A stretch of 64,000 bases of DNA from Candidatus Sumerlaea chitinivorans (GTDB taxonomy: Bacteria; Sumerlaeota; Sumerlaeia; Sumerlaeales; Sumerlaeaceae), in NCBI GenBank assembly GCA_003290465.1, contig CP030759.1, forward strand, positions 846,672-910,671, written 5' to 3'. The notes beneath the pieces were generated by a model. That model was given only the letters and a program-made list of their open reading frames with translations, was not told where the DNA came from and did not search any database. Every line of letters begins with the position of its first letter. Position 1 is the stretch's first letter. The translations under genes and the position numbers were made by a program. Shown here piece by piece: positions 1 through 64,000 of this stretch.

Positions 1-1
1 T

Positions 2-235
2 CTCATTCCAATCCTCACCGTGGCTTTCATTGCCCGGTATTTCATGAAGCTGAACTATGCCTCGCTGTGCGGATTATTAGCGGGGTCGATGACTGATCCG
101 CCTGCATTAGCTTTCGCTGGTGCAACCACGGGCTCCGAGGCTCCTTACATTTCCTACGCCACCGTGTACCCTCTTGTCATGTTGATGCGCGTGCTGGGGG
201 CGCAAGCGCTTGTTTTAATGCTAATGCGCTTGTAG
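2..235 (+). CDS. AspT/YidE-type transporter, C-terminal fragment (cut by window edge)
   Basis: This is the last 77 or so codons of a gene that begins before the window. The visible protein is hydrophobic and contains a [16 protein letters not shown] stretch followed by [19 protein letters not shown]. That pattern matches the duplicated membrane domain of the aspartate:alanine exchanger family (AspT, YidE), which has a conserved [12 protein letters not shown] signature and a YATVYPL helix. The family consists of inner-membrane permeases, some with central TrkA-C domains; the substrate cannot be told from this piece. The reading frame is open to the window edge and ends at TAG. Confidence 0.75.
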
Positions 236-318
236 GGGGATGGCGGGAGTCTGGTACCCCAATGGCGCTGCTCGAAGAGGGCCTCGTAATTCCAATGCAT
301 GAAATAGGAGGAGAAACG

Positions 319-348
319 TTGACGCAGGGGGATTTTATGCCTTATGCT
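319..348 (+). promoter_or_regulatory. Sigma-70-type promoter for the dnaJ/dnaK pair
   Basis: TTGACG at 319-324 and TATGCT at 343-348 are separated by 18 bp. Transcription would start near 355 and leave a leader of about 95 nt before the TTG start of the DnaJ-TPR gene. An AGGAGG at 307-312 followed by TTG could instead start a 24-codon ORF (319-393), but the promoter reading explains the same bases more simply. No CIRCE inverted repeat was seen. Confidence 0.5.
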
Positions 349-450
349 AATCCGCGAAAGGTATCGCCTGCACCGAGTAGTTGGGGAAAATAAGCAAGCA
401 ACTGAGGGGCTACATCTTTGCGCCACAAGCTTTGAAGCAAGAGGACGAAG

Positions 451-1185
451 TTGGGCAAGACGTACTACGAAATTCTTGGCGTATCGCGATCCGCTGGTGA
501 ACGTGAGATCAAGGCTGCCTATCACCGGCTTGCGCGTTCTTTGCACCCCGACAAAGCTGCGACACCGGAAGAGCGCAAGCGGATGGAGGACGAGTTTGCC
601 CTTATCTCACAAGCCTACAATGTTCTCAAAGACAAAGAGAAACGGGCACAGTATGACAAGACCTTGGAAGTGCAGCAGCAAACGGCGGGGGGAAGCGCAC
701 AGAAGCCAAGCGGCGCGGACTCAAGCGGTGTCCGGGGTCCTGTGGGTGCAGCGGCTGCAATAGAAAGAAATCGTGCTGCCGTGGCCCGGCGGGCATACTT
801 GCGTGGGCTCCAAGCATTTGCTACAGGCGATTACGAGCGTGCGGCTGAGTTTTTTGAAGTCGCGATCAAAAACAAGGACGATGAACCTAACTATTACGCG
901 AAGTTAGCGCAGACGTTGCTGCGCGCCCAGCGAAGTTTTTCTCGGGCGACGGAAGCAATTCAGCGCGCCATTGAGCTGGACCCTTACAACACAGATTATC
1001 GCCTTATCCTCGCCGAACTATATGAGCAAACCGGTATTAAATCCTTGGCACAGAAAACCTACGAAGAAATCCTCAAGTGGGACCCAACTAATCAGCGGGC
1101 CTTAGCCGCGCTTGCGTCAACACGGCCGCTGACTTTTTCGGAGAAGCTGAAGCGGGCAATTAAAAGTTTCTTGGGCCGGAGCTGA
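451..1185 (+). CDS. DnaJ-domain protein with C-terminal TPRs
   Basis: A J-domain co-chaperone of 244 residues. Residues 3-68 form the J domain (YYEILGVSRSAGEREIKAAY, then the HPD motif in SLHPDKAA), which stimulates the ATPase of a partner Hsp70. The Gly/Phe region and CxxCxGxG zinc domain of true DnaJ are absent; instead residues 115-225 contain TPR helices that probably bind client or partner proteins. The start is TTG, chosen because GAGG lies 6 nt upstream and the J domain begins at once. The Hsp70 gene follows after 8 bp, so the two are cotranscribed and probably form a dedicated pair. GrpE is not nearby. Confidence 0.85.
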   Translation: MGKTYYEILGVSRSAGEREIKAAYHRLARSLHPDKAATPEERKRMEDEFALISQAYNVLKDKEKRAQYDKTLEVQQQTAGGSAQKPSGADSSGVRGPVGAAAAIERNRAAVARRAYLRGLQAFATGDYERAAEFFEVAIKNKDDEPNYYAKLAQTLLRAQRSFSRATEAIQRAIELDPYNTDYRLILAELYEQTGIKSLAQKTYEEILKWDPTNQRALAALASTRPLTFSEKLKRAIKSFLGRS

Positions 1186-1193
1186 CCACAGAT

Positions 1194-3023
1194 ATGGAGC
1201 GCGTCATCGGCATTGATCTCGGCACCACCAACTCGGTCGTTGCTTATTTTGAGCAGGGCAGACCCGTCGTCATTCAAAATGCAACGGGGGGTAAGATCAC
1301 TCCCTCGGTGGTTTGGTACAAGTCGCCGGGTGAAATTGTGGTTGGAGAGCTGGCGAAGCGACAAGCACTTACGAATCCCAAGCAGACCATCCGCTCCGTG
1401 AAGCGTTTCATGGGAGCTCGATTCTCCGAGCTTGGAGAAAAGCGCCGTGGAATTACCTATGATCTGGTAGAAGGTCCCGACGATTCCGTTCTAATCGATG
1501 TGGGCTGGTGTCGGGTTACCCCCGAGGAAGTTAGTGCTGAGATCTTAAAACATCTCAAGAGGACGGCCGAAGAGTTTTTTGGCGAGCCGGTGGACAAAGC
1601 CGTTATTACCGTGCCCGCCTACTTCAATGATAACCAACGGGCGGCAACAAAACGCGCCGGCGAACTTGCTGGCCTTGATGTTCTTCGCATCATTAATGAG
1701 CCGACCGCTGCTGCGCTGGCCTACGGTGTGGACCGCTCCTCCGAGCAGAAAATTGCAGTGTTTGATTTCGGGGGCGGAACCTTTGATGTTACTATCCTCG
1801 AAATTGATAAAGACGTTTTTGAGGTAAAGTCTACCCGAGGCGACACGTTTCTTGGTGGCGACAACATCGATGACCTGATTGTGGAAGCCCTTATTTCGCG
1901 GTTTCGTGCCGAGACAGGGGTTGACTTGAGTTTGGACATCGCAGCTCTTCAGCGGCTTCGGGAAGCAGCCGAACGAGTGAAATGCGAATTATCTGGGACA
2001 ACGGAGTCCATTGCAAGTGTCCCCTTCATTGCGTCAGGTGCTTCGGGGCCGCTGCACTTGCACTACTCGCTTTCGCGCGAGTGGCTAAATGAGCTAATCC
2101 GGCCTCTCTTTCCACGACTACTTGAGTGTTGCCGTTGTGCATTGGAAGATGCTCGTTTGAAACGCAACGAGCTTTCCAACGTTCTTCTCGTCGGCGGCTC
2201 GACGCGTATCCCAGCGGTGCAGGAGCTGGTTAAGGAGTTTTTCGGACGAGAACCATCCCGCACCCTTAATCCTGACGAAGCAGTTGCGATAGGTGCGGCG
2301 ATTCAAGGCGCAATTATCAGTGGTAGCCTGCGTGAAGTGCTGTTGCTCGACGTCACGCCTTTGTCTCTTGGAATCGAAACCGAGGGAGGGCTATTCAGCG
2401 TCATTATTCCAAGAAACAGTTCAATTCCCGTAGCGGTTCACAAACAGTTCACCACTGTGCGCGACAACCAAACCTCGGTGAAGATCCATGTGTTGCAAGG
2501 GGAGCGCCGCGTTGCGGCTGAGAATCACAGCTTGGGTTGGTTTCGCTTAGAGGGTATTACGCCGGCGCCGAAGGAGATTCCCGCAATTGACGTGTGCTTT
2601 CAGATTGATGCGAACGGACTCTTACATGTCTCGGCGACCGAGGTGACCTCGGGAATCTCCAATTCAATCACAATTCACAGCTTCACGCAAGTTACGCCTG
2701 AGCAGGCTGAAGAAATGGTTGCGGCTGCACAAGCGGCGGCGGATCAAGATCTCCTTCACATTCGCAAGCAAGCTCTGCGACGAATGGCCGATGAAATCAT
2801 TGAAGGTCTGACGCGAATCCTTGAAAACCAAGAACGGCCTCTGGATCCGCTCACCGCCCAGAACATTCGGGAGACAATCTTCAAATTCGATGTGGCGTTT
2901 AGTCGTGGCGAGCTTCCTGAAATCGAACGAGCTTACGAATTGCTAAAGGAACTGGGCGACATGTTTTCGTCACGGATCCTCTCACAGCGACTTGAGACGT
3001 TGGAGGATCCCTCTGCGGGGTGA
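1194..3023 (+). CDS. Hsp70-family chaperone (DnaK-like)
   Basis: A DnaK-type ATPase of 609 residues. The nucleotide-binding domain shows IGIDLGTTNS at the N terminus, FDFGGGTFDVTILEI (phosphate 2) near 188 and LLVGGSTRIPAV near 328. The substrate-binding domain follows with DVTPLSLGIETEGG and the interdomain segment. The helical lid is present but the protein is about 30 residues shorter than E. coli DnaK and ends in LEDPSAG rather than an EEVD or EDxK-type tail. Its partner is probably the TPR-DnaJ protein encoded immediately upstream. Because grpE and a canonical dnaJ are missing here, this may be a second, specialised Hsp70 and not the main housekeeping DnaK. The 3' end overlaps the convergent lipoprotein gene by 42 bp. 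Confidence 0.9.
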   Translation: MERVIGIDLGTTNSVVAYFEQGRPVVIQNATGGKITPSVVWYKSPGEIVVGELAKRQALTNPKQTIRSVKRFMGARFSELGEKRRGITYDLVEGPDDSVLIDVGWCRVTPEEVSAEILKHLKRTAEEFFGEPVDKAVITVPAYFNDNQRAATKRAGELAGLDVLRIINEPTAAALAYGVDRSSEQKIAVFDFGGGTFDVTILEIDKDVFEVKSTRGDTFLGGDNIDDLIVEALISRFRAETGVDLSLDIAALQRLREAAERVKCELSGTTESIASVPFIASGASGPLHLHYSLSREWLNELIRPLFPRLLECCRCALEDARLKRNELSNVLLVGGSTRIPAVQELVKEFFGREPSRTLNPDEAVAIGAAIQGAIISGSLREVLLLDVTPLSLGIETEGGLFSVIIPRNSSIPVAVHKQFTTVRDNQTSVKIHVLQGERRVAAENHSLGWFRLEGITPAPKEIPAIDVCFQIDANGLLHVSATEVTSGISNSITIHSFTQVTPEQAEEMVAAAQAAADQDLLHIRKQALRRMADEIIEGLTRILENQERPLDPLTAQNIRETIFKFDVAFSRGELPEIERAYELLKELGDMFSSRILSQRLETLEDPSAG

Positions 3024-3623
3024 GGCTTCTTTGTTAGCCGGTTCTTCTTTTACGGTGTAGTAGAGAGCGCGTGCGTTTGCGACAATTCTTTGCACGCCGG
3101 AAGTGGGATTATCTTTAAAGCGTTCGATCACTTGTCGGTAAAGCTCTTGAGCCTGAGAGAATTTCCTTTCACTCGCGTACGTTTGCGCGATCGCAAAGAG
3201 AGCCTGAGCTTGCACGTAATCGTTATCAGGCCACTTTTGCATGGCCTCTTGAAAGAGCGATCGGGCTTCCCCATATTTCTCTTGGCCTGCTTTGGCTGCT
3301 GCAATCGCGAGAAACGAAAGTGGGGTGTAGGTGCGGTCGTTTGGAAAGTTCTCGACGACCTTTGTGTGACACTGAATGATCTTATCAAGCTGCACTTTGC
3401 GTTTGGCACGGTCAGTTGATAGTATCGTGGCTTGCTGGTAAGCTGTGGCGAAAGTGTACTGATCCTTTGCGTTGTCAAAGTCCGGAATGACAAGTTTGGT
3501 GTCTTCGCGCTTTATTTGCTTGGTTTCCCACGAGCTTAGGGAACAACCGCTGACTGTAAGGATGAGGCAAGTGATTAAGAGGATTCCCGACGTAATTCCG
3601 AAATTTCGAGCAGTATGCTTCAT
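2982..3623 (-). CDS. TPR lipoprotein (BamD/YfiO-like)
   Basis: A 213-residue predicted lipoprotein. The N terminus has a hydrophobic stretch followed by LTVSGC, so Cys27 would be lipidated after signal peptidase II cleavage. The mature part contains tetratricopeptide-type repeats (KYGEARSLFQEAMQKWPDND, KFSQAQELYRQVIERFKDNP), the arrangement seen in BamD/YfiO and YbgF/CpoB relatives. A role in envelope assembly is plausible but not proven, since no bam gene is adjacent. It is the last gene of a leftward set after a TPR membrane protein and rpe, 40 bp downstream of rpe. Its 3' end overlaps the DnaK-like gene tail-to-tail. Confidence 0.75.
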   Translation of the reverse strand: MKHTARNFGITSGILLITCLILTVSGCSLSSWETKQIKREDTKLVIPDFDNAKDQYTFATAYQQATILSTDRAKRKVQLDKIIQCHTKVVENFPNDRTYTPLSFLAIAAAKAGQEKYGEARSLFQEAMQKWPDNDYVQAQALFAIAQTYASERKFSQAQELYRQVIERFKDNPTSGVQRIVANARALYYTVKEEPANKEASPRRGILQRLKSL

Positions 3624-3663
3624 TGTGGTTCCACCTCGCGTCTCGTTCGGTCAGTCTCAAAGG

Positions 3664-4407
3664 TTAGAGTGAGGGGATGCCCGACGCAATTCGCATTCTC
3701 TCGGTGAGCGCAGCAATATTCTCAGCCACTCGTCGGTCCCCGAAGACTGCGGAACCTGCAACTAAGACTTCGGCGCCTGCCGTGACAGCCAGCTCAATTG
3801 TCTCGAGGTTGATCCCTCCATCGACTTCGATAACGTATTTCAAACGCTTACTCTCGCGATATCTGCGAAGGGTTCGTACTTTGTTCAGGCAAGATGGGAT
3901 AATGGATTGCCCACCAAACCCTGGTTCCACCGTCATGACCAGTACAAGATCCACCTGTCTTAAATAGGGCTCAATGGCTGCAACGGGCGTTTTGGGTTTC
4001 AGGCTGATTCCGGCGCGAAGCCCATGCTTATGAATGAGTTCGATCAGCTCAGACGTAGAGTCCCCACTTGCTTCCACGTGAAATGTCAGATTCTGGGTGC
4101 CAGCAGCAGCAAAGGCCTCTACCAAACCCGTGGGATTCTCCGTCATTAGATGGGCATCGAAAAACAACCGCTTTGAGACCTTGCGCAGACATTTAACCAC
4201 CGGTGGCCCAAAAGTTAGATTCGGTACGAAGTGATTGTCCATGATGTCCAAATGGACCCACCGGCAGCCGGCGCGCTCGATGGCCCGCAACTCGGAGCCA
4301 AGTCGAGAAAAGTCTGCGCTCAAAACAGACGGGGCCAATATGGGATGAATTGGTGGTCCTACTTTGGGCCAACATGACACCTTTCGTTGAGTCACAACTT
4401 TACTCAC
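3664..4407 (-). CDS. rpe: Ribulose-phosphate 3-epimerase
   Basis: Interconverts ribulose 5-phosphate and xylulose 5-phosphate in the cytosolic pentose phosphate pathway. The family signatures are all present: LAPSVLSADFSRLG near the N terminus, HLDIMDNHFVPNLTFGP (metal-binding His and Asp), DAHLM, TVEPGFGGQ and EVDGGI. The protein is 247 residues with about 22 extra residues ahead of the usual start. The GTG at 4407 was chosen because it lies 7 bp after the upstream TPR gene and no later in-frame start precedes the first beta strand except a GTG four codons on. Ribose-5-phosphate isomerase RpiB, another pentose phosphate enzyme, is encoded at 33.5 kb. Confidence 0.95.
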   Translation of the reverse strand: MSKVVTQRKVSCWPKVGPPIHPILAPSVLSADFSRLGSELRAIERAGCRWVHLDIMDNHFVPNLTFGPPVVKCLRKVSKRLFFDAHLMTENPTGLVEAFAAAGTQNLTFHVEASGDSTSELIELIHKHGLRAGISLKPKTPVAAIEPYLRQVDLVLVMTVEPGFGGQSIIPSCLNKVRTLRRYRESKRLKYVIEVDGGINLETIELAVTAGAEVLVAGSAVFGDRRVAENIAALTERMRIASGIPSL

Positions 4408-4414
4408 AGCTTCC

Positions 4415-5878
4415 TTATCGTGAAATGTTGAGCTTCGCTATCTGCTCTCGAGCTTGAGCCGCCTCCTCGCTTGCTGGCGCCAGTTCAATGATCTTGCTCA
4501 GAGTTGCCTGTGCCTCGGCTGTCCTTTGCAATGCCTCACAAATTGCGGCTTTAAGTTGGTAAGCGACCAAGTTCTTTGAGTCAGACTGAATGACCTTATC
4601 GACATCGCTCAATGCTGCAGTCAAGTGCTCCGTTGCTTGTGGGGACTTGCCACATGTTCCTTGGTAAAACCTGGCGTTGGCGAGGTGCAGAAGAAAATCA
4701 ACTTCTTCCGGTGCTGTTGCCACGGCTTTTTGATAAGCCGCAACGGATTCATCGTACTTATCGTTTCGCAGGAGTGCAGTCCCTTTCCCATCGTAAGCAC
4801 GCGCCAGAGCGATGCGTAGTGGCTTGGGTGGATCGTCCGTTTGGCGAGTTTGAGCGAGGTAGCTTGTAATTAACGAGATTGCCTCGTCGTAGTTGCGTGT
4901 TGCCAGATAGTCGGTCGCGAGACGTAGAACTTCTTGTTGCGTCGGAGTAGCTGTTTGGAGAGCCGCGAGATTTGCAACGGAGCGTTGCGTAGCCGGGGCC
5001 GACGCCAAAGTGAGTTTGTCCTTCCCTTTGAAAAACTTCAGGTACGTTGTCCCGCTCGCAATTGCTATGAACATAAGCATAGCCATGTACATCAAAAGTG
5101 TTGCTCCCACGGGACTCTGAAAGCGCGGCCAGGACCAGTTTTGCGTCCTCGATGGTGCTGGAGGAGCATTTGTCAGCAAATCGTCGGTTTCTTCGCGTGT
5201 AAGGCTTTTCTCTTTCTTGCTACGTCGCCGCATGCCAGAAGCCGGGGCAGATTCCGCTGCTGCCACGGGGTGATTGTCCTCATGGGAAAAGGATTGAGGC
5301 GAGACAATCTCCTCTTGTTCTGTGCGGTTATGTCGAGCAAAGCGATAGGACGTGTCCATGTCGGCGGTCTCTTGAATTGCATTACTGGTCGCCCCCTGTG
5401 TGCGCACATCGCGGTACGACACTTCATTTTTTGTCGCTGAACCAAGAACGCCCCCGCCTTCGGACTGTGCTCTTCGAAAGGCCGTTACTTCTGACGGGGC
5501 ATAGTCTCGAGCTCCCACGGATGGGTTGGTGGTCGCAGAGGATGTCAGTTCTTCTTCAAGCTTCTTTATGAAGAAATCATTATGGGGTGGCAACGCCACG
5601 TCAGTTGTTGCTTGATCTACCTGAATTGGTCTGGGATTGGCTTGGTTTTCTTTGGTTTGAGGTGCAGTAGGTTGCCGAAGTTTTCCCCGGCTTTCATCAG
5701 GCATTTCTAATGGTGCCTGCTCGAGAGCTAAAGCAAGCAACGCTTTGATATCCTGACGTAAAGGGTATAACTGCGAAGCTTCGCGCAGGAGGGAAACCGC
5801 AGTAATAAAATCGCTTTTCTCGAGCGCGGTACGGGCAGCGGCTACAAGCGCATCAGCATCCACGTTCGCTTTTTCCAT
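4415..5878 (-). CDS. Single-pass membrane protein with TPR domains
   Basis: A 487-residue protein of unknown function. Residues 8-55 form an N-terminal helical repeat (ALEKSDFITAVSLLREASQL). A long low-complexity polar region follows to about residue 260, then one transmembrane helix (GATLLMYMAMLMFIAIASG, near 262-282). The C-terminal part carries TPRs (RNDKYDESVAAYQKAVATAP and neighbours). The likely topology is a cytoplasmic N terminus and periplasmic TPR scaffold. It heads a leftward operon with rpe and a TPR lipoprotein. The ATG at 5878 is the first start; the family is not recognised. Confidence 0.7.
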   Translation of the reverse strand: MEKANVDADALVAAARTALEKSDFITAVSLLREASQLYPLRQDIKALLALALEQAPLEMPDESRGKLRQPTAPQTKENQANPRPIQVDQATTDVALPPHNDFFIKKLEEELTSSATTNPSVGARDYAPSEVTAFRRAQSEGGGVLGSATKNEVSYRDVRTQGATSNAIQETADMDTSYRFARHNRTEQEEIVSPQSFSHEDNHPVAAAESAPASGMRRRSKKEKSLTREETDDLLTNAPPAPSRTQNWSWPRFQSPVGATLLMYMAMLMFIAIASGTTYLKFFKGKDKLTLASAPATQRSVANLAALQTATPTQQEVLRLATDYLATRNYDEAISLITSYLAQTRQTDDPPKPLRIALARAYDGKGTALLRNDKYDESVAAYQKAVATAPEEVDFLLHLANARFYQGTCGKSPQATEHLTAALSDVDKVIQSDSKNLVAYQLKAAICEALQRTAEAQATLSKIIELAPASEEAAQAREQIAKLNISR

Positions 5879-6076
5879 TGCTCAACAGCCTCTACAGGAA
5901 CGTTGTCGCGTTCATCACATCCGCATGTGATCCGTTTTTCGCACTCTCACCAGCGCATTGCAACAGGAAACGGTATCATCCGACCGAAGTCCGCTTAAAA
6001 AGGGGGAGCCTAAAAATGAGCCCACCATGAGTTGCGACGCGTTGAGAGACTAACCGAAATAGATAAAGGACTTGCT

Positions 6077-6418
6077 GTGTACGATTCGCTAAGCATGTAT
6101 CCGCAAGCGCTGAATAACTCCTCCTTGGGGTCAAAACGGTGGGGGATTGCGCTTGCACTTGCCCTAATTTTCTCAGTCTTTTTGGCTGTCGGCTTTGCTC
6201 ATCACCTTTCTCATTCGTCTTGCGATGCGAATACATGCTTATTCCAAGTCGCACTACGAGTTCTTGTTTGTTCCGACGTCGTAGAGATTAGCCCCATTCA
6301 GTGGGGGTACGCCATTTGGGGCGTGATCTCCTTTTCAGTTGTCGTCCAAGCATTTTCCCCTTTTATCACCACACCGCGCACCCGTGCGCCTCCCTTTCCC
6401 CAGCCAATGTTCTCATAG
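6077..6418 (+). CDS. Small two-helix membrane protein, possibly a VKOR-like N-terminal half
   Basis: A gene of 113 codons starting at GTG 6077, chosen because AAAGGA at 6065-6070 sits 6 nt upstream; a TTG at 6032 lacks a binding site. The protein has one membrane helix (WGIALALALIFSVFLAVGFA), a cysteine-bearing loop (SSCDANTC, then VLVCSDVVEISP) and a second helix (GYAIWGVISFSVVVQAF). Vitamin K epoxide reductases have a first helix, then C, then CxxVxxS and G-P-xxxxG. The resemblance is partial: the CxxC redox pair and the remaining helices are missing, so this would be a truncated relative or an unrelated membrane peptide. Confidence 0.5.
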   Translation: MYDSLSMYPQALNNSSLGSKRWGIALALALIFSVFLAVGFAHHLSHSSCDANTCLFQVALRVLVCSDVVEISPIQWGYAIWGVISFSVVVQAFSPFITTPRTRAPPFPQPMFS

Positions 6419-6447
6419 TCTAACGATCCATCTTTGCTCCGCAGCGA

Positions 6448-6472
6448 ACCCGCAGAAGTCAGCTTTGCGGGT
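6448..6472 (+). terminator. Stem-loop followed by T-run
   Basis: ACCCGCA at 6448-6454 pairs with TGCGGGT at 6466-6472 across an 11-nt loop, and a run of six T lies about 10 nt later. It lies 30 bp after the small membrane gene and upstream of the prepilin gene, so it probably separates their transcription. The distance between stem and T-run makes it a weak terminator. Confidence 0.35.
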
Positions 6473-6513
6473 AATTTCCGCATTTTTTCCCTAGCAGGAC
6501 AAGGAGGCGCACG

Positions 6514-7107
6514 ATGCAAATGCGTGGTTTCACGCTCATTGAGTTGCTAATTGTTGTCGCAATTATCGCGATTCTTGCAGCGATTGCAGTTCCGAATTTC
6601 TTGGAAGCCCAAACGCGCTCGAAAGTCAGTCGAGTGAAATCTGACATGCGAGCCACCGCGACTGCCCTTGAGGCTTATGCGGTGGATCATAACGCATATC
6701 CTCCGCCAATAGCGTATGAAGGACCAGCACCATTTTCTGTCAAGGATCCTACAGATGATCCAGAAGAAGGGTTTACCCCTTACCGGCTGACCACACCAGT
6801 GGCTTATATTAGCTCGCTTCCTATTGATGTTTTCGAAGTTGCTGAAGAAGGTGAGCACCCAAAGAAGGTTTCTTGGCACTACGCAGAGCAACGCACTTGC
6901 GAAGCGCTCGGCGAGCCAGACCATCTTCGCAACATTGCGGAAGAGCTGACCGTCGGCAACCCTTCTGGAATTCGTTGGATGCTCTTTAGTCACGGACCAA
7001 ACCTTGAACATGATGAAGATCCCCCGCTTGTTCACTATGACCCAACGAATGGAACCGTATCGCGTGGGGATATCTATTGTTTTGGTCCGGGTGTGGGGCT
7101 AAGATAA
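6514..7107 (+). CDS. Type II secretion/type IV pilus-like pseudopilin (GspG-like)
   Basis: A prepilin of 197 residues with the class III signal MRGFTLIELLIVVAIIAILA; prepilin peptidase would cut before Phe and N-methylate it, with Glu at +5. The following VPNFLEAQTRSKVSRVK and the ATALEAYAVDHNAYPPP segment resemble the GspG group found in large numbers in PVC-like genomes. The C-terminal part (YCFGPGVG near the end) is like the domains in these single-gene pseudopilins. A strong AGGAGG sits 9 nt before the ATG. It stands alone between two hairpins, without secretion machinery genes, so it may be assembled by a distant pilus or T2SS locus. Confidence 0.9.
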   Translation: MQMRGFTLIELLIVVAIIAILAAIAVPNFLEAQTRSKVSRVKSDMRATATALEAYAVDHNAYPPPIAYEGPAPFSVKDPTDDPEEGFTPYRLTTPVAYISSLPIDVFEVAEEGEHPKKVSWHYAEQRTCEALGEPDHLRNIAEELTVGNPSGIRWMLFSHGPNLEHDEDPPLVHYDPTNGTVSRGDIYCFGPGVGLR

Positions 7108-7132
7108 CCTTTCCATTATCACAATGCAAGTT

Positions 7133-7165
7133 GGTGCAGGCGGGGTATGCCGCCCCGCCTGCACC
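7133..7165 (+). terminator. Strong intrinsic terminator after the pseudopilin gene
   Basis: Two perfect 13-bp arms, GGTGCAGGCGGGG (7133-7145) and CCCCGCCTGCACC (7153-7165), enclose a 7-nt loop and are followed by GAGTTTTATGG. The position 25 bp after the pseudopilin stop fits termination of that gene. Confidence 0.75.
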
Positions 7166-7301
7166 GAGTTTTATGGTTGGGCCCCGCAGACTTTTTTGAG
7201 CACGGATTTGCCAAAATTTGCTGCACGAAATTCTTGCACGGGGGAGATTTACCCGGCAGATCATAAAAACGCACAACATCAAGAGGATAGAAGCTCGCGA
7301 A

Positions 7302-9923
7302 ATGGCTTCGGCAGGGCGCACAATTTACAATTTTACTTACTGGGCGGCAGTTGGCGGCGGGCTCTACTTGATGCGCGAGCATCTTGAGCACTGGTACGTT
7401 TTGCTCCAAAACGAGATCGGCCCCTACGCTGGTGTGACGTTCTTTGCGGGGGGCATAGCCTTAATATTTGGTCTGATTTACCTTCAGGTGGCAATTCAAA
7501 GCACTGTAGTCGCGATTTATAGTCGATTTAAGCATGGACCAGCTGTTGATCCTGAGTCTCTGGGCAGAAACGAGGCAGTGCTTCGGCGCCTCGCGGTAAA
7601 GCACATCAAAAAAGGTGAATTTGCCCAAGCTGCAGAGATCTATGAATCTCTGGAGTCGTGGGAGGAAGCAGCGGAATCCTTTGAAAAAGCAGGGCTTTTA
7701 GGGCGAGCTGCTCAAGCTTGGATACGGGCGGGCAACCGCCTGAAAGCCATTCCATTGTTTGAACAGGAAAAACAATATGCTTTGGCTGCAGATGCCGCAA
7801 TCAAAGAGGGATTACGGGATCGGGCAAACAAGAACTATCGTTTGGCCGGCGAGGCTGCCTACGCAGAAAACAGTTACACAAAGGCAGCACAGTACTTTGA
7901 AAAAGCCCAGGATTATGAAAGGGCAGGTAGGATATTCGAGAGCCTGAAGCGCATCGAGGATGCACTTCGTTGCTACGAACGAGCAGGGGCGGCAGATCGG
8001 ATCGAGAAGCTTGTACAGGAGCTCGACACAAATGCCCTGCTCGCACGCGGCGATGCGTGTCTCGAGCTGGTTCGGCGTGCTGCGGAGCAACTGGCGCGAC
8101 AGGACAAACCGGGGCAGGGTGCGGAACTCTTGGAAAAAGCGGGGGATTTTATCCGGGCCGCGGAAATGTACGAATCCGCAGAAATGTGGGATAAGGCCGG
8201 TAACGCCTATTTCCAAGCTGAACTTTACGACCGAGCTGAGCAATGCTATTTGAAGATCGCGGAGAGAGCTAAGCAAGCAGAGTTACTTGCCCGAGTCGCA
8301 ATTCAGCGCAGTGACTGGCAGACAGCTGGTGATTACTTCCTTGAGGCGGACAAGCTAACGCAGGCGGTGGATGCGTTCAAACGAGCGAAAAACTACCTTG
8401 CAGCCGCAAAGGTGTACGAACAGCAAAACCGCTTCCTTATGGCGGCTGAAATGTACGCAGCCGCGAAAGAGATCCGGTTAGCCGCGGAAGCTTATGCTAA
8501 GGCACATGACTGGCGGAATGCGGCGGAGTGCTTTGAGGCAGCGGGGGATCTTCCGCAGGCGGTTCAGGCCTACGTTTCTGCGGGCGATTATTACCGGGCA
8601 GGAAAACTTGCGTTGCAACTGAACGACCTGAGCCAGGCAGTCGACTACCTTCAGCGTGTCCCCCCCACTTCTCCCGATTGGAAATTGGCAACAGGGTTTT
8701 TGGGAGCTGCTTTTTATCGTCAAGGGCGGGGGGATCTGGCTCGCGACATGTTCCAACGGGTTGCAAACTCGGTTGTGCCAACAGCAGAGACGCTTCCCAT
8801 TCTCTACGCCTATGCTCGGCAGTTGGAAGAGGAAGGGGACCCCGATGCAGTAGCGATCTACCGCCGAATTCTTGCAGTGGACGTGAAGTACGAAGATGTT
8901 CAGCAACGTTTACCAGGAGCCGAACGCCTTCTCGCGGAGGCGTCACGGCGTGAGGCGTCGCAAGCACGGGAATCAGGGATAGGGTTTGCGCCTTTCGAAT
9001 CAAGTGGGACGGGGTACCCAACGATTGGCACGAGGACTCCGACGCAAACTTCGTTTTCGTTCCGCAGACCGATCACACAGGTTCCAGAGACTCGCTTCGG
9101 AGAAGAGAGTCGTTACCAGATTCTCTCTGAGCTTGGGCGTGGCGGCATGGCCATTGTCTATCGTGCTTTTGATACGCATTTGGAGCGCGAAGTGGCATTG
9201 AAAACGTTTCCACTATCTCGCCACGCCGGGCCCGGCCGCGAGGATGTTTTCTTACGAGAGGCGCGGCTGATCGCCCGCCTTTCGCACCCGAATATTGTCA
9301 CCATCTACGACTGTGGCCACATGAACTATCTCTACTACATTGCCATGGAGTACGTGCCTGGCGAGAACTTGAAACAGATTGTGAAGCGGAAAGGTCCGCT
9401 ATCGCTGGAAGAACTGAGATCTGTAATCGCGCAGCTTGCGGATGCGCTCATGTATGCTCATTCCCAACAGGTTCTGCATCGCGACATCAAACCTGCGAAT
9501 GTGATCAAGCGCGAGAGTGGAGATATTAAGGTTGTGGATTTCGGCGTTGCGAAGATTTTGAGCGATGCTGCGACTTGCGCTATCGCTGAAGAGGATTCCC
9601 AACGTACGTTGGTGGGAACACCCCAGTACATGGCCCCTGAGCAAATTTTGGGGCAACCTGTAGACGCGAGAACAGACATTTATGCGCTTGGCCTCACCAT
9701 TTTCTATCTAGTCACAGGCCGCACGCCATTCGATGTCAAAAAAGTGACCGACCCAGTTGAGATTTCTCAAATGCAGGTGCATTCATCGTTCCCCCTACCG
9801 TCAACGATCAATGCTACCTTGCCCCCCAAACTTGATGAGATCTTTGTGCGTTGTACGCGCAAGAATCCGAACGATCGCTATTCAAGTGTTCGGGAGTTCC
9901 TGGACGAGTTCATGCAGGTTTAA
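7302..9923 (+). CDS. Membrane-anchored TPR-Ser/Thr protein kinase fusion
   Basis: An Hsp-unrelated signalling protein of about 873 residues. Two membrane helices lie near residues 8-24 and 41-66, followed by some 500 residues of short helical repeats of TPR/SEL type (AAEIYESLESWEEAAESFEK, repeated with AGN, AGD and AYA punctuation). A Hanks-type kinase domain occupies the C terminus: LGRGGMAIVYRAF (glycine loop), Lys634 in VALKTFP, HRDIKPAN at 726, DFG at 746 and APEQIL. All catalytic residues are present. The order is the reverse of the usual kinase-first arrangement, so the repeats may sense or scaffold substrates. The start is uncertain: ATG 7302 precedes the first helix, with AGAGGA 14 nt upstream; a TTG at 7218 would add 28 residues. 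Confidence 0.85.
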   Translation: MASAGRTIYNFTYWAAVGGGLYLMREHLEHWYVLLQNEIGPYAGVTFFAGGIALIFGLIYLQVAIQSTVVAIYSRFKHGPAVDPESLGRNEAVLRRLAVKHIKKGEFAQAAEIYESLESWEEAAESFEKAGLLGRAAQAWIRAGNRLKAIPLFEQEKQYALAADAAIKEGLRDRANKNYRLAGEAAYAENSYTKAAQYFEKAQDYERAGRIFESLKRIEDALRCYERAGAADRIEKLVQELDTNALLARGDACLELVRRAAEQLARQDKPGQGAELLEKAGDFIRAAEMYESAEMWDKAGNAYFQAELYDRAEQCYLKIAERAKQAELLARVAIQRSDWQTAGDYFLEADKLTQAVDAFKRAKNYLAAAKVYEQQNRFLMAAEMYAAAKEIRLAAEAYAKAHDWRNAAECFEAAGDLPQAVQAYVSAGDYYRAGKLALQLNDLSQAVDYLQRVPPTSPDWKLATGFLGAAFYRQGRGDLARDMFQRVANSVVPTAETLPILYAYARQLEEEGDPDAVAIYRRILAVDVKYEDVQQRLPGAERLLAEASRREASQARESGIGFAPFESSGTGYPTIGTRTPTQTSFSFRRPITQVPETRFGEESRYQILSELGRGGMAIVYRAFDTHLEREVALKTFPLSRHAGPGREDVFLREARLIARLSHPNIVTIYDCGHMNYLYYIAMEYVPGENLKQIVKRKGPLSLEELRSVIAQLADALMYAHSQQVLHRDIKPANVIKRESGDIKVVDFGVAKILSDAATCAIAEEDSQRTLVGTPQYMAPEQILGQPVDARTDIYALGLTIFYLVTGRTPFDVKKVTDPVEISQMQVHSSFPLPSTINATLPPKLDEIFVRCTRKNPNDRYSSVREFLDEFMQV

Positions 9924-9929
9924 ACACTT

Positions 9930-9966
9930 GCGCGGCGCGGAATCGAGGTTGATTCACGCGCCGCGC
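9930..9966. terminator. Bidirectional terminator hairpin between the kinase gene and rplL
   Basis: GCGCGGCGCG (9930-9939) pairs perfectly with CGCGCCGCGC (9957-9966), and the stem continues inward with GAATC and GATTC around a 6-nt loop. The genes on both sides converge on it, so it probably stops transcription from either direction. Confidence 0.6.
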
Positions 9967-10000
9967 ACGATGGCTTCAGAAAAGGGAACAGTCGAGGTGG

Positions 10001-10393
10001 TTACTTGATCTCGACCACAGCACCGGCAGCTTCGAGCTGCTTCTTGAACTTCTCAGCGTCTTCCTTATTGACGTCCTTAACGACTTCTTTCGGTGCGCCC
10101 TCAACGAGGTCCTTGGCTTCTTTCAGACCGAGGTTCGTGATGGCCCGGACTTCCTTGATGATGGCAATCTTCTTGTCCGCCGGAGCCTCTTTGAGGACGA
10201 CGGTGAATTCGGTCTTTTCCTCAGCAGGAGCAGCCGCTGCAGCGCCTCCAGCCACAGCCGGCCCAGCTGCTACAGCCACTGGGGCTGCGCTCACTCCATA
10301 CTTCTCTTCGATCTTTTTTACAAGCTCGTTGATTTCCAACAGCGTCATCGAGTCAAGGCGCTCGATAATTTGGTCGATCGTAATCTGCGACAT
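10001..10393 (-). CDS. rplL: 50S ribosomal protein L7/L12
   Basis: The stalk protein that recruits translational GTPases to the ribosome, 130 residues. The N-terminal dimerisation domain ([20 protein letters not shown]) is followed by an Ala/Pro/Gly-rich hinge and the C-terminal domain with [20 protein letters not shown] and [13 protein letters not shown]. The start ATG at 10393 has GGAG nearby. It follows rplJ by 84 bp, in which a GC-rich stem (CTTCCG and CGGAAG, 10439-10463) may adjust the higher output needed for L7/L12. The usual upstream rplK-rplA genes are not here. Confidence 0.97.
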
Positions 10394-10477
10394 TGTTTCA
10401 CTCCTTAATTCTAAATCGTTATCCCGCGATGCAGACTAACTTCCGAGGTGCGGGGCCCCGGAAGAATCATGAGTGTT

Positions 10478-11005
10478 CTAACCACCTTGCTCTGCCTTCT
10501 TGCGAGCAACGGCGTCCAGCGCGTAAACCACCTTGGCCATCGTCTGGTGCAAGGCAAACGCCAATCGTTGGATTGGGCTGCTCAAGCTGCCAACGAGGCG
10601 GCCGAGAAGCACTTCTCGCGAAGGCAATTTTGAAAGCTCGACAAGTTCTTCTACGGACAGGACCTGGTTGTCCATAAGCCCAGCAACGAGCTTCAATTTC
10701 TCGTTGTCCTTTGCGTAGGGCACGAGAACCTTCGCCGGCGCGATCGGATCGTTCATGCCGAGCGCAATTGCCTTCATACCCTTGAGATAGTCGTCCATGG
10801 TGTTAAGGCCGGCTTCACGCAAGGCGATCTTCGCAAGGCGGTTCTTGACCACTTTGAATTCGACTTGCTCCTTGCGCAGACGAGCGCGCAAATCGGTCAT
10901 TTCGGCCACCGTCATCCCTGTATACTCGGTAATAACGACGGATTTGGCCTGTTGGAGCTTTGCTTTGAGAGATTGAACAGCTTCGATTTTCTTCGGCTTC
11001 GGCAA
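10478..11005 (-). CDS. rplJ: 50S ribosomal protein L10
   Basis: Links L7/L12 dimers to the ribosome; 175 residues from the chosen start. The sequence MPKPKKIEAVQSLKAKLQQ, the VVITEYTGMTV strand and the VVKNRLAKIAL segment are typical L10. The start is the TTG at 11005: a near-perfect anti-16S match AAAGGAGGTGA lies upstream with about 8 nt spacing, and it yields the usual MPKP N terminus. A GTG three codons earlier lies inside that ribosome-binding site and is less likely. L10 normally represses its own messenger through a leader, and a candidate leader lies just upstream. Confidence 0.95.
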   Translation of the reverse strand: MPKPKKIEAVQSLKAKLQQAKSVVITEYTGMTVAEMTDLRARLRKEQVEFKVVKNRLAKIALREAGLNTMDDYLKGMKAIALGMNDPIAPAKVLVPYAKDNEKLKLVAGLMDNQVLSVEELVELSKLPSREVLLGRLVGSLSSPIQRLAFALHQTMAKVVYALDAVARKKAEQGG

Positions 11006-11027
11006 AAGGTTCACCTCCTTTCGTTTG

Positions 11028-11098
11028 GTGTGAGGATTGCGTCAAACCGGTCGCCGTAAACGCTGACGTTTCGACGATCCTCGCACCTCACGGAGGTG
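11028..11098 (-). promoter_or_regulatory. Candidate L10 autoregulatory leader of rplJ
   Basis: On the messenger strand, GTGCGAGGATCG (11086-11075) can pair with CAATCCTCACAC (11039-11028), 10 of 12 positions, enclosing an inner hairpin AAACG/CGTTT with a 4-nt loop. A second stem, CACCTC-CGT-GAGGTG (11098-11084), shares bases with the first, so the two are mutually exclusive. Alternative stems just ahead of rplJ are what an L10(L12)-binding attenuating leader would show. The match to the known L10 leader consensus was judged by eye only. Confidence 0.4.
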
Positions 11099-11395
11099 GA
11101 ACCTCTTTTAGAGAAGGGCAAAAGTTCCGTGCATCGGGTCGAGGATCGCAGGAAGACTTTCGCGGAGGATATCCGCATCGTCTCCGTTCAGCGTCTTGGC
11201 AGGAACATTTACGCTGGCGGCACCCGCCAACAACCTGCTGTCTCTGACACCTCCGGATTCCTGCAATCCGTGATCACTTGGAGCTGCTTTGAGCAAATCC
11301 AGTGACCGGTGCACTTATATTTGGGCCTGTGGGACGTTATTCACATTTGTGTCGTCGTCTGGGGGAATCACCAATCCGATCTTGATGAATTCCTT
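11099..11395. other. Spacer between rplJ leader and 6S RNA promoter; no gene seen
   Basis: Two short overlapping open frames on opposite strands occupy this stretch, but neither has a recognisable product, ribosome-binding site or conserved neighbour. It probably holds the leftward promoter of rplJ-rplL, which could not be placed with confidence. Confidence 0.4.
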
Positions 11396-11425
11396 TTGAC
11401 GGCCCGGCATTAATCGCTGTATGTA
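11396..11425 (+). promoter_or_regulatory. Sigma-70-type promoter of the 6S RNA
   Basis: TTGACG at 11396-11401 and TATGTA at 11420-11425 are 18 bp apart. The expected start near 11432 lies about 15 nt before the closing stem of the RNA. Confidence 0.45.
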
Positions 11426-11445
11426 TTTGCGCAAGAGTTCAACGG

Positions 11446-11630
11446 TTGAGCCTCTGCGACGTTAGTACGAGCCGAAGAATTATTGAGCCAACACCTTCAA
11501 TGAGGGAGCCTTACATGTGCCTGTGGCCGCCATGCCTCAGGGGTGAGGATCGCGATAAGCAGGCATGCGGGCACCCACCTAACGCCGAAGGTTCAATAAC
11601 AACGGCTTCTACGGCGGAGCGGAGGCTCGT
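11446..11630 (+). ncRNA. ssrS: 6S RNA (probable)
   Basis: 6S RNA mimics an open promoter and binds the housekeeping RNA polymerase holoenzyme. The closing helix is a complete 10-bp pairing of GAGCCTCTGC (11448-11457) with GCGGAGGCTC (11619-11628). Further stems are AGCCG/CGGCT, TTATTGA/TCAATAA, ACCTTC/GAAGGT, and an apical rod GTGCC/GGCAC plus CATGCCT/AGGCATG. The 3' strand, with GGTTCAA, then ACGGCTTCTACGGCGG, then CGGAGG, closely parallels the E. coli 6S 3' strand, and the 5' GAGCCGA also matches. The total length of about 185 nt fits. A T-run at 11640-11645 ends it. SRP RNA, which often precedes dnaX, was considered: the apical CAGG and AGCA are present but the GGAA loop geometry is wrong. 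Confidence 0.7.
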
Positions 11631-11712
11631 TTCCTGACATTTTTTGCTCGGGTTGCCTTTTGGCAAAGGTGGTTCGACAGCCAAAGCATGCCTGCGAAGC
11701 CAGATAAACGTT

Positions 11713-14001
11713 ATGTCGCCACGAAAAAAGAAAACCACTCACTCGAATGAGAATCATGAGGAGTCGTTGACCGAATTCCTTGGGGGTGAGGGCGCGGAGA
11801 GCGACTTCTCTGACGCGCCTCAATCAGAATTGGGTTTATTTGGGGAGATCCTCGAAGGAAGCGAATCGACCACCCAGGACGAGGAAGTAGAGCAGGCTCC
11901 CGAAGCCGTATTGCCTCTGGATAAGAGTGTTCAGCCCCGAGCACACCAAGAGCCTTATGTGGTTCTCGCTCGCCGGTACCGCCCCCAAACGTTTCAGGAC
12001 ATTGTTGGCCAAGAGCATGTCCGCGACGCCCTTTGTGCAGCGATCAGCCGGGGAGAAATTGGCCATGCCTATCTCTTTAGTGGGCCACGGGGGACCGGCA
12101 AAACCTCCACAGCACGAATTCTGGCAAAGGCTCTAAATTGTCAGGAAAACGGCCCTCGCCCTGATCCTTGTGGGAAATGTGCGTCCTGCAGAGCGATCGC
12201 GGCAGGGAGCAGTTTGGACGTTATCGAAATCGATGCAGCATCGAATACTGGGGTGGATAACATCCGTGACTTACGAACAGGTGTGGTCCTTGCCCCGTTC
12301 TCGCGATACAAAGTCTACATCGTAGATGAAGTCCACATGCTTTCCATGCAGGCATTCAATGCCTTGCTCAAAACCCTCGAAGAGCCTCCTCCGCATGTGG
12401 TTTTTGTCTTGGCAACAACGGAACTGCATAAGGTCCCGGAAACAATCGTTTCACGATGCCAGTGCTTCCATTTTCGCCGTTTCACAGTTTCGGAGATTGT
12501 GCGGCAACTCGACCGCATTCTTGAGCTCGAGCTGTCCCGCCGTCAGCTGTTCATCGCGCCGGGGGAACGACAAGCAATTCTGGAATTGATCGCTCGGAAC
12601 TCCGAGGGCGGCATGCGCGACGCACAGGTGGCGCTCGACCAAATTTTGGTTCTGAGCAAAGGCGAGATCACGCTTGCAGCTGTGCAACGTTTCTTGGGCA
12701 TGGCCAACGTTTCGGCTCTGGACGAATTTGTGCGCGCTTTAGGCGAACGCCGAACCGAAGATCTCTTACTCATCATTGACGAATTGGTCCAGTCGGGATT
12801 TGACCTCGAGCGCTTCACGCGCGACGTGGCCCACTATCTGCGGGACTTGTTGATTTTGCGCGCGGCTCCTTCGCGCGAAGAGCTTATTGGGGCAGCCCCC
12901 GATCGTCTCATGGCGATGCGGCAGCTCAGCGAAACACTTCCTATGACCTTTCTTTTCAATCTGTCGCGGGCTTTCGCGAGTTTAGCGGACCAAATGAAGC
13001 AGATGCTTCATGCACGTTTCGCTCTCGAATTTGAAATCATCCGCCTGACAAAACTTGATCCGGTGGATGATTTGAAGCGCTTAATCGACCGGCTTGATGG
13101 CGTCACAGGTAAAGTTTCTTCGCCAGCTCCTGAAACAAGAGGGCGTACCTTTACCTCTGGGGGGGAGCGCAGCGTGGTGACCCCGCCTTCGCCCTCTCCA
13201 CCAGAAAAGACTGAACTAAGCCGGGATGTGCTGAGGCCAAGTGATAAACAAGTCGTCGATCCTGCAGTAGCAAGCTCGGGCGCCACTGGAGTAACGGGTG
13301 AACGGGAGAATGTACCTCACACCCCACGCCCCGTAGAGACGGCAACCCCCGCCATCTCTTCTCCTGCGACTGCACCTGCAAGCTTATCGCCGGGGCAACT
13401 ATCTGGAACAGAGTTTTACCAGAAACTTGTCGCACTTGTGGCTAATGAAAATGAAGCACTTTCCCGGAGCTTGCGCGAGGCAGCGCTCGTCAAGCTGAGC
13501 GAGCAAGCAGTAGTATTAGCGGTGAACCCAGCTAATCGGTTTGTTTATGACCATTTGAACCGGGGACCGAATTTCAAAAAGATCTGCGCTGCGATTGAGC
13601 AGCTTCTTGGGCGCCCGATTCCGCTTCGGATAGAGTTTTCCGATCTGGGGGACGGTGGGGGAGCTGCAACCGAAGCAATTAAACGTATAGAGGAAGCGCC
13701 AAGTAAAACTGCCGCGGACCAAGGGGCTCCGCCTGAAAAGAAGCACTCAGTCGCAGGAGTGGTGGACCCAAAATCCTTTGGTGCTTTGGAAGAAGCTGAG
13801 GACACGGACGAATCTTTGGAGGCCGAGCCGCCAATCGTGGACCGAGAGAAGATTCTCGAGAGCTTCCGGGAACCTTTAAGGGGCAAAGCGTTAGAGAGCT
13901 ATCTTGAACGAAACGGACAAGCCAAAAAAGTTGTCGAAGAAATCCGCGAACTCTTCAATGTACCAGATTCAAATTTCGGATTTAAACCTAATGTGACGTA
14001 G
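11713..14001 (+). CDS. dnaX: DNA polymerase III subunits gamma/tau
   Basis: The clamp-loader ATPase of the replisome, about 762 residues. An unusual acidic N-terminal extension of some 75 residues precedes the family start YVVLARRYRPQTFQDIVGQ. Walker A is GPRGTGKT at 124, the zinc module CGKCASC follows, then the Walker B/DEVH segment (IVDEVHMLS) and sensor SRCQCFHFRR. The C-terminal third is a proline-rich linker and a tau-like domain. ATG 11713 was chosen because the only earlier start (TTG 11644) lies in the 6S RNA terminator; no strong ribosome-binding site is visible. ebfC follows after 7 bp, the usual dnaX-ebfC pair, but recR is absent. Confidence 0.93.
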   Translation: MSPRKKKTTHSNENHEESLTEFLGGEGAESDFSDAPQSELGLFGEILEGSESTTQDEEVEQAPEAVLPLDKSVQPRAHQEPYVVLARRYRPQTFQDIVGQEHVRDALCAAISRGEIGHAYLFSGPRGTGKTSTARILAKALNCQENGPRPDPCGKCASCRAIAAGSSLDVIEIDAASNTGVDNIRDLRTGVVLAPFSRYKVYIVDEVHMLSMQAFNALLKTLEEPPPHVVFVLATTELHKVPETIVSRCQCFHFRRFTVSEIVRQLDRILELELSRRQLFIAPGERQAILELIARNSEGGMRDAQVALDQILVLSKGEITLAAVQRFLGMANVSALDEFVRALGERRTEDLLLIIDELVQSGFDLERFTRDVAHYLRDLLILRAAPSREELIGAAPDRLMAMRQLSETLPMTFLFNLSRAFASLADQMKQMLHARFALEFEIIRLTKLDPVDDLKRLIDRLDGVTGKVSSPAPETRGRTFTSGGERSVVTPPSPSPPEKTELSRDVLRPSDKQVVDPAVASSGATGVTGERENVPHTPRPVETATPAISSPATAPASLSPGQLSGTEFYQKLVALVANENEALSRSLREAALVKLSEQAVVLAVNPANRFVYDHLNRGPNFKKICAAIEQLLGRPIPLRIEFSDLGDGGGAATEAIKRIEEAPSKTAADQGAPPEKKHSVAGVVDPKSFGALEEAEDTDESLEAEPPIVDREKILESFREPLRGKALESYLERNGQAKKVVEEIRELFNVPDSNFGFKPNVT

Positions 14002-14008
14002 GAGTGAG

Positions 14009-14323
14009 ATGATGTTCGATTTGCGCCAGATTCAAAAGATGCAGAAAGAGCTTCAAGAGCGGATGGAGAAAATCCAGGAAGAGCTCAAGACGAAAACCGT
14101 TGAGGCGTCTTCTGGTGGCGGAATGGTCACAGCGATTGCGAACGGGAATCAGGAAATTGTCGGGATCAAAATCAAACGTGAGGCAGTTGATGAGGAAGAC
14201 ATCGAAATGCTCGAGGACCTCATTGTTGCCGCAGTGAACTTGGCTTTAGAAAAAGCGAAAGAATTAAACCAAGAAGAGCTGTCAAAACTCACCGGTGGTC
14301 TCAAATTGCCGGGTCTTTTCTGA
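14009..14323 (+). CDS. ebfC: Nucleoid-associated protein YbaB/EbfC
   Basis: A small DNA-binding dimer of 104 residues that forms tweezers-like complexes on the nucleoid. The family pattern is clear: QIQKMQKELQERMEKIQEEL coiled segment, VEASSGGGMVTAIANGNQEIVGIKI beta core, DLIVAAVNLALEKAKEL helix and a GLKLPGLF tail. A GGAG precedes the ATG. It directly follows dnaX, and the next gene converges 6 bp beyond its stop. Confidence 0.95.
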   Translation: MMFDLRQIQKMQKELQERMEKIQEELKTKTVEASSGGGMVTAIANGNQEIVGIKIKREAVDEEDIEMLEDLIVAAVNLALEKAKELNQEELSKLTGGLKLPGLF

Positions 14324-14329
14324 GGCTAA

Positions 14330-15244
14330 TTACCCGACGTAGTGTCGCATGATGCGCTCTGCCTGAAGCAGATAGCTACTGCCAAAAAGCAGAGCGTGGT
14401 TCAAAATGTGATAAAGGTTGTAGATATCCCGTCTGTCCCGGTACTCAGTGTCGAGCGGATAGGCCTCTCTGTACGCTGCATAAAATCGCGCGTCGAAGCC
14501 ACCAAAGAGTTCCGTCATGGCTAAATCTGCCTCGCGATGACCGTAGTAGACGGCCGGATCGATCAAGGTGGGAGAGCCATTGGCATCGCTCATGACGTTG
14601 CCACCCCATAAATCTCCGTGCAATAGCGAGGGCGGCTCGACAACAGCGGACAGCAGTTCGTCGAGCTTGTTGAGAAATCGCGTTGAGAGCTTTATTTGGT
14701 CAGGGGAGAGTCGGCCTTGTCCTGTCAATAGACGGATTATGTGGCCAAGGCGCCATTCACGAAAAAACTCAAGCCAAGAACCGCACCATGGGTTTGGCTG
14801 AGGGGTAGATCCAATGAAATTGTCTGCATGGAAGCCAAACTGGGAAGCGTGGCGTTGGTGGATGAGTGCAAGACCTCGCCCCAACGTCTCACTGAACTGA
14901 GTCTGGGCGGCTCGCTCGTTGCCGGGCGTCGGTGCGGTTACGTCCTCAAGTAAGAGCCATGCCGGCGTTTGCTCGGTGGTATCGGAGGCAGCTATGGCCT
15001 CTGGAACACGCAATACCCCACAGGCACGGAGTTCTCGGAGACCCTCCATTTCGCGAATGAAGAAGGTGGGGGGAGCGTCGTGGTTCCACTTCAAGAAATA
15101 ACTTCTTCCAGTAGAGGTGAGCAGCTTTGCGGCATGGTTGATGCACCCACCGCCACATGATAAGATTCGCTCAATTGTTACCGAGCCCCCCTCATATTCA
15201 GCAAGAGCGTGCTCCACATCATGTATCAGAAATGATGATAACAT
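14330..15244 (-). CDS. Fructosamine/ketosamine 3-kinase family protein
   Basis: A 304-residue kinase of the FN3K family, which phosphorylates the third carbon of ketoamines formed on proteins by sugars; the phosphorylated adduct then falls off, repairing glycated proteins. Visible motifs are LLHGDLWGGNVM (catalytic loop), LIDPAVYYGHREADLAMTEL (metal-binding DPA and the family signature) and the YFLKWN lysine strand. Bacterial members often prefer ribulosamines or erythrulosamines. The gene lies 5 bp after a low-molecular-weight phosphatase gene, a pairing known from cyanobacteria and others, which supports a deglycation role. Confidence 0.9.
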   Translation of the reverse strand: MLSSFLIHDVEHALAEYEGGSVTIERILSCGGGCINHAAKLLTSTGRSYFLKWNHDAPPTFFIREMEGLRELRACGVLRVPEAIAASDTTEQTPAWLLLEDVTAPTPGNERAAQTQFSETLGRGLALIHQRHASQFGFHADNFIGSTPQPNPWCGSWLEFFREWRLGHIIRLLTGQGRLSPDQIKLSTRFLNKLDELLSAVVEPPSLLHGDLWGGNVMSDANGSPTLIDPAVYYGHREADLAMTELFGGFDARFYAAYREAYPLDTEYRDRRDIYNLYHILNHALLFGSSYLLQAERIMRHYVG

Positions 15245-15249
15245 TTTAC

Positions 15250-15750
15250 TTAGTTATCTTGACACAAAGTTCTGAGCAAGTTGCAGCAGCCTTTTTCTAC
15301 AAGATCCATAACAAGCTCAAAGCCTGCGGGCCCGCTCCAGTATGGATCTGGAACATCAAGGTTTCCTTCCCCGTCGTTGACGTAATTCATGAAAAGCTCG
15401 ACCCTTGCAAGTCGGTTTTGCTCGGGTGAGGGGGGCGCAAGCTGTTGAAGAGCTTGGAATATCTCGCGATCCATTGCCAGAACCAAATCGAAGTTGTAAA
15501 AATCGTCCTTCGTAATGGGTCGGGATCGGTGGGTGAGCTCGTAACCACGTTTTTCTGCCGCTTGCCGCATACGTGGATCTGGCAGTTCACCTTCATGGTA
15601 GTCTAAAATGCCTGCACTGTCGATATAGAAGCGATCGCCAACCCCAGCGCTCTGAGCCATTTTTTGAAACACAGCGTGCGCAGCTGGCGATCTGCAGATA
15701 TTGCCCAAACACACAAAAAGAACACTTACCGTCTTTGGTTTATCGTTCAT
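15250..15750 (-). CDS. Low-molecular-weight protein tyrosine phosphatase family
   Basis: A 166-residue phosphatase with the P-loop VCLGNICRSPAAHAVF (Cys and Arg of CX5R) close to the N terminus and the general acid Asp in VPDPYWSG. ATG 15750 puts the P-loop at the usual place; a longer frame to 15882 would add 44 residues without homology. Members next to fructosamine kinase genes have been shown in other bacteria and in plants to dephosphorylate ribulosamine 5-phosphates, which makes a substrate for the kinase. That role is likely here, but regulation of exopolysaccharide tyrosine kinases is an alternative because glycosyltransferases lie upstream. Confidence 0.92.
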   Translation of the reverse strand: MNDKPKTVSVLFVCLGNICRSPAAHAVFQKMAQSAGVGDRFYIDSAGILDYHEGELPDPRMRQAAEKRGYELTHRSRPITKDDFYNFDLVLAMDREIFQALQQLAPPSPEQNRLARVELFMNYVNDGEGNLDVPDPYWSGPAGFELVMDLVEKGCCNLLRTLCQDN

Positions 15751-15865
15751 ATCCCGCTGATTCGATATAGAAGTTCTATTCAGCTGTTCCGCGTTAGGCA
15801 TATTCGCGAAGAGCGAAATCGTTCGAAAAAATACCGTGGTGCAAAGTGGAAAATGATCCTGGGAT

Positions 15866-17911
15866 TCACCGCGAAACTCCAAGCTTGCGGGCGTGCTTAA
15901 GCAAAGCTTCTCCCGCCTCTTCTGCGGAAATTAGAAGCATAGCATAGTTTTCTGGAAGACCTGTCTGTTCGAGAGGCGATAGATACTGAATTGGGGAACG
16001 AATAAACCCATGGAGCTCGCGATCGAACCATGCTCCCCACCTTGTTTCAGAAACAGCTCCGTAGAGTGTAAACGTTGGGGTTTGGCACGCGTAGGCGATG
16101 TGTTTGGGGCCGCTGCATGGACCGATTGCAAGCTTGGCATGAGCAATGAGGGAGATGAGTTGTGTCAGACTGATGCCACAGGCATTGGTTGCATGTTCGT
16201 GGCCGAGCTCCTTCACGAGTTCTTCGGCGATGTCGCTTGCCTGAAGGTTGCCAATGAATACGCTGTGTAACCGGAGTTTGTCGCGGCAGATCTTTCCCAG
16301 ATATGCCCAACGCTCTACTGGCCATCGTTTCATTTCCAAGGCAGTATCGACGTGGAGTGTAGCAAATCGCTGCCCCCGCAATTGCGGGTAAACCGATGTA
16401 AGCTGCTCCCAAACCTCTGGATCCGGCGAAAGTCGGGGGGGTTGTAGCTCGCCTACGAGCGGCCAGAGACTAACGAGATTGAGTAAGTTCAGGTGCTCAT
16501 GGACGTCGAAACGTTTGTGAACGCGATGCGCTGAAAGAAAATAGTCACTGACCTTCGAAAACCCTACATCCGTGTCAAAAGTAATACCACGTGTTGAGAG
16601 GATGTTGCGCCAAAGATTCCGTGAACCGAAATGGTAGTAGGGAACGAAATTGAGCTGGCTCGCACAAAGTGCGTAGCGCTGGACTTCGGCTTCGTTGGCC
16701 GGATCGGTCGAAATAATTTGGATGCGGGGATCTGTGGTTCGGAGTATTTCAGGAAAAGCTGTCCAGACAACGATGTTGGCATGAGGCCATGTTTCGGCAA
16801 GGAGTCTGACCACTGGCTGAAGAAGGACGGTGTCGCCCAAGTAGGTCGGCGCTGCGATAAGTAGGTGTCGGGGCGGATCGGGGATTGCCAATTTCGGCCT
16901 AAAGGCACGCTTTGCTCGCAAACGGATCACGCCGACCTCATGACGCAACGCACGACACACGCCCTCAACGATCAAAGAATCCAGTCTCTCCTTGCTTGTG
17001 GCTTGAGCGGCCGTGGCATGCTTTGCGAGAGCGAGTTGGCGTGTCGCCCACACATACTGCTCCGAGCACTGAGCGGGCTTTGACATCCATTGCCACGGTC
17101 GGAGCCAGAGCTGAGTTGCGATTCGAGATCCTTCTATCGCTGCATGCCGGGCAATCTCCTTATTGGGGAAGCGTTTCCCCGCTGCAGCACCGTCCATTTC
17201 CGCCCGCCGGATAACATAACGCCACAGGATACGCTCAGCGGGAACCTTGTGAAAAACGATCTGCCGTAGGTCTATATGAAGGCGCCAGCCGCGGCGACGC
17301 GCTTCAAACCACCATTGCGCGTCCTCTCGACCCGCGAGATATTGCTCATCGGGGCCCATAGAGGTTGGCATGGGGGCAAACGGTAGCATCTCAAAAAGGT
17401 GCCGGTGGGCCGCCAAGTTTGCCGTTGCGGGATAGCAATCATCTTGCCGCCGAACAAGGCCGCGAGGGGACATGCCAATTGTCCATGCAAATTCGCCGCT
17501 CCACCATCGTGGGTAGGCGTAGAGCTTCCCGGGCAGGACCGGCCCACCGACCGCCTGAAAATGGGTAAGGTTGTGCTTGATTCGTGCAATCCAATCGTGG
17601 GCGGGAATGCAGTCGTCATCAGTGAAAGCGATCCAGGAACCTTTTGCTTCCTGTACAGCAAAATTCCTCGCGGTCGCAAAATCTGCTTTGGAATCAGGCA
17701 CGACCGTAAATCGCACGGGCGGGGGGAGGGTGGAGAGCCATGCAACGGTGCCATCGTTGGAACCCGTATCGCAAATTAAGATTTCATCACCGGGAGCAGT
17801 ATGGGGCAGCAAGGCGGCAATGCACTCGCGGAGAATGTCCAAGCGATTGCGTGTAAGAATGATGATTGAAAGTTGAATTTCGGGAAGGGACGGGACCACT
17901 GCAAGTTCCAT
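15866..17911 (-). CDS. GT2 glycosyltransferase-GT9 heptosyltransferase fusion
   Basis: A 681-residue bifunctional envelope-glycan enzyme. Residues 10-290 are a GT-A fold family 2 domain (LSIIILTRNRLDILRECIAA, CDTGSNDGT, FTDDDCIPAHDW for sugar-nucleotide and metal binding). From about 346 a GT9 domain begins (HLLIAAPTYLGDTVLLQPV) and ends with ALGPCSGPKHIAYACQTPTF, close to ADP-heptose:LPS heptosyltransferases. Both appear complete. The gene follows another GT2 gene by 5 bp and is followed after 115 bp by the phosphatase gene, so the fusion probably acts in LPS or capsule synthesis at the inner membrane face. Confidence 0.85.
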   Translation of the reverse strand: MELAVVPSLPEIQLSIIILTRNRLDILRECIAALLPHTAPGDEILICDTGSNDGTVAWLSTLPPPVRFTVVPDSKADFATARNFAVQEAKGSWIAFTDDDCIPAHDWIARIKHNLTHFQAVGGPVLPGKLYAYPRWWSGEFAWTIGMSPRGLVRRQDDCYPATANLAAHRHLFEMLPFAPMPTSMGPDEQYLAGREDAQWWFEARRRGWRLHIDLRQIVFHKVPAERILWRYVIRRAEMDGAAAGKRFPNKEIARHAAIEGSRIATQLWLRPWQWMSKPAQCSEQYVWATRQLALAKHATAAQATSKERLDSLIVEGVCRALRHEVGVIRLRAKRAFRPKLAIPDPPRHLLIAAPTYLGDTVLLQPVVRLLAETWPHANIVVWTAFPEILRTTDPRIQIISTDPANEAEVQRYALCASQLNFVPYYHFGSRNLWRNILSTRGITFDTDVGFSKVSDYFLSAHRVHKRFDVHEHLNLLNLVSLWPLVGELQPPRLSPDPEVWEQLTSVYPQLRGQRFATLHVDTALEMKRWPVERWAYLGKICRDKLRLHSVFIGNLQASDIAEELVKELGHEHATNACGISLTQLISLIAHAKLAIGPCSGPKHIAYACQTPTFTLYGAVSETRWGAWFDRELHGFIRSPIQYLSPLEQTGLPENYAMLLISAEEAGEALLKHARKLGVSR

Positions 17912-17916
17912 GGCAA

Positions 17917-18873
17917 TCAGTCCTCGTATTCCGGGCAGAGTTCACCATGATGTGCAAACTCGTGAAAGATCTCAGAGTCGCTTCTTTGAATCAAAGGTGC
18001 TCGCCGGGCCCTTTCTTTCTCAATGTCTGTTAGGCGGCGCGTGGCTGCACAAAATGCCCGAAAATCTATCCAACTTTGTCGGCACGCCATGGAGAGATCC
18101 TTCGGGAGCCTGCGACACGTGGATTCGATGGATGCTCGATCCGTAAAGTTGAGCCACTGAAACAGGAAGTAGTTGCGTTTGCGGACATGCGATAAACGCC
18201 GATGCCCGTATGCCCGTAGCATGGAGCCTTGGCCAAGGTGGCTTCCTAATGCCCGTGGATTATACAATAATCGCCATCCGGCTTTGAGTGCGAGGTAGGA
18301 AATGTCGTAGTCTTCCCAATATCCGGGCGCGAAAAGGTGATGAAATCCCCCAAGGCGCAAGAACTCATTGCGCCGCATCGCGCACGAGCCCCCCTGAAGA
18401 AACATCGTCGGGCCTGCAGCTTTGGAATCCTCGTAGCACAGGACGAAGCGCCCGTCCACCAGACGTCCACCCATGTTGACGTGGTTTGGGGTGGAAGTGT
18501 ACCACTCAACAGTTTTGCCTGAAACGCCAAATAGATCGGAGCTATTAAGTAGGGGCTCAATGAGTTCAGAGAGCATACCTTCTCGGGGTATGAGGTCATT
18601 ATTCAGTAAGACGATGAATTCACCGCGTGCTATTTGTGCGGCGCGATTCACGGTAGCTCCGAACCCCATATTCACAACATTTCGTTCGACAGAGACCTCC
18701 GGCCAGCGCTGTTCTATCTCGTCGGCACTCCCATCGCTGCTTGCATCATCCATGACGATGATTTCGTGATCGAGCTTGGTCATACGCGCGCTCAAAACGG
18801 TCGCGGCAACACATCGGCCCAAAAACGAGCCACCATTCCAGTTAGGAATTATCACAGAAAAGCAGGGCGCCAT
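17917..18873 (-). CDS. Family 2 glycosyltransferase (rhamnosyltransferase-like)
   Basis: A 318-residue GT2 enzyme: FSVIIPNWNGGSFLGRCVAA at the N terminus, VMDDASSDGSADEIE, ARGEFIVLLNNDLIPREGML (the Asp triad for metal) and GSCAMRRNEFLRLGGFHHLF further on. This is the Wbb/rhamnosyltransferase type that adds sugars to cell-surface polysaccharide. ATG 18873 was chosen since the enzyme starts there; the longer open frame reaches into mutY. It runs divergently from mutY, 16 bp apart, and is cotranscribed with the GT2-GT9 fusion. Confidence 0.88.
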   Translation of the reverse strand: MAPCFSVIIPNWNGGSFLGRCVAATVLSARMTKLDHEIIVMDDASSDGSADEIEQRWPEVSVERNVVNMGFGATVNRAAQIARGEFIVLLNNDLIPREGMLSELIEPLLNSSDLFGVSGKTVEWYTSTPNHVNMGGRLVDGRFVLCYEDSKAAGPTMFLQGGSCAMRRNEFLRLGGFHHLFAPGYWEDYDISYLALKAGWRLLYNPRALGSHLGQGSMLRAYGHRRLSHVRKRNYFLFQWLNFTDRASIESTCRRLPKDLSMACRQSWIDFRAFCAATRRLTDIEKERARRAPLIQRSDSEIFHEFAHHGELCPEYED

Positions 18874-18889
18874 GGTATGAACTATCACA

Positions 18890-20041
18890 ATGGCGTCAGA
18901 GGTGCTTGTCAACGATCCCCGCGCGAGGGCGAAGCTCTCACAGTGTTTGCGATCGTGGTACCGGCAGCATGCGCGCAAGCTGCCGTGGCGCGATACCACG
19001 GATCCCTACGCAATTCTTGTGTCTGAAGTCATGCTTCATCAGACGCAGGTGAACACGGTTCTTCGCTATTTTGAACGTTTTATGCGGAAGTTTCCGACAG
19101 TACATTCTTTAGCAGAAGCGTCGTTAGAAGACGTTATGAAACTGTGGGCGGGGCTGGGATATTACCGACGCGCTAAGCTTCTACACGCCGCAGCTCAGAA
19201 GATCTGCGCTGAATTTCGGGGAAAGGTCCCTCCTTCAATAGCCGACTTGCAGCAAATTCCCGGCATTGGCCGCTATACCGCTGGAGCAATTGCGAGTTTT
19301 GCTTTCGGAGTGCGTGCCCCGATTGTGGAAGCGAATTCGATGCGCGTGCTTCAACGGGTATTTGCGCGGCAACTTGCCTCGGAGATTACACGAGAGTCAC
19401 GACTTTGGGACCTTGCTGAGCTACTCCTTCCTGTGCGAAACGTTCGTGAGCACAATTACGCGATTATGGAATTAGGCTCGTTGGTGTGTAGTCCACATGA
19501 GCCGAACTGTGAGGAGTGTCAGATTCGGTTGTGGTGTGATGCGTACGAGTTCGGGCGGCCTGCCGAGATTGGTCGGGGGAATCTTCGGTTGCCGAAGGTT
19601 GATGTCCACTTTATCACCTTGGCATATCTTGCCGGACAAGATCTCCTACTCCGCCGGATCCCTGAGGGAGAGTGGCATGCCGGCACTTATGGCCTGCCAA
19701 TGGTCAGAGTCGAGTTTCCGAGTCATGGCGTCGCGGATGAGCAATGGGTTTGCAGTTTTGTCCACGGGGTGAAGCCGTATAGCTTGCAGCATATCGGGTG
19801 CTTTCGATACTCGGTAACGCGCCATCGAGTCTTTTCTCATCTGTGGCTAATTCGCCTTTCCCTTCCATGCGCACCTTCTGTTTTGCTAAATGAAGAGGAG
19901 GCTTCCGCTTTTTGGATTCCCTTGCCTAACGTCACGAACTTGCCCTTAGGTTCTCCTCATAGACGTATGGTGGAAAACGTGGTGCGTGTCACGGCGGAGG
20001 AAAAAAGCAATGGCCGCGGACAAGAAACTCTCGATTCGTGA
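18890..20041 (+). CDS. mutY: A/G-specific adenine glycosylase with altered active-site residue
   Basis: Removes adenine paired with 8-oxoguanine. It has LPWRDTTDPYAILVSEV with catalytic Glu46, the helix-hairpin-helix LQQIPGIGRYTAG, a [4Fe-4S] cluster site C-x6-C-x2-C-x5-C (CSPHEPNCEECQIRLWC) and a C-terminal NUDIX-like domain with the FSH loop used to recognise oxoguanine. Two positions differ from E. coli: the catalytic Asp138 context (LDGNVKRV) reads VEANSMRV here, so Glu147 takes its place, and QQTQV reads HQTQV. The family assignment is secure, but activity may differ. The 3' end overlaps hprK by 32 bp. Confidence 0.93.
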   Translation: MASEVLVNDPRARAKLSQCLRSWYRQHARKLPWRDTTDPYAILVSEVMLHQTQVNTVLRYFERFMRKFPTVHSLAEASLEDVMKLWAGLGYYRRAKLLHAAAQKICAEFRGKVPPSIADLQQIPGIGRYTAGAIASFAFGVRAPIVEANSMRVLQRVFARQLASEITRESRLWDLAELLLPVRNVREHNYAIMELGSLVCSPHEPNCEECQIRLWCDAYEFGRPAEIGRGNLRLPKVDVHFITLAYLAGQDLLLRRIPEGEWHAGTYGLPMVRVEFPSHGVADEQWVCSFVHGVKPYSLQHIGCFRYSVTRHRVFSHLWLIRLSLPCAPSVLLNEEEASAFWIPLPNVTNLPLGSPHRRMVENVVRVTAEEKSNGRGQETLDS

Positions 20042-20981
20042 ACTGTTGGATAGCTGTTCTCAAGACATGGACCTGGAACTTGTCGCTGGTGAGAGGGGGC
20101 TCCAAAACGTGATTCGGACAGCGGAGATTACGCGACCGGGCTTGGCATTTGCTGGTTTTTACGATGTGTTTGCCTATGATCGTATTCAGATCATTGGCAA
20201 CACGGAGATGTCCTACTTGCGAAGTCTTGGCCAAGAGGAGCGCCAAAATCGGTTAGACCGCGTTTTCCAATTCAAGATTCCGTGTTTTATCGTCACCAAC
20301 GCGAATCCGATTCCTAAGGACTTCATGGAAAAAGCAGAGTTGTACGGTGTGCCGCTATTACGGACTACGCTGATGACGACTCGCCTTGTCAGTCATCTCA
20401 ATGCGTTTCTCGAGCGCTTTTTTGCACCAGAGATTGGAGTGCACGGGGAACTGCTCGATGTTTACGGTATGGGACTGTTGATTCTCGGTGCGAGTGGGGT
20501 TGGAAAAAGTGAGGCCGCGTTAGAGCTTGTCGAGCGTGGGCATCGCCTCGTGGCAGATGACTATGTGTGGCTTCGGCGACTCTCAAAGTATGAGATTGTT
20601 GGGCGAAGCGATCAAAATATCCGCTACATGATGGAGATTCGTGGCTTGGGATTGCTGAATGTGGAAATGATGTTTGGTGTGGCCTCGGTCGTTGAGGAGA
20701 AACGCGTGGACCTTGTTGTTCAACTTGAGCGTTGGGACGAGTCGCGAGAATACGAGCGGCTGGGGCTCGACGAGCGATACCACATCTTTTTTGACGATGT
20801 GAAAATCCCTGAGTATATCATCCCAGTGCAGCCAGGTCGCAACATCTCACTGCTGCTCGAGATGGCAGCGTTGTCCCAGCGTTTAAAAAATGCGGGGAGG
20901 CATCCGGCAGACACACTCGAAAGGCAACTTATTGAGAGGGTGAATGCAGAATCAGCTGAGGGGCAAGATCGCGAGCCGTGA
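20010..20981 (+). CDS. hprK: HPr kinase/phosphorylase
   Basis: Phosphorylates and dephosphorylates Ser46 of the PTS carrier HPr in response to metabolite levels. The 323-residue protein shows the N-terminal domain, Walker A GASGVGKS followed by EAALELVERGHRLVADD, and the K/P signature EIRGLGLLNVEMMFG. ATG 20010 was chosen because GGAGG at 19996-20000 precedes it by 9 nt and the usual KKLSIRELL N terminus begins there; an upstream start at 19986 lacks a site. It overlaps mutY at its 5' end and the SpoIID gene at its 3' end (GTGA), so the three are cotranscribed. PTS enzyme I is at 28.4 kb; HPr itself is not seen. Confidence 0.95.
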   Translation: MAADKKLSIRELLDSCSQDMDLELVAGERGLQNVIRTAEITRPGLAFAGFYDVFAYDRIQIIGNTEMSYLRSLGQEERQNRLDRVFQFKIPCFIVTNANPIPKDFMEKAELYGVPLLRTTLMTTRLVSHLNAFLERFFAPEIGVHGELLDVYGMGLLILGASGVGKSEAALELVERGHRLVADDYVWLRRLSKYEIVGRSDQNIRYMMEIRGLGLLNVEMMFGVASVVEEKRVDLVVQLERWDESREYERLGLDERYHIFFDDVKIPEYIIPVQPGRNISLLLEMAALSQRLKNAGRHPADTLERQLIERVNAESAEGQDREP

Positions 20982-22300
20982 GCGGACGCGTAGCCAAGAG
21001 CCTAAAGCAGGACTTGCTCAGGCGAGTGTTCTTGTGGGTATTCATTGCGCTTTTTTTGAGTAGCCTACCGGCATCACCTTTCTCATTCGGTGGCGCCGTC
21101 TCTTCAAAGCAGCTGTTTCCTCAGCAACCGCCGTCTTTCGTTGGGGTTGGTTTAGGGAGTGTAGCAAGCGTGGCTGTCGAAACGGTCGGTGCGGTGAGAG
21201 TTGTCGTGGACGGAAATACAGTTTTAGACAGCCCATTTGTACCGCAGCTCACTATTTCCCAGCGGATGAATGGGTTAGTCGTCATGATGGGGGATAGGGA
21301 GCTCGCGCGCGGTAGGGAGGTCAAGATTCTCCCAACGGCGATGCACCAAGCCAGCCTGAAGTGGAAAGGGTGCCCATACTACGGTGCGTTTGAATGCTCT
21401 TTAAGGGGAAGTTCGGTTCAACTCATCAATGTGGTACCACTCGAAGATTACGTGCGCGGAGTTGCACAAGCTGAGATCGGAGATGCGCCGATCGAAGCGG
21501 TGAAAGCGCAACTCGTGGTTATTCGATCGGAAGTGATTCACAAACTCAATCTTCGACGCCACGCGGCTGAAGGTTTTGATTTTTGTACGGACAATCATTG
21601 CATGGCTTACCGCGGTGCAAAGGATGAAAATCAAAACTTGATAGAGGCAAGTCGTGCGACCGCTGGACTCGTCCTCACAAATCGCAACGGGGTTTTGGAT
21701 GCCGTTTTTCATTGTGTTTGTGGTGGTGTGACCGCTGGTGCAGAAGACGTGTGGTCGAGTCCTGCTATTGAAGGACTAAGCTCTGTGTTGGATTGCTCTG
21801 GTAACCAGCAAGCGCCCGATCTATCGTCCGAGGAAGCCGCAACAAACTTTATCCTGAACCCACTGCGCGGATCATTTTGCGATTCGCAAAATGCCGTATA
21901 CCCTCGCTATGCGCAGAAGTATTTTCGATGGCGGAAGGAACTGAGTGGCGAAGAGCTGTCCAAGCTGGCAGGCGTTGGTCGTGTAACGGAAATTTTTGTT
22001 AAAGAACGTCGACGAAGCGGTCGCGTTCGGCGCCTGCAAGTGATTGGAGAGCGTGGGACACGCGTATTTGAAAAGGAACTCCCGATACGAAATGCATTTG
22101 GATTATGGAGTGGTTTGTTTATCCTGCAAGTCTACAAAGCAGGGGGATGGGTGCAACGAGTGGAATTTGTGGGAGCCGGTAACGGACACGGAGTTGGGTT
22201 ATGTCAGATGGGGGCTTGGTCCATGGCCCGGCAGGGCTACTCTTTCGAACGAATTCTCCAACATTATTACCCCGGTGCGCGCCTCCAAAAGCTTTATTAG
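20978..22300 (+). CDS. SpoIID/LytB-domain protein
   Basis: A 440-residue protein with an N-terminal membrane or signal helix (VFLWVFIALFLSSLPA). Its SpoIID/LytB domain is recognised by VVPLEDYVRGVAQAEIGDAPIEA, the CVCGGVTAGAEDVW segment and the C-terminal GHGVGLCQMGAWSMARQGY with HYYPGA. In Bacillus SpoIID is a lytic transglycosylase that strips peptidoglycan; similar domains occur widely in non-sporulating bacteria. The GTG start at 20978 overlaps the hprK stop by 4 bp, indicating translational coupling. An envelope peptidoglycan role is likely; sporulation is not implied. Confidence 0.85.
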   Translation: MSGRVAKSLKQDLLRRVFLWVFIALFLSSLPASPFSFGGAVSSKQLFPQQPPSFVGVGLGSVASVAVETVGAVRVVVDGNTVLDSPFVPQLTISQRMNGLVVMMGDRELARGREVKILPTAMHQASLKWKGCPYYGAFECSLRGSSVQLINVVPLEDYVRGVAQAEIGDAPIEAVKAQLVVIRSEVIHKLNLRRHAAEGFDFCTDNHCMAYRGAKDENQNLIEASRATAGLVLTNRNGVLDAVFHCVCGGVTAGAEDVWSSPAIEGLSSVLDCSGNQQAPDLSSEEAATNFILNPLRGSFCDSQNAVYPRYAQKYFRWRKELSGEELSKLAGVGRVTEIFVKERRRSGRVRRLQVIGERGTRVFEKELPIRNAFGLWSGLFILQVYKAGGWVQRVEFVGAGNGHGVGLCQMGAWSMARQGYSFERILQHYYPGARLQKLY

Positions 22301-22346
22301 AGAAATGCTTGAGGCGTGCGATCAACCGGAGGCGTTTTCATCTCCT

Positions 22347-22358
22347 GCCACATGTGGC
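22347..22358. repeat. 12-bp perfect palindrome between convergent genes
   Basis: GCCACATGTGGC lies in the 69-bp gap between the SpoIID gene and trpG, which converge. An outer pair ATTAGAG (22297-22303 region) and CTCTAAT could enclose it. It may help end transcription; no T-run is evident. Confidence 0.3.
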
Positions 22359-22369
22359 CTCTAATGCGA

Positions 22370-22942
22370 TTAGTGAGCTTTTTGAGACAGGAAATTTCGA
22401 AGGATCTGCTTACCGTGTGCGGTGAGGATCGATTCGGGGTGGAACTGAACGCCCCAAACGGGTAGCGTTTTGTGTTTGAGGCCCATAATCGTACCGTCCT
22501 CTGTCCAAGCAGTGATTTGCAGGCACTCCGGCAACGACTCGCGTTCCACAATAAGTGAGTGGTAGCGCGTCGCGATAAACGGTGAGGGAATCTGGTGAAA
22601 GAGCACATCATTGTTGTGGTGGATATCACTGGTTTTTCCGTGCATGACTTCCCGCGCACGAATTACTCGGCCCCCAAAAGCTTGCCCAATGGCCTGATGG
22701 CCTAAACACACACCGAGGATCGGTATCGTCTCCCCAAAAGTGCGAATCACATCCAACGAAATTCCAGCCTCGTTGGGGGTGCAGGGACCGGGAGAAATTA
22801 CGATATGTGTGGGGCTGAGCTGAAGAATCTCAGGGAGGGAGATGCGATCGTTTCGTGCGACGTGCAGCGTAGCCCCAAGTTCTCCAAGATATTGAACCAA
22901 GTTGAAGGTAAACGAGTCGTAATTGTCGATGACAAGGATCAT
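22370..22942 (-). CDS. trpG: Anthranilate/aminodeoxychorismate synthase glutamine amidotransferase
   Basis: The glutaminase subunit that channels ammonia to TrpE. The 190-residue protein begins [20 protein letters not shown] and has the class I amidotransferase nucleophile in [13 protein letters not shown], the [11 protein letters not shown] oxyanion loop and the His-Glu pair in [13 protein letters not shown] 22942 lies one base after the trpE stop, the reason for choosing it over a start 12 codons earlier. It could also serve folate synthesis (PabA), as is common when one amidotransferase is shared. Confidence 0.95.
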
Positions 22943-22943
22943 G

Positions 22944-24428
22944 TTATTCCAGCCCCCGTTCGGCCAATTCGATGGCACGAATCATTGCACTCGCCTTGTT
23001 GATGGTTTCTTTGAATTCATTTTCGGGTATGGAATCCGCAACGATTCCCGCGCCGGCTTGGATGAACGCATCGCCGCCTTTCATTACGATGGTGCGAATC
23101 GTGATGCAGGCATCCAGATTTCCGTTGAAACTGAAGTAGCCCACTGCTCCTGCATAAGGTCCCCTTCGGACTGGCTCAAGCTCTTCGATAATTTGCATAG
23201 CACGGATCTTCGGGGCACCGGTCACCGTTCCCGCGGGGAACGCCGCAGCAAAGACGTCGTATGCATCCAGCCCTTGGCGGAGCTTCCCAACAACGTTCGA
23301 GACGATATGCATGACGTGCGAGTAGCGTTCGATGATCATCAGGTCGTCAACTCTTACGCTGCCGTACTCACACACCCGCCCGCAATCGTTCCTCCCAAGA
23401 TCCACCAGCATGATGTGTTCGGCTCGCTCTTTAGGGTCGGCCAGAAGTTCTCGTTCCAGCGCTATGTCTTCCTCTTTGGATTCGCCCCGCCGTCGCGTCC
23501 CTGCAATAGGACGTAATTGGACCGTGGAGCCGGTAAGCTTTACGAGGATTTCTGGGCTTGAGCCGGCTAAGCAGACTTGGCCAAAGTTGAGAAAAAACAT
23601 GTAGGGGGATGGATTGATCGCTCGCAGGGCCCGGTAAACGTCAAAGGGCGACGAAGATAGGGGAACCCGAAAACGTTGGCTAATCACCACCTGAAAGATG
23701 TCCCCAGCACGAATGTACTCCTTGCAGCGTTCAACCGTATTCTCGAATCCATCCTTGGTGAAATTCGATTCCAATCGAACGGGCACACTGTTTAGCGTTT
23801 GTTCGCTGATCTCGAGGGGACGGGCTAAGGCTGCGTGAAGGGCATTAATTCGTGCCACTGCCTCGTCATAAGCTTCAGATGCGGACGTGCGCTCATCAAT
23901 AAAGGCATTTGCAAGGATCCGGACCCGATGTTTTACGTGGTCAAAGATCAAAAGAGTGTCCGTGATGAGGAAAAAGAGGTCTGGCAGGTTCAAATCGTCC
24001 TCGGCGTGGTTGCCGATTTCTTCGAAGGCTCGCACAGCGTCGTAGGCAACGTACCCAACAGCGCCCCCGCAGAACGGCGGCAAGGCGGGGTCCGGAACGT
24101 AACGGTACTTGGCCATTAACCGACGAAGAGAAAAAATGGGGACATCATCCCGGAAGGATTCTTTGCGCCCCTGTGCATACTCGATCTCCACTTCATTTCC
24201 CTTGGCGCGAAACACGGCACGAGGACTGGTTCCCAGGAAACTATAGCGTCCGAGTGTTTCACCACCTTCCACACTCTCGAGCAGGAAGCTATAGGGAAGA
24301 TTTCCTACCTTCTTAAACGCACTCACAGGGGTTTCCATGTCCGCAAGAATCTCGCGGTAAACTGGAATCACATTTCCCCTTTGAGCTCGTTCCAAAAATG
24401 CAGATTTAGTAGGTTCGTACACGGTCAT
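22944..24428 (-). CDS. trpE: Anthranilate synthase component I
   Basis: Makes anthranilate from chorismate for tryptophan synthesis, with TrpG. The 494-residue protein has the N-terminal tryptophan-sensing motif LLESVEGGE and the catalytic chorismate domain ([51 protein letters not shown]). The LLES element supports TrpE over PabB. It sits between hisI and trpG on the same strand; the gap to hisI is 63 bp and no leader peptide rich in Trp codons was seen. Confidence 0.95.
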
Positions 24429-24491
24429 GGCTGTGTCCTATCGACATTTGCAGCCCAGAAATCGAGCGGACGACGGCGTGCTCGTCAGGCC

Positions 24492-24881
24492 TCATTTTTC
24501 ATAAACGGCTGAAGGATCAAAAACTTTTTCGCCATCTTCGATCCAACCCGAATCCGTAGCTTTCCGGTAGAAGCAGGAGCGGAACCCAGTGTGGCACGCC
24601 CCTCCTACTTGCTCCACCAGCAGTAAAATTGCGTCACCATCGCAATCAAGGCGTACCTCATGCACTTTCTGCACGTGTCCTGAGGACTCTCCTTTGAGCC
24701 ACAGTTTCTGCCGGGAGCGGCTCCAGTACCATGCGCGTTTCTCGACAAGGGTGCGCTCAAGCGCCTCGCGATTCATCCACGCAAACATGAGGACTTCTTT
24801 CGTTTGATAGTCCTGAATAGTAACGCCGACAAGTCCGTCCGCATTGAACCGGACTGCCTCAAAGAGATTTGATTCGCCCAT
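24492..24881 (-). CDS. hisI: Phosphoribosyl-AMP cyclohydrolase
   Basis: Opens the purine ring of phosphoribosyl-AMP in histidine synthesis. Conserved blocks are [46 protein letters not shown] and the zinc-binding [12 protein letters not shown]. It is the stand-alone form, without a fused HisE. ATG 24881 was chosen for the GGAG 9 nt before it and the usual N-terminal length. It leads the hisI-trpE-trpG group; no other his gene is present in the window. Confidence 0.95.
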
Positions 24882-25062
24882 GATGCATGACTCCGTATTT
24901 GTTGGGTTCATGTTTTGTTGTTGCCTTACAACTCGCTCGCACATGCAATGCGCACGAGGCTAAAGAAAAGAAACCTTTCTACGGTTGTAGAGTTTTGCCT
25001 TGTGGCAGTTTTTTCAAGGCAGTTAGGGAAACGGAAAGCTGAATCTAAACCAGAGGGACGAT

Positions 25063-26334
25063 GTGCGCATGAAAGTTGGTGTTGTCGGGCTCGGTTATGT
25101 TGGTCTGCCTCTTTTGGTCGAGATGGCAAGAAGTGGTTTCGAAGCCATTGGCATTGATGTCGATCCCAAAAAGGTCGATGCGATCAACGCTGGGAAAAGT
25201 TACATTGAGGACGTTCCAGAAGAGGATGTGCGCTTACACGTGACCGCTGGGAAGCTTCGTGCTACCTCCGACTGGGACGTCGTGCGCGATTTGGACGCTG
25301 TAAGCATTTGCGTACCGACCCCCTTGCGGAAGACGAAGGATCCGGATATTTCCTACATTGTCAGCGCGAGCGACCAGATTGCACCGCGTTTGCATAAGGG
25401 GCAAATCATCATTCTTGAAAGCACGACGTATCCGGGAACAACCGATGAACTTCTGTTACCAAAGTTTGAACGGCCGGACTTTAAGGTAGGGCATGATTTC
25501 TTCCTCGCGTTTTCGCCGGAACGTGTCGACCCCGGGAATAAGAAGTTCACGACGCGCAACACACCCAAAATCATTGGGGGCGTCACATCTGAATGCACGC
25601 GGCGGTGCGCCGAGTACTACTCAAAGATTTTCGATACCGTCGTCCCTGTCAGTTCCAGCCGCTGTGCGGAAATGGTGAAACTCCTCGAGAACACTTTCCG
25701 TAGCGTAAACATCGGACTCGTAAATGAAGTTGCCGTGATGTGCGACAAACTTGGATTGGACGTTTGGGAAGTGATTGCAGCGGCGGCAACGAAACCGTTT
25801 GGTTTTATGCCTTTCTATCCGGGACCCGGACTAGGCGGGCACTGCATCCCGATTGATCCGCACTACTTGGCTTGGAAGCTTAAGACGTTGAACTACACAG
25901 CGCGCTTCATCGAGCTCGCAAGTGAGATTAATGGCTCTATGCCGCACTTTGTGGTCGACAAGGTTGTCAGGGCACTGAACGACGACAAAAAGCCCGTGCA
26001 CGGGAGCAAAATCCTAATTCTGGGAGTTGCGTATAAACCAAACGTTTCCGATGTGCGTGAGAGCCCCGCACTCGATATCATTGGACTGCTGACGGATCTG
26101 AAAGCGACGGTGAGCTACCATGACCCCTATGTCCCAGAACTCCGAGAGGGGGATCACTCGCTGACCTCAGTCCCTCTGAATGAAGCAAATCTGAAGGCCG
26201 CCGACTGCGTGATCATTGTCACGAACCATGCGGCACTGGATTATAAGCTCGTTGGGCAATGTGCTCGCCTTGTCGTAGACACCCGGAATGCCATGAAAGA
26301 GGTGCCAGTGCAGGGCCGCCTCGTCAAACTCTGA
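25063..26334 (+). CDS. Nucleotide-sugar dehydrogenase (WbpA/WecC-type)
   Basis: A 423-residue enzyme of the UDP-glucose/GDP-mannose dehydrogenase superfamily that oxidises the C6 hydroxyl of a UDP-N-acetylhexosamine to a uronic acid. Residues 5-30 form the NAD-binding fold (VGVVGLGYVGLPLLVEMA); further blocks are ESTTYPGTTDE, AFSPERVDPGN, KLLENTFRSVNIGLVNE and the catalytic Cys in GPGLGGHCIPIDPHYLAWK. These features fit the WbpA group more than UDP-glucose dehydrogenase. GTG 25063 or ATG 25069 could start it, both after GAGGG. It stands alone, rightward, and would feed surface polysaccharide genes elsewhere. Confidence 0.9.
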   Translation: MRMKVGVVGLGYVGLPLLVEMARSGFEAIGIDVDPKKVDAINAGKSYIEDVPEEDVRLHVTAGKLRATSDWDVVRDLDAVSICVPTPLRKTKDPDISYIVSASDQIAPRLHKGQIIILESTTYPGTTDELLLPKFERPDFKVGHDFFLAFSPERVDPGNKKFTTRNTPKIIGGVTSECTRRCAEYYSKIFDTVVPVSSSRCAEMVKLLENTFRSVNIGLVNEVAVMCDKLGLDVWEVIAAAATKPFGFMPFYPGPGLGGHCIPIDPHYLAWKLKTLNYTARFIELASEINGSMPHFVVDKVVRALNDDKKPVHGSKILILGVAYKPNVSDVRESPALDIIGLLTDLKATVSYHDPYVPELREGDHSLTSVPLNEANLKAADCVIIVTNHAALDYKLVGQCARLVVDTRNAMKEVPVQGRLVKL

Positions 26335-26430
26335 CCTCTGAAGGGGAACAGTAGGTTCCGCTCGACTGACAACGGGAATCCGGCTTTACGGCTTCTGATT
26401 TTGTATTTGGGCCTCCGGATGCCCACGAAG

Positions 26431-26820
26431 TCACTGTTCGAGTGCAGCGATTGCCTCGTCGAGCTCTCGTACGATCCAATCGGTCGAGTAAATGATACCT
26501 TGGTGAGCAATTCTCTCTCGGAGCTGTCGGAGCCGCATGACTACGTTCTCTCTGCTCCCCGAGGTGGTTTCCCCAACCAAGGTACGGTTGAGCTGGACGT
26601 AGTCGGCAATTTGCTGCAATCTCACCTCTGCATGCTGGATTGTGCATAACACCGCCTGACGGCTTACCCCGTAACGGCGTGCAATTTCAGCAAGGCTTAA
26701 TCCCTGCTGGTGGTGGAGTTCGGCGTACAGGCGTTGCTTTTTCGAGAGTAAGCCACCAAAAGCCGCTAACCGGTTTAGTATCTCTGCATTTGCCTTATGG
26801 GGTCGTGTTCTCGGACTCAT
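26431..26820 (-). CDS. YlxM-like helix-turn-helix protein
   Basis: A 129-residue protein. Residues 25-70 read LLSKKQRLYAELHHQQGLSLAEIARRYGVSRQAVLCTIQHAE when taken in order, the sigma-70 region 4-like fold of the YlxM/UPF0122 group, whose members usually sit beside ffh and are thought to help the signal recognition particle. Here the gene has no ffh neighbour and carries a C-terminal extension of about 60 charged residues. It lies between the nucleotide-sugar dehydrogenase (convergent) and tRNA-Cys. DNA binding is likely; the target is unknown. Confidence 0.65.
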   Translation of the reverse strand: MSPRTRPHKANAEILNRLAAFGGLLSKKQRLYAELHHQQGLSLAEIARRYGVSRQAVLCTIQHAEVRLQQIADYVQLNRTLVGETTSGSRENVVMRLRQLRERIAHQGIIYSTDWIVRELDEAIAALEQ

Positions 26821-26932
26821 TCTTGCACACGTTTCGCCGTCTCATTCTGAAATCTTTACACACTCCAATTGAAAGAACGAAATTCCCAGAGCACAGAGGG
26901 GCATTCTTCGATCAGGAAGCCAACAAAAAAAA

Positions 26933-27007
26933 TGGAGGCGACGAGCGGATTCGAACCGCTGAATAGAGGTTTTGCAGACCTCCGCCTTACCACTTGGCTA
27001 CGTCGCC
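26933..27007 (-). tRNA. tRNA-Cys (GCA)
   Basis: On the minus strand the cloverleaf is complete: acceptor GGCGACG with CGTCGCC, D arm with AGTGGTAAGGC, anticodon stem GAGGT/ACCTC around loop CTGCAAA (anticodon GCA), and T arm AGCGGTTCGAATCCGCT. The discriminator base is U and the CCA end is encoded. A T-run follows directly, which would end the transcript. Confidence 0.97.
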
Positions 27008-27047
27008 ATTTTTACGAACCGAAATCTATTTACCGTTATTGAGGATC

Positions 27048-27076
27048 GTCTATTTTCGAGAGCGAACAGCTGTCAA
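27048..27076 (-). promoter_or_regulatory. Promoter of tRNA-Cys
   Basis: A perfect -35 TTGACA (27076-27071 on the minus strand) is followed after 17 bp by a weak -10 ATAGAC (27053-27048). It lies right after the lpxI stop and would start transcription about 30 nt before the tRNA. Confidence 0.45.
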
Positions 27077-27078
27077 CA

Positions 27079-27954
27079 CTATCTTGCAATAATCGCAATG
27101 TTTTGACGCTCTGCCTCGCGTAAAACCTCGTCCTTATCGAAGATTAGACACTCTTTTGCCGACACAGCCAGTGCGCTACAGCCGCACTCCGCCATGGTTG
27201 CGATCGTCTGGCGCCCGATGACCGGGATATCGAATCGGAAGTCCTGATTGGGCTTGCTTACCTTTACGACGACACATCCTGCACCAGCGAGGGATGCGGC
27301 TCTGCGAATGCACTCGTCGGTGCCTTCAGCGGCTTCGACGGCCACAACCATTTTCTCTTTTACGACAATTGTTTGACCAACGTCTTGTCCGGCGATTGCT
27401 TTCGCAATGGGATACCCGAATTCGATATCCTGTGTTTCACGTTCAGAGGGAGGGCGACGAGGCGTAAGAAGTCCTGCCTCCGGCATGAGTCCACGCAAGA
27501 AGAGGGAGGAGTCCACCACCTGAATCCCCTCCTGCGCAAGCTCATCAGTGATAGTCTGAAGTAATGTGTCAGCCTTCCGGTTGACTGCACGGGCAAGAAG
27601 TTTCATCGCGCGCAAGTCGAAATGTCGATACTGCAAGATGGAGAGATGGGGCACCTTGCCAACCAGTGCGACGTGCCGCACATTGGCTGCCCGCAATAGC
27701 TCGATGGTGTGTTGGACTTGGCCAAGCTCAACCCAGTGCATCTCATTGGCAATTGCTTCGAGCCCGGGATTAGCCATCCCTCGAATCCCAATTACAACCA
27801 CCTCGACACCTGCACCGCGGGCGGCGCGAGCCATGAGTATGGGAAAATCGCCTTGGCCAGCAACTATGCCAAGGCGTCGAATCTCTTCTTGGGGTATAGA
27901 CAACGGTTCAGTCACTTGAGCGATCCACGTTGAATGGCTTATGTCTCTATGCAA
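27079..27954 (-). CDS. lpxI: UDP-2,3-diacylglucosamine pyrophosphatase LpxI
   Basis: Hydrolyses UDP-2,3-diacylglucosamine to lipid X in lipid A synthesis, replacing LpxH in many bacteria (DUF1009 family). Hallmarks are RRLGIVAGQGDFPILMARAA at the N terminus, LVGKVPH, the central TDE linker and the C-terminal RFDIPVIGRQTI plus GCSALAV segments. The start is uncertain: TTG 27954 gives a 25-residue lead, while GTG 27912 gives a typical length; neither has a good ribosome-binding site. The gene follows a BMC shell gene by 21 bp. Its presence shows the cell makes lipid A. Confidence 0.92.
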   Translation of the reverse strand: MHRDISHSTWIAQVTEPLSIPQEEIRRLGIVAGQGDFPILMARAARGAGVEVVVIGIRGMANPGLEAIANEMHWVELGQVQHTIELLRAANVRHVALVGKVPHLSILQYRHFDLRAMKLLARAVNRKADTLLQTITDELAQEGIQVVDSSLFLRGLMPEAGLLTPRRPPSERETQDIEFGYPIAKAIAGQDVGQTIVVKEKMVVAVEAAEGTDECIRRAASLAGAGCVVVKVSKPNQDFRFDIPVIGRQTIATMAECGCSALAVSAKECLIFDKDEVLREAERQNIAIIAR

Positions 27955-27975
27955 GATGCTGCAAGATCTGTCCGG

Positions 27976-28296
27976 TTATTTCTTATTCTTCCGGGCTTCA
28001 GATTTTTGGTTATCGAAAATAGGACCTTCCAACGCATCAATTCCCTCAGCTGGGCGTGGAATTACATGGGCTGAAATCAGCTCACCAACACGTCGTGCAG
28101 CAGCAGCCCCCGCATCGACAGCGGCCTTGACCGACGCTACGTCGCCGTGGAGGAATATCGTGACGAGACCTCCGTCTGCCTTTTGGCGGGCAACCACGCG
28201 GACCTCGGCGGCCTTTGCGGCGGCGTCCGTGGCGGCGATAAGACCCACATATCCACGAGTTTCAATAAGACCCAAAGCGTCTCGCACTGTGGTCAT
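27976..28296 (-). CDS. Bacterial microcompartment hexameric shell protein (BMC-H)
   Basis: A 106-residue BMC-domain protein that would form hexameric tiles of a protein-shelled organelle. The domain (ALGLIETRGYVGLIAATDAA, VVARQKADGGLVTIFLHGDV, AVDAGAAAARRVG and SAHVIPRP) is the single-domain PduA/EutM/CsoS1 type; a polar tail of 20 residues ends in KSEARKNKK. GGAG precedes the ATG by about 9 nt. It is paired with lpxI, not with encapsulated enzymes. The vertex protein at 59.2 kb is the only other shell gene in the window. Confidence 0.93.
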   Translation of the reverse strand: MTTVRDALGLIETRGYVGLIAATDAAAKAAEVRVVARQKADGGLVTIFLHGDVASVKAAVDAGAAAARRVGELISAHVIPRPAEGIDALEGPIFDNQKSEARKNKK

Positions 28297-28409
28297 GATG
28301 CAAGGCTCCTAATCAAACCGATCGTTCATCTTCGTCTTTCGCATGGTACGCTGGTACCAAGTTGAGCTATTGACTCAGACGAATCGGCACGTCTACAGAA
28401 AAGCATCGC

Positions 28410-30209
28410 ATGACACCTGAAGAAAAAATCTTCCAAGGAATTGCGGTTTCGCCGGGCATTGCGATCGGGCGGGTTGCCCTATGTGCGCATCTCGGCCCTG
28501 TCCGCGCCGAACAACGCGAGATCCCGCCTGAAGAAGTAGAAAACGAGGTGGCTCGCTTCCTAAGAGCGGTGGAAGAATCTCGTGCCCAAATTGAAAAGAT
28601 TCGTTCCCACGTGGCGGCTGCTTTGCACCCCAGTCATGCCGAAATCTACACCGCTCAGCTGATGTTCCTATGCGATCAGGAACTAATCGATGCTACAGTC
28701 GCTGACATCCGGAATGAGCAAAAGAACGCAGATTACCTCTTTGCTCGTCGAGTGGAACGGTTTCTCGAATCCTTGGCTGCTTTCGACGATCCCTTTTTTC
28801 ATGGTCGTGATAGTGATTTCCGCGATGCAGCCCACCGGGTATTAGCCAATCTCAAGGAGCAGCCGCTGACCACGCGCGTCCATTTCGGCCCAGAGACGGT
28901 TCTCGTCGCTCATGATCTTGCCCCAAGTCAGGCTGCCAACCTTTTGAGGGAGAACGTGATTGCTCTTGCGCTTGAGCGCGGCGGGGCCACCTCGCACACA
29001 GCTATTATGGCCAAGGCGATCGAAATACCTGCAGTTGTAGGCTTGCACGGTATTACCAGTGCGGTTCAGGATGGTGCGCCGATTATTGTCGATGGCCTCG
29101 CTGGCAAGGTGATCCTGTATCCGTCGCAAGAGACTTTTCTCCATTACAGTCGCCGGCAAGGCGAGTTTATTGAACTCGAACAGCAACTCGAAAAGCTGCG
29201 TGAGTTGCCGTGTGAAACGGTGGACGGCTACTCGGTCGTCTTGCGAGCGAACCTCGAGTTTCCCAATGAGGTGCCGCACGTTATTCTCCATGGGGCCAAG
29301 GGAGTCGGACTGTTTCGTACCGAATTCGTGTTTCTGAATCGTGAGTCTCCACCTACCGAAGAGGAACAATACACATTATACCGACAGGTTGCAGAAGGGG
29401 TCTACCCCGAGACCGTGGTCTTTCGGACGCTTGATTTAGGGGGAGACAAGCTTGCGTCGGTTGTGCAGCACCAGCGTGAGCTCAATCCGTTCATGGGGCA
29501 GCGGGCCATTCGAATCTGCCTCCAAAATCCAAATTTGTTCCGTACGCAACTCCGCGCAATTTGCCGGGCGAGCTCACTGGGGAACGCTCAAATTCTCATC
29601 CCAATGGTCTCGGGCATTGAGGAGATGCGAGCTGTGCGAAGGCATCTTGAGGAGGTCAAAGCTGAGCTCGCTGCTGAGAACATTCCTTTTGACCCACAGA
29701 TTCCACTTGGGGCGATGATCGAAATCCCTTCGGCTGCAGTTACGGCTGATATCTTGGCACGCGAATGCGACTTTTTCTCGATTGGCACCAACGACCTCAT
29801 CCAGTACACGCTTGCAGTTGATCGCGGCAACGAGCTGGTGGCCTATCTCTATCAGCCACTTCATCCAGCTATTTTGCGGCTTTTAAAGATGACGGTTTCG
29901 GCGGCCGAGGATGCGGGGATTCGTGTCTCTGTCTGTGGGGAGACCGCGGCGGATCCAATGATGGCCTTGCTGTTCGTGGGAATGGGCGTTCAGGAGCTTT
30001 CGATGAGCTCAGTAAACGTCCCGGCTGTCAAACAGGTGATCCGAGCTGTCTCTCTATCTGAGGCAAAACTTTTGGCGGAGGAGATTCTCTCGGAATCCTC
30101 AACAGCACAAACAACGGCCGTGATGAAGAAATGGTTGGATAAACTGACCCGTGAGGAGCGTATCCCTGCTGGGGAGCTGTTTACCGCTTCGTATACTCAC
30201 ATCTTGTAA
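28410..30209 (+). CDS. ptsI: Phosphoenolpyruvate-protein phosphotransferase (enzyme I)
   Basis: Takes phosphate from phosphoenolpyruvate and passes it to HPr. The 599-residue protein has the full domain set: N-terminal HPr-binding helices, the phosphohistidine in GGATSHTAIMAK, the PEP-binding barrel with LFRTEFVFLNR, SIGTNDLIQYTLAVDRGNE and the active Cys in VCGETAADP. The start ATG lacks a strong ribosome-binding site. No HPr or sugar-specific EII gene is adjacent. With HprK at 20 kb it probably forms a regulatory PTS, or serves sugar uptake with EII genes outside the window. Confidence 0.95.
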   Translation: MTPEEKIFQGIAVSPGIAIGRVALCAHLGPVRAEQREIPPEEVENEVARFLRAVEESRAQIEKIRSHVAAALHPSHAEIYTAQLMFLCDQELIDATVADIRNEQKNADYLFARRVERFLESLAAFDDPFFHGRDSDFRDAAHRVLANLKEQPLTTRVHFGPETVLVAHDLAPSQAANLLRENVIALALERGGATSHTAIMAKAIEIPAVVGLHGITSAVQDGAPIIVDGLAGKVILYPSQETFLHYSRRQGEFIELEQQLEKLRELPCETVDGYSVVLRANLEFPNEVPHVILHGAKGVGLFRTEFVFLNRESPPTEEEQYTLYRQVAEGVYPETVVFRTLDLGGDKLASVVQHQRELNPFMGQRAIRICLQNPNLFRTQLRAICRASSLGNAQILIPMVSGIEEMRAVRRHLEEVKAELAAENIPFDPQIPLGAMIEIPSAAVTADILARECDFFSIGTNDLIQYTLAVDRGNELVAYLYQPLHPAILRLLKMTVSAAEDAGIRVSVCGETAADPMMALLFVGMGVQELSMSSVNVPAVKQVIRAVSLSEAKLLAEEILSESSTAQTTAVMKKWLDKLTREERIPAGELFTASYTHIL

Positions 30210-30289
30210 CTCGCGAAATAAGGTGTTGTGTTTGAAAATGACGCAAGACAGGGCTCTCAAACGTCCGACGCTGTGCCAAACGTGATTCA

Positions 30290-31885
30290 GTGGAACGAGC
30301 TGGTTCGATGCCACGTCAAGGTTTCTGGAGAATGATTCTGCCAAGGGATGGGTGGCACATTTTTGCTGCTCGCATCTTTCTGGGACTCCGGAAACACCTC
30401 TCCCTTGTTATTCTCGTGTTGGTAAGCGTGGCATGGCACGTGCTCTTTGCGGCGAACGCGTCTCCCAACATTTTCCCGGATACTGGAAGCTATGTGCTGC
30501 TCGCCGAGGCGCTCGTGAAAGGGGAGTGGCCGGATCCAGGCTTTGCTTTCCGAACTCCAGGATACCCCGCGTTTTTACTTATTATCTTCACTTGTTTTGG
30601 TTGGAAGAACTGGTACGCAGTCATGTGGATTCAGTACGCGTTGGCGGCCTGTATCCCAGTCTTGTTGTACTTTCTGTTCCTACCTTTAGCGCGTCGGCCT
30701 GCATTAGCTGCAGTGGGTGCGGGGGCGTATTTCCTCGACCGCTATAGTTTGGCTCTGCCGACCGTACCGCTGACAGAGTTTTTGTCCGCTTTTACTGTCC
30801 TCTTGGCGCTTACTGTATTTGTTTACGGATTTCGTTCACTACGTCTGGCGGCAGCTGTGCTTGCCGGCGTAGTCGCGGCTGTTTGTGTTCTTGTTCGCCC
30901 CTCCTTTCAACTGCTCTTCTACGCAATGCCTGTTTTGATTGGAGGCCTGACCGTATGCTACTCTGATTTACGAGAGAAATGGAAGACTGTTGCCCAGTGG
31001 AGTCTGATATTCCTCTTGGCGTTTCAACTGCCCCTCTGGGCATGGGCGTGGAACGTTTACCGACATATTGGGGTCTTTGCATTGTCAGTCCAGCTTGGGG
31101 CTTCCATGACGAACCATACTGGCGCGTTTATGGAAGATGCGCCGGACGAATTTGCAAAGATCCGCGACATCTATGTTGCCGAGCGTAACGCCCGGAATGG
31201 AAACCATATCAACCTTTTCGACCAGTCTGCGTGGAAGATTTGCGAAGCAACGGGGCTCACCAAATGGCAACTTTCGTTGAAGTTCCACGAGATAAACAAA
31301 TTTCTCCTTCCGCGGCATCTCACACGTTACTTTGAGCAGGTGCGCCAAGCATGGGTTAGAATGTGGACCGAGGACTCCCGATACATTACAGATTGGACTG
31401 ATCCCGACGGCTCGGGCACTGGGCGATTTGAAGCGACGCGATTATTCCGATTCATAGTCGAGCAGCGCGCGCTTCGGATGCTTTACTGGCCGATTGAAAA
31501 ATTCCTATGGAATAATCGCGTCCTGTTACTGGTCATCCCGTATTTGCTCTTAGGACTCTCTGCGTATCTATTTGGCCGTAGGCGATCGGAGCCTTTAGGG
31601 GTGCTGGTCGCGGTTGTTATTCCGCTTGCCGTGCTTTACCACGTCTTGGTGCACATTGCAGTGCAATTCACGGAGTTCGGGCGGTATCGTCTTCCTGTTC
31701 AACCCCTCTGGTTTTCATTTCTCGGGTTTGGGGTTCTCTGCGTCATATCTGACATGTGGCTGTGGGCCCGAGACTTGTTTGGAAAAAACACCGTCAGCGA
31801 TGCTGGGTTAAAAGGAGCCACAGACATGCCCAAGCACCATTCCCGAGCGAAATCACAGCGAGGAAATAGGACCCGGACGAGATAA
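30290..31885 (+). CDS. Multi-pass membrane protein, GT39/ArnT-like glycosyltransferase type
   Basis: A 531-residue integral membrane protein with about ten helices. The early loop FPDTGSYVLLAEALVKGEW followed by FRTPGYPAFL is the acidic first-loop pattern of dolichyl-phosphate-mannose and ArnT-like lipid-linked sugar transferases. The central non-membrane stretch holds the NHTGAFMEDAPDEFAKIRDI motif shared with the next gene. The C terminus is basic. The GTG at 30290 or ATG at 30308 could start it. It is followed by a paralogue with overlapping TAATG. The acceptor and sugar are unknown. Confidence 0.7.
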   Translation: MERAGSMPRQGFWRMILPRDGWHIFAARIFLGLRKHLSLVILVLVSVAWHVLFAANASPNIFPDTGSYVLLAEALVKGEWPDPGFAFRTPGYPAFLLIIFTCFGWKNWYAVMWIQYALAACIPVLLYFLFLPLARRPALAAVGAGAYFLDRYSLALPTVPLTEFLSAFTVLLALTVFVYGFRSLRLAAAVLAGVVAAVCVLVRPSFQLLFYAMPVLIGGLTVCYSDLREKWKTVAQWSLIFLLAFQLPLWAWAWNVYRHIGVFALSVQLGASMTNHTGAFMEDAPDEFAKIRDIYVAERNARNGNHINLFDQSAWKICEATGLTKWQLSLKFHEINKFLLPRHLTRYFEQVRQAWVRMWTEDSRYITDWTDPDGSGTGRFEATRLFRFIVEQRALRMLYWPIEKFLWNNRVLLLVIPYLLLGLSAYLFGRRRSEPLGVLVAVVIPLAVLYHVLVHIAVQFTEFGRYRLPVQPLWFSFLGFGVLCVISDMWLWARDLFGKNTVSDAGLKGATDMPKHHSRAKSQRGNRTRTR

Positions 31886-33453
31886 TGACGACTTCAGCAC
31901 TCACCTCTTCAGCTCGGACTTGGTTCATGAAACAGGTGCGCCAACATTGGCCTTTGTGCCTGCTTCTGTTGGTTGTTATTCCCTTCGAGATCATGCTCCG
32001 CCTGCACGCCCGGCCAAACGTATTTCCAGATTCTTGGGGATATTGGGAGTTGGCAAAGGCCATCTTGGCTGGGAATTGGTACCACGAGCGATTCACGTTT
32101 CGCACGCCGGGGTATCCCGCTTTCTTGGCCGCGGTGTTTTCGCTTGCGGGGGACAAGAACTGGGACGCCGTGATTTCAGCTCAATTTCTCTTAGGGGCAA
32201 CCATGCCGGTTGGCCTTTATGTGGTCTACTACCGCATCTCTGGAAAGACTTGGATTGCCGCCTTAGGGGCTGCAGCGTTTCTTGCCGATCGCTACACGCT
32301 CGAGCTCCAAGCGGTTCCCTTGACGGAATGTCTGAGTGCGATTCTTGCCGTGTGGTTTTTGGCGGCGTACGTAATTGCCTCCGAACGAAAGGTGTGGTGG
32401 CAAGCAGTCCTCGTCGGTGTACTCGGCTGCATTACCATTCTTGTACGGCCATCCTTCCAGCTACTACCCATGTGTTTTGCGGTCGGAGGCGTGATCCTCG
32501 AGTGGCTGCGGAAGGAACATCGGGCACAGTGGCGTCGAATCGTTGGTTGGAACGCGGTTATGTTGCTTATCGTCCAACTTGGACTCTGGGGATGGGCCTG
32601 GGTCATCTATCGCCAGACAGGTAATTTTGCCATTTCTCTTCAGCTTGGGGCTTCGATGACTAACCACACGGGGGCTTGGATGGAACACGCCCCCGATAAG
32701 TTTGCAAAGATACGCGACATCTATGTTGCTGCCCGCACAAAAAACGGCGGGAATTGGATCAACCTCTATGACGCAATCGATGACGAGTTGACTTCGGCAA
32801 CCGGTCTTAAGGGATGGGAGCTCTCTCTGCAGTTTCGGGAGTTGAATAGCTACCTCTTAAAGCGTTTCTGGCGTGAGTATTTGCAACACGTTTACTACGC
32901 GTGGCAAATGCTCTGGGCTGAACCAAGCCGGTACGTGGTGGACGAAATGGCTGAAATACCACCGGGAATGCAAGTTCCCCCAATGACGGAAATTGGCAAA
33001 TTCATGCGCTCTCTTCCCCTCATGTGGGATGGGCTGTACCGTCCCTTAGATAGGCTGTTGTGGAATAGGCCTTCAACATCATTGAAGATCCCATGGGTGC
33101 TGACGCTGCTCTTCATAGGCGTGCTCTACCTGAAGCGACGCGACATCCGAGCTGTAATCGCGGCGACACTGTGCTTTGGGACAATTTTCTACCACATGTT
33201 GATTCATGCGTTGGTACAGTTTACTGAGTTTGGTCGCTATCGGCTCCCAGTGCAAACCATGTGGCTTGGTCTCTTGGTGACGCTGTTTCTGATTGTGGCA
33301 AATGAGGTCTGGGTGAAATTGAACGAAATTGCGGCAGGTGCGCCTCAGGTCGGCGCCGGTGATCGCCCCACCCCAACCCACCATGCTGGACGTAAGCGGA
33401 CGAATCGGTTCAACAAGGGCGGAAGGAAACAAGGAAAGAGCGTTCTTGATTAG
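31885..33453 (+). CDS. Second tandem paralogue of the ArnT-like membrane protein
   Basis: A 522-residue protein closely related to the product of the gene before it: FPDSWGYWELAKAIL then FRTPGYPAFLAAVF, LERYTLELQAVPLTE-like helix 4, and NHTGAWMEHAPDKFAKIRDIY. The similarity extends through the whole length, including the HALVQFTEFGRYRLPVQ end segment and a basic tail, so they are a tandem duplication that has diverged. The ATG overlaps the previous stop in TAATG, implying coupling. Both probably move lipid-linked sugars to envelope acceptors. Confidence 0.7.
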   Translation: MTTSALTSSARTWFMKQVRQHWPLCLLLLVVIPFEIMLRLHARPNVFPDSWGYWELAKAILAGNWYHERFTFRTPGYPAFLAAVFSLAGDKNWDAVISAQFLLGATMPVGLYVVYYRISGKTWIAALGAAAFLADRYTLELQAVPLTECLSAILAVWFLAAYVIASERKVWWQAVLVGVLGCITILVRPSFQLLPMCFAVGGVILEWLRKEHRAQWRRIVGWNAVMLLIVQLGLWGWAWVIYRQTGNFAISLQLGASMTNHTGAWMEHAPDKFAKIRDIYVAARTKNGGNWINLYDAIDDELTSATGLKGWELSLQFRELNSYLLKRFWREYLQHVYYAWQMLWAEPSRYVVDEMAEIPPGMQVPPMTEIGKFMRSLPLMWDGLYRPLDRLLWNRPSTSLKIPWVLTLLFIGVLYLKRRDIRAVIAATLCFGTIFYHMLIHALVQFTEFGRYRLPVQTMWLGLLVTLFLIVANEVWVKLNEIAAGAPQVGAGDRPTPTHHAGRKRTNRFNKGGRKQGKSVLD

Positions 33454-33513
33454 GTCGACGCTAAAGGTGGTAGGGGTAAAACAAGACGACTGACAAAGGG
33501 CGAAAAACACGAA

Positions 33514-33969
33514 ATGCGGATTGCTTTTTCTAACGATCATGCGGGGGCGCCGATGCGGGAACATTTGCTGCCCATCCTAAAACAATTAGGCCATGAGGTG
33601 CTTGATTTTGGCGCAGATGGCCAAGCGTCCGTGGATTACCCGGATTACGCGTCCCCGGCCCTACGGGCACTTATTTCTGGTCAAGTGGAGCGCACGATTC
33701 TTGTCTGTGGCAGCGGTGTGGGCATGAGTATCGTCGCGAATCGGATTCCCGGTGTGCGATGTGCCCTTGCCGTTGACGTGTGGACGGCCGAAATGTCCCG
33801 GCGCCACAACGACACGAATTGTCTTGCGCTTCGTGCCCGAGAGCAGGACCCGAAGGTCAATGTGGCGATCGTCGAAAAATGGCTTGCGACTGACTTTGAA
33901 GGCGATCGTCATCGACGACGGATTGAGAAGATTGAAGAAATTGCCGCAGCCCTGCGGAAAGAACTGTAG
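33514..33969 (+). CDS. rpiB: Ribose 5-phosphate isomerase B
   Basis: Interconverts ribose 5-phosphate and ribulose 5-phosphate. The 151-residue RpiB/LacAB-type protein has IAFSNDHAG (Asp-His for ring opening), VDYPDYA, the catalytic Cys in LVCGSGVGMSI, and RRHNDTNCLALR. The ATG at 33514 has a modest ribosome-binding site. glyA follows after 37 bp, a pair seen in many bacteria, so they share a transcript. Confidence 0.95.
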   Translation: MRIAFSNDHAGAPMREHLLPILKQLGHEVLDFGADGQASVDYPDYASPALRALISGQVERTILVCGSGVGMSIVANRIPGVRCALAVDVWTAEMSRRHNDTNCLALRAREQDPKVNVAIVEKWLATDFEGDRHRRRIEKIEEIAAALRKEL

Positions 33970-34006
33970 GTGTCTGACCCTCATTGATGCAACTAAGGAG
34001 TAACGA

Positions 34007-35275
34007 ATGACTAATTTATCAGTTACTAGTTCCGGCCTTACTCTGCGTGAAAGTGACCCCGAGGTTTTTGCTGCGATTCAAGCGGAAGAAGCCCGCCAGT
34101 CAGGGACGCTTGAGATGATCGCGAGCGAGAACTTCGTGAGCCGTGCGGTTCTCGAGGCACAAGGGAGTGTGCTCACGAACAAATATGCGGAAGGGCTTCC
34201 CGGAAAGCGCTACTACGGCGGATGTGTGAATGTAGACGTCGCTGAGTCGCTGGCGATCGAGCGGGCCAAAAAGCTTTTCGGTGCGGATCACGCAAATGTG
34301 CAGCCGCATTCGGGAGCTCAGGCCAACATGGCAGCTTACTTCTCCCAATTAAAGCCCGGTGATACGATCCTGGGAATGGACTTGGCCCACGGTGGTCATC
34401 TCACCCACGGCTCCAAGGTCAACTTCTCAGGTATCTTTTTTAACGTGGTCTCTTATGGGGTTCGAAGGGACACCGAGACGATTGACTACGACCAAATGGC
34501 GCGTGCTGCGCGGGAGTACAAGCCGCGCATGATCATTGCTGGTGCAAGTGCCTATCCTCGCCAAATCGATTTTGCTCGTTTTGCGGAAGTCGCAAAAGAG
34601 GTGGGCGCAATTTTCCTGACGGACATGGCCCATTATTCAGGGCTCGTTGCCGCAGGTGTGTACGGCTCTCCCGTCCCATACGCTGATATCGTAACCACAA
34701 CAACCCACAAGACGCTACGCGGGCCACGCGGTGGCATAATTTTGTGCAAAGCAGAGTTTGCCAAAGCGATTGATAAGTGGGTCTTCCCCGGTGTGCAAGG
34801 TGGGCCTCTGATGCACGTCATCGCAGCGAAAGCGGTGTGCTTTGGTGAAGCGCTGAAGCCAAGCTTCAAACGCTACGCCCAGCGCGTTGTGGAGAATGCA
34901 AAGGTGCTGGGAGAGGAGTTGGTTCGGGGCGGGCTTCGTCTGGTGAGTGGCGGCACCGATTGCCACTTGCTGCTCGTGGATGTCTCACCTCTTGGGATCA
35001 CGGGGAAACTTGCTGAGAGCGCACTTGATGAAGCCGGAATCACCGTGAACAAAAACATGATTCCCTTTGACGAACGGAAACCGGCCGAAACAAGCGGCAT
35101 CCGAATTGGAACCCCTGCCCTTACGACCCGTGGAATGGGTGTGGACGAAATGCGCAGGATTGCGGCTTGGATTATCGCAATTCTCAAAGAGCCTCAGAAC
35201 GAAGCGTTGAAATCACGAATTCGTTCCGAGGTCCGCGAACTGGTGGCGCATTTCCCGCTTCATAGCGCTGAGTAA
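34007..35275 (+). CDS. glyA: Serine hydroxymethyltransferase
   Basis: Transfers the hydroxymethyl of serine to tetrahydrofolate. The 422-residue PLP enzyme shows [51 protein letters not shown] and the PLP-lysine in [20 protein letters not shown] precedes the ATG by 6 nt. No glycine riboswitch is present in the short gap after rpiB. Its end faces the next convergent gene at 23 bp. Confidence 0.97.
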
Positions 35276-35298
35276 GGAAGAATCGCTAGCGAGCAGTT

Positions 35299-36264
35299 TT
35301 ATCGGAGAGCTGGGAATTTCTGCTGGATCTCTTTCTTGAACCGGCTTTCTGGTGCCAATTGTAGATGCAAGCGGTAATAACCCTCCGCTGATTTGTGGTC
35401 CCCCTGCTGGTAGTAAATGTCGCCAAGGAACAAGGGAATTTCGGCATCGTTTGGCACAAAGCCCATTGCGCGCTTGAGTGTGGCAATTGCTAAATCCAGT
35501 CGCCCCTGCTTAGCATAAGCGAGAGCAAGGATCTTCTCTGTTGAGCCGTCCAGCTCACCACGCATCCGGTTCAATTCCAAAAAGCGCGTCAAACTCTGTA
35601 ATTTCCCGGCTGCAAGAGCGTTCGCAAAGAGAGGCCCCGGATCCATGCGGTGGGTCGGTGCAAAAAACTTAAACATCCGATAGTAGTAGTCCGCCATCGG
35701 GATTTGATCGAGAAGAATCGAGTTCAGGACGCGAGTCTGAAGAAGCTCTGTACGGAATTTCTGATAGGCTTCCGCTTTTGCCAGAGCGATTGAGGCGCGA
35801 CCAAACTCCTGCGAATAGCATAGGGCTTGAGCCCACATTCGGAATATGAGGTCTGGGCCAGCGCGAGGCGCTGGATCCATCCGCAGATAGCGATCAAGTG
35901 TTTGGGTAGCGCGTGCATAGTCCCCAGAGAAAAAGTAGCCTTGGGCAAGCATCTTTAATAGAGCAGGAAGATGCGGCATCAGAGGTATCGCGGACTGGAA
36001 CACGTTTATTGCTTCTGGATAACGTTCTTGGAGCAGCTCGAGGTAACCCAAATAGTAACGAGCGTAACCATGATTTGGATTCAGGGCAAGGGCGCGTTCG
36101 GCGTTCTCACGAGCACGCGAGTAGAGCTGACGATCGGTGAGACGGTCACTTTCTGAAGCTAAAACTTCAGCTTCGTAGTGCGCGTAGGCGACAAGCAAGA
36201 GGGCCTGCAGGATTGTCAGGCCCACGATAATGAGGAGAGTCCGTCGCATAAAGCGAGTCTGCAT
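35299..36264 (-). CDS. TPR protein with N-terminal membrane anchor
   Basis: A 321-residue protein: an uncleaved-looking helix (RTLLIIVGLTILQALLLVAYAHY) then TPRs (ENAERALALNPNHGYARYYL, ERYPEAINVFQSAIPLMPHL, DYARATQTLDRYLRMDPAPR) and a last pair near the C terminus (GRLDLAIATLKRAMGFVPND, DHKSAEGYYRLHLQLAPESR). No enzyme domain is seen; a scaffolding role at the membrane is the safest statement. ATG 36264 was taken as start because it lies close to the helix; a longer frame reaches 36324. It is divergent from rpoN. Confidence 0.7.
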   Translation of the reverse strand: MQTRFMRRTLLIIVGLTILQALLLVAYAHYEAEVLASESDRLTDRQLYSRARENAERALALNPNHGYARYYLGYLELLQERYPEAINVFQSAIPLMPHLPALLKMLAQGYFFSGDYARATQTLDRYLRMDPAPRAGPDLIFRMWAQALCYSQEFGRASIALAKAEAYQKFRTELLQTRVLNSILLDQIPMADYYYRMFKFFAPTHRMDPGPLFANALAAGKLQSLTRFLELNRMRGELDGSTEKILALAYAKQGRLDLAIATLKRAMGFVPNDAEIPLFLGDIYYQQGDHKSAEGYYRLHLQLAPESRFKKEIQQKFPALR

Positions 36265-36457
36265 ATTCGCCCGAGCTCCCACCGTCCATTCTTTAAAAGT
36301 TACGCTAAAGCAATCGATTGGCATACGTTTTGCTTAAATGAATCGTAAAAGGCATTTTGATGTTTCAACTACCATGTGAGCTGTAGCTGCATAACTCATA
36401 TTGTTTCAACGCTATACACGCTTTTCATTCGCCAATTGAATCTAAGTCCTTCCCCGC

Positions 36458-36487
36458 TTGACTCGTGATTGAGCTTTCGCATATGGT
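36458..36487 (+). promoter_or_regulatory. Possible sigma-70 promoter of rpoN
   Basis: TTGACT (36458-36463) and TATGGT (36482-36487) stand 18 bp apart, with the start expected near 36494 and the rpoN ATG at 36519. The -10 matches consensus at only four of six positions. Confidence 0.35.
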
Positions 36488-36518
36488 TGAACTCGATACA
36501 TAAGAGAAACGGAACGCT

Positions 36519-38096
36519 ATGGCAATCACAATCCAACAAGTTCAAAAGCAAACCCAGAAGTTAGCCATGACTCCGCTCATGCAGCAATCGTTGCAATTGC
36601 TGCAAATGCCGGCGTTGGAGCTCGAGCAAATGGCGCTTCAGGAGATTGAGCAAAATCCGTTTCTCGAGATTGCTGAGGATGTGGAGGATGATCAAGCGTC
36701 AGTTGAAGAGGATTTGGCTGCGGGACTGGAAAGCGGCTCGGCAGAGGTCGAAGTGGACGATAAAAGTTCTGAGGGGGCCGAGGAGCCCTTACCCGATCCG
36801 AGCGTCGTAGCAGATGATTCTTCAGGGCTGCCATTGGGGGACGAGGATAAAGAAGAGGGCGTTGAGCTGCCAGGGGAAGCAGAGGTCGCCCATTTTGACG
36901 ATGTGGATGTGAATTGGGATGAATGTTATGATGGGGCGGATAGCCCCGTCTACTATGCCCGGTCTTCCGACGAAGAGGAGCATGATCTCGAGGATTATGT
37001 GGCGGCGCGTCCGGATCTTCGTCAGCAGTTGAAGTGGCAACTGCAAATGTCTGTCGCGACCGACGCTGAGCGGCGGATTGGCGAGTACATTATTGGAAAT
37101 CTCGACAGCGATGGATATTTGCGTGTTCCCATCGAGGAGATTGCAGCGGATTTAGGGTGCAAGCCCCAAGACGTTGAAAAGGTTCTTAAGCTGATTCAGA
37201 GCTTCGACCCACCCGGTGTAGCAGCGCGCTCCCTTGAAGAATGCTTAGAAATACAGCTCCGCAATCGCAAAGTGAAAGACCCACTTGCCTATGAGATTGT
37301 TCGCAAACACCTGAATTTCGTCAAAAACAAGCGCATCCGGACACTGGCTCAAAAGTTAGGCGTGTCCGACGACCGTGTTGCACAGGTGGTGAATCTGATA
37401 TCTTCGTTGGATCCAAAACCGGGATCGCGCGTCCAGCAGGACACCGTTCCATATGTGGAACCTGATGTAATCGTGAAAAAATTAGACGATGACTATTACA
37501 TTTTTGTGAACGAGGGGCGCCTCTCCGGCCTTCGCCTCAATGGATATTATCGTGCGCTCCTGCAGAGTAAGGACGCTTTCTCAGAAGAAGAGCGCAAATT
37601 CGCCTTAGAGAAATTTAAGGCAGCTGTTTGGCTGCTCAAGAATCTCGAGCGCCGTAAAGCGACTCTTTTGCGGGTAACGCAGGCCATCATGGAGCACCAG
37701 CGTGGGTTCTTGGAGCACGGCGTCTCAGCGCTAAAACCCCTCACGTTGCGACAAATTGCGGATGAGGTGGGTATGCACGAATCCACGATTGCGCGAGTTA
37801 CGAGCGGGAAGTATGTGGAGACGCCGCGCGGACTTTTTGAACTTAAGTATTTCTTTACACGCGGGGTCCAACAGGACTCGGGCGAAGAACTCAGCAACGA
37901 AACGGTGCGCCAGCTAATCAAAGAACTCGTGGAGTCGGAAGATCCAGCAAACCCGCTGAGCGATCAAGCCATTGTAGCGATTCTGCGAAAACGTGGAATC
38001 AACATTGCTCGACGGACTGTGGCAAAATACCGTGCTCAGCTTGGAATTCTCCCCTCGCGGCTACGAAAAACAATCGACAGTGCTAATAAGGACTGA
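36519..38096 (+). CDS. rpoN: RNA polymerase sigma-54 factor
   Basis: The alternative sigma factor that recognises -24/-12 promoters and needs ATP-dependent activators. The 525-residue protein has the glutamine-rich activator-binding region (KLAMTPLMQQSLQLLQMP), a long acidic region II (roughly 48-130), the core-binding and helix-turn-helix domains (MHESTIARVTSGKYVETPRG) and the RpoN box ARRTVAKYR at the C terminus. A -24/-12 element ahead of the pilin operon at 57.4 kb could be its target. The 3' end overlaps the convergent radical-SAM gene by 14 bp. No enhancer-binding activator is in the window. Confidence 0.97.
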   Translation: MAITIQQVQKQTQKLAMTPLMQQSLQLLQMPALELEQMALQEIEQNPFLEIAEDVEDDQASVEEDLAAGLESGSAEVEVDDKSSEGAEEPLPDPSVVADDSSGLPLGDEDKEEGVELPGEAEVAHFDDVDVNWDECYDGADSPVYYARSSDEEEHDLEDYVAARPDLRQQLKWQLQMSVATDAERRIGEYIIGNLDSDGYLRVPIEEIAADLGCKPQDVEKVLKLIQSFDPPGVAARSLEECLEIQLRNRKVKDPLAYEIVRKHLNFVKNKRIRTLAQKLGVSDDRVAQVVNLISSLDPKPGSRVQQDTVPYVEPDVIVKKLDDDYYIFVNEGRLSGLRLNGYYRALLQSKDAFSEEERKFALEKFKAAVWLLKNLERRKATLLRVTQAIMEHQRGFLEHGVSALKPLTLRQIADEVGMHESTIARVTSGKYVETPRGLFELKYFFTRGVQQDSGEELSNETVRQLIKELVESEDPANPLSDQAIVAILRKRGINIARRTVAKYRAQLGILPSRLRKTIDSANKD

Positions 38097-39438
38097 AATC
38101 CGCTAATGCAGCGTGTGCGAATGTGGCTGCAGTTGATCCGCCAACGCGGATTGGTTTGTTCGCTTTGGTTTCGAGCTCCTGAAACGTCATGTCATCCAGA
38201 AAACGTTGATCCCAAGGCCGAAGCGCATTCTCCGGAATCAAATATAGGTCGAAGTTGGGCGATTCTTGGATTGCTGAGAGGAAATCACGACCGGGGAGTA
38301 ACCCTGTGACCGTGATCCCCGGCCCAAAGAGACTATTCGTGACAGTCAGCGCCTCAATGCGCAGATTTTCGATTCGTTCATTCATAGCATCTATTAGTTT
38401 TTGGATCACTTTTCGTCCCATTGCAGTAGTGATCGCAGCCACGCGATAGTGACGGGGGAGCACGCTTGGAAAATCGTGGAGTAGCTCCGAGAATCCCCAG
38501 TAAAAGCGACTCACCATCCCAACCCCGTTCTCAATCTGCGGTATTTCGGAAAATTCGTCGTATGACGGTGGTTCTTGGCCAGCGATCAGATAGAATTCAT
38601 CACTTGGGAAAACCAGGGGATACCCGATGGCCTGTCTGGTGATCTGCTGAATTCGGCGGCAATGGCGTAAGAATGCCCTCGCATATGTAGGGGTAACGTT
38701 CTGGAGCTTCGGCAAGCGCTGTCGATGTGAGGTCAACCCGACCGGAACAACGGCAATGGATTCCAACATAGGATAAAAACGGCTCAAATCGCGGACGGTC
38801 TGTTCAAGCACCGCTCCATCATTGATGCCCGGGCAGAGTACGATCTGCGTGTGAATTGCGATTCCGCGACGCGTGAGGTAATCCAATTGCTCAAGAATCG
38901 GGGGAGGGTTGGGATTAGCCAAGAGCTGGCGCCGAACACTCTCATCTGTCGCATGCACGCTGAAATAAAGAGGTGAGAGCTTTTGCCGGACGATTCGTTT
39001 CATGTCGGCCTCGGTCAAAGTCGTGCCCGTGATGTAGTTTCCGTAAAGGAAGGAAAGACGAAAATCCTCATCCTTTACGTAAAGCTCCGACCGAAGCCCT
39101 TTCGGGAGTTGGTGAACAAAGCAGAAGATACACGCGTTATTGCACCGACGAATCTCAAAAGGCTCCACTTCCAGCCCTAAACGCTCCTCGTAAGTTTTGA
39201 GTGCAGTACGAGATTGCCGCGTGCCCGTGCGATGAGAAATCCACTCAACGCGAATTCGACGCGCCGAGCTATAGAACCAATAATCCAGCACGTCATGAAC
39301 TGGATGACCATTGATCGCGATCAGAGAGTCGTTGGGCTCGATGCCAAAGCGCTGGCCCAGCGAATTGGGTTCCACACTGAGCACCCGAAGCCCTACCGCA
39401 CTGGGCCGATCTTGGACATGGGGTGTTTGATTGGTCAT
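38083..39438 (-). CDS. DUF512 family radical SAM protein with PDZ-like domain
   Basis: About 451 residues. An N-terminal PDZ-like domain (LRVLSVEPNSLGQRFGI, then NDSLIAINGHPVHD) is followed by a radical SAM core with CNNACIFC near residue 98 (CxxxCxxC), the strand FLYGNYITGTTLTEADMKRI, and a C-terminal DUF512 region. The family is widely conserved but its reaction is not established. The ATG at 39438 overlaps the upstream ResB stop as ATGA; a start two codons earlier (39444) is also possible. The overlap suggests cotranscription with resB. Confidence 0.88.
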   Translation of the reverse strand: MTNQTPHVQDRPSAVGLRVLSVEPNSLGQRFGIEPNDSLIAINGHPVHDVLDYWFYSSARRIRVEWISHRTGTRQSRTALKTYEERLGLEVEPFEIRRCNNACIFCFVHQLPKGLRSELYVKDEDFRLSFLYGNYITGTTLTEADMKRIVRQKLSPLYFSVHATDESVRRQLLANPNPPPILEQLDYLTRRGIAIHTQIVLCPGINDGAVLEQTVRDLSRFYPMLESIAVVPVGLTSHRQRLPKLQNVTPTYARAFLRHCRRIQQITRQAIGYPLVFPSDEFYLIAGQEPPSYDEFSEIPQIENGVGMVSRFYWGFSELLHDFPSVLPRHYRVAAITTAMGRKVIQKLIDAMNERIENLRIEALTVTNSLFGPGITVTGLLPGRDFLSAIQESPNFDLYLIPENALRPWDQRFLDDMTFQELETKANKPIRVGGSTAATFAHAALADFSPY

Positions 39439-41432
39439 AAGCATTTGTTGCGGGTCTCCGAAGATGGCACGTCTGAGGATTCGAGCGAAGGCTGGAGGGT
39501 GGCTGACAATCTTTGGACCAAATCAGCAAATTCGCCGGGGCGATAGGGGAGTCCCCTTCGCCGAATAGCCATCCCTACATAGGTCTTCCCCGACGATTCA
39601 TCCCGCCAGATCCACACTTCACGATACGTGATGAAAAAGGCGACCATCGTTCCTACCAGAATGATCAAGCAGCCCACATAAATCCACGGGATAGCCGGAT
39701 CCTTGATCATGCCAAGGTAGGTTACATGTCCTGAAGTGGTCCCCTGATAACTCACCTCAAATCGCATCGGCTGCGATGTGGTCGCAGAGGCTTCCACAGC
39801 CTGCCCGGAGATGGAGCGTGTAGTTTCATCATTGAGGTGGCTAAAAATTTTCGACGGAGTGGTTGTTCCATCGCTGAGCGACCGAAACGTACTTTCGCTC
39901 CCAGTTGTCTCGGCTGACGCACTTTTCAGCGGATCGGCTTGGGCCAGTGAGGTGGTGGTCACCAGACTGGAGGAGTGTGCGGCTCTTGGCATTGAGCTCA
40001 CGTTGGGAGCGGAGAGAATCTTCGGATCCACATCAGGGATTTCGAAGACTGTTCCCGGCTGAATCCAGAACTTGCCAAGCAATTTCGGTGGGAAGCGTTG
40101 CCGCAACTCGACCAAGACTTCGTAGTCGAAAAGAGTCGAGCTGGAAGCGGTGCCGCCCCGCTTGCGATAAGCCCTAAAATAGGCCTCAATCTCAGGATGG
40201 GGCTGTCCCATGACGCTTTGGGCCGCTTCATGGAGGAACAGCCAAAGTGAACCGTTCGGCTTTCCGTTCTTGTAAAACATTGCTAGGATGGCTGGGTTCT
40301 CAAAATGCTCGTTCTCGGTTGTCGGAAGTCCATCAGACCCGATCCGAAAATTGGGAAAGAGAGCTGGGATCACGAGTGCGTAGCGGCTGTGGGAGAGGGT
40401 TCTTTCAATATCTTCTAATGTCATGGAGGCAGGATTTTGCTCCACTCTGCCTTCCTGCAAAACGTGGTTTCCTCTCAGGTCAAAAATCTTGTAGGCGATT
40501 TCACCCTCGATGGCGCTCGCTTGGAAAAACGTATTGTCCTCACCAGCCATAGGAATGCGCACTGGATCGTTCGGAGAGACGTCGAGTACGTACGTTTGGC
40601 CCGTTTCGCGGTCCGTAATAGAGAATTTGCCCCGGACTACCTGGGGATTTTCCGAAAAACTATTCTGGGTGATTTTGAATCCGCCATAGACGAGCGGATG
40701 GGCCATAGATATCTCAGCAATTTCAGAATTGCGACCGTCAGAAACCTCCACCAACGACGAGAAACTTTTTGCGACCGAACTGTTGGGATAGTACTCTGCG
40801 CGGAAGTCAAGCGCGCGAATGTTGAATGGCAAAGGGCGGGCTCGCAGATTTCCTTCAACAGGTTTCTTGAGGCGATCGATCCGAGAGTAGTACACGTCTG
40901 TGGTCTTGCCCTCAGGGAGGATAATTGTTGCGTCATAAACTCCCCACCCGAAGTCGTCCGCATAGATTCGAAACAAACCAGCGGCCATCACCCAGAGGAG
41001 CCCGATGTGAATGATAGTAGCTCCACAACGACTGAGTAACCCTTTTTGCGCGTACCACGCGTTCCCGTCCTGCCGGACCACAGTAAACTTCCGTTGTAAA
41101 GTTTCTGTGATGTCGGCGGTGGGTGGCGTACCTGTGATTTCGGCTGCGTAAGGCAATTTTTCAAAGAGCGAGGGACTACGAAGAAAGTGGCGCCGCCAAT
41201 ACAGGGTGAGCGCAATGACAGATTTTTCCCAAGAACACAGGATGAGATTAAGTGCCAACAAACCCAACAAGAACAAAAACCACGGCGTATGGAATACCTT
41301 TGCCATTGCATGATCCACCCCTGCATTGGGCGATGCCGCAAGTAGAGAACCGTAGACGCAGGCAAGGGTGACCAAAACAATGAGAACGATGCCAAGTCGA
41401 ATCGATGACAGGTATCGAACGAGTGTTCTCAC
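39435..41432 (-). CDS. resB: Cytochrome c biogenesis protein ResB/Ccs1
   Basis: A 665-residue membrane protein of system II cytochrome c maturation. Helices include LGIVLIVLVTLACVYGSLLA near the N terminus, FLFLLGLLALNLILCSW, and a third after CGATIIHIGLLWVMAAGLF; a large periplasmic domain ends with WIYVGCLIILVGTMVAFFITYREVW. The sequence FDFRAEYYPNSSVAKSFSSL-type strand and the IHIG segment are typical. A serine/threonine-rich insertion of about 100 residues (roughly 460-560) is unusual. The partner ResC/CcsA gene is not seen nearby. Confidence 0.85.
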   Translation of the reverse strand: MRTLVRYLSSIRLGIVLIVLVTLACVYGSLLAASPNAGVDHAMAKVFHTPWFLFLLGLLALNLILCSWEKSVIALTLYWRRHFLRSPSLFEKLPYAAEITGTPPTADITETLQRKFTVVRQDGNAWYAQKGLLSRCGATIIHIGLLWVMAAGLFRIYADDFGWGVYDATIILPEGKTTDVYYSRIDRLKKPVEGNLRARPLPFNIRALDFRAEYYPNSSVAKSFSSLVEVSDGRNSEIAEISMAHPLVYGGFKITQNSFSENPQVVRGKFSITDRETGQTYVLDVSPNDPVRIPMAGEDNTFFQASAIEGEIAYKIFDLRGNHVLQEGRVEQNPASMTLEDIERTLSHSRYALVIPALFPNFRIGSDGLPTTENEHFENPAILAMFYKNGKPNGSLWLFLHEAAQSVMGQPHPEIEAYFRAYRKRGGTASSSTLFDYEVLVELRQRFPPKLLGKFWIQPGTVFEIPDVDPKILSAPNVSSMPRAAHSSSLVTTTSLAQADPLKSASAETTGSESTFRSLSDGTTTPSKIFSHLNDETTRSISGQAVEASATTSQPMRFEVSYQGTTSGHVTYLGMIKDPAIPWIYVGCLIILVGTMVAFFITYREVWIWRDESSGKTYVGMAIRRRGLPYRPGEFADLVQRLSATLQPSLESSDVPSSETRNKCL

Positions 41433-41566
41433 GAGTTTCTTCTGGCCCAGTCTTTCGAATGAATCGCAATCAACACCATCGTGGTCAGATGTGGATTAGT
41501 CTGCGAGTGCAGAGATATTCCCGAGAAAATAGGGCTAAATGAGTTCTCTTTTGCGTGTTGGGAGTT

Positions 41567-42313
41567 CTACTTCCCAAAAACCTCACTCAGAACATCCTCA
41601 AGCGAGCGAACGAGAACCCCCTTACCGGATCGGCCGACAAACAGAATCGCATCATACCTGCGCAGATTCTGCTCTGTGAAGATCTCTGTTTCGTAATAGG
41701 GAACAAGGAGAAAGCGGCGACCATCCTGCATTTTCAGGACGGCCGCAGCTCTCGGGTTTCCATGTAAGGCGACATGCGATTCTATTTCTTTCAGAAGGCC
41801 AGCAGTACGAAGTTGCTGAAGAACTGCTCGGCAGCTTTCCTCCACCGGAGGCGCAAGACTGATTTCATTGGTAACTTGCATAGTTGAGTGGGCGGTGTGG
41901 CCGCTTTGCAGCTCTGCGGGTACTTGGGGAACAGAAGGGGAAGGCGGGGGCTCACCCGTTCTGGTCTGGCCGGACGTATTGCCCAGCAGGGCCAACATAC
42001 GCGCCTCAAACTCTGCTGCGGCGATTTCCTCCCGCAGCTTCTGTTCTTCCAGAGTCCGACGCACATGCCAGATCACGTAGAGGAGGAGAACGCTGGCTAC
42101 GATAAGCACTCCCCACGTAGAGTATGAGAAGAGCTGCTCCACCCACCCCACCTCTGCAGCCTGATCAAACGTTTGAATGGGAAGCGATGGCGACGTCAAA
42201 TGATGCTCAGGAAATGATGCAGTCACCAACCGGGGTGTTACACCCAACACTGTGGTGGCGATCGCTCGGCTTCTGATTAAAGGTAAAACACCCATAAAAT
42301 GGAGACCAGCCAC
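41567..42313 (-). CDS. Hypothetical membrane protein
   Basis: A 248-residue protein of unknown function. It has a likely signal or first helix (residues 1-25) and a second helix (WGVLIVASVLLLYVIWHV), then a charged coil (EEQKLREEIAAAEFEARM), a proline-rich linker, and a C-terminal globular part (LKMQDGRRFLLVPYYETEIFTEQ, then DAILFVGRSGKGVLV) that looks conserved in style. The start overlaps the ubiA-like gene by 37 bp; a nearer ATG is at 42295. It may belong with that gene. Confidence 0.6.
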   Translation of the reverse strand: MAGLHFMGVLPLIRSRAIATTVLGVTPRLVTASFPEHHLTSPSLPIQTFDQAAEVGWVEQLFSYSTWGVLIVASVLLLYVIWHVRRTLEEQKLREEIAAAEFEARMLALLGNTSGQTRTGEPPPSPSVPQVPAELQSGHTAHSTMQVTNEISLAPPVEESCRAVLQQLRTAGLLKEIESHVALHGNPRAAAVLKMQDGRRFLLVPYYETEIFTEQNLRRYDAILFVGRSGKGVLVRSLEDVLSEVFGK

Positions 42314-43170
42314 AGAATTACAGTTGCTATGAGGCCGGGATCTTTCAAGAGAAGAGCCTCCGGGGCACCGCCCTCATCGCGTCGGTAAACAAGGTATAGA
42401 TAGCGGAAAATCCCATACAGGACAAAAGGAAGCGTCCATATCATGTGTTCATGGTGGTGCACGCTTTCTTTCTTCACGCCTGAAGTCACGTAGAGTGCGT
42501 AGCTCATAACAGTAGCCGTGGTGACAACGCTGACCATTTGATCAAGGAACGCAGGGGAGTAGTGTTCAAGCACAGGGCGATGCGAAGTGGCTTTGCCAGC
42601 AAGCAAAATAAGCTCGTGGCGCCGCTTGCAAATTGCCAGAAACAGGGCTAAGAAAAGCACACAGGTAATAAACCACGGTGTGATGGGGATGTGCTCGCCC
42701 GGGTTTTCAATTGCGTAGATTCCCGCGATAGAGCGAATCACAAATCCCATGGCCACCACCATGAGGTCGAGAATCACCAAGTGCTTCAAGAAGAACGAGT
42801 AAGCAATCATCAGGAGAAAGTAGACGGATGTGATCGCGGCGAACTTAAAATTCAGCGTGAAAGCCCAAGCCAGGCCGACCGCAGCCAAGAGCCCCGCTAC
42901 AACAATTGCCGTTGTGACCCCGAGTTCACCGCTTGCGATGGGACGTTGGCGTTTTAAGGGATGGTTGCGATCACTTTCGAGATCTTTGATGTCGTTAATG
43001 AAATAAACCACGCCTGAGAGGAGGCAAAACACGACAAAGGCAGCAACGGCGCGTAGCCCGCGAGCGGTGTCCGTTAGATTGTGCGAGAAAATGAGACCAG
43101 CAAAAAGCAGCAGATTCTTCGTCCACTGCTTCGGGCGCATCGTTGTCAAGATAGCAAACAGCTTTTGCAT
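42277..43170 (-). CDS. UbiA-family prenyltransferase (decaprenyl-phosphate phosphoribosyltransferase-like)
   Basis: A 297-residue polytopic enzyme from the ATG at 43170. The opening MRPKQWTKNLLLFAGLIFS, the aspartate-rich NDIKDLESDRNHPLKRQRP motif for the prenyl diphosphate, and a late helix with NYMVSVV-type pattern match the UbiA subgroup that links phosphoribose to decaprenyl phosphate. The later Asp motif is less obvious. A lipid-linked pentose would then be a donor for envelope glycans. A longer frame to 43362 overlaps the divergent Na/Pi gene and was not used. Confidence 0.8.
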   Translation of the reverse strand: MQKLFAILTTMRPKQWTKNLLLFAGLIFSHNLTDTARGLRAVAAFVVFCLLSGVVYFINDIKDLESDRNHPLKRQRPIASGELGVTTAIVVAGLLAAVGLAWAFTLNFKFAAITSVYFLLMIAYSFFLKHLVILDLMVVAMGFVIRSIAGIYAIENPGEHIPITPWFITCVLFLALFLAICKRRHELILLAGKATSHRPVLEHYSPAFLDQMVSVVTTATVMSYALYVTSGVKKESVHHHEHMIWTLPFVLYGIFRYLYLVYRRDEGGAPEALLLKDPGLIATVILWLVSILWVFYL

Positions 43171-43356
43171 TGTCGAGGGCACGTTCTCTAAGAAAAGGTG
43201 GTCGAATTCAAACGCTTTTTGCGAATGCGCCCCCCTCACGCTTGCATGTAATTGGATCAACAACGTTTGATGTGGTTTTGTCATTGACCCAGCGTAGCTT
43301 TTTGCCAAGCCTAATGCGTTTATACGAAGAGAGTTTTTTGTTGGAGTAGAGGTGCA

Positions 43357-45588
43357 TTGCACGGAAAACGACGTTACAAGTCTTACAAGTGGTTTATCTG
43401 GTGGGTGGGACAGACTGCGCTGTTTCTTTGCTTGATCTGGCCGGCAAATCTTTTGGTCGCTCAGCCAGAAAACACATCTCCGCCCCTACATCAGGAGGAA
43501 ACGCTTACCACTCGAACAAGTGAACAACTGATGGCGACCACGAGACCGGTTGCCCGCGAGTTTCGGCTGGCTGCGCTGTCGACTGATGAGGTCAAAGCCG
43601 CACGCAATCAGGTGAAGTTTGGCAAAGTAGGAACGACGCAGACGGTGGTGCTGAAGGTTACGGACGAAGAGGGGCAGCCACTGGCGGGTGTGACATTATC
43701 CCCTGTCGTAATCCGCGAACCAGAGGGCGTCACCCAACCGATGCGCTTGTATCCGACGACCGCCGTGACGGACGCCTCGGGAATAGCTCGTTTTCAACTG
43801 TTACCGGGAGACAAGGCCGGCAGATATGATGTCTTGTTTTTTCGGGGGGGGGAGCCGTCTGGGGAAATCGCTTTTACCCGTTTAGAATTTGTTGCACAGG
43901 ATTCGAACTGGGCAACGATGCTGATTTTGAGTTTAGCGGGCGGGCTTGCCATCTTTCTTTATGGGATGAAGATTGCGTCGGAGGGCTTGCAGATATTTGG
44001 GGGGAATCGTCTGCGGTCCAGTCTCGGGGACATGACTAAGAGTCCATTGCGAGCCCTTGGTTTAGGTTTTGCCCTTACGACGCTGACACAGAGTAGCGGC
44101 GCCACCACCGTTATGCTGATGTCATTCGTCCGAGCTAAACTGCTGTCATTTCGGAATTCCTTAGGGGTGATTCTTGGCGCCGCAATTGCAGGAACGCTGA
44201 CAGTACAGCTGATCTCGTTGAACCTTTTTTCCTATGCGCTCCCCGCCATAGCGGTTGGATTCGCCATAAGCTTCAGCAGTAAAGCACCACGACCGCGCGC
44301 TGTGGGAAATTCACTCATGGGTTTCGGATTTGTTTTCTTCGGAATCAAAATCATGACCGATACCATGGCGCCTCTCAAAAGCTTCCCGTTCTTTGCGGAT
44401 GCGGTAAAAGCGTTAGGGGAACACCCTGTGTGGTCCGTAATTCTTTCGATGCTTTTCACCGCTGCTGCTCAGAACAGTGGCGCCACGGTGGGAATTGTGC
44501 TCTCCCTGACACGGCAGGAACTGATTAGCCTTGAAGAGGCCATTCCGATGTTTCTGGGTGCCGCGATTGGGGCAAGCTTCACTGGGCTCACTGCCGCGAT
44601 TGGGGCACCTGCTGAGGCAAAGCGAGTTGCGGTGGCGCATCTCATTTATAAGGTGGTGGGAACGATTCTGTTCCTTCCGCTCGTGCGCCCTCTTGCCGAT
44701 GTGGGAATGGCACTTACTAAGTTTTTGATGTTCCACCCGGAGAGTGCACCGCTACCCGATATTGCAGCCCGTGCAGTGGCGAACACATACACTCTTTATA
44801 TGATCATCACGGCAGCTCTAACCCTTCTTGTCCTCCCATGGTTAGAGAAGTTGTGCGTGAAGCTCATTCCTGAAACGGGAGAGGTGGGCGATTGGGACGT
44901 TCGCACGAAGTATCTGGACTTGCGGATTGTCGACACCCCAGTGGTTGCTTTGGGCAGTGCGCGGCGAGAAATCTCGCGCATGGGTCGCTTTGTCGAGGAA
45001 ATGATGAAGGCGTTCGGGAAAGCGCTTTTTGATCGAGATGAGCAAAGCCTCGACTTCATTCGTCAGCGCGACCGAAAAGTAGACGCTCTAAACGCTGAAA
45101 TTACCCGCTTTTTGGCAGCACTAACCCGCAAGACAATGAATGATAAAGAAATTTCAGAGGCCACCGCTCTGCTTTTTATCGTGAGCGACCTGGAGTCAGT
45201 CGGTGACATTATTGACAAGAACCTTGTCCCTCTTGCGGCGAAAATGATTGTTCAGGGGCGAGAATTTTCAACCGAGGGCAAGGAAGATCTGATGGCACTT
45301 CATGCTGCGGTCAGCGAGCGCCTTTCCCAGACCATCATTGCACTCACGACCAACACCCAAGAACTGGCTGAAAACGTGATTGCTGGATTCGACAAGTTGC
45401 AGGAGGAGGGGAAGTTACTGCACGCGCGTCACCTCAAGCGTCTGCGCGACAATATCCACGTCTCATTGGAGTCCAGCAGCGTCCACCTTGATGTTATCAA
45501 CTATCTGCTCCGTATCGACTATCTTGTTTACGATATCTGCTTGCACATTGTGGGGCGAGCAAAGGCTCAGAGCCTAACGGATGTCTAA
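43357..45588 (+). CDS. Na+/phosphate symporter-type protein with Ig-like and PhoU domains
   Basis: A 743-residue fusion. Residues 8-28 form a signal or first helix. Residues 85-180 form an Ig-like domain (KVGTTQTVVLKVTDEEGQPL, then DASGIARFQLLPGDKAGRYD). The NptA/PNaS core follows with the repeated QSSGATTVM and QNSGATVGI motifs and LYGMKIASEGLQ. A PhoU-like helical domain lies from about 545 to the end. Such transporters move phosphate with sodium. The extracellular Ig-like addition is unusual. The TTG start is preceded by GAGG. Confidence 0.85.
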   Translation: MHGKRRYKSYKWFIWWVGQTALFLCLIWPANLLVAQPENTSPPLHQEETLTTRTSEQLMATTRPVAREFRLAALSTDEVKAARNQVKFGKVGTTQTVVLKVTDEEGQPLAGVTLSPVVIREPEGVTQPMRLYPTTAVTDASGIARFQLLPGDKAGRYDVLFFRGGEPSGEIAFTRLEFVAQDSNWATMLILSLAGGLAIFLYGMKIASEGLQIFGGNRLRSSLGDMTKSPLRALGLGFALTTLTQSSGATTVMLMSFVRAKLLSFRNSLGVILGAAIAGTLTVQLISLNLFSYALPAIAVGFAISFSSKAPRPRAVGNSLMGFGFVFFGIKIMTDTMAPLKSFPFFADAVKALGEHPVWSVILSMLFTAAAQNSGATVGIVLSLTRQELISLEEAIPMFLGAAIGASFTGLTAAIGAPAEAKRVAVAHLIYKVVGTILFLPLVRPLADVGMALTKFLMFHPESAPLPDIAARAVANTYTLYMIITAALTLLVLPWLEKLCVKLIPETGEVGDWDVRTKYLDLRIVDTPVVALGSARREISRMGRFVEEMMKAFGKALFDRDEQSLDFIRQRDRKVDALNAEITRFLAALTRKTMNDKEISEATALLFIVSDLESVGDIIDKNLVPLAAKMIVQGREFSTEGKEDLMALHAAVSERLSQTIIALTTNTQELAENVIAGFDKLQEEGKLLHARHLKRLRDNIHVSLESSSVHLDVINYLLRIDYLVYDICLHIVGRAKAQSLTDV

Positions 45589-45653
45589 GAATTGCGTTTC
45601 GCAGTGGCAGACGCGTACAAGGCGAACGACCTCGTTTTCTCTATGGGTGAAAG

Positions 45654-46406
45654 ATGTTCGAGTCAGAGGCAAAGACTATTCGCCAGCCGACTAAAGTTGT
45701 CTTGGTCACAGGAGCCAGTAGGGGGCTTGGACGCGCTGTTGTTTGCGAAATCGCACGAATGGGGCACCAAGCGATTGCGGTAGCCCGGTCAGCTGATCAA
45801 TTAAGTGATCTGCAGCAGAAGCTCGCCACAGAAGATAGAACATGCGACTTCTTCGTATGCGACGTTACCCAACCGCATTTAGTCAGGGAGCTTTTTGCAC
45901 ACTGCCGCACGCGCTACGGGCGTCTGGACGTACTTGTGAATAACGCTGGGGTGTTTCGGCATGCGTTACTGAGAGATACCAGCGACGAGGTATGGCGGTC
46001 CGTTTTAGATACGAATCTGAGTGGCCCCTTCTTGTGTTGCCGTGAAAGCTTGGATCTTCTGGCTGCGGCGCGTGGGCTCATCATTAATGTTGGTTCGATC
46101 GCAGCTGTTCACCCGGCTAAAGGTATGGCAGCTTACGCGGCGGCAAAGGCAGGCCTCAAGGCACTTTCAGATGTTTTGCGTACCGAGGTACGAGAATTCG
46201 GCGTACGCGTATGCACACTTCTGGCCGGTGCCATAGCGACAGAAATATGGCAAGATTCCGGACTTTCACGCATTCCACCAAGAAATTGCATGATCCCAGT
46301 TTCAGACGTGGCGCGTTTTATCTGCTTTCTCATTGGTCTCCCTCCAACCATGGTGGTGGAGGAAGTCGTCCTTATGCCGCCTAGCGGGTTGCTGGATCTT
46401 ATCTGA
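45654..46406 (+). CDS. Short-chain dehydrogenase/reductase
   Basis: A 250-residue classical SDR with the cofactor-binding TGASRGLG, the NNAG motif (LVNNAGVFRHALL), the catalytic Ser in VGSIAAVH and Tyr-Lys in YAAAKAG. The closest types are 3-oxoacyl-ACP reductase-like SDRs; the substrate cannot be assigned. It follows the Na/Pi gene by 65 bp and converges with the RmlD-like gene, overlapping by 8 bp. Confidence 0.88.
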   Translation: MFESEAKTIRQPTKVVLVTGASRGLGRAVVCEIARMGHQAIAVARSADQLSDLQQKLATEDRTCDFFVCDVTQPHLVRELFAHCRTRYGRLDVLVNNAGVFRHALLRDTSDEVWRSVLDTNLSGPFLCCRESLDLLAAARGLIINVGSIAAVHPAKGMAAYAAAKAGLKALSDVLRTEVREFGVRVCTLLAGAIATEIWQDSGLSRIPPRNCMIPVSDVARFICFLIGLPPTMVVEEVVLMPPSGLLDLI

Positions 46407-47289
46407 AGGATCGAAGTAAGTCTGGTAAAATCTCCTGTGGTCGGCGAGGGGCAAAACCAAATGCGCCGACAGCTTTTTGAATGTTTAAAGAAACATCTTT
46501 GGGGCGTGGTGTGGCAAGCTGTGCGTCGGCAAGTGTTGCGGGGGTGATCGTTGATTTTGGCACACCAAGCGCATCAGCTACCATGAGCCCAAATTCATAG
46601 CGTGACGTGCGCTCGGGTCCCGCGGCATGCCAAATCCCTTTCGCATGAGCTAATAACATCGCCAACAGCAGTTCTGCGAGATCTTTCACGTAAACAGGCG
46701 TTCGAAACTCATCCTGAAAGAGCACCATGTTGCCATGGCGGAGACCTTCGACCAGCCAGCCCAGAAAGCTACTGCGTCCGGTCGCTGCTGGTGGGCCATA
46801 CATCAGCGCACAACGTACGACAGCCGCGGCAAAGGGTGAGGCGAGGACCAGCGTCTCAGCGAGGCGCTTAGTTTGTCCGTACACCATGATTGGGTTGGGT
46901 AGATCATCTTCTTGGTAATTCCCCTTGGTTCCATCGAAGACGAGATCGGTGGAAATATAAACAAAGTGGGGAGGCTGGGGGAGGGCGCAAGCTGCGCTGA
47001 TCAGGTAGTGGGTGGCAAATACGTTGGCCCAGCACGCACGGATTGGATTGCCTTGACACCGAGATGTATTGGCTTCCGCGGCAGCATGGATGATGTGGGT
47101 GGGGCAGAGTGCCTGCACAAGAGCGCGCACGGCGCTTTCATCTGTCAGGTTGCAACGCACCCATGAGCCACCTCGGATCCGAGGCGGAGACGTGAGCCAA
47201 GTTCCAGTTACTGGGACACATCGCTCTATGAAAAAATTACAAACATGGTAGCCCAAAAAGCCGGATGCTCCGGTCACGAGGACTTTCAA
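46399..47289 (-). CDS. RmlD-like dTDP-4-dehydrorhamnose reductase family protein
   Basis: A 296-residue extended SDR. It has the NAD-binding GASGFLGYHV, the HAAAEAN region, STDLVFDG and the Tyr-Lys pair in YGQTKRLAE. Members reduce dTDP-4-dehydrorhamnose to dTDP-rhamnose, though many serve other roles; rmlA, B and C are not here. The ATG overlaps the Xer stop by 4 bp, so the two are cotranscribed. Confidence 0.8.
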   Translation of the reverse strand: MKVLVTGASGFLGYHVCNFFIERCVPVTGTWLTSPPRIRGGSWVRCNLTDESAVRALVQALCPTHIIHAAAEANTSRCQGNPIRACWANVFATHYLISAACALPQPPHFVYISTDLVFDGTKGNYQEDDLPNPIMVYGQTKRLAETLVLASPFAAAVVRCALMYGPPAATGRSSFLGWLVEGLRHGNMVLFQDEFRTPVYVKDLAELLLAMLLAHAKGIWHAAGPERTSRYEFGLMVADALGVPKSTITPATLADAQLATPRPKDVSLNIQKAVGAFGFAPRRPQEILPDLLRSFR

Positions 47290-48221
47290 GATTGGTTCCC
47301 CCCTAATCCGCCAATGTCTACCAAGCGATCCACTGCACTCCGCAGTTTCTGGGTGTTTGTGTGAGTGTAGATTTGCGTTGAAGTGATAGACGCATGTCCC
47401 AAGAGCTTTTGAATCTCCAGAATATCCACCTCATTGAGGTGGAGTAAAGTGGCGAAAGTGTGTCGTAGTTTGTGTGGGCTAATTTTAGATTTACCAAGCC
47501 CAGCCTTACGGACGTATTTTCTTACGATGTCGAAGACGGACCGCCCCGTCAGCCTTCCTCCCTTGCGATTTACGAAAAGCGCATTGGGGTCGCCAGTTGC
47601 AGGCCGCACCTCTAACCATGCGTTCAGAGCGTTCATGACAATAGCATTGAGTGGAATGAGCCGCTCCTTCGCACCTTTTCCAAAGACCTTTGCGGTGCAT
47701 CGCTCGAGGTCAATGGAGCTGAGATTGAGCCCAACCAGCTCTTGTCGGCGCATTCCCGTGAACCCGAGTGTGACCAGGATCGCGTAGTCGCGAATGCCCC
47801 AAACATCGGAGGGGTCAGGTGCCGCCAGAAGGCGCTGTAACTCGCTTTCGATCAAATAAATAGGCAGTTTCTTTGGCAATTTGGGATTGTGTATGTATGC
47901 TGCGGGGCTCACTTCGATGTGCTGCGCCTGCACACAATATTCGAAAAATACACGGAGGCTCGAGATGGTGCGTCCCAAAGTCGTGCTTTTATAGCCTTTT
48001 TTCTGCTGGAGGTGTGCAAGGTACTCCTTGATCTGAGCCGCAGTCACTTTTTTGACGGAAGGCTCCGCCCCCAAAATCCGGATGAGATATTCTTTAAATT
48101 TCTGAAGATCGTATTGATAAGCTTTGCGCGTGTTAGGGGAGAGGTTGCGTTCCACTTCCAGAAAACGATCAAACTCGAGCATCACTTGCGAGAACAGGTG
48201 AGAACTCGTCATTGTACCCAT
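47286..48221 (-). CDS. xerD: Tyrosine recombinase XerC/XerD type
   Basis: A 311-residue site-specific recombinase that resolves chromosome dimers at dif. The N-terminal SAM-like DNA-binding domain (FLEVERNLSPNTRKAYQYDL) is followed by the catalytic set: Arg in GFTGMRRQELVGL, Lys in VFGKGAKERLIPL, His-Arg in PHKLRHTFATLL, His in LLGHASITSTQ and Tyr in IYTH. The start is the ATG at 48221 or 48212. Only one Xer is present in the window, so XerC versus XerD cannot be decided. A dif-like palindrome lies 2.2 kb away at 50.4 kb. Confidence 0.92.
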   Translation of the reverse strand: MGTMTSSHLFSQVMLEFDRFLEVERNLSPNTRKAYQYDLQKFKEYLIRILGAEPSVKKVTAAQIKEYLAHLQQKKGYKSTTLGRTISSLRVFFEYCVQAQHIEVSPAAYIHNPKLPKKLPIYLIESELQRLLAAPDPSDVWGIRDYAILVTLGFTGMRRQELVGLNLSSIDLERCTAKVFGKGAKERLIPLNAIVMNALNAWLEVRPATGDPNALFVNRKGGRLTGRSVFDIVRKYVRKAGLGKSKISPHKLRHTFATLLHLNEVDILEIQKLLGHASITSTQIYTHTNTQKLRSAVDRLVDIGGLGGNQS

Positions 48222-48406
48222 GCTCAGCAGCCACCACCGTCACAATTGATCAGCTTGATTGTCTTAGATACCATTTCGCATGGGTGTTGCAAGGCGAAAT
48301 CCACTCCCCGCGGCCTCCCATGAAACATCGGACAGATGACGGAAGAGGCAAAAACATTCTCTGTTTCGTTTTGACATTGTGCTGCAAACAATTACCGCTG
48401 AGTCGA

Positions 48407-49732
48407 ATGATGTGGCCCCAATTCTCATTGTCGGTTCTCAAGTCGCAGATCGTTCGTTTTTCTGAAGTCATTCTTGGAAGATCTTTGGGGCCAAGCGGCA
48501 GAGCATTCTTGAAAAGTGTGGGGTGGATTGGGTTCTCGTTCGTTGTCGCTCGTCTTTTTTCCATGGGAGTTCCGCTGTTTGCGGCACGCCTGTTGGGGAA
48601 AGAGATTTTCGGCGAGTTTGCGCTTTCAGCCAATAGCATTGGCCAAATTGTCGGGCTCATCATGCTTTTTGGCATGAATGCGGCTGTCGTCCGCTATGCG
48701 GCGCCCAAAGCCCACCCGGACAGCGAAGTTGGGGCGGCGTTTTTCATCAGTGGAGTCAGTACCGTCATCGCATTATTAGCTACGATTTACCTCTCATTTA
48801 CGCCGGCAGTTGGACTTCTCAAGCTCAACAGTCCTGCTTTAGTCTGGTGGGGACTTGTCTTCGCTGTGGCCTTTTGGTTTTGGACGTTGCAGAGCGCAAC
48901 CCTGCAAGGGTTACATCTATTTCGCGAAAGGGGAGTAGCGGAGATTGTCAGCGGAGTGGCGATGGTGCCTTCCTTTGTGCTCGCTTACCAGTTTTTTGGG
49001 CGTGCTTACCCTTCACTCGTACTGGCCTACGTGATCTCCTACACGCTTTCAGGCGCCTACGCTGCCCACCATGTCATCTCTCGCGTGCGGTTGCGTCTGC
49101 CGAATCTCGCTTTCCTTCGTGAGATTCTTGTCTACGGAGCCTTCTGTTTTTTGGGGAACGCAGGCTTTATCCTCACGTTTTCGGTTCAGCCAATGCAGCT
49201 AAATGCATATTTGTCAGAGAGTGAAGTTGGATTTTTTCGAGCCTATCACATGGCGAGTATTGGAATTGCCAGCTATGTCAGCACGATTTTTAATACGGTG
49301 TTTTTTGCTAAGGCTTCCGCAAGCTCGGATAGAGGTGCCTTGTGGCGGCTGATGTGGCGTGTGTGGCTGTTCGCTGCCATCCCAATGGTGATAGGGTACG
49401 TGATCGCGTTGGTTACGCTTCTCGGCATCGCTGGCTCAGACTATCCTTTGGATTGGCGCTTGCTCGTGGCCTTCGGGGTTACAGCCACGGTCGTGACCAT
49501 CCAATCATGTATGGGGCAGTTCCTTGGAACTGAGGGGGTCAAGGGCGCTGGTTTTGGGCTAATTCTTTCCATCATCTCAGGTGTGGTAAACGTCATACTG
49601 AGCATGTGGCTCATTCCTGCTTATCATGTTTTGGGTGCTTGTTTGGCCCTGTTTGCCACATACACCCTCGCGACCCTCCTGGTGATCCGGGTCTGTCGAA
49701 AGGAATTTCGATGGGGCCTTCTTAAAGCGTAG
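48407..49732 (+). CDS. Wzx-type polysaccharide flippase
   Basis: A membrane protein of about 440 residues in the polysaccharide exporter/MATE superfamily. It opens with a basic stretch and FSFVVARLFSMGVPLFAARL, then ANSIGQIVGLIMLFGMNAAVVRYA, and shows 12 or so helices in the usual paired pattern. Such proteins flip undecaprenyl-linked O-unit sugars. The start is unsure: ATG 48407 is closest to the first helix; ATG 48320 adds 29 residues, and the earliest start overlaps xer. No strong ribosome-binding site decides it. Confidence 0.8.
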   Translation: MMWPQFSLSVLKSQIVRFSEVILGRSLGPSGRAFLKSVGWIGFSFVVARLFSMGVPLFAARLLGKEIFGEFALSANSIGQIVGLIMLFGMNAAVVRYAAPKAHPDSEVGAAFFISGVSTVIALLATIYLSFTPAVGLLKLNSPALVWWGLVFAVAFWFWTLQSATLQGLHLFRERGVAEIVSGVAMVPSFVLAYQFFGRAYPSLVLAYVISYTLSGAYAAHHVISRVRLRLPNLAFLREILVYGAFCFLGNAGFILTFSVQPMQLNAYLSESEVGFFRAYHMASIGIASYVSTIFNTVFFAKASASSDRGALWRLMWRVWLFAAIPMVIGYVIALVTLLGIAGSDYPLDWRLLVAFGVTATVVTIQSCMGQFLGTEGVKGAGFGLILSIISGVVNVILSMWLIPAYHVLGACLALFATYTLATLLVIRVCRKEFRWGLLKA

Positions 49733-50441
49733 AAACGCATAAAGCACTGCAAATTCAAACATTGCAATCCAACACTTCAAGTTTTTATTCACTTGAGTGG
49801 GTGGATCATGTGCGCGGGGGAGTACCCCTGAGTCTCGAGGGGCGGCCATAAACCTGGCTTGAATTGGCTTGCATGCCTACGGCTTCAGATCGCTCTGCCT
49901 GAGCCGGGTACACCCCGGGATTGCGCCTTGGCACCAAGCGGTAACTTGATTGAACGCTCATGACAGCAGCCACAGAATCACACAAGCGTTCACGCGCAGC
50001 AAATGAGTTGGTACTATACGACTATTATAATGCCATTTTAAACCAAACAAAGTGGTTTGTTACTACCATACCCTGAGAAAAACCTTTGCCTAAGACGTCA
50101 GTTGCGTGTTTTGCGTGCTACCCCTTCACCGTCAACTTGTAGATTGCCAGTCTGCGCGGCGACTGCAACGCTCGAGACCGGCTCGAATGAAAAGAGGGAT
50201 GGAGCTGGCTCGGTTCCCTTGTACCACAAAGCCGCAGGGTTGACTGGCGTCAGTTTGCGATTGCACAACAGGTTCTCGCTGGCCTCGCTGGTTCTATTGT
50301 TGTGTGGAAGCACGTCTTCTTAATCATGCTTTCTTGGGTACGGACTCTTAGGGTCGATCCATGTTGGACAGCAAAAAGCCCCGCCTGAGCACCTAAAACG
50401 GCGTTTGAAGGGCTTCTACTCACCCATCCAAGGTTTTCCAC

Positions 50442-50471
50442 AACTTCCTTAAATGTAAATTTAAGGAAGTT
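50442..50471. repeat. Perfect 13-bp-arm inverted repeat with dif-like geometry
   Basis: AACTTCCTTAAAT (50442-50454) and ATTTAAGGAAGTT (50459-50471) are exact inverted copies with a 4-nt spacer. Read as 11+6+11, the central 28 bp has ACTTCCTTAAA, a 6-nt core and TTTAAGGAAGT, the layout of Xer recombination sites; B. subtilis dif also begins ACTTCCT. An operator for an unseen regulator would look alike. Confidence 0.5.
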
Positions 50472-50534
50472 TGGTGTAAATTGAATCAAAAGATTGATAT
50501 TAAACATGTTAATTCGCGTTTGGCACAGAAAGCG

Positions 50535-50545
50535 CTTCCTTAAAT
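50535..50545 (+). repeat. Third half-site copy of the palindrome arm
   Basis: CTTCCTTAAAT recurs exactly, 64 bp after the palindrome, without an opposing arm. A repeated half-site is more typical of a regulator's binding sites than of a single dif. Confidence 0.4.
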
Positions 50546-51702
50546 CGTGGCTGTTGTGTGTGGGTTGCTGTGTGGCGAACTGGGGTTTCCGAAAGGCTTC
50601 ATGGAATAGCTCTTCGGTTTGAAGAGGCCATTGGCTGGTTCATTGGTGTGGCAAGCCCGCATCGGTCTCTGTCAGGGGCGAATTGACCGGCTTACAGGTC
50701 CAGCGTTGGAATGTAGGTCGTTTGAGTGTATAACCCATCGCACTCGCAGACAGCATCTCTCCCGCCACTACGGTTGAGCATCCGAAGTGAAATGAGATTT
50801 TTACAACGGCTCTGTGGGTGCGGCTTGGCCATTACGGCGCAGACGAGGAGGGGTTGTTGCCTGTCGTGTGATGAGGAGCCGTCCCCAAAATCCGCGTTAA
50901 ACGCCTGCAGTGCTTGCTGCGCAAGCGGGATGCGTGCAGAGTTACAAAAAGAAGGCTTGAGTTGCACTGGCTATCCCCCACGAATCAGGCTATTCTAACG
51001 CTTCGCTTGGAAGGGGGCAAGTGCAGTGGGTTCTCATCGGCGCACCTCGCTACACCCGGCCGGAGGCAAACGTTTTTTGGTTTCTCAGTCCAACCGTAAG
51101 GCGTCTCAGCTGCGGGCACTCCCATGGGGACATTTTACCGCCGTCATCTTCCCAAATATGAGAACCTAAGTGGAGAATGGATTCACGCATATGCGTGCGA
51201 GCCAGAGGTCTTCTGTCCGCCAAGTATGATAGTAACAGCTTGAAAACAAAAGCTTTAGATATATTCGTTTCATAATAAACATTAACAAATCCGGCGGGCC
51301 GGAACTGAGGCAGTGGGCCCCGGCCAGACGGGCATCTGATTTTCTACGTATGAGGCTCAAACGACCGTTTGGGCGTTGCCATCAAGAGAAACTAATGAGT
51401 TGGCGGATGGGCTGGGTTCATTTTAGAGTGACGTTCTTGGTTTTTACCGGCTTGGAGGCCGGCCTCTTCCTCGTTTTTCGAGTTATGGTTTTCCAAGGTT
51501 TAATCTACGTGGACAAGTGTGGCGGCTCCAGGAAATGTTAAATCAGCAAAGCTCGGACAGAAACAGAAAGCGAGGTCCCCGCGCAGAACAGGCTCCCGTC
51601 GGGTACCCACAGTGAAACAATACTTTACGACTTGCTGTGGTTGCCTATCGCACTGGGCGCCAGCGGCTCAGACAAACTGTTCGGGACGGAACAAGGGGCT
51701 AT

Positions 51703-52917
51703 TCATTCAAAGAGGATTTTTTGGAAGAGAACAGAACCGTCGCCCCCTTGCGCAGCGTCAGAGGTGTAAGTCACGACTACCCCACCATCGAACGGGGCGA
51801 CCGCAGGCGCGTTATAAAAGCCACTGGTTCGGCCGTCGCTGACCTGAAGAACGTCCGGATGATCGGTCGGCAATTGAACGCCACGCGTATAGAACACTTG
51901 GGGCCGACTTGTCTGGTCATCCATTGAGCACCAGACAGCTATTAAATTGCCCGAAGAAAATGTTCCCACGACAGGATGGTTTAGCGCTCGCGGCCGGTGG
52001 TCAATAATTGTGCCGGCGCCCCGGGTCAGTGGATCTTGCAATCCCAAAAAGATCCGCTCGGTTTCTTGCACTTGGTCGTACCAAATACCTGCTAAGGCTT
52101 CTTGCCCTTTCGCAAATAGCCCGGGAAGGCGATTTGCTGGGAGTTGATCGAGGTTCTTCGGAACAAAGAGCTCCCAAGTTTTCTGCTCTCGGAGGAATCT
52201 GGCTGCGATCAGGGAGAAGGTGGCGTTTTCTGCAGCGTACCAATACACCACGGGTGTGTCATGTTCAAACTGGATACTTGGCATTAGGTTATAGTTAATG
52301 GCTTCAGGGGTAAGTCGGTGCACGACGAACTCTCCCCTATCGGCGCAAAGTTCGGCGCAGTAAATGTTTACGCGATTTGCAGTGCCCGACTGCCAAGCGA
52401 TCCAGGGGCGGCCATCTGGTGCGACAGCAATCGTCACAGCATCGGCCGAGCCGCGCAGGTCATCTGCGGCGACAAGAGGAATGGGGGGTACCCATGCTTC
52501 GCTAATACGGGCTGTGTAGAAAACGACGTCGCGCTCCGACTGGCGCCCCAACCACACCACATGGACATTTCCCATGTGGTCAACGGCAACGTCAGGGGAA
52601 TGGTTTGCAGCAGCAGGCTCGGCATCTAGCACAAACTCGTTCAGCCACTCCCCTTGTACACTCTCCCGGCCAACGATCCGGCGCTGTCCAGCAACGATTC
52701 CATCCCATACCACAAAAACGCGATCTCCACCCGGTGTGACGCTAATCGCAACATGCCGGTTCTCTCGCGATTGTTGATTGAGTACTTCCGCCGGGGTCAC
52801 TCTATCTCCAAAACTTGCCGCAGCCATAAGCGATAGCCCGACGACCCACCCCCGCAGGGGCAGGTTCTGTCCCCAAATCAGCCGTTTTGTGAGTTGGGAA
52901 AATAGGTATATTCTCAT
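51703..52917 (-). CDS. Secreted beta-propeller-like protein
   Basis: A 404-residue protein with a signal peptide (GWVVGLSLMAAASFG, cleavage after about 37). The mature part repeats roughly every 55-60 residues with blade-like strands: ISVTPGGDRVFVVWDG, PDVAVDHMGNVHVVWLGR, VTIAVAPDGRPWIAWQSG, PSIQFEHDTPVVYWYA, VVGTFSSGNLIAVWCSM and APAVAPFDGGVVVTYTS. Six blades are suggested, like BNR/sialidase-type propellers; no Asp-box is complete, so enzyme activity is not claimed. It is flanked by gene-poor DNA on its 3' side and probably acts in the periplasm or outside. Confidence 0.7.
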   Translation of the reverse strand: MRIYLFSQLTKRLIWGQNLPLRGWVVGLSLMAAASFGDRVTPAEVLNQQSRENRHVAISVTPGGDRVFVVWDGIVAGQRRIVGRESVQGEWLNEFVLDAEPAAANHSPDVAVDHMGNVHVVWLGRQSERDVVFYTARISEAWVPPIPLVAADDLRGSADAVTIAVAPDGRPWIAWQSGTANRVNIYCAELCADRGEFVVHRLTPEAINYNLMPSIQFEHDTPVVYWYAAENATFSLIAARFLREQKTWELFVPKNLDQLPANRLPGLFAKGQEALAGIWYDQVQETERIFLGLQDPLTRGAGTIIDHRPRALNHPVVGTFSSGNLIAVWCSMDDQTSRPQVFYTRGVQLPTDHPDVLQVSDGRTSGFYNAPAVAPFDGGVVVTYTSDAAQGGDGSVLFQKILFE

Positions 52918-53137
52918 CGGCGTCTCGGAGCAATTTATCTGCTAAGGCGGCGAATGTTTCAAGTAACTTTGCGAGGTATTTCTTCCTCTTTTTGAGCGCT
53001 CACTTGTGTTTGCTTTATGTGGCACGCATCCGCAGATTTGCAGCATTCAGATTTAACCCTGAGGAGCCCACTTTCTCCTTTTGCAATAGAGGGGGCTAAG
53101 GCGGCCCGGGGCTCGACTCTCCCCTCCAGCACTCAGT

Positions 53138-54223
53138 TCAACTAAGCGTGACAAAACTCTTTGGAAATCGCGTCAGGTTGCGGGGCCCGTTCTTCGTCAC
53201 AATTACAAGGTCCTCGATGCGGACCCCACCTTTCCCCGGCAGGTAGATCCCCGGTTCTACTGTGACCACCATTCGTTCCTCAAGAACGTCCTCTGAGTTG
53301 GGGTTGAGCGTTGGCGCCTCATGGATTTCTAACCCAACGCCGTGTCCTAATCCGTGGCCAAAACATTCTCCGTATCCGTGCGCAGCAATGATCTGCCGCG
53401 CCGCAGCATCAACCTCGCGGGCAGAGATCCCGGGCCGGATTTTCTCAAATGCCGCACTTTGAGCTTCCAAGACGATTTCGTAAATATTTCGGATCTCGGG
53501 TGTGACGATTCTCCAACCTAACGTTCGCGTCATATCGCTGTGGTAAAATGCTTTTTTTACCCCCATGTCTATCAAAACTAGACCTGAATTTTCGATGCGT
53601 CGCCTTCCCGGTCTGGCGTGGGGCAAGGAACTGGTTGGTCCAAAGGCGACAATTGTCTCAAATGCCTCCTCCACGCCGAGAGCGATCATTTGGGTTCGGA
53701 TGTAGCGCTGCAGGGCTTGCTCTGTGATCCCTCTTTCGATGTGCCGCACGGCAGAGCGGAGAATTCGTTCGTTAATACGTTGTGCTTGCTCAATCGCCCG
53801 TATCTCTTGAAGATCTTTTACGGCACGCAATCGGCGCAAGAGGCGACCTGACTCGACCAATTCACACGTGGAATTAAGACAGGCCTGTAACTTCTGAACC
53901 GACTGAAACTCCCAGCGTCCTTCGAACCCGAGTCGGTGAATGCGGTGTCGTTGGATTATCTCACCGATTTCGCTCATGCCATTTTGGGAAATCCGCACAA
54001 CAGTAAGGTGCGATAGCGATCGCTCCGCGATTTCGATATAGCGAAAATCCGTAAAGAAGAATGCTTTATCCTGCAGTACGAGAATCAGCGAATGACTGCT
54101 GGGCAAGTGACTCAGGTAAAGGCAGTTTGGCCGCGTGGAAATTAGTAAAGCGTCGAGTTTAGCATCCTGCATCGCAAGCCGGAGGCGGTGCAGGCGACGG
54201 GACAGGTCAAGCGGTGATTTCAT
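53138..54223 (-). CDS. Xaa-Pro aminopeptidase-like M24 metallopeptidase
   Basis: A 361-residue peptidase of the aminopeptidase P/prolidase type. An N-terminal creatinase domain (RRLHRLRLAMQDAKLDALL, RPNCLYLSHLP) precedes the pita-bread catalytic domain. Metal ligands are visible: two Asp in IDMGVKKAFYHSDMTR, His in FGHGLGHGVGLEIHE, and Glu pairs in VTVEPGIYLPGKGGVRIEDL. The ATG at 54223 is the usual N terminus; a longer frame reaches 54295. The gene begins beyond the terminator that closes the pilin operon. Confidence 0.92.
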   Translation of the reverse strand: MKSPLDLSRRLHRLRLAMQDAKLDALLISTRPNCLYLSHLPSSHSLILVLQDKAFFFTDFRYIEIAERSLSHLTVVRISQNGMSEIGEIIQRHRIHRLGFEGRWEFQSVQKLQACLNSTCELVESGRLLRRLRAVKDLQEIRAIEQAQRINERILRSAVRHIERGITEQALQRYIRTQMIALGVEEAFETIVAFGPTSSLPHARPGRRRIENSGLVLIDMGVKKAFYHSDMTRTLGWRIVTPEIRNIYEIVLEAQSAAFEKIRPGISAREVDAAARQIIAAHGYGECFGHGLGHGVGLEIHEAPTLNPNSEDVLEERMVVTVEPGIYLPGKGGVRIEDLVIVTKNGPRNLTRFPKSFVTLS

Positions 54224-54317
54224 AGCTGATTGGCTAAGAGCGATAGAATTCAACTGTCTATGACTTTTTGCTTGGCCACGCATCGCGACGCTCAAATTGC
54301 GAATGCGTCCTCAAAAT

Positions 54318-54343
54318 GAGGGGGAGTCGCTTCTCTCCCCCTC
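54318..54343 (-). terminator. Intrinsic terminator of the pilin operon
   Basis: On the minus strand a 9-bp stem, GAGGGGGAG with CTCCCCCTC, encloses an 8-nt loop and is followed by ATTTT. It lies 35 bp after the last prepilin-type gene and just ahead of the M24 peptidase gene. Confidence 0.7.
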
Positions 54344-54377
54344 GAGACCCTTTCGCCACTCTTGGAGCTTATCGAGC

Positions 54378-56357
54378 TCAGAGCCACGCATTGAGCTCTG
54401 CGATTGGGCCAGTTACCATTTCCGCGATCTGGAGACTGCCATAAACTGAAACGCTACTGAACAGGCCAGCCTTTAACCGCGAGTTGTAGTAGATATCAGG
54501 GCTCCCGGTTCCGCCATAGCCGTTTTTCGTCACGATGCAACCATAGATCGTGGCATTTCCTGTACGGGAGAGACTACCCGTTACATACAGTAACCCGTCG
54601 AGATAACAATTTGCGATTCGCGTTCCCGTGCTACTTCCGGTTGGATCAGCCGCATATTCATCAGGGTTTTTCATTAGGACTGTTGGAAACGCCCCACCGC
54701 CAGAGGTGGACCAATTGCCATTGTGGTAGATCATGCCTTTCCAGAAGAAGGCGTCGTTTGAGCCTAGGGAGATCGTGACTGGTGTCCCGTTTGCCCGCCC
54801 TTCTGGTGTGTCAATAAACAGCATGCGATCCGGGATCGCAGCCGTATTCCCGTCGGGAGGAATAAGTCTTTTCATCGAGATCTGGGCAAGGCTTGTCAAG
54901 GGGGTGTTGCCTGTAGAAACTGTGGTCAGAGTTCCCGACGGCGTCACATGGAGGGTTTGGCCCCGCTCATTGACGAATCCCCCGCCGCCAGCCCGAGGTC
55001 GGATATACCCATTGTTCGCAATCGCAAAACTCTTCCACGATTCATAATCGAGGATGTTGTTGATCATGTTGTCGACCGTCACCGCAACTGGCTGCCAATT
55101 TTGGATGAGGGCACCAGAGCCCATTGGGTAGGCCGCTCCTCCATCGGGGATGGGGTCAAAAAGAATGCGCTCGCCGGTTGTGGGGAGAGCCCACTGCCCC
55201 GGACCTGTCCAGTTATAATCGCCGCCCAAAGACAAGGTTCCACGCGTCAACGGCTTAGCTCCGGAATTAAAGGCACCGTTCAAAACTTGCACAAAGAAAT
55301 CGGTCACAGGCACACCGTTTAAGGTGTTCGGAAAGATTGGCGTAAGATTGTTCCCGGTTTTGTTGTATAGACGGTCCGCTGAAATCCATTTTACCCATTT
55401 CTCATCGCCAACCCCCGCACCGACAAATTTGTTACTGGCTGCACTCAGCTCATACGGATCACCGCTTTTGGCCGGGATGGAAAGGGGTGATAAGCCCAAA
55501 AGGTTGATTGGACCTTTGGACACAACCGGCCCCCAGTGAATGTTTAGACTGCTGGTTCCGCCCGCCGTCACGATTGCCCCCGACATTAAGCCCGCTGTGG
55601 ACCCAACAAGGGGCGGGGTGTTCGTATCGGTACCGGGGATAATGAGAATCTTCTGCTGCACAATGCGTGTCTTGGGACGAGGCTCTCCAATCACTTGCCC
55701 TTCAGACTCGATGATAAGGGTTACTTTTCTTAGGTCGTCTTTAGCGTAAGGCCCAGCGGCCGATGTCCCCGAGCTGCGATACGGGGTGGTAATGCGGATA
55801 CGGGTCACGTAGGCTCGCGCACCGTTTCCAGAGTTCGAAAACAAATTCTCCGTTGGGTTCCCTAAGGCATCGTTCCGGAATCGGATCACTTTGTTGTCGG
55901 GACCTGTAAACTCATACAGAACCTGCCGCCCATCTGGAAGAATTCTTCCGCTTCCAAGGGAAGCGTCAAAAGCGGTGTAGTACGAGACGATCTGGCTCAC
56001 GGTAAGATTGTCGAGCAGGGATGTGTTATCCCGGTTCGCACGCACGTAATTGCTAAACGCGATCGCTCCAGATGTGATCTTCTCCAACTTCCCGCCGATC
56101 GTAGAACCGAGGTGCGCTTTTGCGAGGGCGGGTTCGCGTATCCAGTTTCGGGTGGCGGCGAGGCCAGACATGGCAGTGTGATACGCCTCTTCGTAAAGCA
56201 CTTTGTTTAGCGTGGAGCGCGAAAGATCTCGGACGTGAAGCAACATAACTCCAACCGCAAAGAACATAATGCCCACGAGGATAAGCGTTACCACCATTGC
56301 CGAGCCACGGCTCGACTTAGAGCGTGGCAGGACCAGATGTCGTGATGTCTTTCGCAT
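54378..56357 (-). CDS. Large PilX-like pilus-associated protein
   Basis: A 659-residue protein. Residues 20-45 form a hydrophobic N-terminal helix (SAMVVTLILVGIMFFAVGVM) typical of PilX-type minor pilins; it lacks the class III cleavage Gly-Phe-Glu set. The rest is a large secreted domain with glycine/serine-rich strands (GTSSLNIHWGPVVSKGPINL) and repeated GG turns. The ATG at 56357 was chosen because GGGGAGG lies 6 nt upstream. It overlaps the PilW-like gene by 41 bp. In other genomes PilX-like proteins sit with PilV and PilW, as here. Confidence 0.75.
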   Translation of the reverse strand: MRKTSRHLVLPRSKSSRGSAMVVTLILVGIMFFAVGVMLLHVRDLSRSTLNKVLYEEAYHTAMSGLAATRNWIREPALAKAHLGSTIGGKLEKITSGAIAFSNYVRANRDNTSLLDNLTVSQIVSYYTAFDASLGSGRILPDGRQVLYEFTGPDNKVIRFRNDALGNPTENLFSNSGNGARAYVTRIRITTPYRSSGTSAAGPYAKDDLRKVTLIIESEGQVIGEPRPKTRIVQQKILIIPGTDTNTPPLVGSTAGLMSGAIVTAGGTSSLNIHWGPVVSKGPINLLGLSPLSIPAKSGDPYELSAASNKFVGAGVGDEKWVKWISADRLYNKTGNNLTPIFPNTLNGVPVTDFFVQVLNGAFNSGAKPLTRGTLSLGGDYNWTGPGQWALPTTGERILFDPIPDGGAAYPMGSGALIQNWQPVAVTVDNMINNILDYESWKSFAIANNGYIRPRAGGGGFVNERGQTLHVTPSGTLTTVSTGNTPLTSLAQISMKRLIPPDGNTAAIPDRMLFIDTPEGRANGTPVTISLGSNDAFFWKGMIYHNGNWSTSGGGAFPTVLMKNPDEYAADPTGSSTGTRIANCYLDGLLYVTGSLSRTGNATIYGCIVTKNGYGGTGSPDIYYNSRLKAGLFSSVSVYGSLQIAEMVTGPIAELNAWL

Positions 56358-56949
56358 AGTTGTCCTCCCCTTTATCGAGGAAATGATTCTTCGCAATCAC
56401 ATCGGTGATAAACTGTCCGTATTGGGGATTGCCCGGGTTCTCAAGGACCCGAGCAAACCCTCGGTACGTGAATCCAGCAACGAGTGTAACACGGAACATG
56501 CTTTCATATCGAATGCCAAAACTTTCCATATAAGGAAACGACTTTGCAGGGGTCCCATTTGGGTTCCCGTCGGAGTCGAACGTTACCTGATTCTCACTGT
56601 CGAACCAGTAAAGTTCCTTATTTCTTGAATGGTAAGCAAGTACGGCCGTGGTGACTGAATTTGCGCTCAAGGGCATTGCGACTTTTAATCGTTTTACTTC
56701 CTCTAATGTAACGGGGTCGTCCGGATAACGCGAAAAATAGGCAGCATTGCGAAGCAGGTTCGCTGTCACTTCAATTGCATTTGCTGCGTTCACCTGACTA
56801 ATGATCTGCTCATGCAAGCCAGCAAAGTTGCGTCCTGAGTAAAAGGTAAGGTACGCAAGAAAACTAAACACCATCGCCAGAATCGAAAGCGAAATCACCA
56901 TTTCCGCAATCGAGAATCCGCGCTTATGTCTGGCGAGCCTCTGCGTCAT
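56317..56949 (-). CDS. PilW-like minor prepilin
   Basis: A 210-residue prepilin with the class III signal RGFSIAEMVISLSILAMVFS; cleavage falls before Phe and Glu is at +5. The body has one YRNAANL-like helix and a C-terminal beta domain. It starts at ATG 56949, overlapping the previous stop (ATGA). The order PilV-PilW-PilX is kept. It probably primes or caps a type IV pilus. Confidence 0.82.
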   Translation of the reverse strand: MTQRLARHKRGFSIAEMVISLSILAMVFSFLAYLTFYSGRNFAGLHEQIISQVNAANAIEVTANLLRNAAYFSRYPDDPVTLEEVKRLKVAMPLSANSVTTAVLAYHSRNKELYWFDSENQVTFDSDGNPNGTPAKSFPYMESFGIRYESMFRVTLVAGFTYRGFARVLENPGNPQYGQFITDVIAKNHFLDKGEDNYAKDITTSGPATL

Positions 56950-57386
56950 GTCGTTCCTGCCCTCACAAGTGTGGACATACTAATGGTTTGGACCCTGGAA
57001 CTGCTGCCGGGCGGCTGCCACGACACCGTCACCCGGCAAAGGGTGAGGCGTCCGTAAATAGCAGCAGGTTGCGGATTATCCCAATCCACCGTCCCATCAT
57101 CCCGCACGGGGTAGAAGGTGACTGTCACAGTCGCCTCAATTTCAAGGCCGGGTGCGTTGAAGGGAACCAAAGTTTTGACCCCTGCATCGATGGATGCATT
57201 TGTATGCGCTGCTTCGAGCGCTTGGCGGGCATAATTCAACGCTGCCAGCCGCTGCTTATCGAGTTCCATGGATTGTCGGGTGAAAACCATACCGCCAATC
57301 ACCGATATTCCGACAATGAGCGTCAGCAGCATACTCACCGTCGCTTCTACAAGGGAGAACCCTTTATTTCGCTTTTGAGTTTTCAT
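56946..57386 (-). CDS. PilV-like minor prepilin
   Basis: A 146-residue prepilin beginning MKTQKRNKGFSLVEATVSML, with Gly-Phe cleavage and Glu at +5. The membrane helix is followed by a short globular part (RQALEAAHTNASIDAGVKTL). ATG 57386 was preferred to the longer start at 57401. It is the first gene of the operon, 37 bp after a sigma-54-type promoter start. Confidence 0.82.
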   Translation of the reverse strand: MKTQKRNKGFSLVEATVSMLLTLIVGISVIGGMVFTRQSMELDKQRLAALNYARQALEAAHTNASIDAGVKTLVPFNAPGLEIEATVTVTFYPVRDDGTVDWDNPQPAAIYGRLTLCRVTVSWQPPGSSSRVQTISMSTLVRAGTT

Positions 57387-57422
57387 GTGTTCGCCCAGCA
57401 ACTCTGGTCTGGTCCACTAACT

Positions 57423-57434
57423 ATAACCGGTTAT
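57423..57434. repeat. 12-bp palindrome at the pilin transcription start
   Basis: ATAACCGGTTAT is perfectly symmetric and lies where the -12/-24 promoter predicts the transcript start. It could be a regulator site or chance. Confidence 0.3.
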
Positions 57435-57435
57435 G

Positions 57436-57451
57436 TGCATTTTTTGTGCCA
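57436..57451 (-). promoter_or_regulatory. Sigma-54 (-24/-12) promoter of the pilin operon
   Basis: On the minus strand the 16 bases TGGCACAAAAAATGCA match the consensus TGGCACG-N4-TTGCW at all but two positions, with GG and GC the required 10 bp apart. The predicted start (about 57425) is 39 bp before the PilV-like start codon. Pilin promoters are often sigma-54 dependent, and rpoN lies at 36.5 kb. Confidence 0.6.
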
Positions 57452-57628
57452 TACCCCCTGACAAAAGCAACCGGAAAATTGGGATCAAAAACGTTCCAAC
57501 TATCAATCGTCTGCCGCGGGAGTTGAGGGAATATTTAAACCTGATGCACAAAAGTTGTGCGCCAAGTGAGTGATTTTGCTCTCACTTGAGCTCAGGAGGT
57601 TTAGGTGGAATTGGGGGCATCTGCGCCG

Positions 57629-57967
57629 TTAGTCCGTGATTTTTCGCTTCAAGTCAGGCAAGGTACTCTTATCACCAGCTCTCATGTAACGCGACTCGTT
57701 GCCCGTGGCGGTCACATTCTCGTAGACACCATGGTCACGCTTAACAAGTTTTGTGAACCCAAGTTCCTTCAGTTTTGAGTCACCGATGGGAGTGCTAATC
57801 CCCGGCGCAAAAAGCAGTTTTTCGACTGGCGCGTCGGCTGGTGTGTCACCGAGTTCTATGCCCAATGCGGAGCACACTTCCCCCCACGTCTGGAGCCGGA
57901 CATTCATCGGGTGCAAAACTTCGACCGAACGTCCGTTGTGTGGGCAAAAGTATTCGTACACAGGCAT
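57629..57967 (-). CDS. FmdB-like protein with degenerate zinc ribbon
   Basis: A 112-residue protein starting MPVYEYFCPHNGRSVEVLH, the N terminus of FmdB-type zinc ribbons, but the CxxC pairs are mostly lost: only single Cys residues remain in FCPHN and VCSALG. The tail (GVYENVTATGNESRYMRAGD) resembles those proteins' extensions. Zinc binding is doubtful. It is the last gene of the BMC vertex-vanZ-gmk-fmdB-like set. Confidence 0.65.
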   Translation of the reverse strand: MPVYEYFCPHNGRSVEVLHPMNVRLQTWGEVCSALGIELGDTPADAPVEKLLFAPGISTPIGDSKLKELGFTKLVKRDHGVYENVTATGNESRYMRAGDKSTLPDLKRKITD

Positions 57968-58020
57968 CGCGTCAGCCTCCCCTGCAACACCAAACTCAAG
58001 TTGTGTCGAGCCCGAAGATT

Positions 58021-58641
58021 TTATACGATTTCGTCTGGGGTAATCTTCACGCGTTGGTGGCGCGAAGAGTGTCGCTCGGCTGCGATGATCTTGCGAATGG
58101 TAGCAATGGTTTGGGGCAGATCGTCGTTGATCACGACGTAGTCATATTTCTCGGCAAAATTGATTTCATGGACTGCGTTGCGTAGCCGCTTTTGAATTTC
58201 AGCTTCTGAATCTGTAGCACGACTCCGCAATCGTTCTTCCAAAACTTTCATCGAAGGCGGCAGGATATAAATCAGTACTGCCCGATCATTCAATTTCTTG
58301 ACGTTCAAACCGCCTACAACATCAAGGTCGAGCACAACGTCCTTTTTCTCAGCAAGCCTGGCTTCGATGAGATCGCGTCGGGTGCCGTAATAATTCCCGT
58401 GGACCTGAGCCCACTCGTAAAAGGCCCCCTCACTGACGAGACGGTGAAATTCTTCTTCTGAAACGAACCAATAGTCTCGTCCGTTAACCTCTCCCGGCCG
58501 AGGGGGGCGACTTGTCACCGACACTGAGTATTCAAGTTTAGGATCGGACTCAAGAAGAGCGCGGCAGACCGAGCTCTTCCCGCCACCACTCGGCGAAGAC
58601 AAAACAATAAGCATTGCGAGTGATTCTAACTCAATTGGCAT
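58021..58641 (-). CDS. gmk: Guanylate kinase
   Basis: Phosphorylates GMP to GDP. The 206-residue protein has the P-loop LSSPSGGGKSSVCRALL, the GMP-binding SVSVTSRPPRPGEVNGRDYWFV and a lid with RLRSRATDSEAEIQKRL. The ATG at 58641 starts the frame; an ATG at 58614 gives a length closer to the family norm. rpoZ, its common follower, is replaced by the FmdB-like gene. Confidence 0.95.
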   Translation of the reverse strand: MPIELESLAMLIVLSSPSGGGKSSVCRALLESDPKLEYSVSVTSRPPRPGEVNGRDYWFVSEEEFHRLVSEGAFYEWAQVHGNYYGTRRDLIEARLAEKKDVVLDLDVVGGLNVKKLNDRAVLIYILPPSMKVLEERLRSRATDSEAEIQKRLRNAVHEINFAEKYDYVVINDDLPQTIATIRKIIAAERHSSRHQRVKITPDEIV

Positions 58642-58674
58642 AGTTGAACCGCGTAAATTTGGGGTGAATGCGTG

Positions 58675-59154
58675 TCAAGACCCAATGGTTGTGAGTCGAA
58701 CGAACCGGCGGTACACCATTCGCCATGCAACTATCCCCATTGCAGCGGCAACGCAGTCCACCGCCCAATCAGCTAACGAGAAAGTGCGCCGCGGAACAAA
58801 GAGCTGGTGAATTTCATCAAGCAAACCGTACGCAGCGCAAAGCACAAATGCACCGATCAGACGCGTCAAAAATCCCGGACTCGCGGAAAAAGGACTCCCC
58901 ACAGAACAAGCTGCTGCCACTGATCTTGCAACGAGAAAGCCGAGCGGAAAAAAGAGAAGCGCATGCATACCTTTGTCGGCCTCTGGGATCGGAACCTTAG
59001 GAAATCGGTACCCCGGAATGGACGAAAGTAGAGAGATGAGGCTTGCCCAAGCTGCGGGGGGAAGCCACCGCAGCCACCTATTTCCGGCAGCAGTGACACA
59101 CCACTCCCCCACTCGCTGCCCAAAGCTTCTTCGCCTTTCGCGCAGGGAAGTCAT
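58675..59154 (-). CDS. VanZ-like membrane protein
   Basis: A 159-residue protein with about four helices and the VanZ-domain pattern: an N-terminal WLPPAAWASLISLLSSIPG helix, DKGMHALLFFPLGFLVA, YGLLDEIHQLFVPRRTFSLAD and a final helix. VanZ-like proteins are widespread, of unknown biochemical role, some tied to teicoplanin resistance. The start overlaps the BMC vertex gene by ATGA. Confidence 0.85.
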   Translation of the reverse strand: MTSLRERRRSFGQRVGEWCVTAAGNRWLRWLPPAAWASLISLLSSIPGYRFPKVPIPEADKGMHALLFFPLGFLVARSVAAACSVGSPFSASPGFLTRLIGAFVLCAAYGLLDEIHQLFVPRRTFSLADWAVDCVAAAMGIVAWRMVYRRFVRLTTIGS

Positions 59155-59462
59155 GCCAAAGATACGGCTTCGCGAGCTTTCTCGTAAATGAGTTTTCCCC
59201 CAATTTCCACAGAATCAACAATGCAGATGATGGCCGCATCCACCGGCTTGTTCTTGGTCTGCTCGGTAAGACGAGCGCTGCTACCTTGAACAACGATCAC
59301 CACTTCCCCGATGCCAGCTCCAACGGCATCACACGCGACGACATACGAATTCGTCAGCTTCATATCAAGGCTGAGATTCTGAACCAGCAGGAGTTTAAAC
59401 CCTGTCATGCCTTCGTCTTTGTGGGTGGAAACGACCGTGCCAACGACTCTTCCCATAATCAT
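59151..59462 (-). CDS. Microcompartment vertex protein (EutN/CcmL, BMC-P)
   Basis: A 103-residue pentameric vertex protein that closes BMC shells. It has the family start MGRVVGTVVSTHKDEG, the KLLLVQNLSLD strand, the VACDAVGAGIGEVVIVVQGSSAR core and VDAAIICIVDSVE. The ATG at 59462 or 59456 starts it. It leads a set with vanZ-like, gmk and the FmdB-like gene. No BMC enzyme is near; the hexamer gene is 31 kb away. Confidence 0.93.
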   Translation of the reverse strand: MIMGRVVGTVVSTHKDEGMTGFKLLLVQNLSLDMKLTNSYVVACDAVGAGIGEVVIVVQGSSARLTEQTKNKPVDAAIICIVDSVEIGGKLIYEKAREAVSLA

Positions 59463-59880
59463 TGCGGCTCATCCCTTAATCGAGTAGGTTGTTGTGGATA
59501 AATTGTGAAAAACCGTGGAAATTCGCACAGTTGCCAGGTAGTTCCCTTGTCAAATGAAATGGATTGGTATTTAACTTTGCGTAAAACACTGACATGAAGC
59601 AACTTGTACGGCGCTTTCCCCGACCGAGAGCTTCTTATATCTTAACAAATCTGAACCGAGCAACTTCCGATTCCAATGGAATCTGAAACTTCTTGTGGAT
59701 AAATGCGCAAAGTAAAGGACAAAATCCGCAACTATTTTGGGCTCAGCCCCAAATAGCGGTTTGCTCCTCCTCTACTACTAAGTGTGCCAGCTGTGCCTGT
59801 CGTCGCGTCCGCTGTTATGGCCCTGAGCTCTTAAATCTTGGCCAGAGTTGGTCTACCGTGAGTCTCTTCCCAGCACGCAA
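59463..59880. other. 418-bp spacer with DnaA boxes and hairpins
   Basis: No gene was found. Two exact DnaA boxes TGTGGATAA (59493-59501 and 59694-59702) and a 7-of-9 match TGTGAAAAA near 59505 lie in it. A palindrome GATTCCAATGGAATC (59669-59683) and a near-perfect 12-bp-arm hairpin CTATTTTGGGCT...AGCCCCAAATAG (59732-59756) follow, the latter perhaps ending the ADP-ribosylglycohydrolase transcript. The leftward promoter of the BMC vertex gene should also lie here. Confidence 0.5.
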
Positions 59881-60861
59881 TTATTTTTTCGGTTCAGCGA
59901 GGATGCACAGCTTTTTGGCGATTGCCTCGAATTCGTCACGATATTCAAGCTGGTTTAACCAGCGCTCCGGAATAGCATGCGCGCCGAACCGTGCCCCTAA
60001 AAATGCGCCCGCAATTGCACCAAGAGTTGCAGCATCTCCCCCCAAGTTAACAGTGCGGACCAGTCCTTCCTCAAAATCAATTGCGTTGAGAACAATCCAA
60101 TAGGCGGCCTGAGCGGCATGGATAGCACGGCCGTCGGATTTCAAATCCTCGTATTGAAGCGAGTTCACAGCCCGCAACGCCTTGACCATGTCTTCGGACG
60201 GGGAGTCTGTCCCCACAAGCTCACGATACTCGCGTGATTCTCGTGCATCGGCGACAAAACGCCATGTCTTAAACAGAAGCTTGGACGGATCCTTACCTGA
60301 GGTGAGATACGAAATCCCAAAGTTGTAGGCGATGGCGGCGTCCACGCATCGTTGGTCAAAATGCGTTAGCCGGCACACCTGAATGGTGTCAGTGATCAGT
60401 TCCTTGAACAACACACGCCGTAGAAGGCCAACGGGCATCACACGCAGGAGAGCCCCACAACCCGCTGCTTCGTCGCCTAACTGTTCAGCAATCTTTTTGG
60501 CGGGCGCAAATAGATCCTTAGCGCGGGGCTTCAAAACACTCAGAACAGCATTGGTCACGGGGCCTGTTCCGCGTTGCTCTGTTGACCGTGCCCCGAAGCA
60601 CTCTACTAATCGCTTGACGATTTCGCGCAAATCTACGTCGCCTTTATCTGCAAGCGCACGCGCGACGGCAAGAGCAAGCAGCGTCTCGTCGCCTCTTTCG
60701 CCGGGCTTTACTCGTAGTCTTCCCCCACCCACGATCTCCCGGTGAACACCATACTGTTTTCGGACCTCTGTGCGCGAGAGCTCGTCTACGGTGGCACCCA
60801 ATGCTTCACCTACAGCAGCACCCACGAGTGCGCCTCGGTACAGGTCCAGAGTTTCTTCCAT
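59881..60861 (-). CDS. ADP-ribosylglycohydrolase family protein with changed metal ligands
   Basis: A 326-residue all-helical protein with the fold of DraG/ARH enzymes that remove ADP-ribose from proteins. The N-terminal LYRGALVGAAVGEALGA and FGARSTEQRGTGPVTNAVL match. The metal-binding pairs differ: the usual (S/T)DDT reads GDET at 57-60, and the usual GGDTDT near the C terminus reads GGDAAT at 274-279. A loss of the second Asp and the Thr would weaken magnesium binding, so it may be inactive or have another role. It stands alone. Confidence 0.8.
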   Translation of the reverse strand: MEETLDLYRGALVGAAVGEALGATVDELSRTEVRKQYGVHREIVGGGRLRVKPGERGDETLLALAVARALADKGDVDLREIVKRLVECFGARSTEQRGTGPVTNAVLSVLKPRAKDLFAPAKKIAEQLGDEAAGCGALLRVMPVGLLRRVLFKELITDTIQVCRLTHFDQRCVDAAIAYNFGISYLTSGKDPSKLLFKTWRFVADARESREYRELVGTDSPSEDMVKALRAVNSLQYEDLKSDGRAIHAAQAAYWIVLNAIDFEEGLVRTVNLGGDAATLGAIAGAFLGARFGAHAIPERWLNQLEYRDEFEAIAKKLCILAEPKK

Positions 60862-60941
60862 CTTTTATCCTTCCACTTAGGTTGACAGATTTACTTTTCT
60901 ATCCTCAAGCAGCAGCGGGGCCCGCAGAAGTTTTGCGGATT

Positions 60942-61766
60942 TCAATACTCATGCTGCGGCTCGGGAAACTTTCTGGTGCGCACTTCCTCACGATAATCTT
61001 CAATTGCCTGTTTGATTAGGCCAAAAGTGTCGCAATAGCGCTTGGCAAACTTGGGGGGAGTCCGTGGTATCAGACCGGCGAGATCGCTCAACACCAGGAC
61101 TTGTCCGTCGCAGTTGCGGCCAGCCCCGATGCCAATCGTAGGAACATGGAGTGAACGACTGATTTGCGTTGCCGTGTCTGGGTCCATGGCCTCCAGCACG
61201 ATGGCAAAGACCCCAGCCTCCTCAAGCGCACGAGCATCCTCAAGCAGCGAGGCTGCCGCCTCGTCGTCGCGCCCCTGAACTCGGTATCCACCGAGTTTGT
61301 GGATTGACTGTGGTAGCAAGCCAATATGACCAAGTACGGGAATGCCCGCTTCGAGAATTCGACGAATGACGGGCACCATTTCTCGCCCGCCTTCAATTTT
61401 TACGGCTTCGGCGCCGCCTTCTTGTACTAAGCGCCCTGCATTGCGCACTGCCTCTTCAGCTGAGACTTGATAGGACAAATAGGGCATGTCCGCGATAAGG
61501 AAGGCCCGCCGCACAGCACGGCGTACTGCAGCGGTGTGATGAACCATCATGTCCATGGTCACGGGGATCGTGGACTCGAACCCCAACGCTACCATTCCCA
61601 AAGAATCGCCAACGAGGATGGCATCTACCCCCGCTTCGTCGGCAGCTAACCCGGTGGGGTAATCGTAAGCTGTAACGACAACGATGGGCTGATTGCGCTG
61701 CTTGAGCATTGCGAAATGGTGGACCCGCCGCTTGGGTTCAGTTGTCGCTTGGCCTTGTGCGCTCAT
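60942..61766 (-). CDS. panB: 3-methyl-2-oxobutanoate hydroxymethyltransferase
   Basis: The first committed enzyme of pantothenate synthesis, adding a hydroxymethyl group to ketoisovalerate. The 274-residue barrel shows VVTAYDYPTGLAADEAGVDAILVGDSLG, PVTMDMMVHHTAAV, VKIEGGREM, GHIGLLPQS and TIGIGAGRNCDGQVLV. The other pan genes are not in the window. Confidence 0.96.
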   Translation of the reverse strand: MSAQGQATTEPKRRVHHFAMLKQRNQPIVVVTAYDYPTGLAADEAGVDAILVGDSLGMVALGFESTIPVTMDMMVHHTAAVRRAVRRAFLIADMPYLSYQVSAEEAVRNAGRLVQEGGAEAVKIEGGREMVPVIRRILEAGIPVLGHIGLLPQSIHKLGGYRVQGRDDEAAASLLEDARALEEAGVFAIVLEAMDPDTATQISRSLHVPTIGIGAGRNCDGQVLVLSDLAGLIPRTPPKFAKRYCDTFGLIKQAIEDYREEVRTRKFPEPQHEY

Positions 61767-61872
61767 TCTATGTAATCATTCCAATAAAAGGCTGGATTGT
61801 CAAGTGCCGATTAGCCGTACCTTCCAGCACCAACGCTTATCATGGTGATTACAAGCGAATGGCGGTGATGCA

Positions 61873-63267
61873 TCACAAGGTGCTCGGCTTTTCTGCTTCA
61901 TCTGCTAATTGGTTTGCTTGGTCGACCGTGTTTGCTTTGGGCTTTCCAAACGTGTTCAAGACGTATCGGATTGCATCCTGCTTGTCCTGAAGCTTGCCTT
62001 CAAGTTGCGCATCTTGGACACTCCGCAGAATGTGTTTAAACTGGGGGCTGGGGGTGAACCCCAGAGCGATGAGATCGTGGCCGTTGAGCAAAGGTGGAGG
62101 AAGTGCTGCTGGGCCCTCTGTCACCAGCTGACGCAGCTTGGATTCTGCCAAGTCGGCATTTTGAAGATTGCCGTGACTCGCAAGACAATCTACTCGGTGC
62201 AGTTCAATTTCCTCTTCGATGGTGGGAGCAGCCAAAAAGCGCCGCAGAGTGCTTTCGCGCATGTTCGGAAGATTTAGAAAGGTCATGTGACGCCGAACCA
62301 TTTCGACCACGTTCTTGCGCAATTCGTTGGGAAATGCCAATCGACGACAAATGTGGTCGGCAAGCTCCGCTCCCACTTTATCGTGATTGTTGAAACGGAT
62401 ACGGCCATTGCACTTCTCCGCCGTCGGGGGTTTCCCGACATCGTGGAGAAGGACAGCAAAAGCGAGTGCGATACTGGGACTGGAATTTCTTTCGGCAAGG
62501 TACTTTAGCATCAGTTTTGTGTGGGTGAAGACGTCGCCTTCCGGATGATATTCTGGAGGCTGTTCGCACCCTTTCATTGCCTCCACTTCAGGGAGAAGAA
62601 TCGCAAGCAAGCCGGAAGCGTCCAAGAGTTCAAGAAAACGATCGGGGTGCGGCGATGTAAAGCCGCGGACAAGCTCGTCCCGGACGCGTTCCGCGGAGAT
62701 TTCCTGGATAAGCTCGCGCGTTTGGCAAATGGCCTCCCATGTGCTTGGCTCGATTGTGAATTCGAGCGAGGCAGCAAACCGAAGGGCCCTTAGCAGTCGC
62801 AAAGCGTCTTCCTGAAAGCGCTCCACTGGGCGTCCGATCGCCCGCACCAAGCGACGCTGGAGGTCGGAACGGCCGCCAACAAGGTCAAGAATGGTGCCTG
62901 TAAATGGGTCTTGGTACAACGCATTGATTGTGAAATCTCGGCGCTGAGCATCCTCCTCCACGGACCCGAAAGCAACATGCGAGGGATGCCGATGATCCAC
63001 ATAGCCAGATTCGGAGCGAAAGGTCGCGACTTCCACCTGCGCGCAATCACTGACCACGGTGACAACGCCAAATTTCGCTCCTACAAGGACAGTTTTCGGA
63101 AATAGTCCCTGCACCACATTGGGCGGAGCATTTGTAGCAACGTCGAATTCGTTGGGCTCTCGGCCCAAAAGGCGATCCCGCACGCAGCCACCCACGAAAT
63201 AGGCTTCATAGCCGTGCTCTCGGAGAGCCTGCACCACTGTGCGTGCCAGTTGTTCGTTGTGAGACAT
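61873..63267 (-). CDS. cca: CCA tRNA nucleotidyltransferase (PcnB/CCA type)
   Basis: Adds or repairs the tRNA CCA end. The 464-residue protein has the class II nucleotidyltransferase head with YFVGGCVRDRLLG and the DxD in NEFDVATNA, the RRDFTINALYQDP motif and the neck, then an HD-domain (LLHDVGKPP, the His-Asp doublet). ATG 63267 was chosen over the earlier start at 63285. It diverges from the glycosyltransferase gene at 63344. Confidence 0.92.
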   Translation of the reverse strand: MSHNEQLARTVVQALREHGYEAYFVGGCVRDRLLGREPNEFDVATNAPPNVVQGLFPKTVLVGAKFGVVTVVSDCAQVEVATFRSESGYVDHRHPSHVAFGSVEEDAQRRDFTINALYQDPFTGTILDLVGGRSDLQRRLVRAIGRPVERFQEDALRLLRALRFAASLEFTIEPSTWEAICQTRELIQEISAERVRDELVRGFTSPHPDRFLELLDASGLLAILLPEVEAMKGCEQPPEYHPEGDVFTHTKLMLKYLAERNSSPSIALAFAVLLHDVGKPPTAEKCNGRIRFNNHDKVGAELADHICRRLAFPNELRKNVVEMVRRHMTFLNLPNMRESTLRRFLAAPTIEEEIELHRVDCLASHGNLQNADLAESKLRQLVTEGPAALPPPLLNGHDLIALGFTPSPQFKHILRSVQDAQLEGKLQDKQDAIRYVLNTFGKPKANTVDQANQLADEAEKPSTL

Positions 63268-63343
63268 GCTTTCTCGTTGACCCATGTTCTACCGCTGTAA
63301 AGCATCAGAACGCGATCAAAATTCACATTGGGAGGCCCATTGC

Positions 63344-64000
63344 TTGGTTACAAGCAGCGAGCAGCCGCGAATTCGCATTGCCTACTTTATCACAAGTCTC
63401 GAAGTAGGCGGTAGCGAGCGTCAGCTTGTCTCTTGGTTGCGAGGGCTAAGTCCAGAACGCTATGAGCGTCATCTGATCTGTCTTTCTGGCTTTGGGCCCT
63501 TGGAGAACGAGGCTCGTGCGACTGGCGCTGTCCTCCATGACCTTCGGTATCCGAGACTCAAAGCTGCAGGGACGATTCAGTGGCAGAACATTCCCGCGGC
63601 TGCGCTGACACTTGTGAGGCTGGTTCGGTTACTTCGGGAAATTCAACCCCACGTCTTACACACGATGATTCCCGTGTGCAATGTCTTGGGTGCCATAGCT
63701 GGGAAGATCGCGGGCGTACCGCGCATGGCGTGTACGAAACTCGCATTGGGGGCATACCGCGATAAAGCACGCTTGTTGCCAAAGATCGAGGATGTGACAG
63801 ACCGTTGGTTTCATCTCATCCATTGCAAGTCCCGCGGGATCCTTGAGGATATTGCAAGAAGGCAGCCCATCCCAAGAGAACGAATGCGCGTGATTTACAA
63901 CGGCATTAGTGTGAGCCGGTTTGATATTGTGTGCGATCGGGAACGAGTTCGAGAAGAACTCAACATCCCACAGGACGCATTTGTGATCGGCATGGTTGCA
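63344..64000 (+). CDS. GT4 glycosyltransferase, N-terminal part (cut by window edge)
   Basis: The first 219 codons of a gene that continues past the window. The start is a TTG at 63344, set by GGGAGG (63330-63335) 8 nt upstream. The protein opens with IRIAYFITSLEVGGSERQL, the GT4 nucleotide-sugar transferase beginning, and later has RVIYNGISVSRFD, typical before the sugar-binding C domain, and DAFVIGMVA at the edge. Such enzymes build cell-surface glycans. Confidence 0.85.
   Translation, partial: MVTSSEQPRIRIAYFITSLEVGGSERQLVSWLRGLSPERYERHLICLSGFGPLENEARATGAVLHDLRYPRLKAAGTIQWQNIPAAALTLVRLVRLLREIQPHVLHTMIPVCNVLGAIAGKIAGVPRMACTKLALGAYRDKARLLPKIEDVTDRWFHLIHCKSRGILEDIARRQPIPRERMRVIYNGISVSRFDIVCDRERVREELNIPQDAFVIGMVA

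Follow-up and report, generated by a model that had tools for sequence, protein, structure and literature searches.

A predicted sigma-54 promoter and a candidate activator site in front of a minor-pilin operon of Candidatus Sumerlaea chitinivorans

The stretch of DNA analysed for the current report, referred to here as the window, comprises 64,000 nucleotides (positions 846672-910671 of C1, the one contig of the 3.29-Mb genome G000) of Candidatus Sumerlaea chitinivorans. It carries three coupled genes for prepilin-type proteins, which are listed here in window coordinates together with the sequences that surround them and with rpoN:

36519..38096, plus strand: rpoN, encoding AID, CBD and DBD domains
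54378..56357, minus strand: PilX/GspK-like large minor pilin, 659 aa from the ATG
56317..56949, minus strand: PilW-like minor pilin, 210 aa, Pfam N_methyl above cut-off
56946..57386, minus strand: PilV-like minor pilin, 146 aa, Pfam N_methyl above cut-off
57423..57434, no strand assigned: palindrome ATAACCGGTTAT over the predicted +1 at 57425
57436..57451, minus strand: predicted sigma-54 -24/-12 promoter TGGCACAAAAAATGCA, a consensus match with GG-N10-GC kept in homologues
57546..57560, no strand assigned: probable activator (UAS) palindrome, minus-strand GCACAACTTTTGTGC, 94 bp upstream of the promoter and just below the FmdB-like gene
57563..57588, no strand assigned: inverted repeat CAAGTGAG-N10-CTCACTTG, a terminator-like stem lacking a T run, between the FmdB-like gene and the UAS palindrome
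57629..57967, minus strand: upstream neighbour, FmdB-like zinc-ribbon protein (profile match below cut-off)

The initial annotation had described the three genes as a coupled PilV-PilW-PilX-like set, and their products are indeed prepilin-type minor pilins, encoded by genes that overlap by 4 bp (PilV and PilW) and 41 bp (PilW and PilX) and of which the last is GspK/PilX-like. These names reflect gene order and the kind of protein, and no family-specific PilV, PilW or PilX model of Pfam or NCBIfam was matched. The genes, promoter, palindrome, conservation, second operon and activator presence pattern described below come from the sequence and from its comparison with two sets of genomes. The first is a phylum set of 40 genomes, 14 of which (G000 included) have PilV homologues that together provide 15 upstream regions; the second is a family set of eight genomes, G000 and G029 to G035, of which G032 is 66% complete. 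The operon (operon 1) is present in G000, G029, G030, G031 and G034 and was not found in the incomplete G032, in G033 or in G035. MAGs that bear the names Candidatus Sumerlaeota and Sumerlaeaceae contain close relatives of it, and the FmdB-like gene also precedes it at locus L009 and, judging by sequence, at L010.

The 659-aa product of the last gene matched no Pfam family, and its N-terminus exhibits a weak match to GspK (E 0.0007; 19 bits against a cut-off of 130). The protein has no Glu5, as is also the case for GspK, and a poor AlphaFold model places a long helix at its N-terminus; AlphaFold run on three sequences yielded a pLDDT of 32 and no usable fold. Related C-terminal parts, in which glycines and a DIYYN-like end are conserved, are found in large PilX-like proteins of 20 of the 40 phylum genomes, in open frames mostly of 450-820 aa, so that a protein of this size is nothing unusual in the phylum. 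Two of 13 members show a weak match to DUF7305 in the C-terminal part (best E 0.0035), and the matches that this part gave among solved structures, to the designed protein 7ong (E 6e-5) and more weakly to others, were read as a matter of composition and set aside. As to the initial suggestion that so large a protein was perhaps an adhesin tip, a GspK/PilX-like tip subunit is plausible, and proteins of such size are common in the phylum; an adhesive role is conjectural. A role at the tip of a pilus or pseudopilus would be in keeping with the kind of protein and the order of the genes.

Upstream of the operon, TGGCACAAAAAATGCA (57451-57436) has GG-N10-GC intact and agrees with the consensus TGGCACGNNNNTTGCW at 14 of 16 positions when N is counted as matched, or at 11 of the 12 specified positions when the Y/R/W classes are used. 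The 14-of-16 match with correct spacing in front of the three genes thus stands as it was originally reported, as do the presence of rpoN in the window, which is recognized by its three domains, and the palindrome at the expected start, since ATAACCGGTTAT, read from 57434 to 57423, contains the predicted +1. The G029 homologue shows no such palindrome at the corresponding position, where the G030 homologue has a different inverted repeat, ACATCC-TTAAT-GGATGT (read by eye). The promoter match alone is not significant, because the 64-kb window holds 26 matches to the consensus with no more than two mismatches, where 21.3 are expected; as the best match within 250 bp upstream of the gene, TGGCACAAAAAATGCA has a p value of 0.005. 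Among the homologous upstream regions, GG-N10-GC sites of at least 9/12 with the GG at -80 to -36 are found in six of 15 (G000, G030, G029, G013, G014 and G039), a count scored, like the p values given here for the 250 bp upstream, with start codons that were picked by eye after the sites had been seen, and far above the shuffles (mean 0.21, none of 1000 reaching six). The other nine regions have no such site in this range of positions. The in-place site of G029 scores just 9/12, and a 10/12 site lies further upstream at -123; the start codon selected for G034 is 190-310 bp away from the promoter and palindrome above it.

Transcription of the operon might instead come from read-through from the FmdB-like gene, or from a sigma-70 promoter that escaped notice, with the -24/-12 match a product of chance. 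The FmdB-like gene has the same direction and adjoins the operon at L009 and L010 as well, and matches as good as this one are no rarer in the window than chance would have them. We nevertheless consider this explanation very unlikely: the site is conserved among homologues both in position and together with the upstream palindrome, a search of 57300-57700 turned up no sigma-70-type promoter, and the inverted repeat at 57563..57588 could end an upstream transcript. The reading of TGGCACAAAAAATGCA as a sigma-54 promoter is supported by the sequence, and is strengthened by the homologues and by the predicted activator site above it.

That site, the palindrome GCACAACTTTTGTGC, was absent from the initial annotation and is likely to be the place at which an activator binds. 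Its spacing is that of an NtrC-type GCAC-N7-GTGC; the available portions of PMC4987338 give the NtrC consensus as TGCACC(A/T)4TGGTGCA and the usual UAS distance as 80-150 bp. Both G029 and G030 retain GCACAAAATTTGTGC although the intergenic DNA has diverged, and within 250 bp upstream of the operon the palindrome is also found in G031 (11/12, p 0.001) and G014 (10/12, p 0.004); its consensus was built from G000, G029 and G030, so that the scores of these three are not independent. A GCAC-N7-GTGC followed after 80-160 bp by a GG-N10-GC of at least 9/12 occurs in six of the 15 homologous regions, with gaps of 94 bp in G000, 103 in G030, 139 in G029, 98 in G034, 121 in G007 and 139 in G014, and is absent from the other nine; none of 500 shuffled sets contained even one qualifying region.

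In the own genome, GCACAAnnnTTGTGC occurs at two places, both before minor-pilin operons, and its reversed control at none; the composite of palindrome, 85-115 bp and GGYN8TGC occurs once, at operon 1, and its control not at all. Across eight genomes the same composite is found at 12 places against five in controls, and the three places examined are minor-pilin operons (operon 1 of G000 and of G030, and operon 2 of G029). Across the 40 genomes the palindrome has seven sites, against four in the reversed control; matches in G004, G015 and G025 were rejected as regulon sites, since the adjoining genes are unrelated. The own genome holds 15 further places with one mismatch, 13 of which were inspected, for ORFs only; these 13 include the other copy in the tandem at the second operon.

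The second place of the exact palindrome defines this other candidate target:

2617616 of G000: operon 2 palindrome GCACAAnnnTTGTGC with an adjacent 11/12 copy, 369-384 bp above a 553-aa PilX-like gene

Here the PilX2 gene (553 aa) comes first and is followed by PilV2- and PilW2-like genes. The orthologous operon of G029 has two adjacent degenerate palindromes (10/12 and 10/12) with a GG-N10-GC site of 9/12 nearer the gene, and that of G030 two adjacent, partly degenerate palindromes (11/12 and 11/12) with a site of 11/12 nearer the gene. In G000 itself, despite the tandem palindrome, no GG-N10-GC of at least 7/12 was found in the 480 bp searched, which counts against a simple reading at this place. 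A Ser/Thr kinase gene lies upstream of operon 2 (L060:10934-11965, minus strand).

No NtrC-type activator gene, for which the initial annotation would have one look, is present in the window, but the genome encodes nine strong Sigma54_activat proteins. One of them deserves particular attention:

C1 of G000, around 626041 (L068:9301-10791): E8, NtrC-like response regulator with AAA+ and HTH_8 domains

The gene upstream of E8, which overlaps the E8 gene, encodes a GAF-GAF-HisKA-HATPase kinase. The best NCBIfam model for E8 is ntrC, at 499.4 bits and below the cut-off of 558.6, and among the seven response-regulator-type activators ntrC is the best model for E8 only. When all 79 Sigma54_activat proteins of the eight family genomes were compared, reciprocal-best orthologues of E8 were found exactly in G029, G030, G031 and G034 and not in G032, G033 or G035, so that of the nine activators E8 alone matches the presence pattern of operon 1. 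This co-occurrence is drawn from eight genomes, among which G032 is 66% complete, and involves at least two changes of presence on a rough FastTree tree of three activators. An FHA-GAF type protein, E7, had been favoured on the basis of 66 of the 70 activators from the other genomes; the full set adds an E7 orthologue in G033 and an E8 orthologue in G031, and for that reason the pattern of E7 no longer fits and that of E8 does.

It is nonetheless possible, if on balance doubtful, that the promoter is sigma-54 dependent and that E7, or else another activator (E4), binds the palindrome. E7 is present in all five operon-bearing genomes, the RNT of its recognition helix (HRNTLRNK) recurs in E8, and a Ser/Thr kinase encoded upstream of operon 2 would suit an FHA regulator. 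Nevertheless, the operon-less G033 has an orthologue of E7, E4 occurs in both G033 and G035, and it is E8 that has lost GAFTGA in G031, while the E7 of that genome keeps it. E8 is, on such genomic comparison, most likely the activator of the operon 1 palindrome.

In the E8 orthologue of G031, GWTRTAALRGG takes the place of the GAFTGA found in the other four; the Walker motifs of this orthologue are changed and its helix-turn-helix is intact. Operon 1 of the same genome keeps the palindrome, and no GG-N10-GC was found in the 250 bp upstream of it; a weak sigma-70-like match there is no better than chance. The available text of PMC3162934 describes NtrC-family homologues without GAFTGA as sigma-70 dependent. 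Regulator and promoter thus appear to have jointly shed their sigma-54 parts, a coincidence that is telling but a single case, because eight of the 79 activators have no GAFTGA-like motif, two of them perhaps through being cut (G033_L229 and others at contig ends, not distinguished from one another). Palindromes with no visible -24/-12, at operon 1 of G031 and operon 2 of G000, might suggest that the palindrome is the site of a repressor or other regulator unrelated to sigma-54 and lies above the promoter by chance. This seems to us unlikely, given that palindrome and promoter stand at UAS distance in six of 15 regions and that the candidate regulator of G031 has itself lost the sigma-54 contact motif. 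Little short of an even chance is what we would give to a more elaborate proposal, in which a dedicated GAF-GAF kinase/E8 system controls two minor-pilin operons apart from the major pilin and, in G031, regulator and target have jointly left sigma-54 with the operator kept. If that is true, G031 offers a view of how enhancer-dependent circuits get abandoned. The NtrC-family proteins at L254 (G033; GAFSGA) and L256 (G031; motif absent) are ones in which GAFTGA is altered.

We regard it as quite probable that promoter, palindrome and second operon belong to an RpoN-controlled minor-pilin regulon with an NtrC-type activator, most likely E8, bound at the palindrome. The three genes would constitute a single operon, transcribed by RpoN-RNA polymerase from 57451-57436 with a start near 57425, and the holoenzyme would stay closed until the activator acts. 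We infer that the activator, in all likelihood E8 with its GAF-GAF-HisKA-HATPase kinase partner, would bind GCAC-N7-GTGC 94 bp upstream, first as a dimer and then in oligomeric form, and would loop over and spend ATP to open the promoter. Operon 2 (PilX2-PilV2-PilW2) may be served by the same activator through its tandem palindromes, and the products of the operons would serve to prime a type IV pilus or pseudopilus, or to cap it.

That pilus genes can be under sigma-54 control is already known (PMC3162934 and PMC6058289, in the sections available), and the operon is therefore best viewed as a further, well-supported instance of a familiar type of gene regulation. One of the closest parallels is PilR/RpoN of Pseudomonas aeruginosa and Geobacter sulfurreducens, where, as is predicted here, type IV pilus genes are controlled by sigma-54 together with a response regulator of the NtrC type. 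The best-known target of PilR/RpoN is the major pilin gene pilA, whereas here it is minor-pilin operons that have a predicted UAS of their own, the PilA-like gene of this genome carries a different tandem palindrome, and no pilS/pilR pair adjoins the operon. In the accessible parts of PMC6058289, sigma-54 promoters are predicted before T4P genes in G. sulfurreducens and the minor pilins of P. aeruginosa are reported to be Vfr dependent. NtrC (GlnG) shares with the present system the GCAC-N7-GTGC spacing and, through the best model of E8, the protein family; it differs in that the site here has AA..TT and not C(A/T)4TG beside the GCAC/GTGC cores, in that the predicted targets are pilins, and in that E8 falls below the curated ntrC cut-off and has a kinase with two GAF domains. 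HupR, TyrR and DhaR, members of the NtrC family without GAFTGA, resemble the G031 orthologue of E8 and its target without -24/-12, but here the change falls between orthologues of one family and has the target promoter alongside. We found no literature on Sumerlaea sigma-54, on Sumerlaea pili, or on minor pilins with sigma-54 and an enhancer binding protein, and the available portion of PMC8787478 does not mention RpoN. For the pilus genes of an uncultured phylum, the locus provides a combination of regulator, operator and promoter that can be put to the test, and it suggests that the minor (priming) pilins are controlled separately from the major pilin.

Prepilins are numerous in this genome, 46 being recognized by N_methyl (47 matches at E <=10, one of them spurious and dropped); together with 17 T2SSE ATPase matches above cut-off, this is many for one 3.3-Mb genome. 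Sigma-54 sites of at least 11/12 at -110 to -30 were found in four of 48 upstream regions (those of the 46 prepilins and of two PilX-like genes; shuffle mean 0.04, none in 500 shuffles reaching four), namely those of operon 1, a short PilA-like gene (L147), a GspG-like gene (12/12) and L157. Above its 11/12 site the PilA-like gene has perfect 20-bp palindromes, ATGTGTAAN4TTACACAT and ATGTGAACN4GTTCACAT (L147:1738-1778), which represent a different UAS, and the GspG-like pseudopilin gene that has the 12/12 site before it (L179; position 1060910 of C1) follows an apparent dnaA end. Within the window, a strong sigma-54-like site, TGGCATACGTTTTGCT (36319-36334, plus strand), lies 200 bp above rpoN, and autoregulation of rpoN through it is possible. 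CRISPR-looking repeat arrays were seen at L038 (near 1501) and L063 (980-6558), and one of their spacers gives a chance 16-mer match to the sigma-54 consensus.
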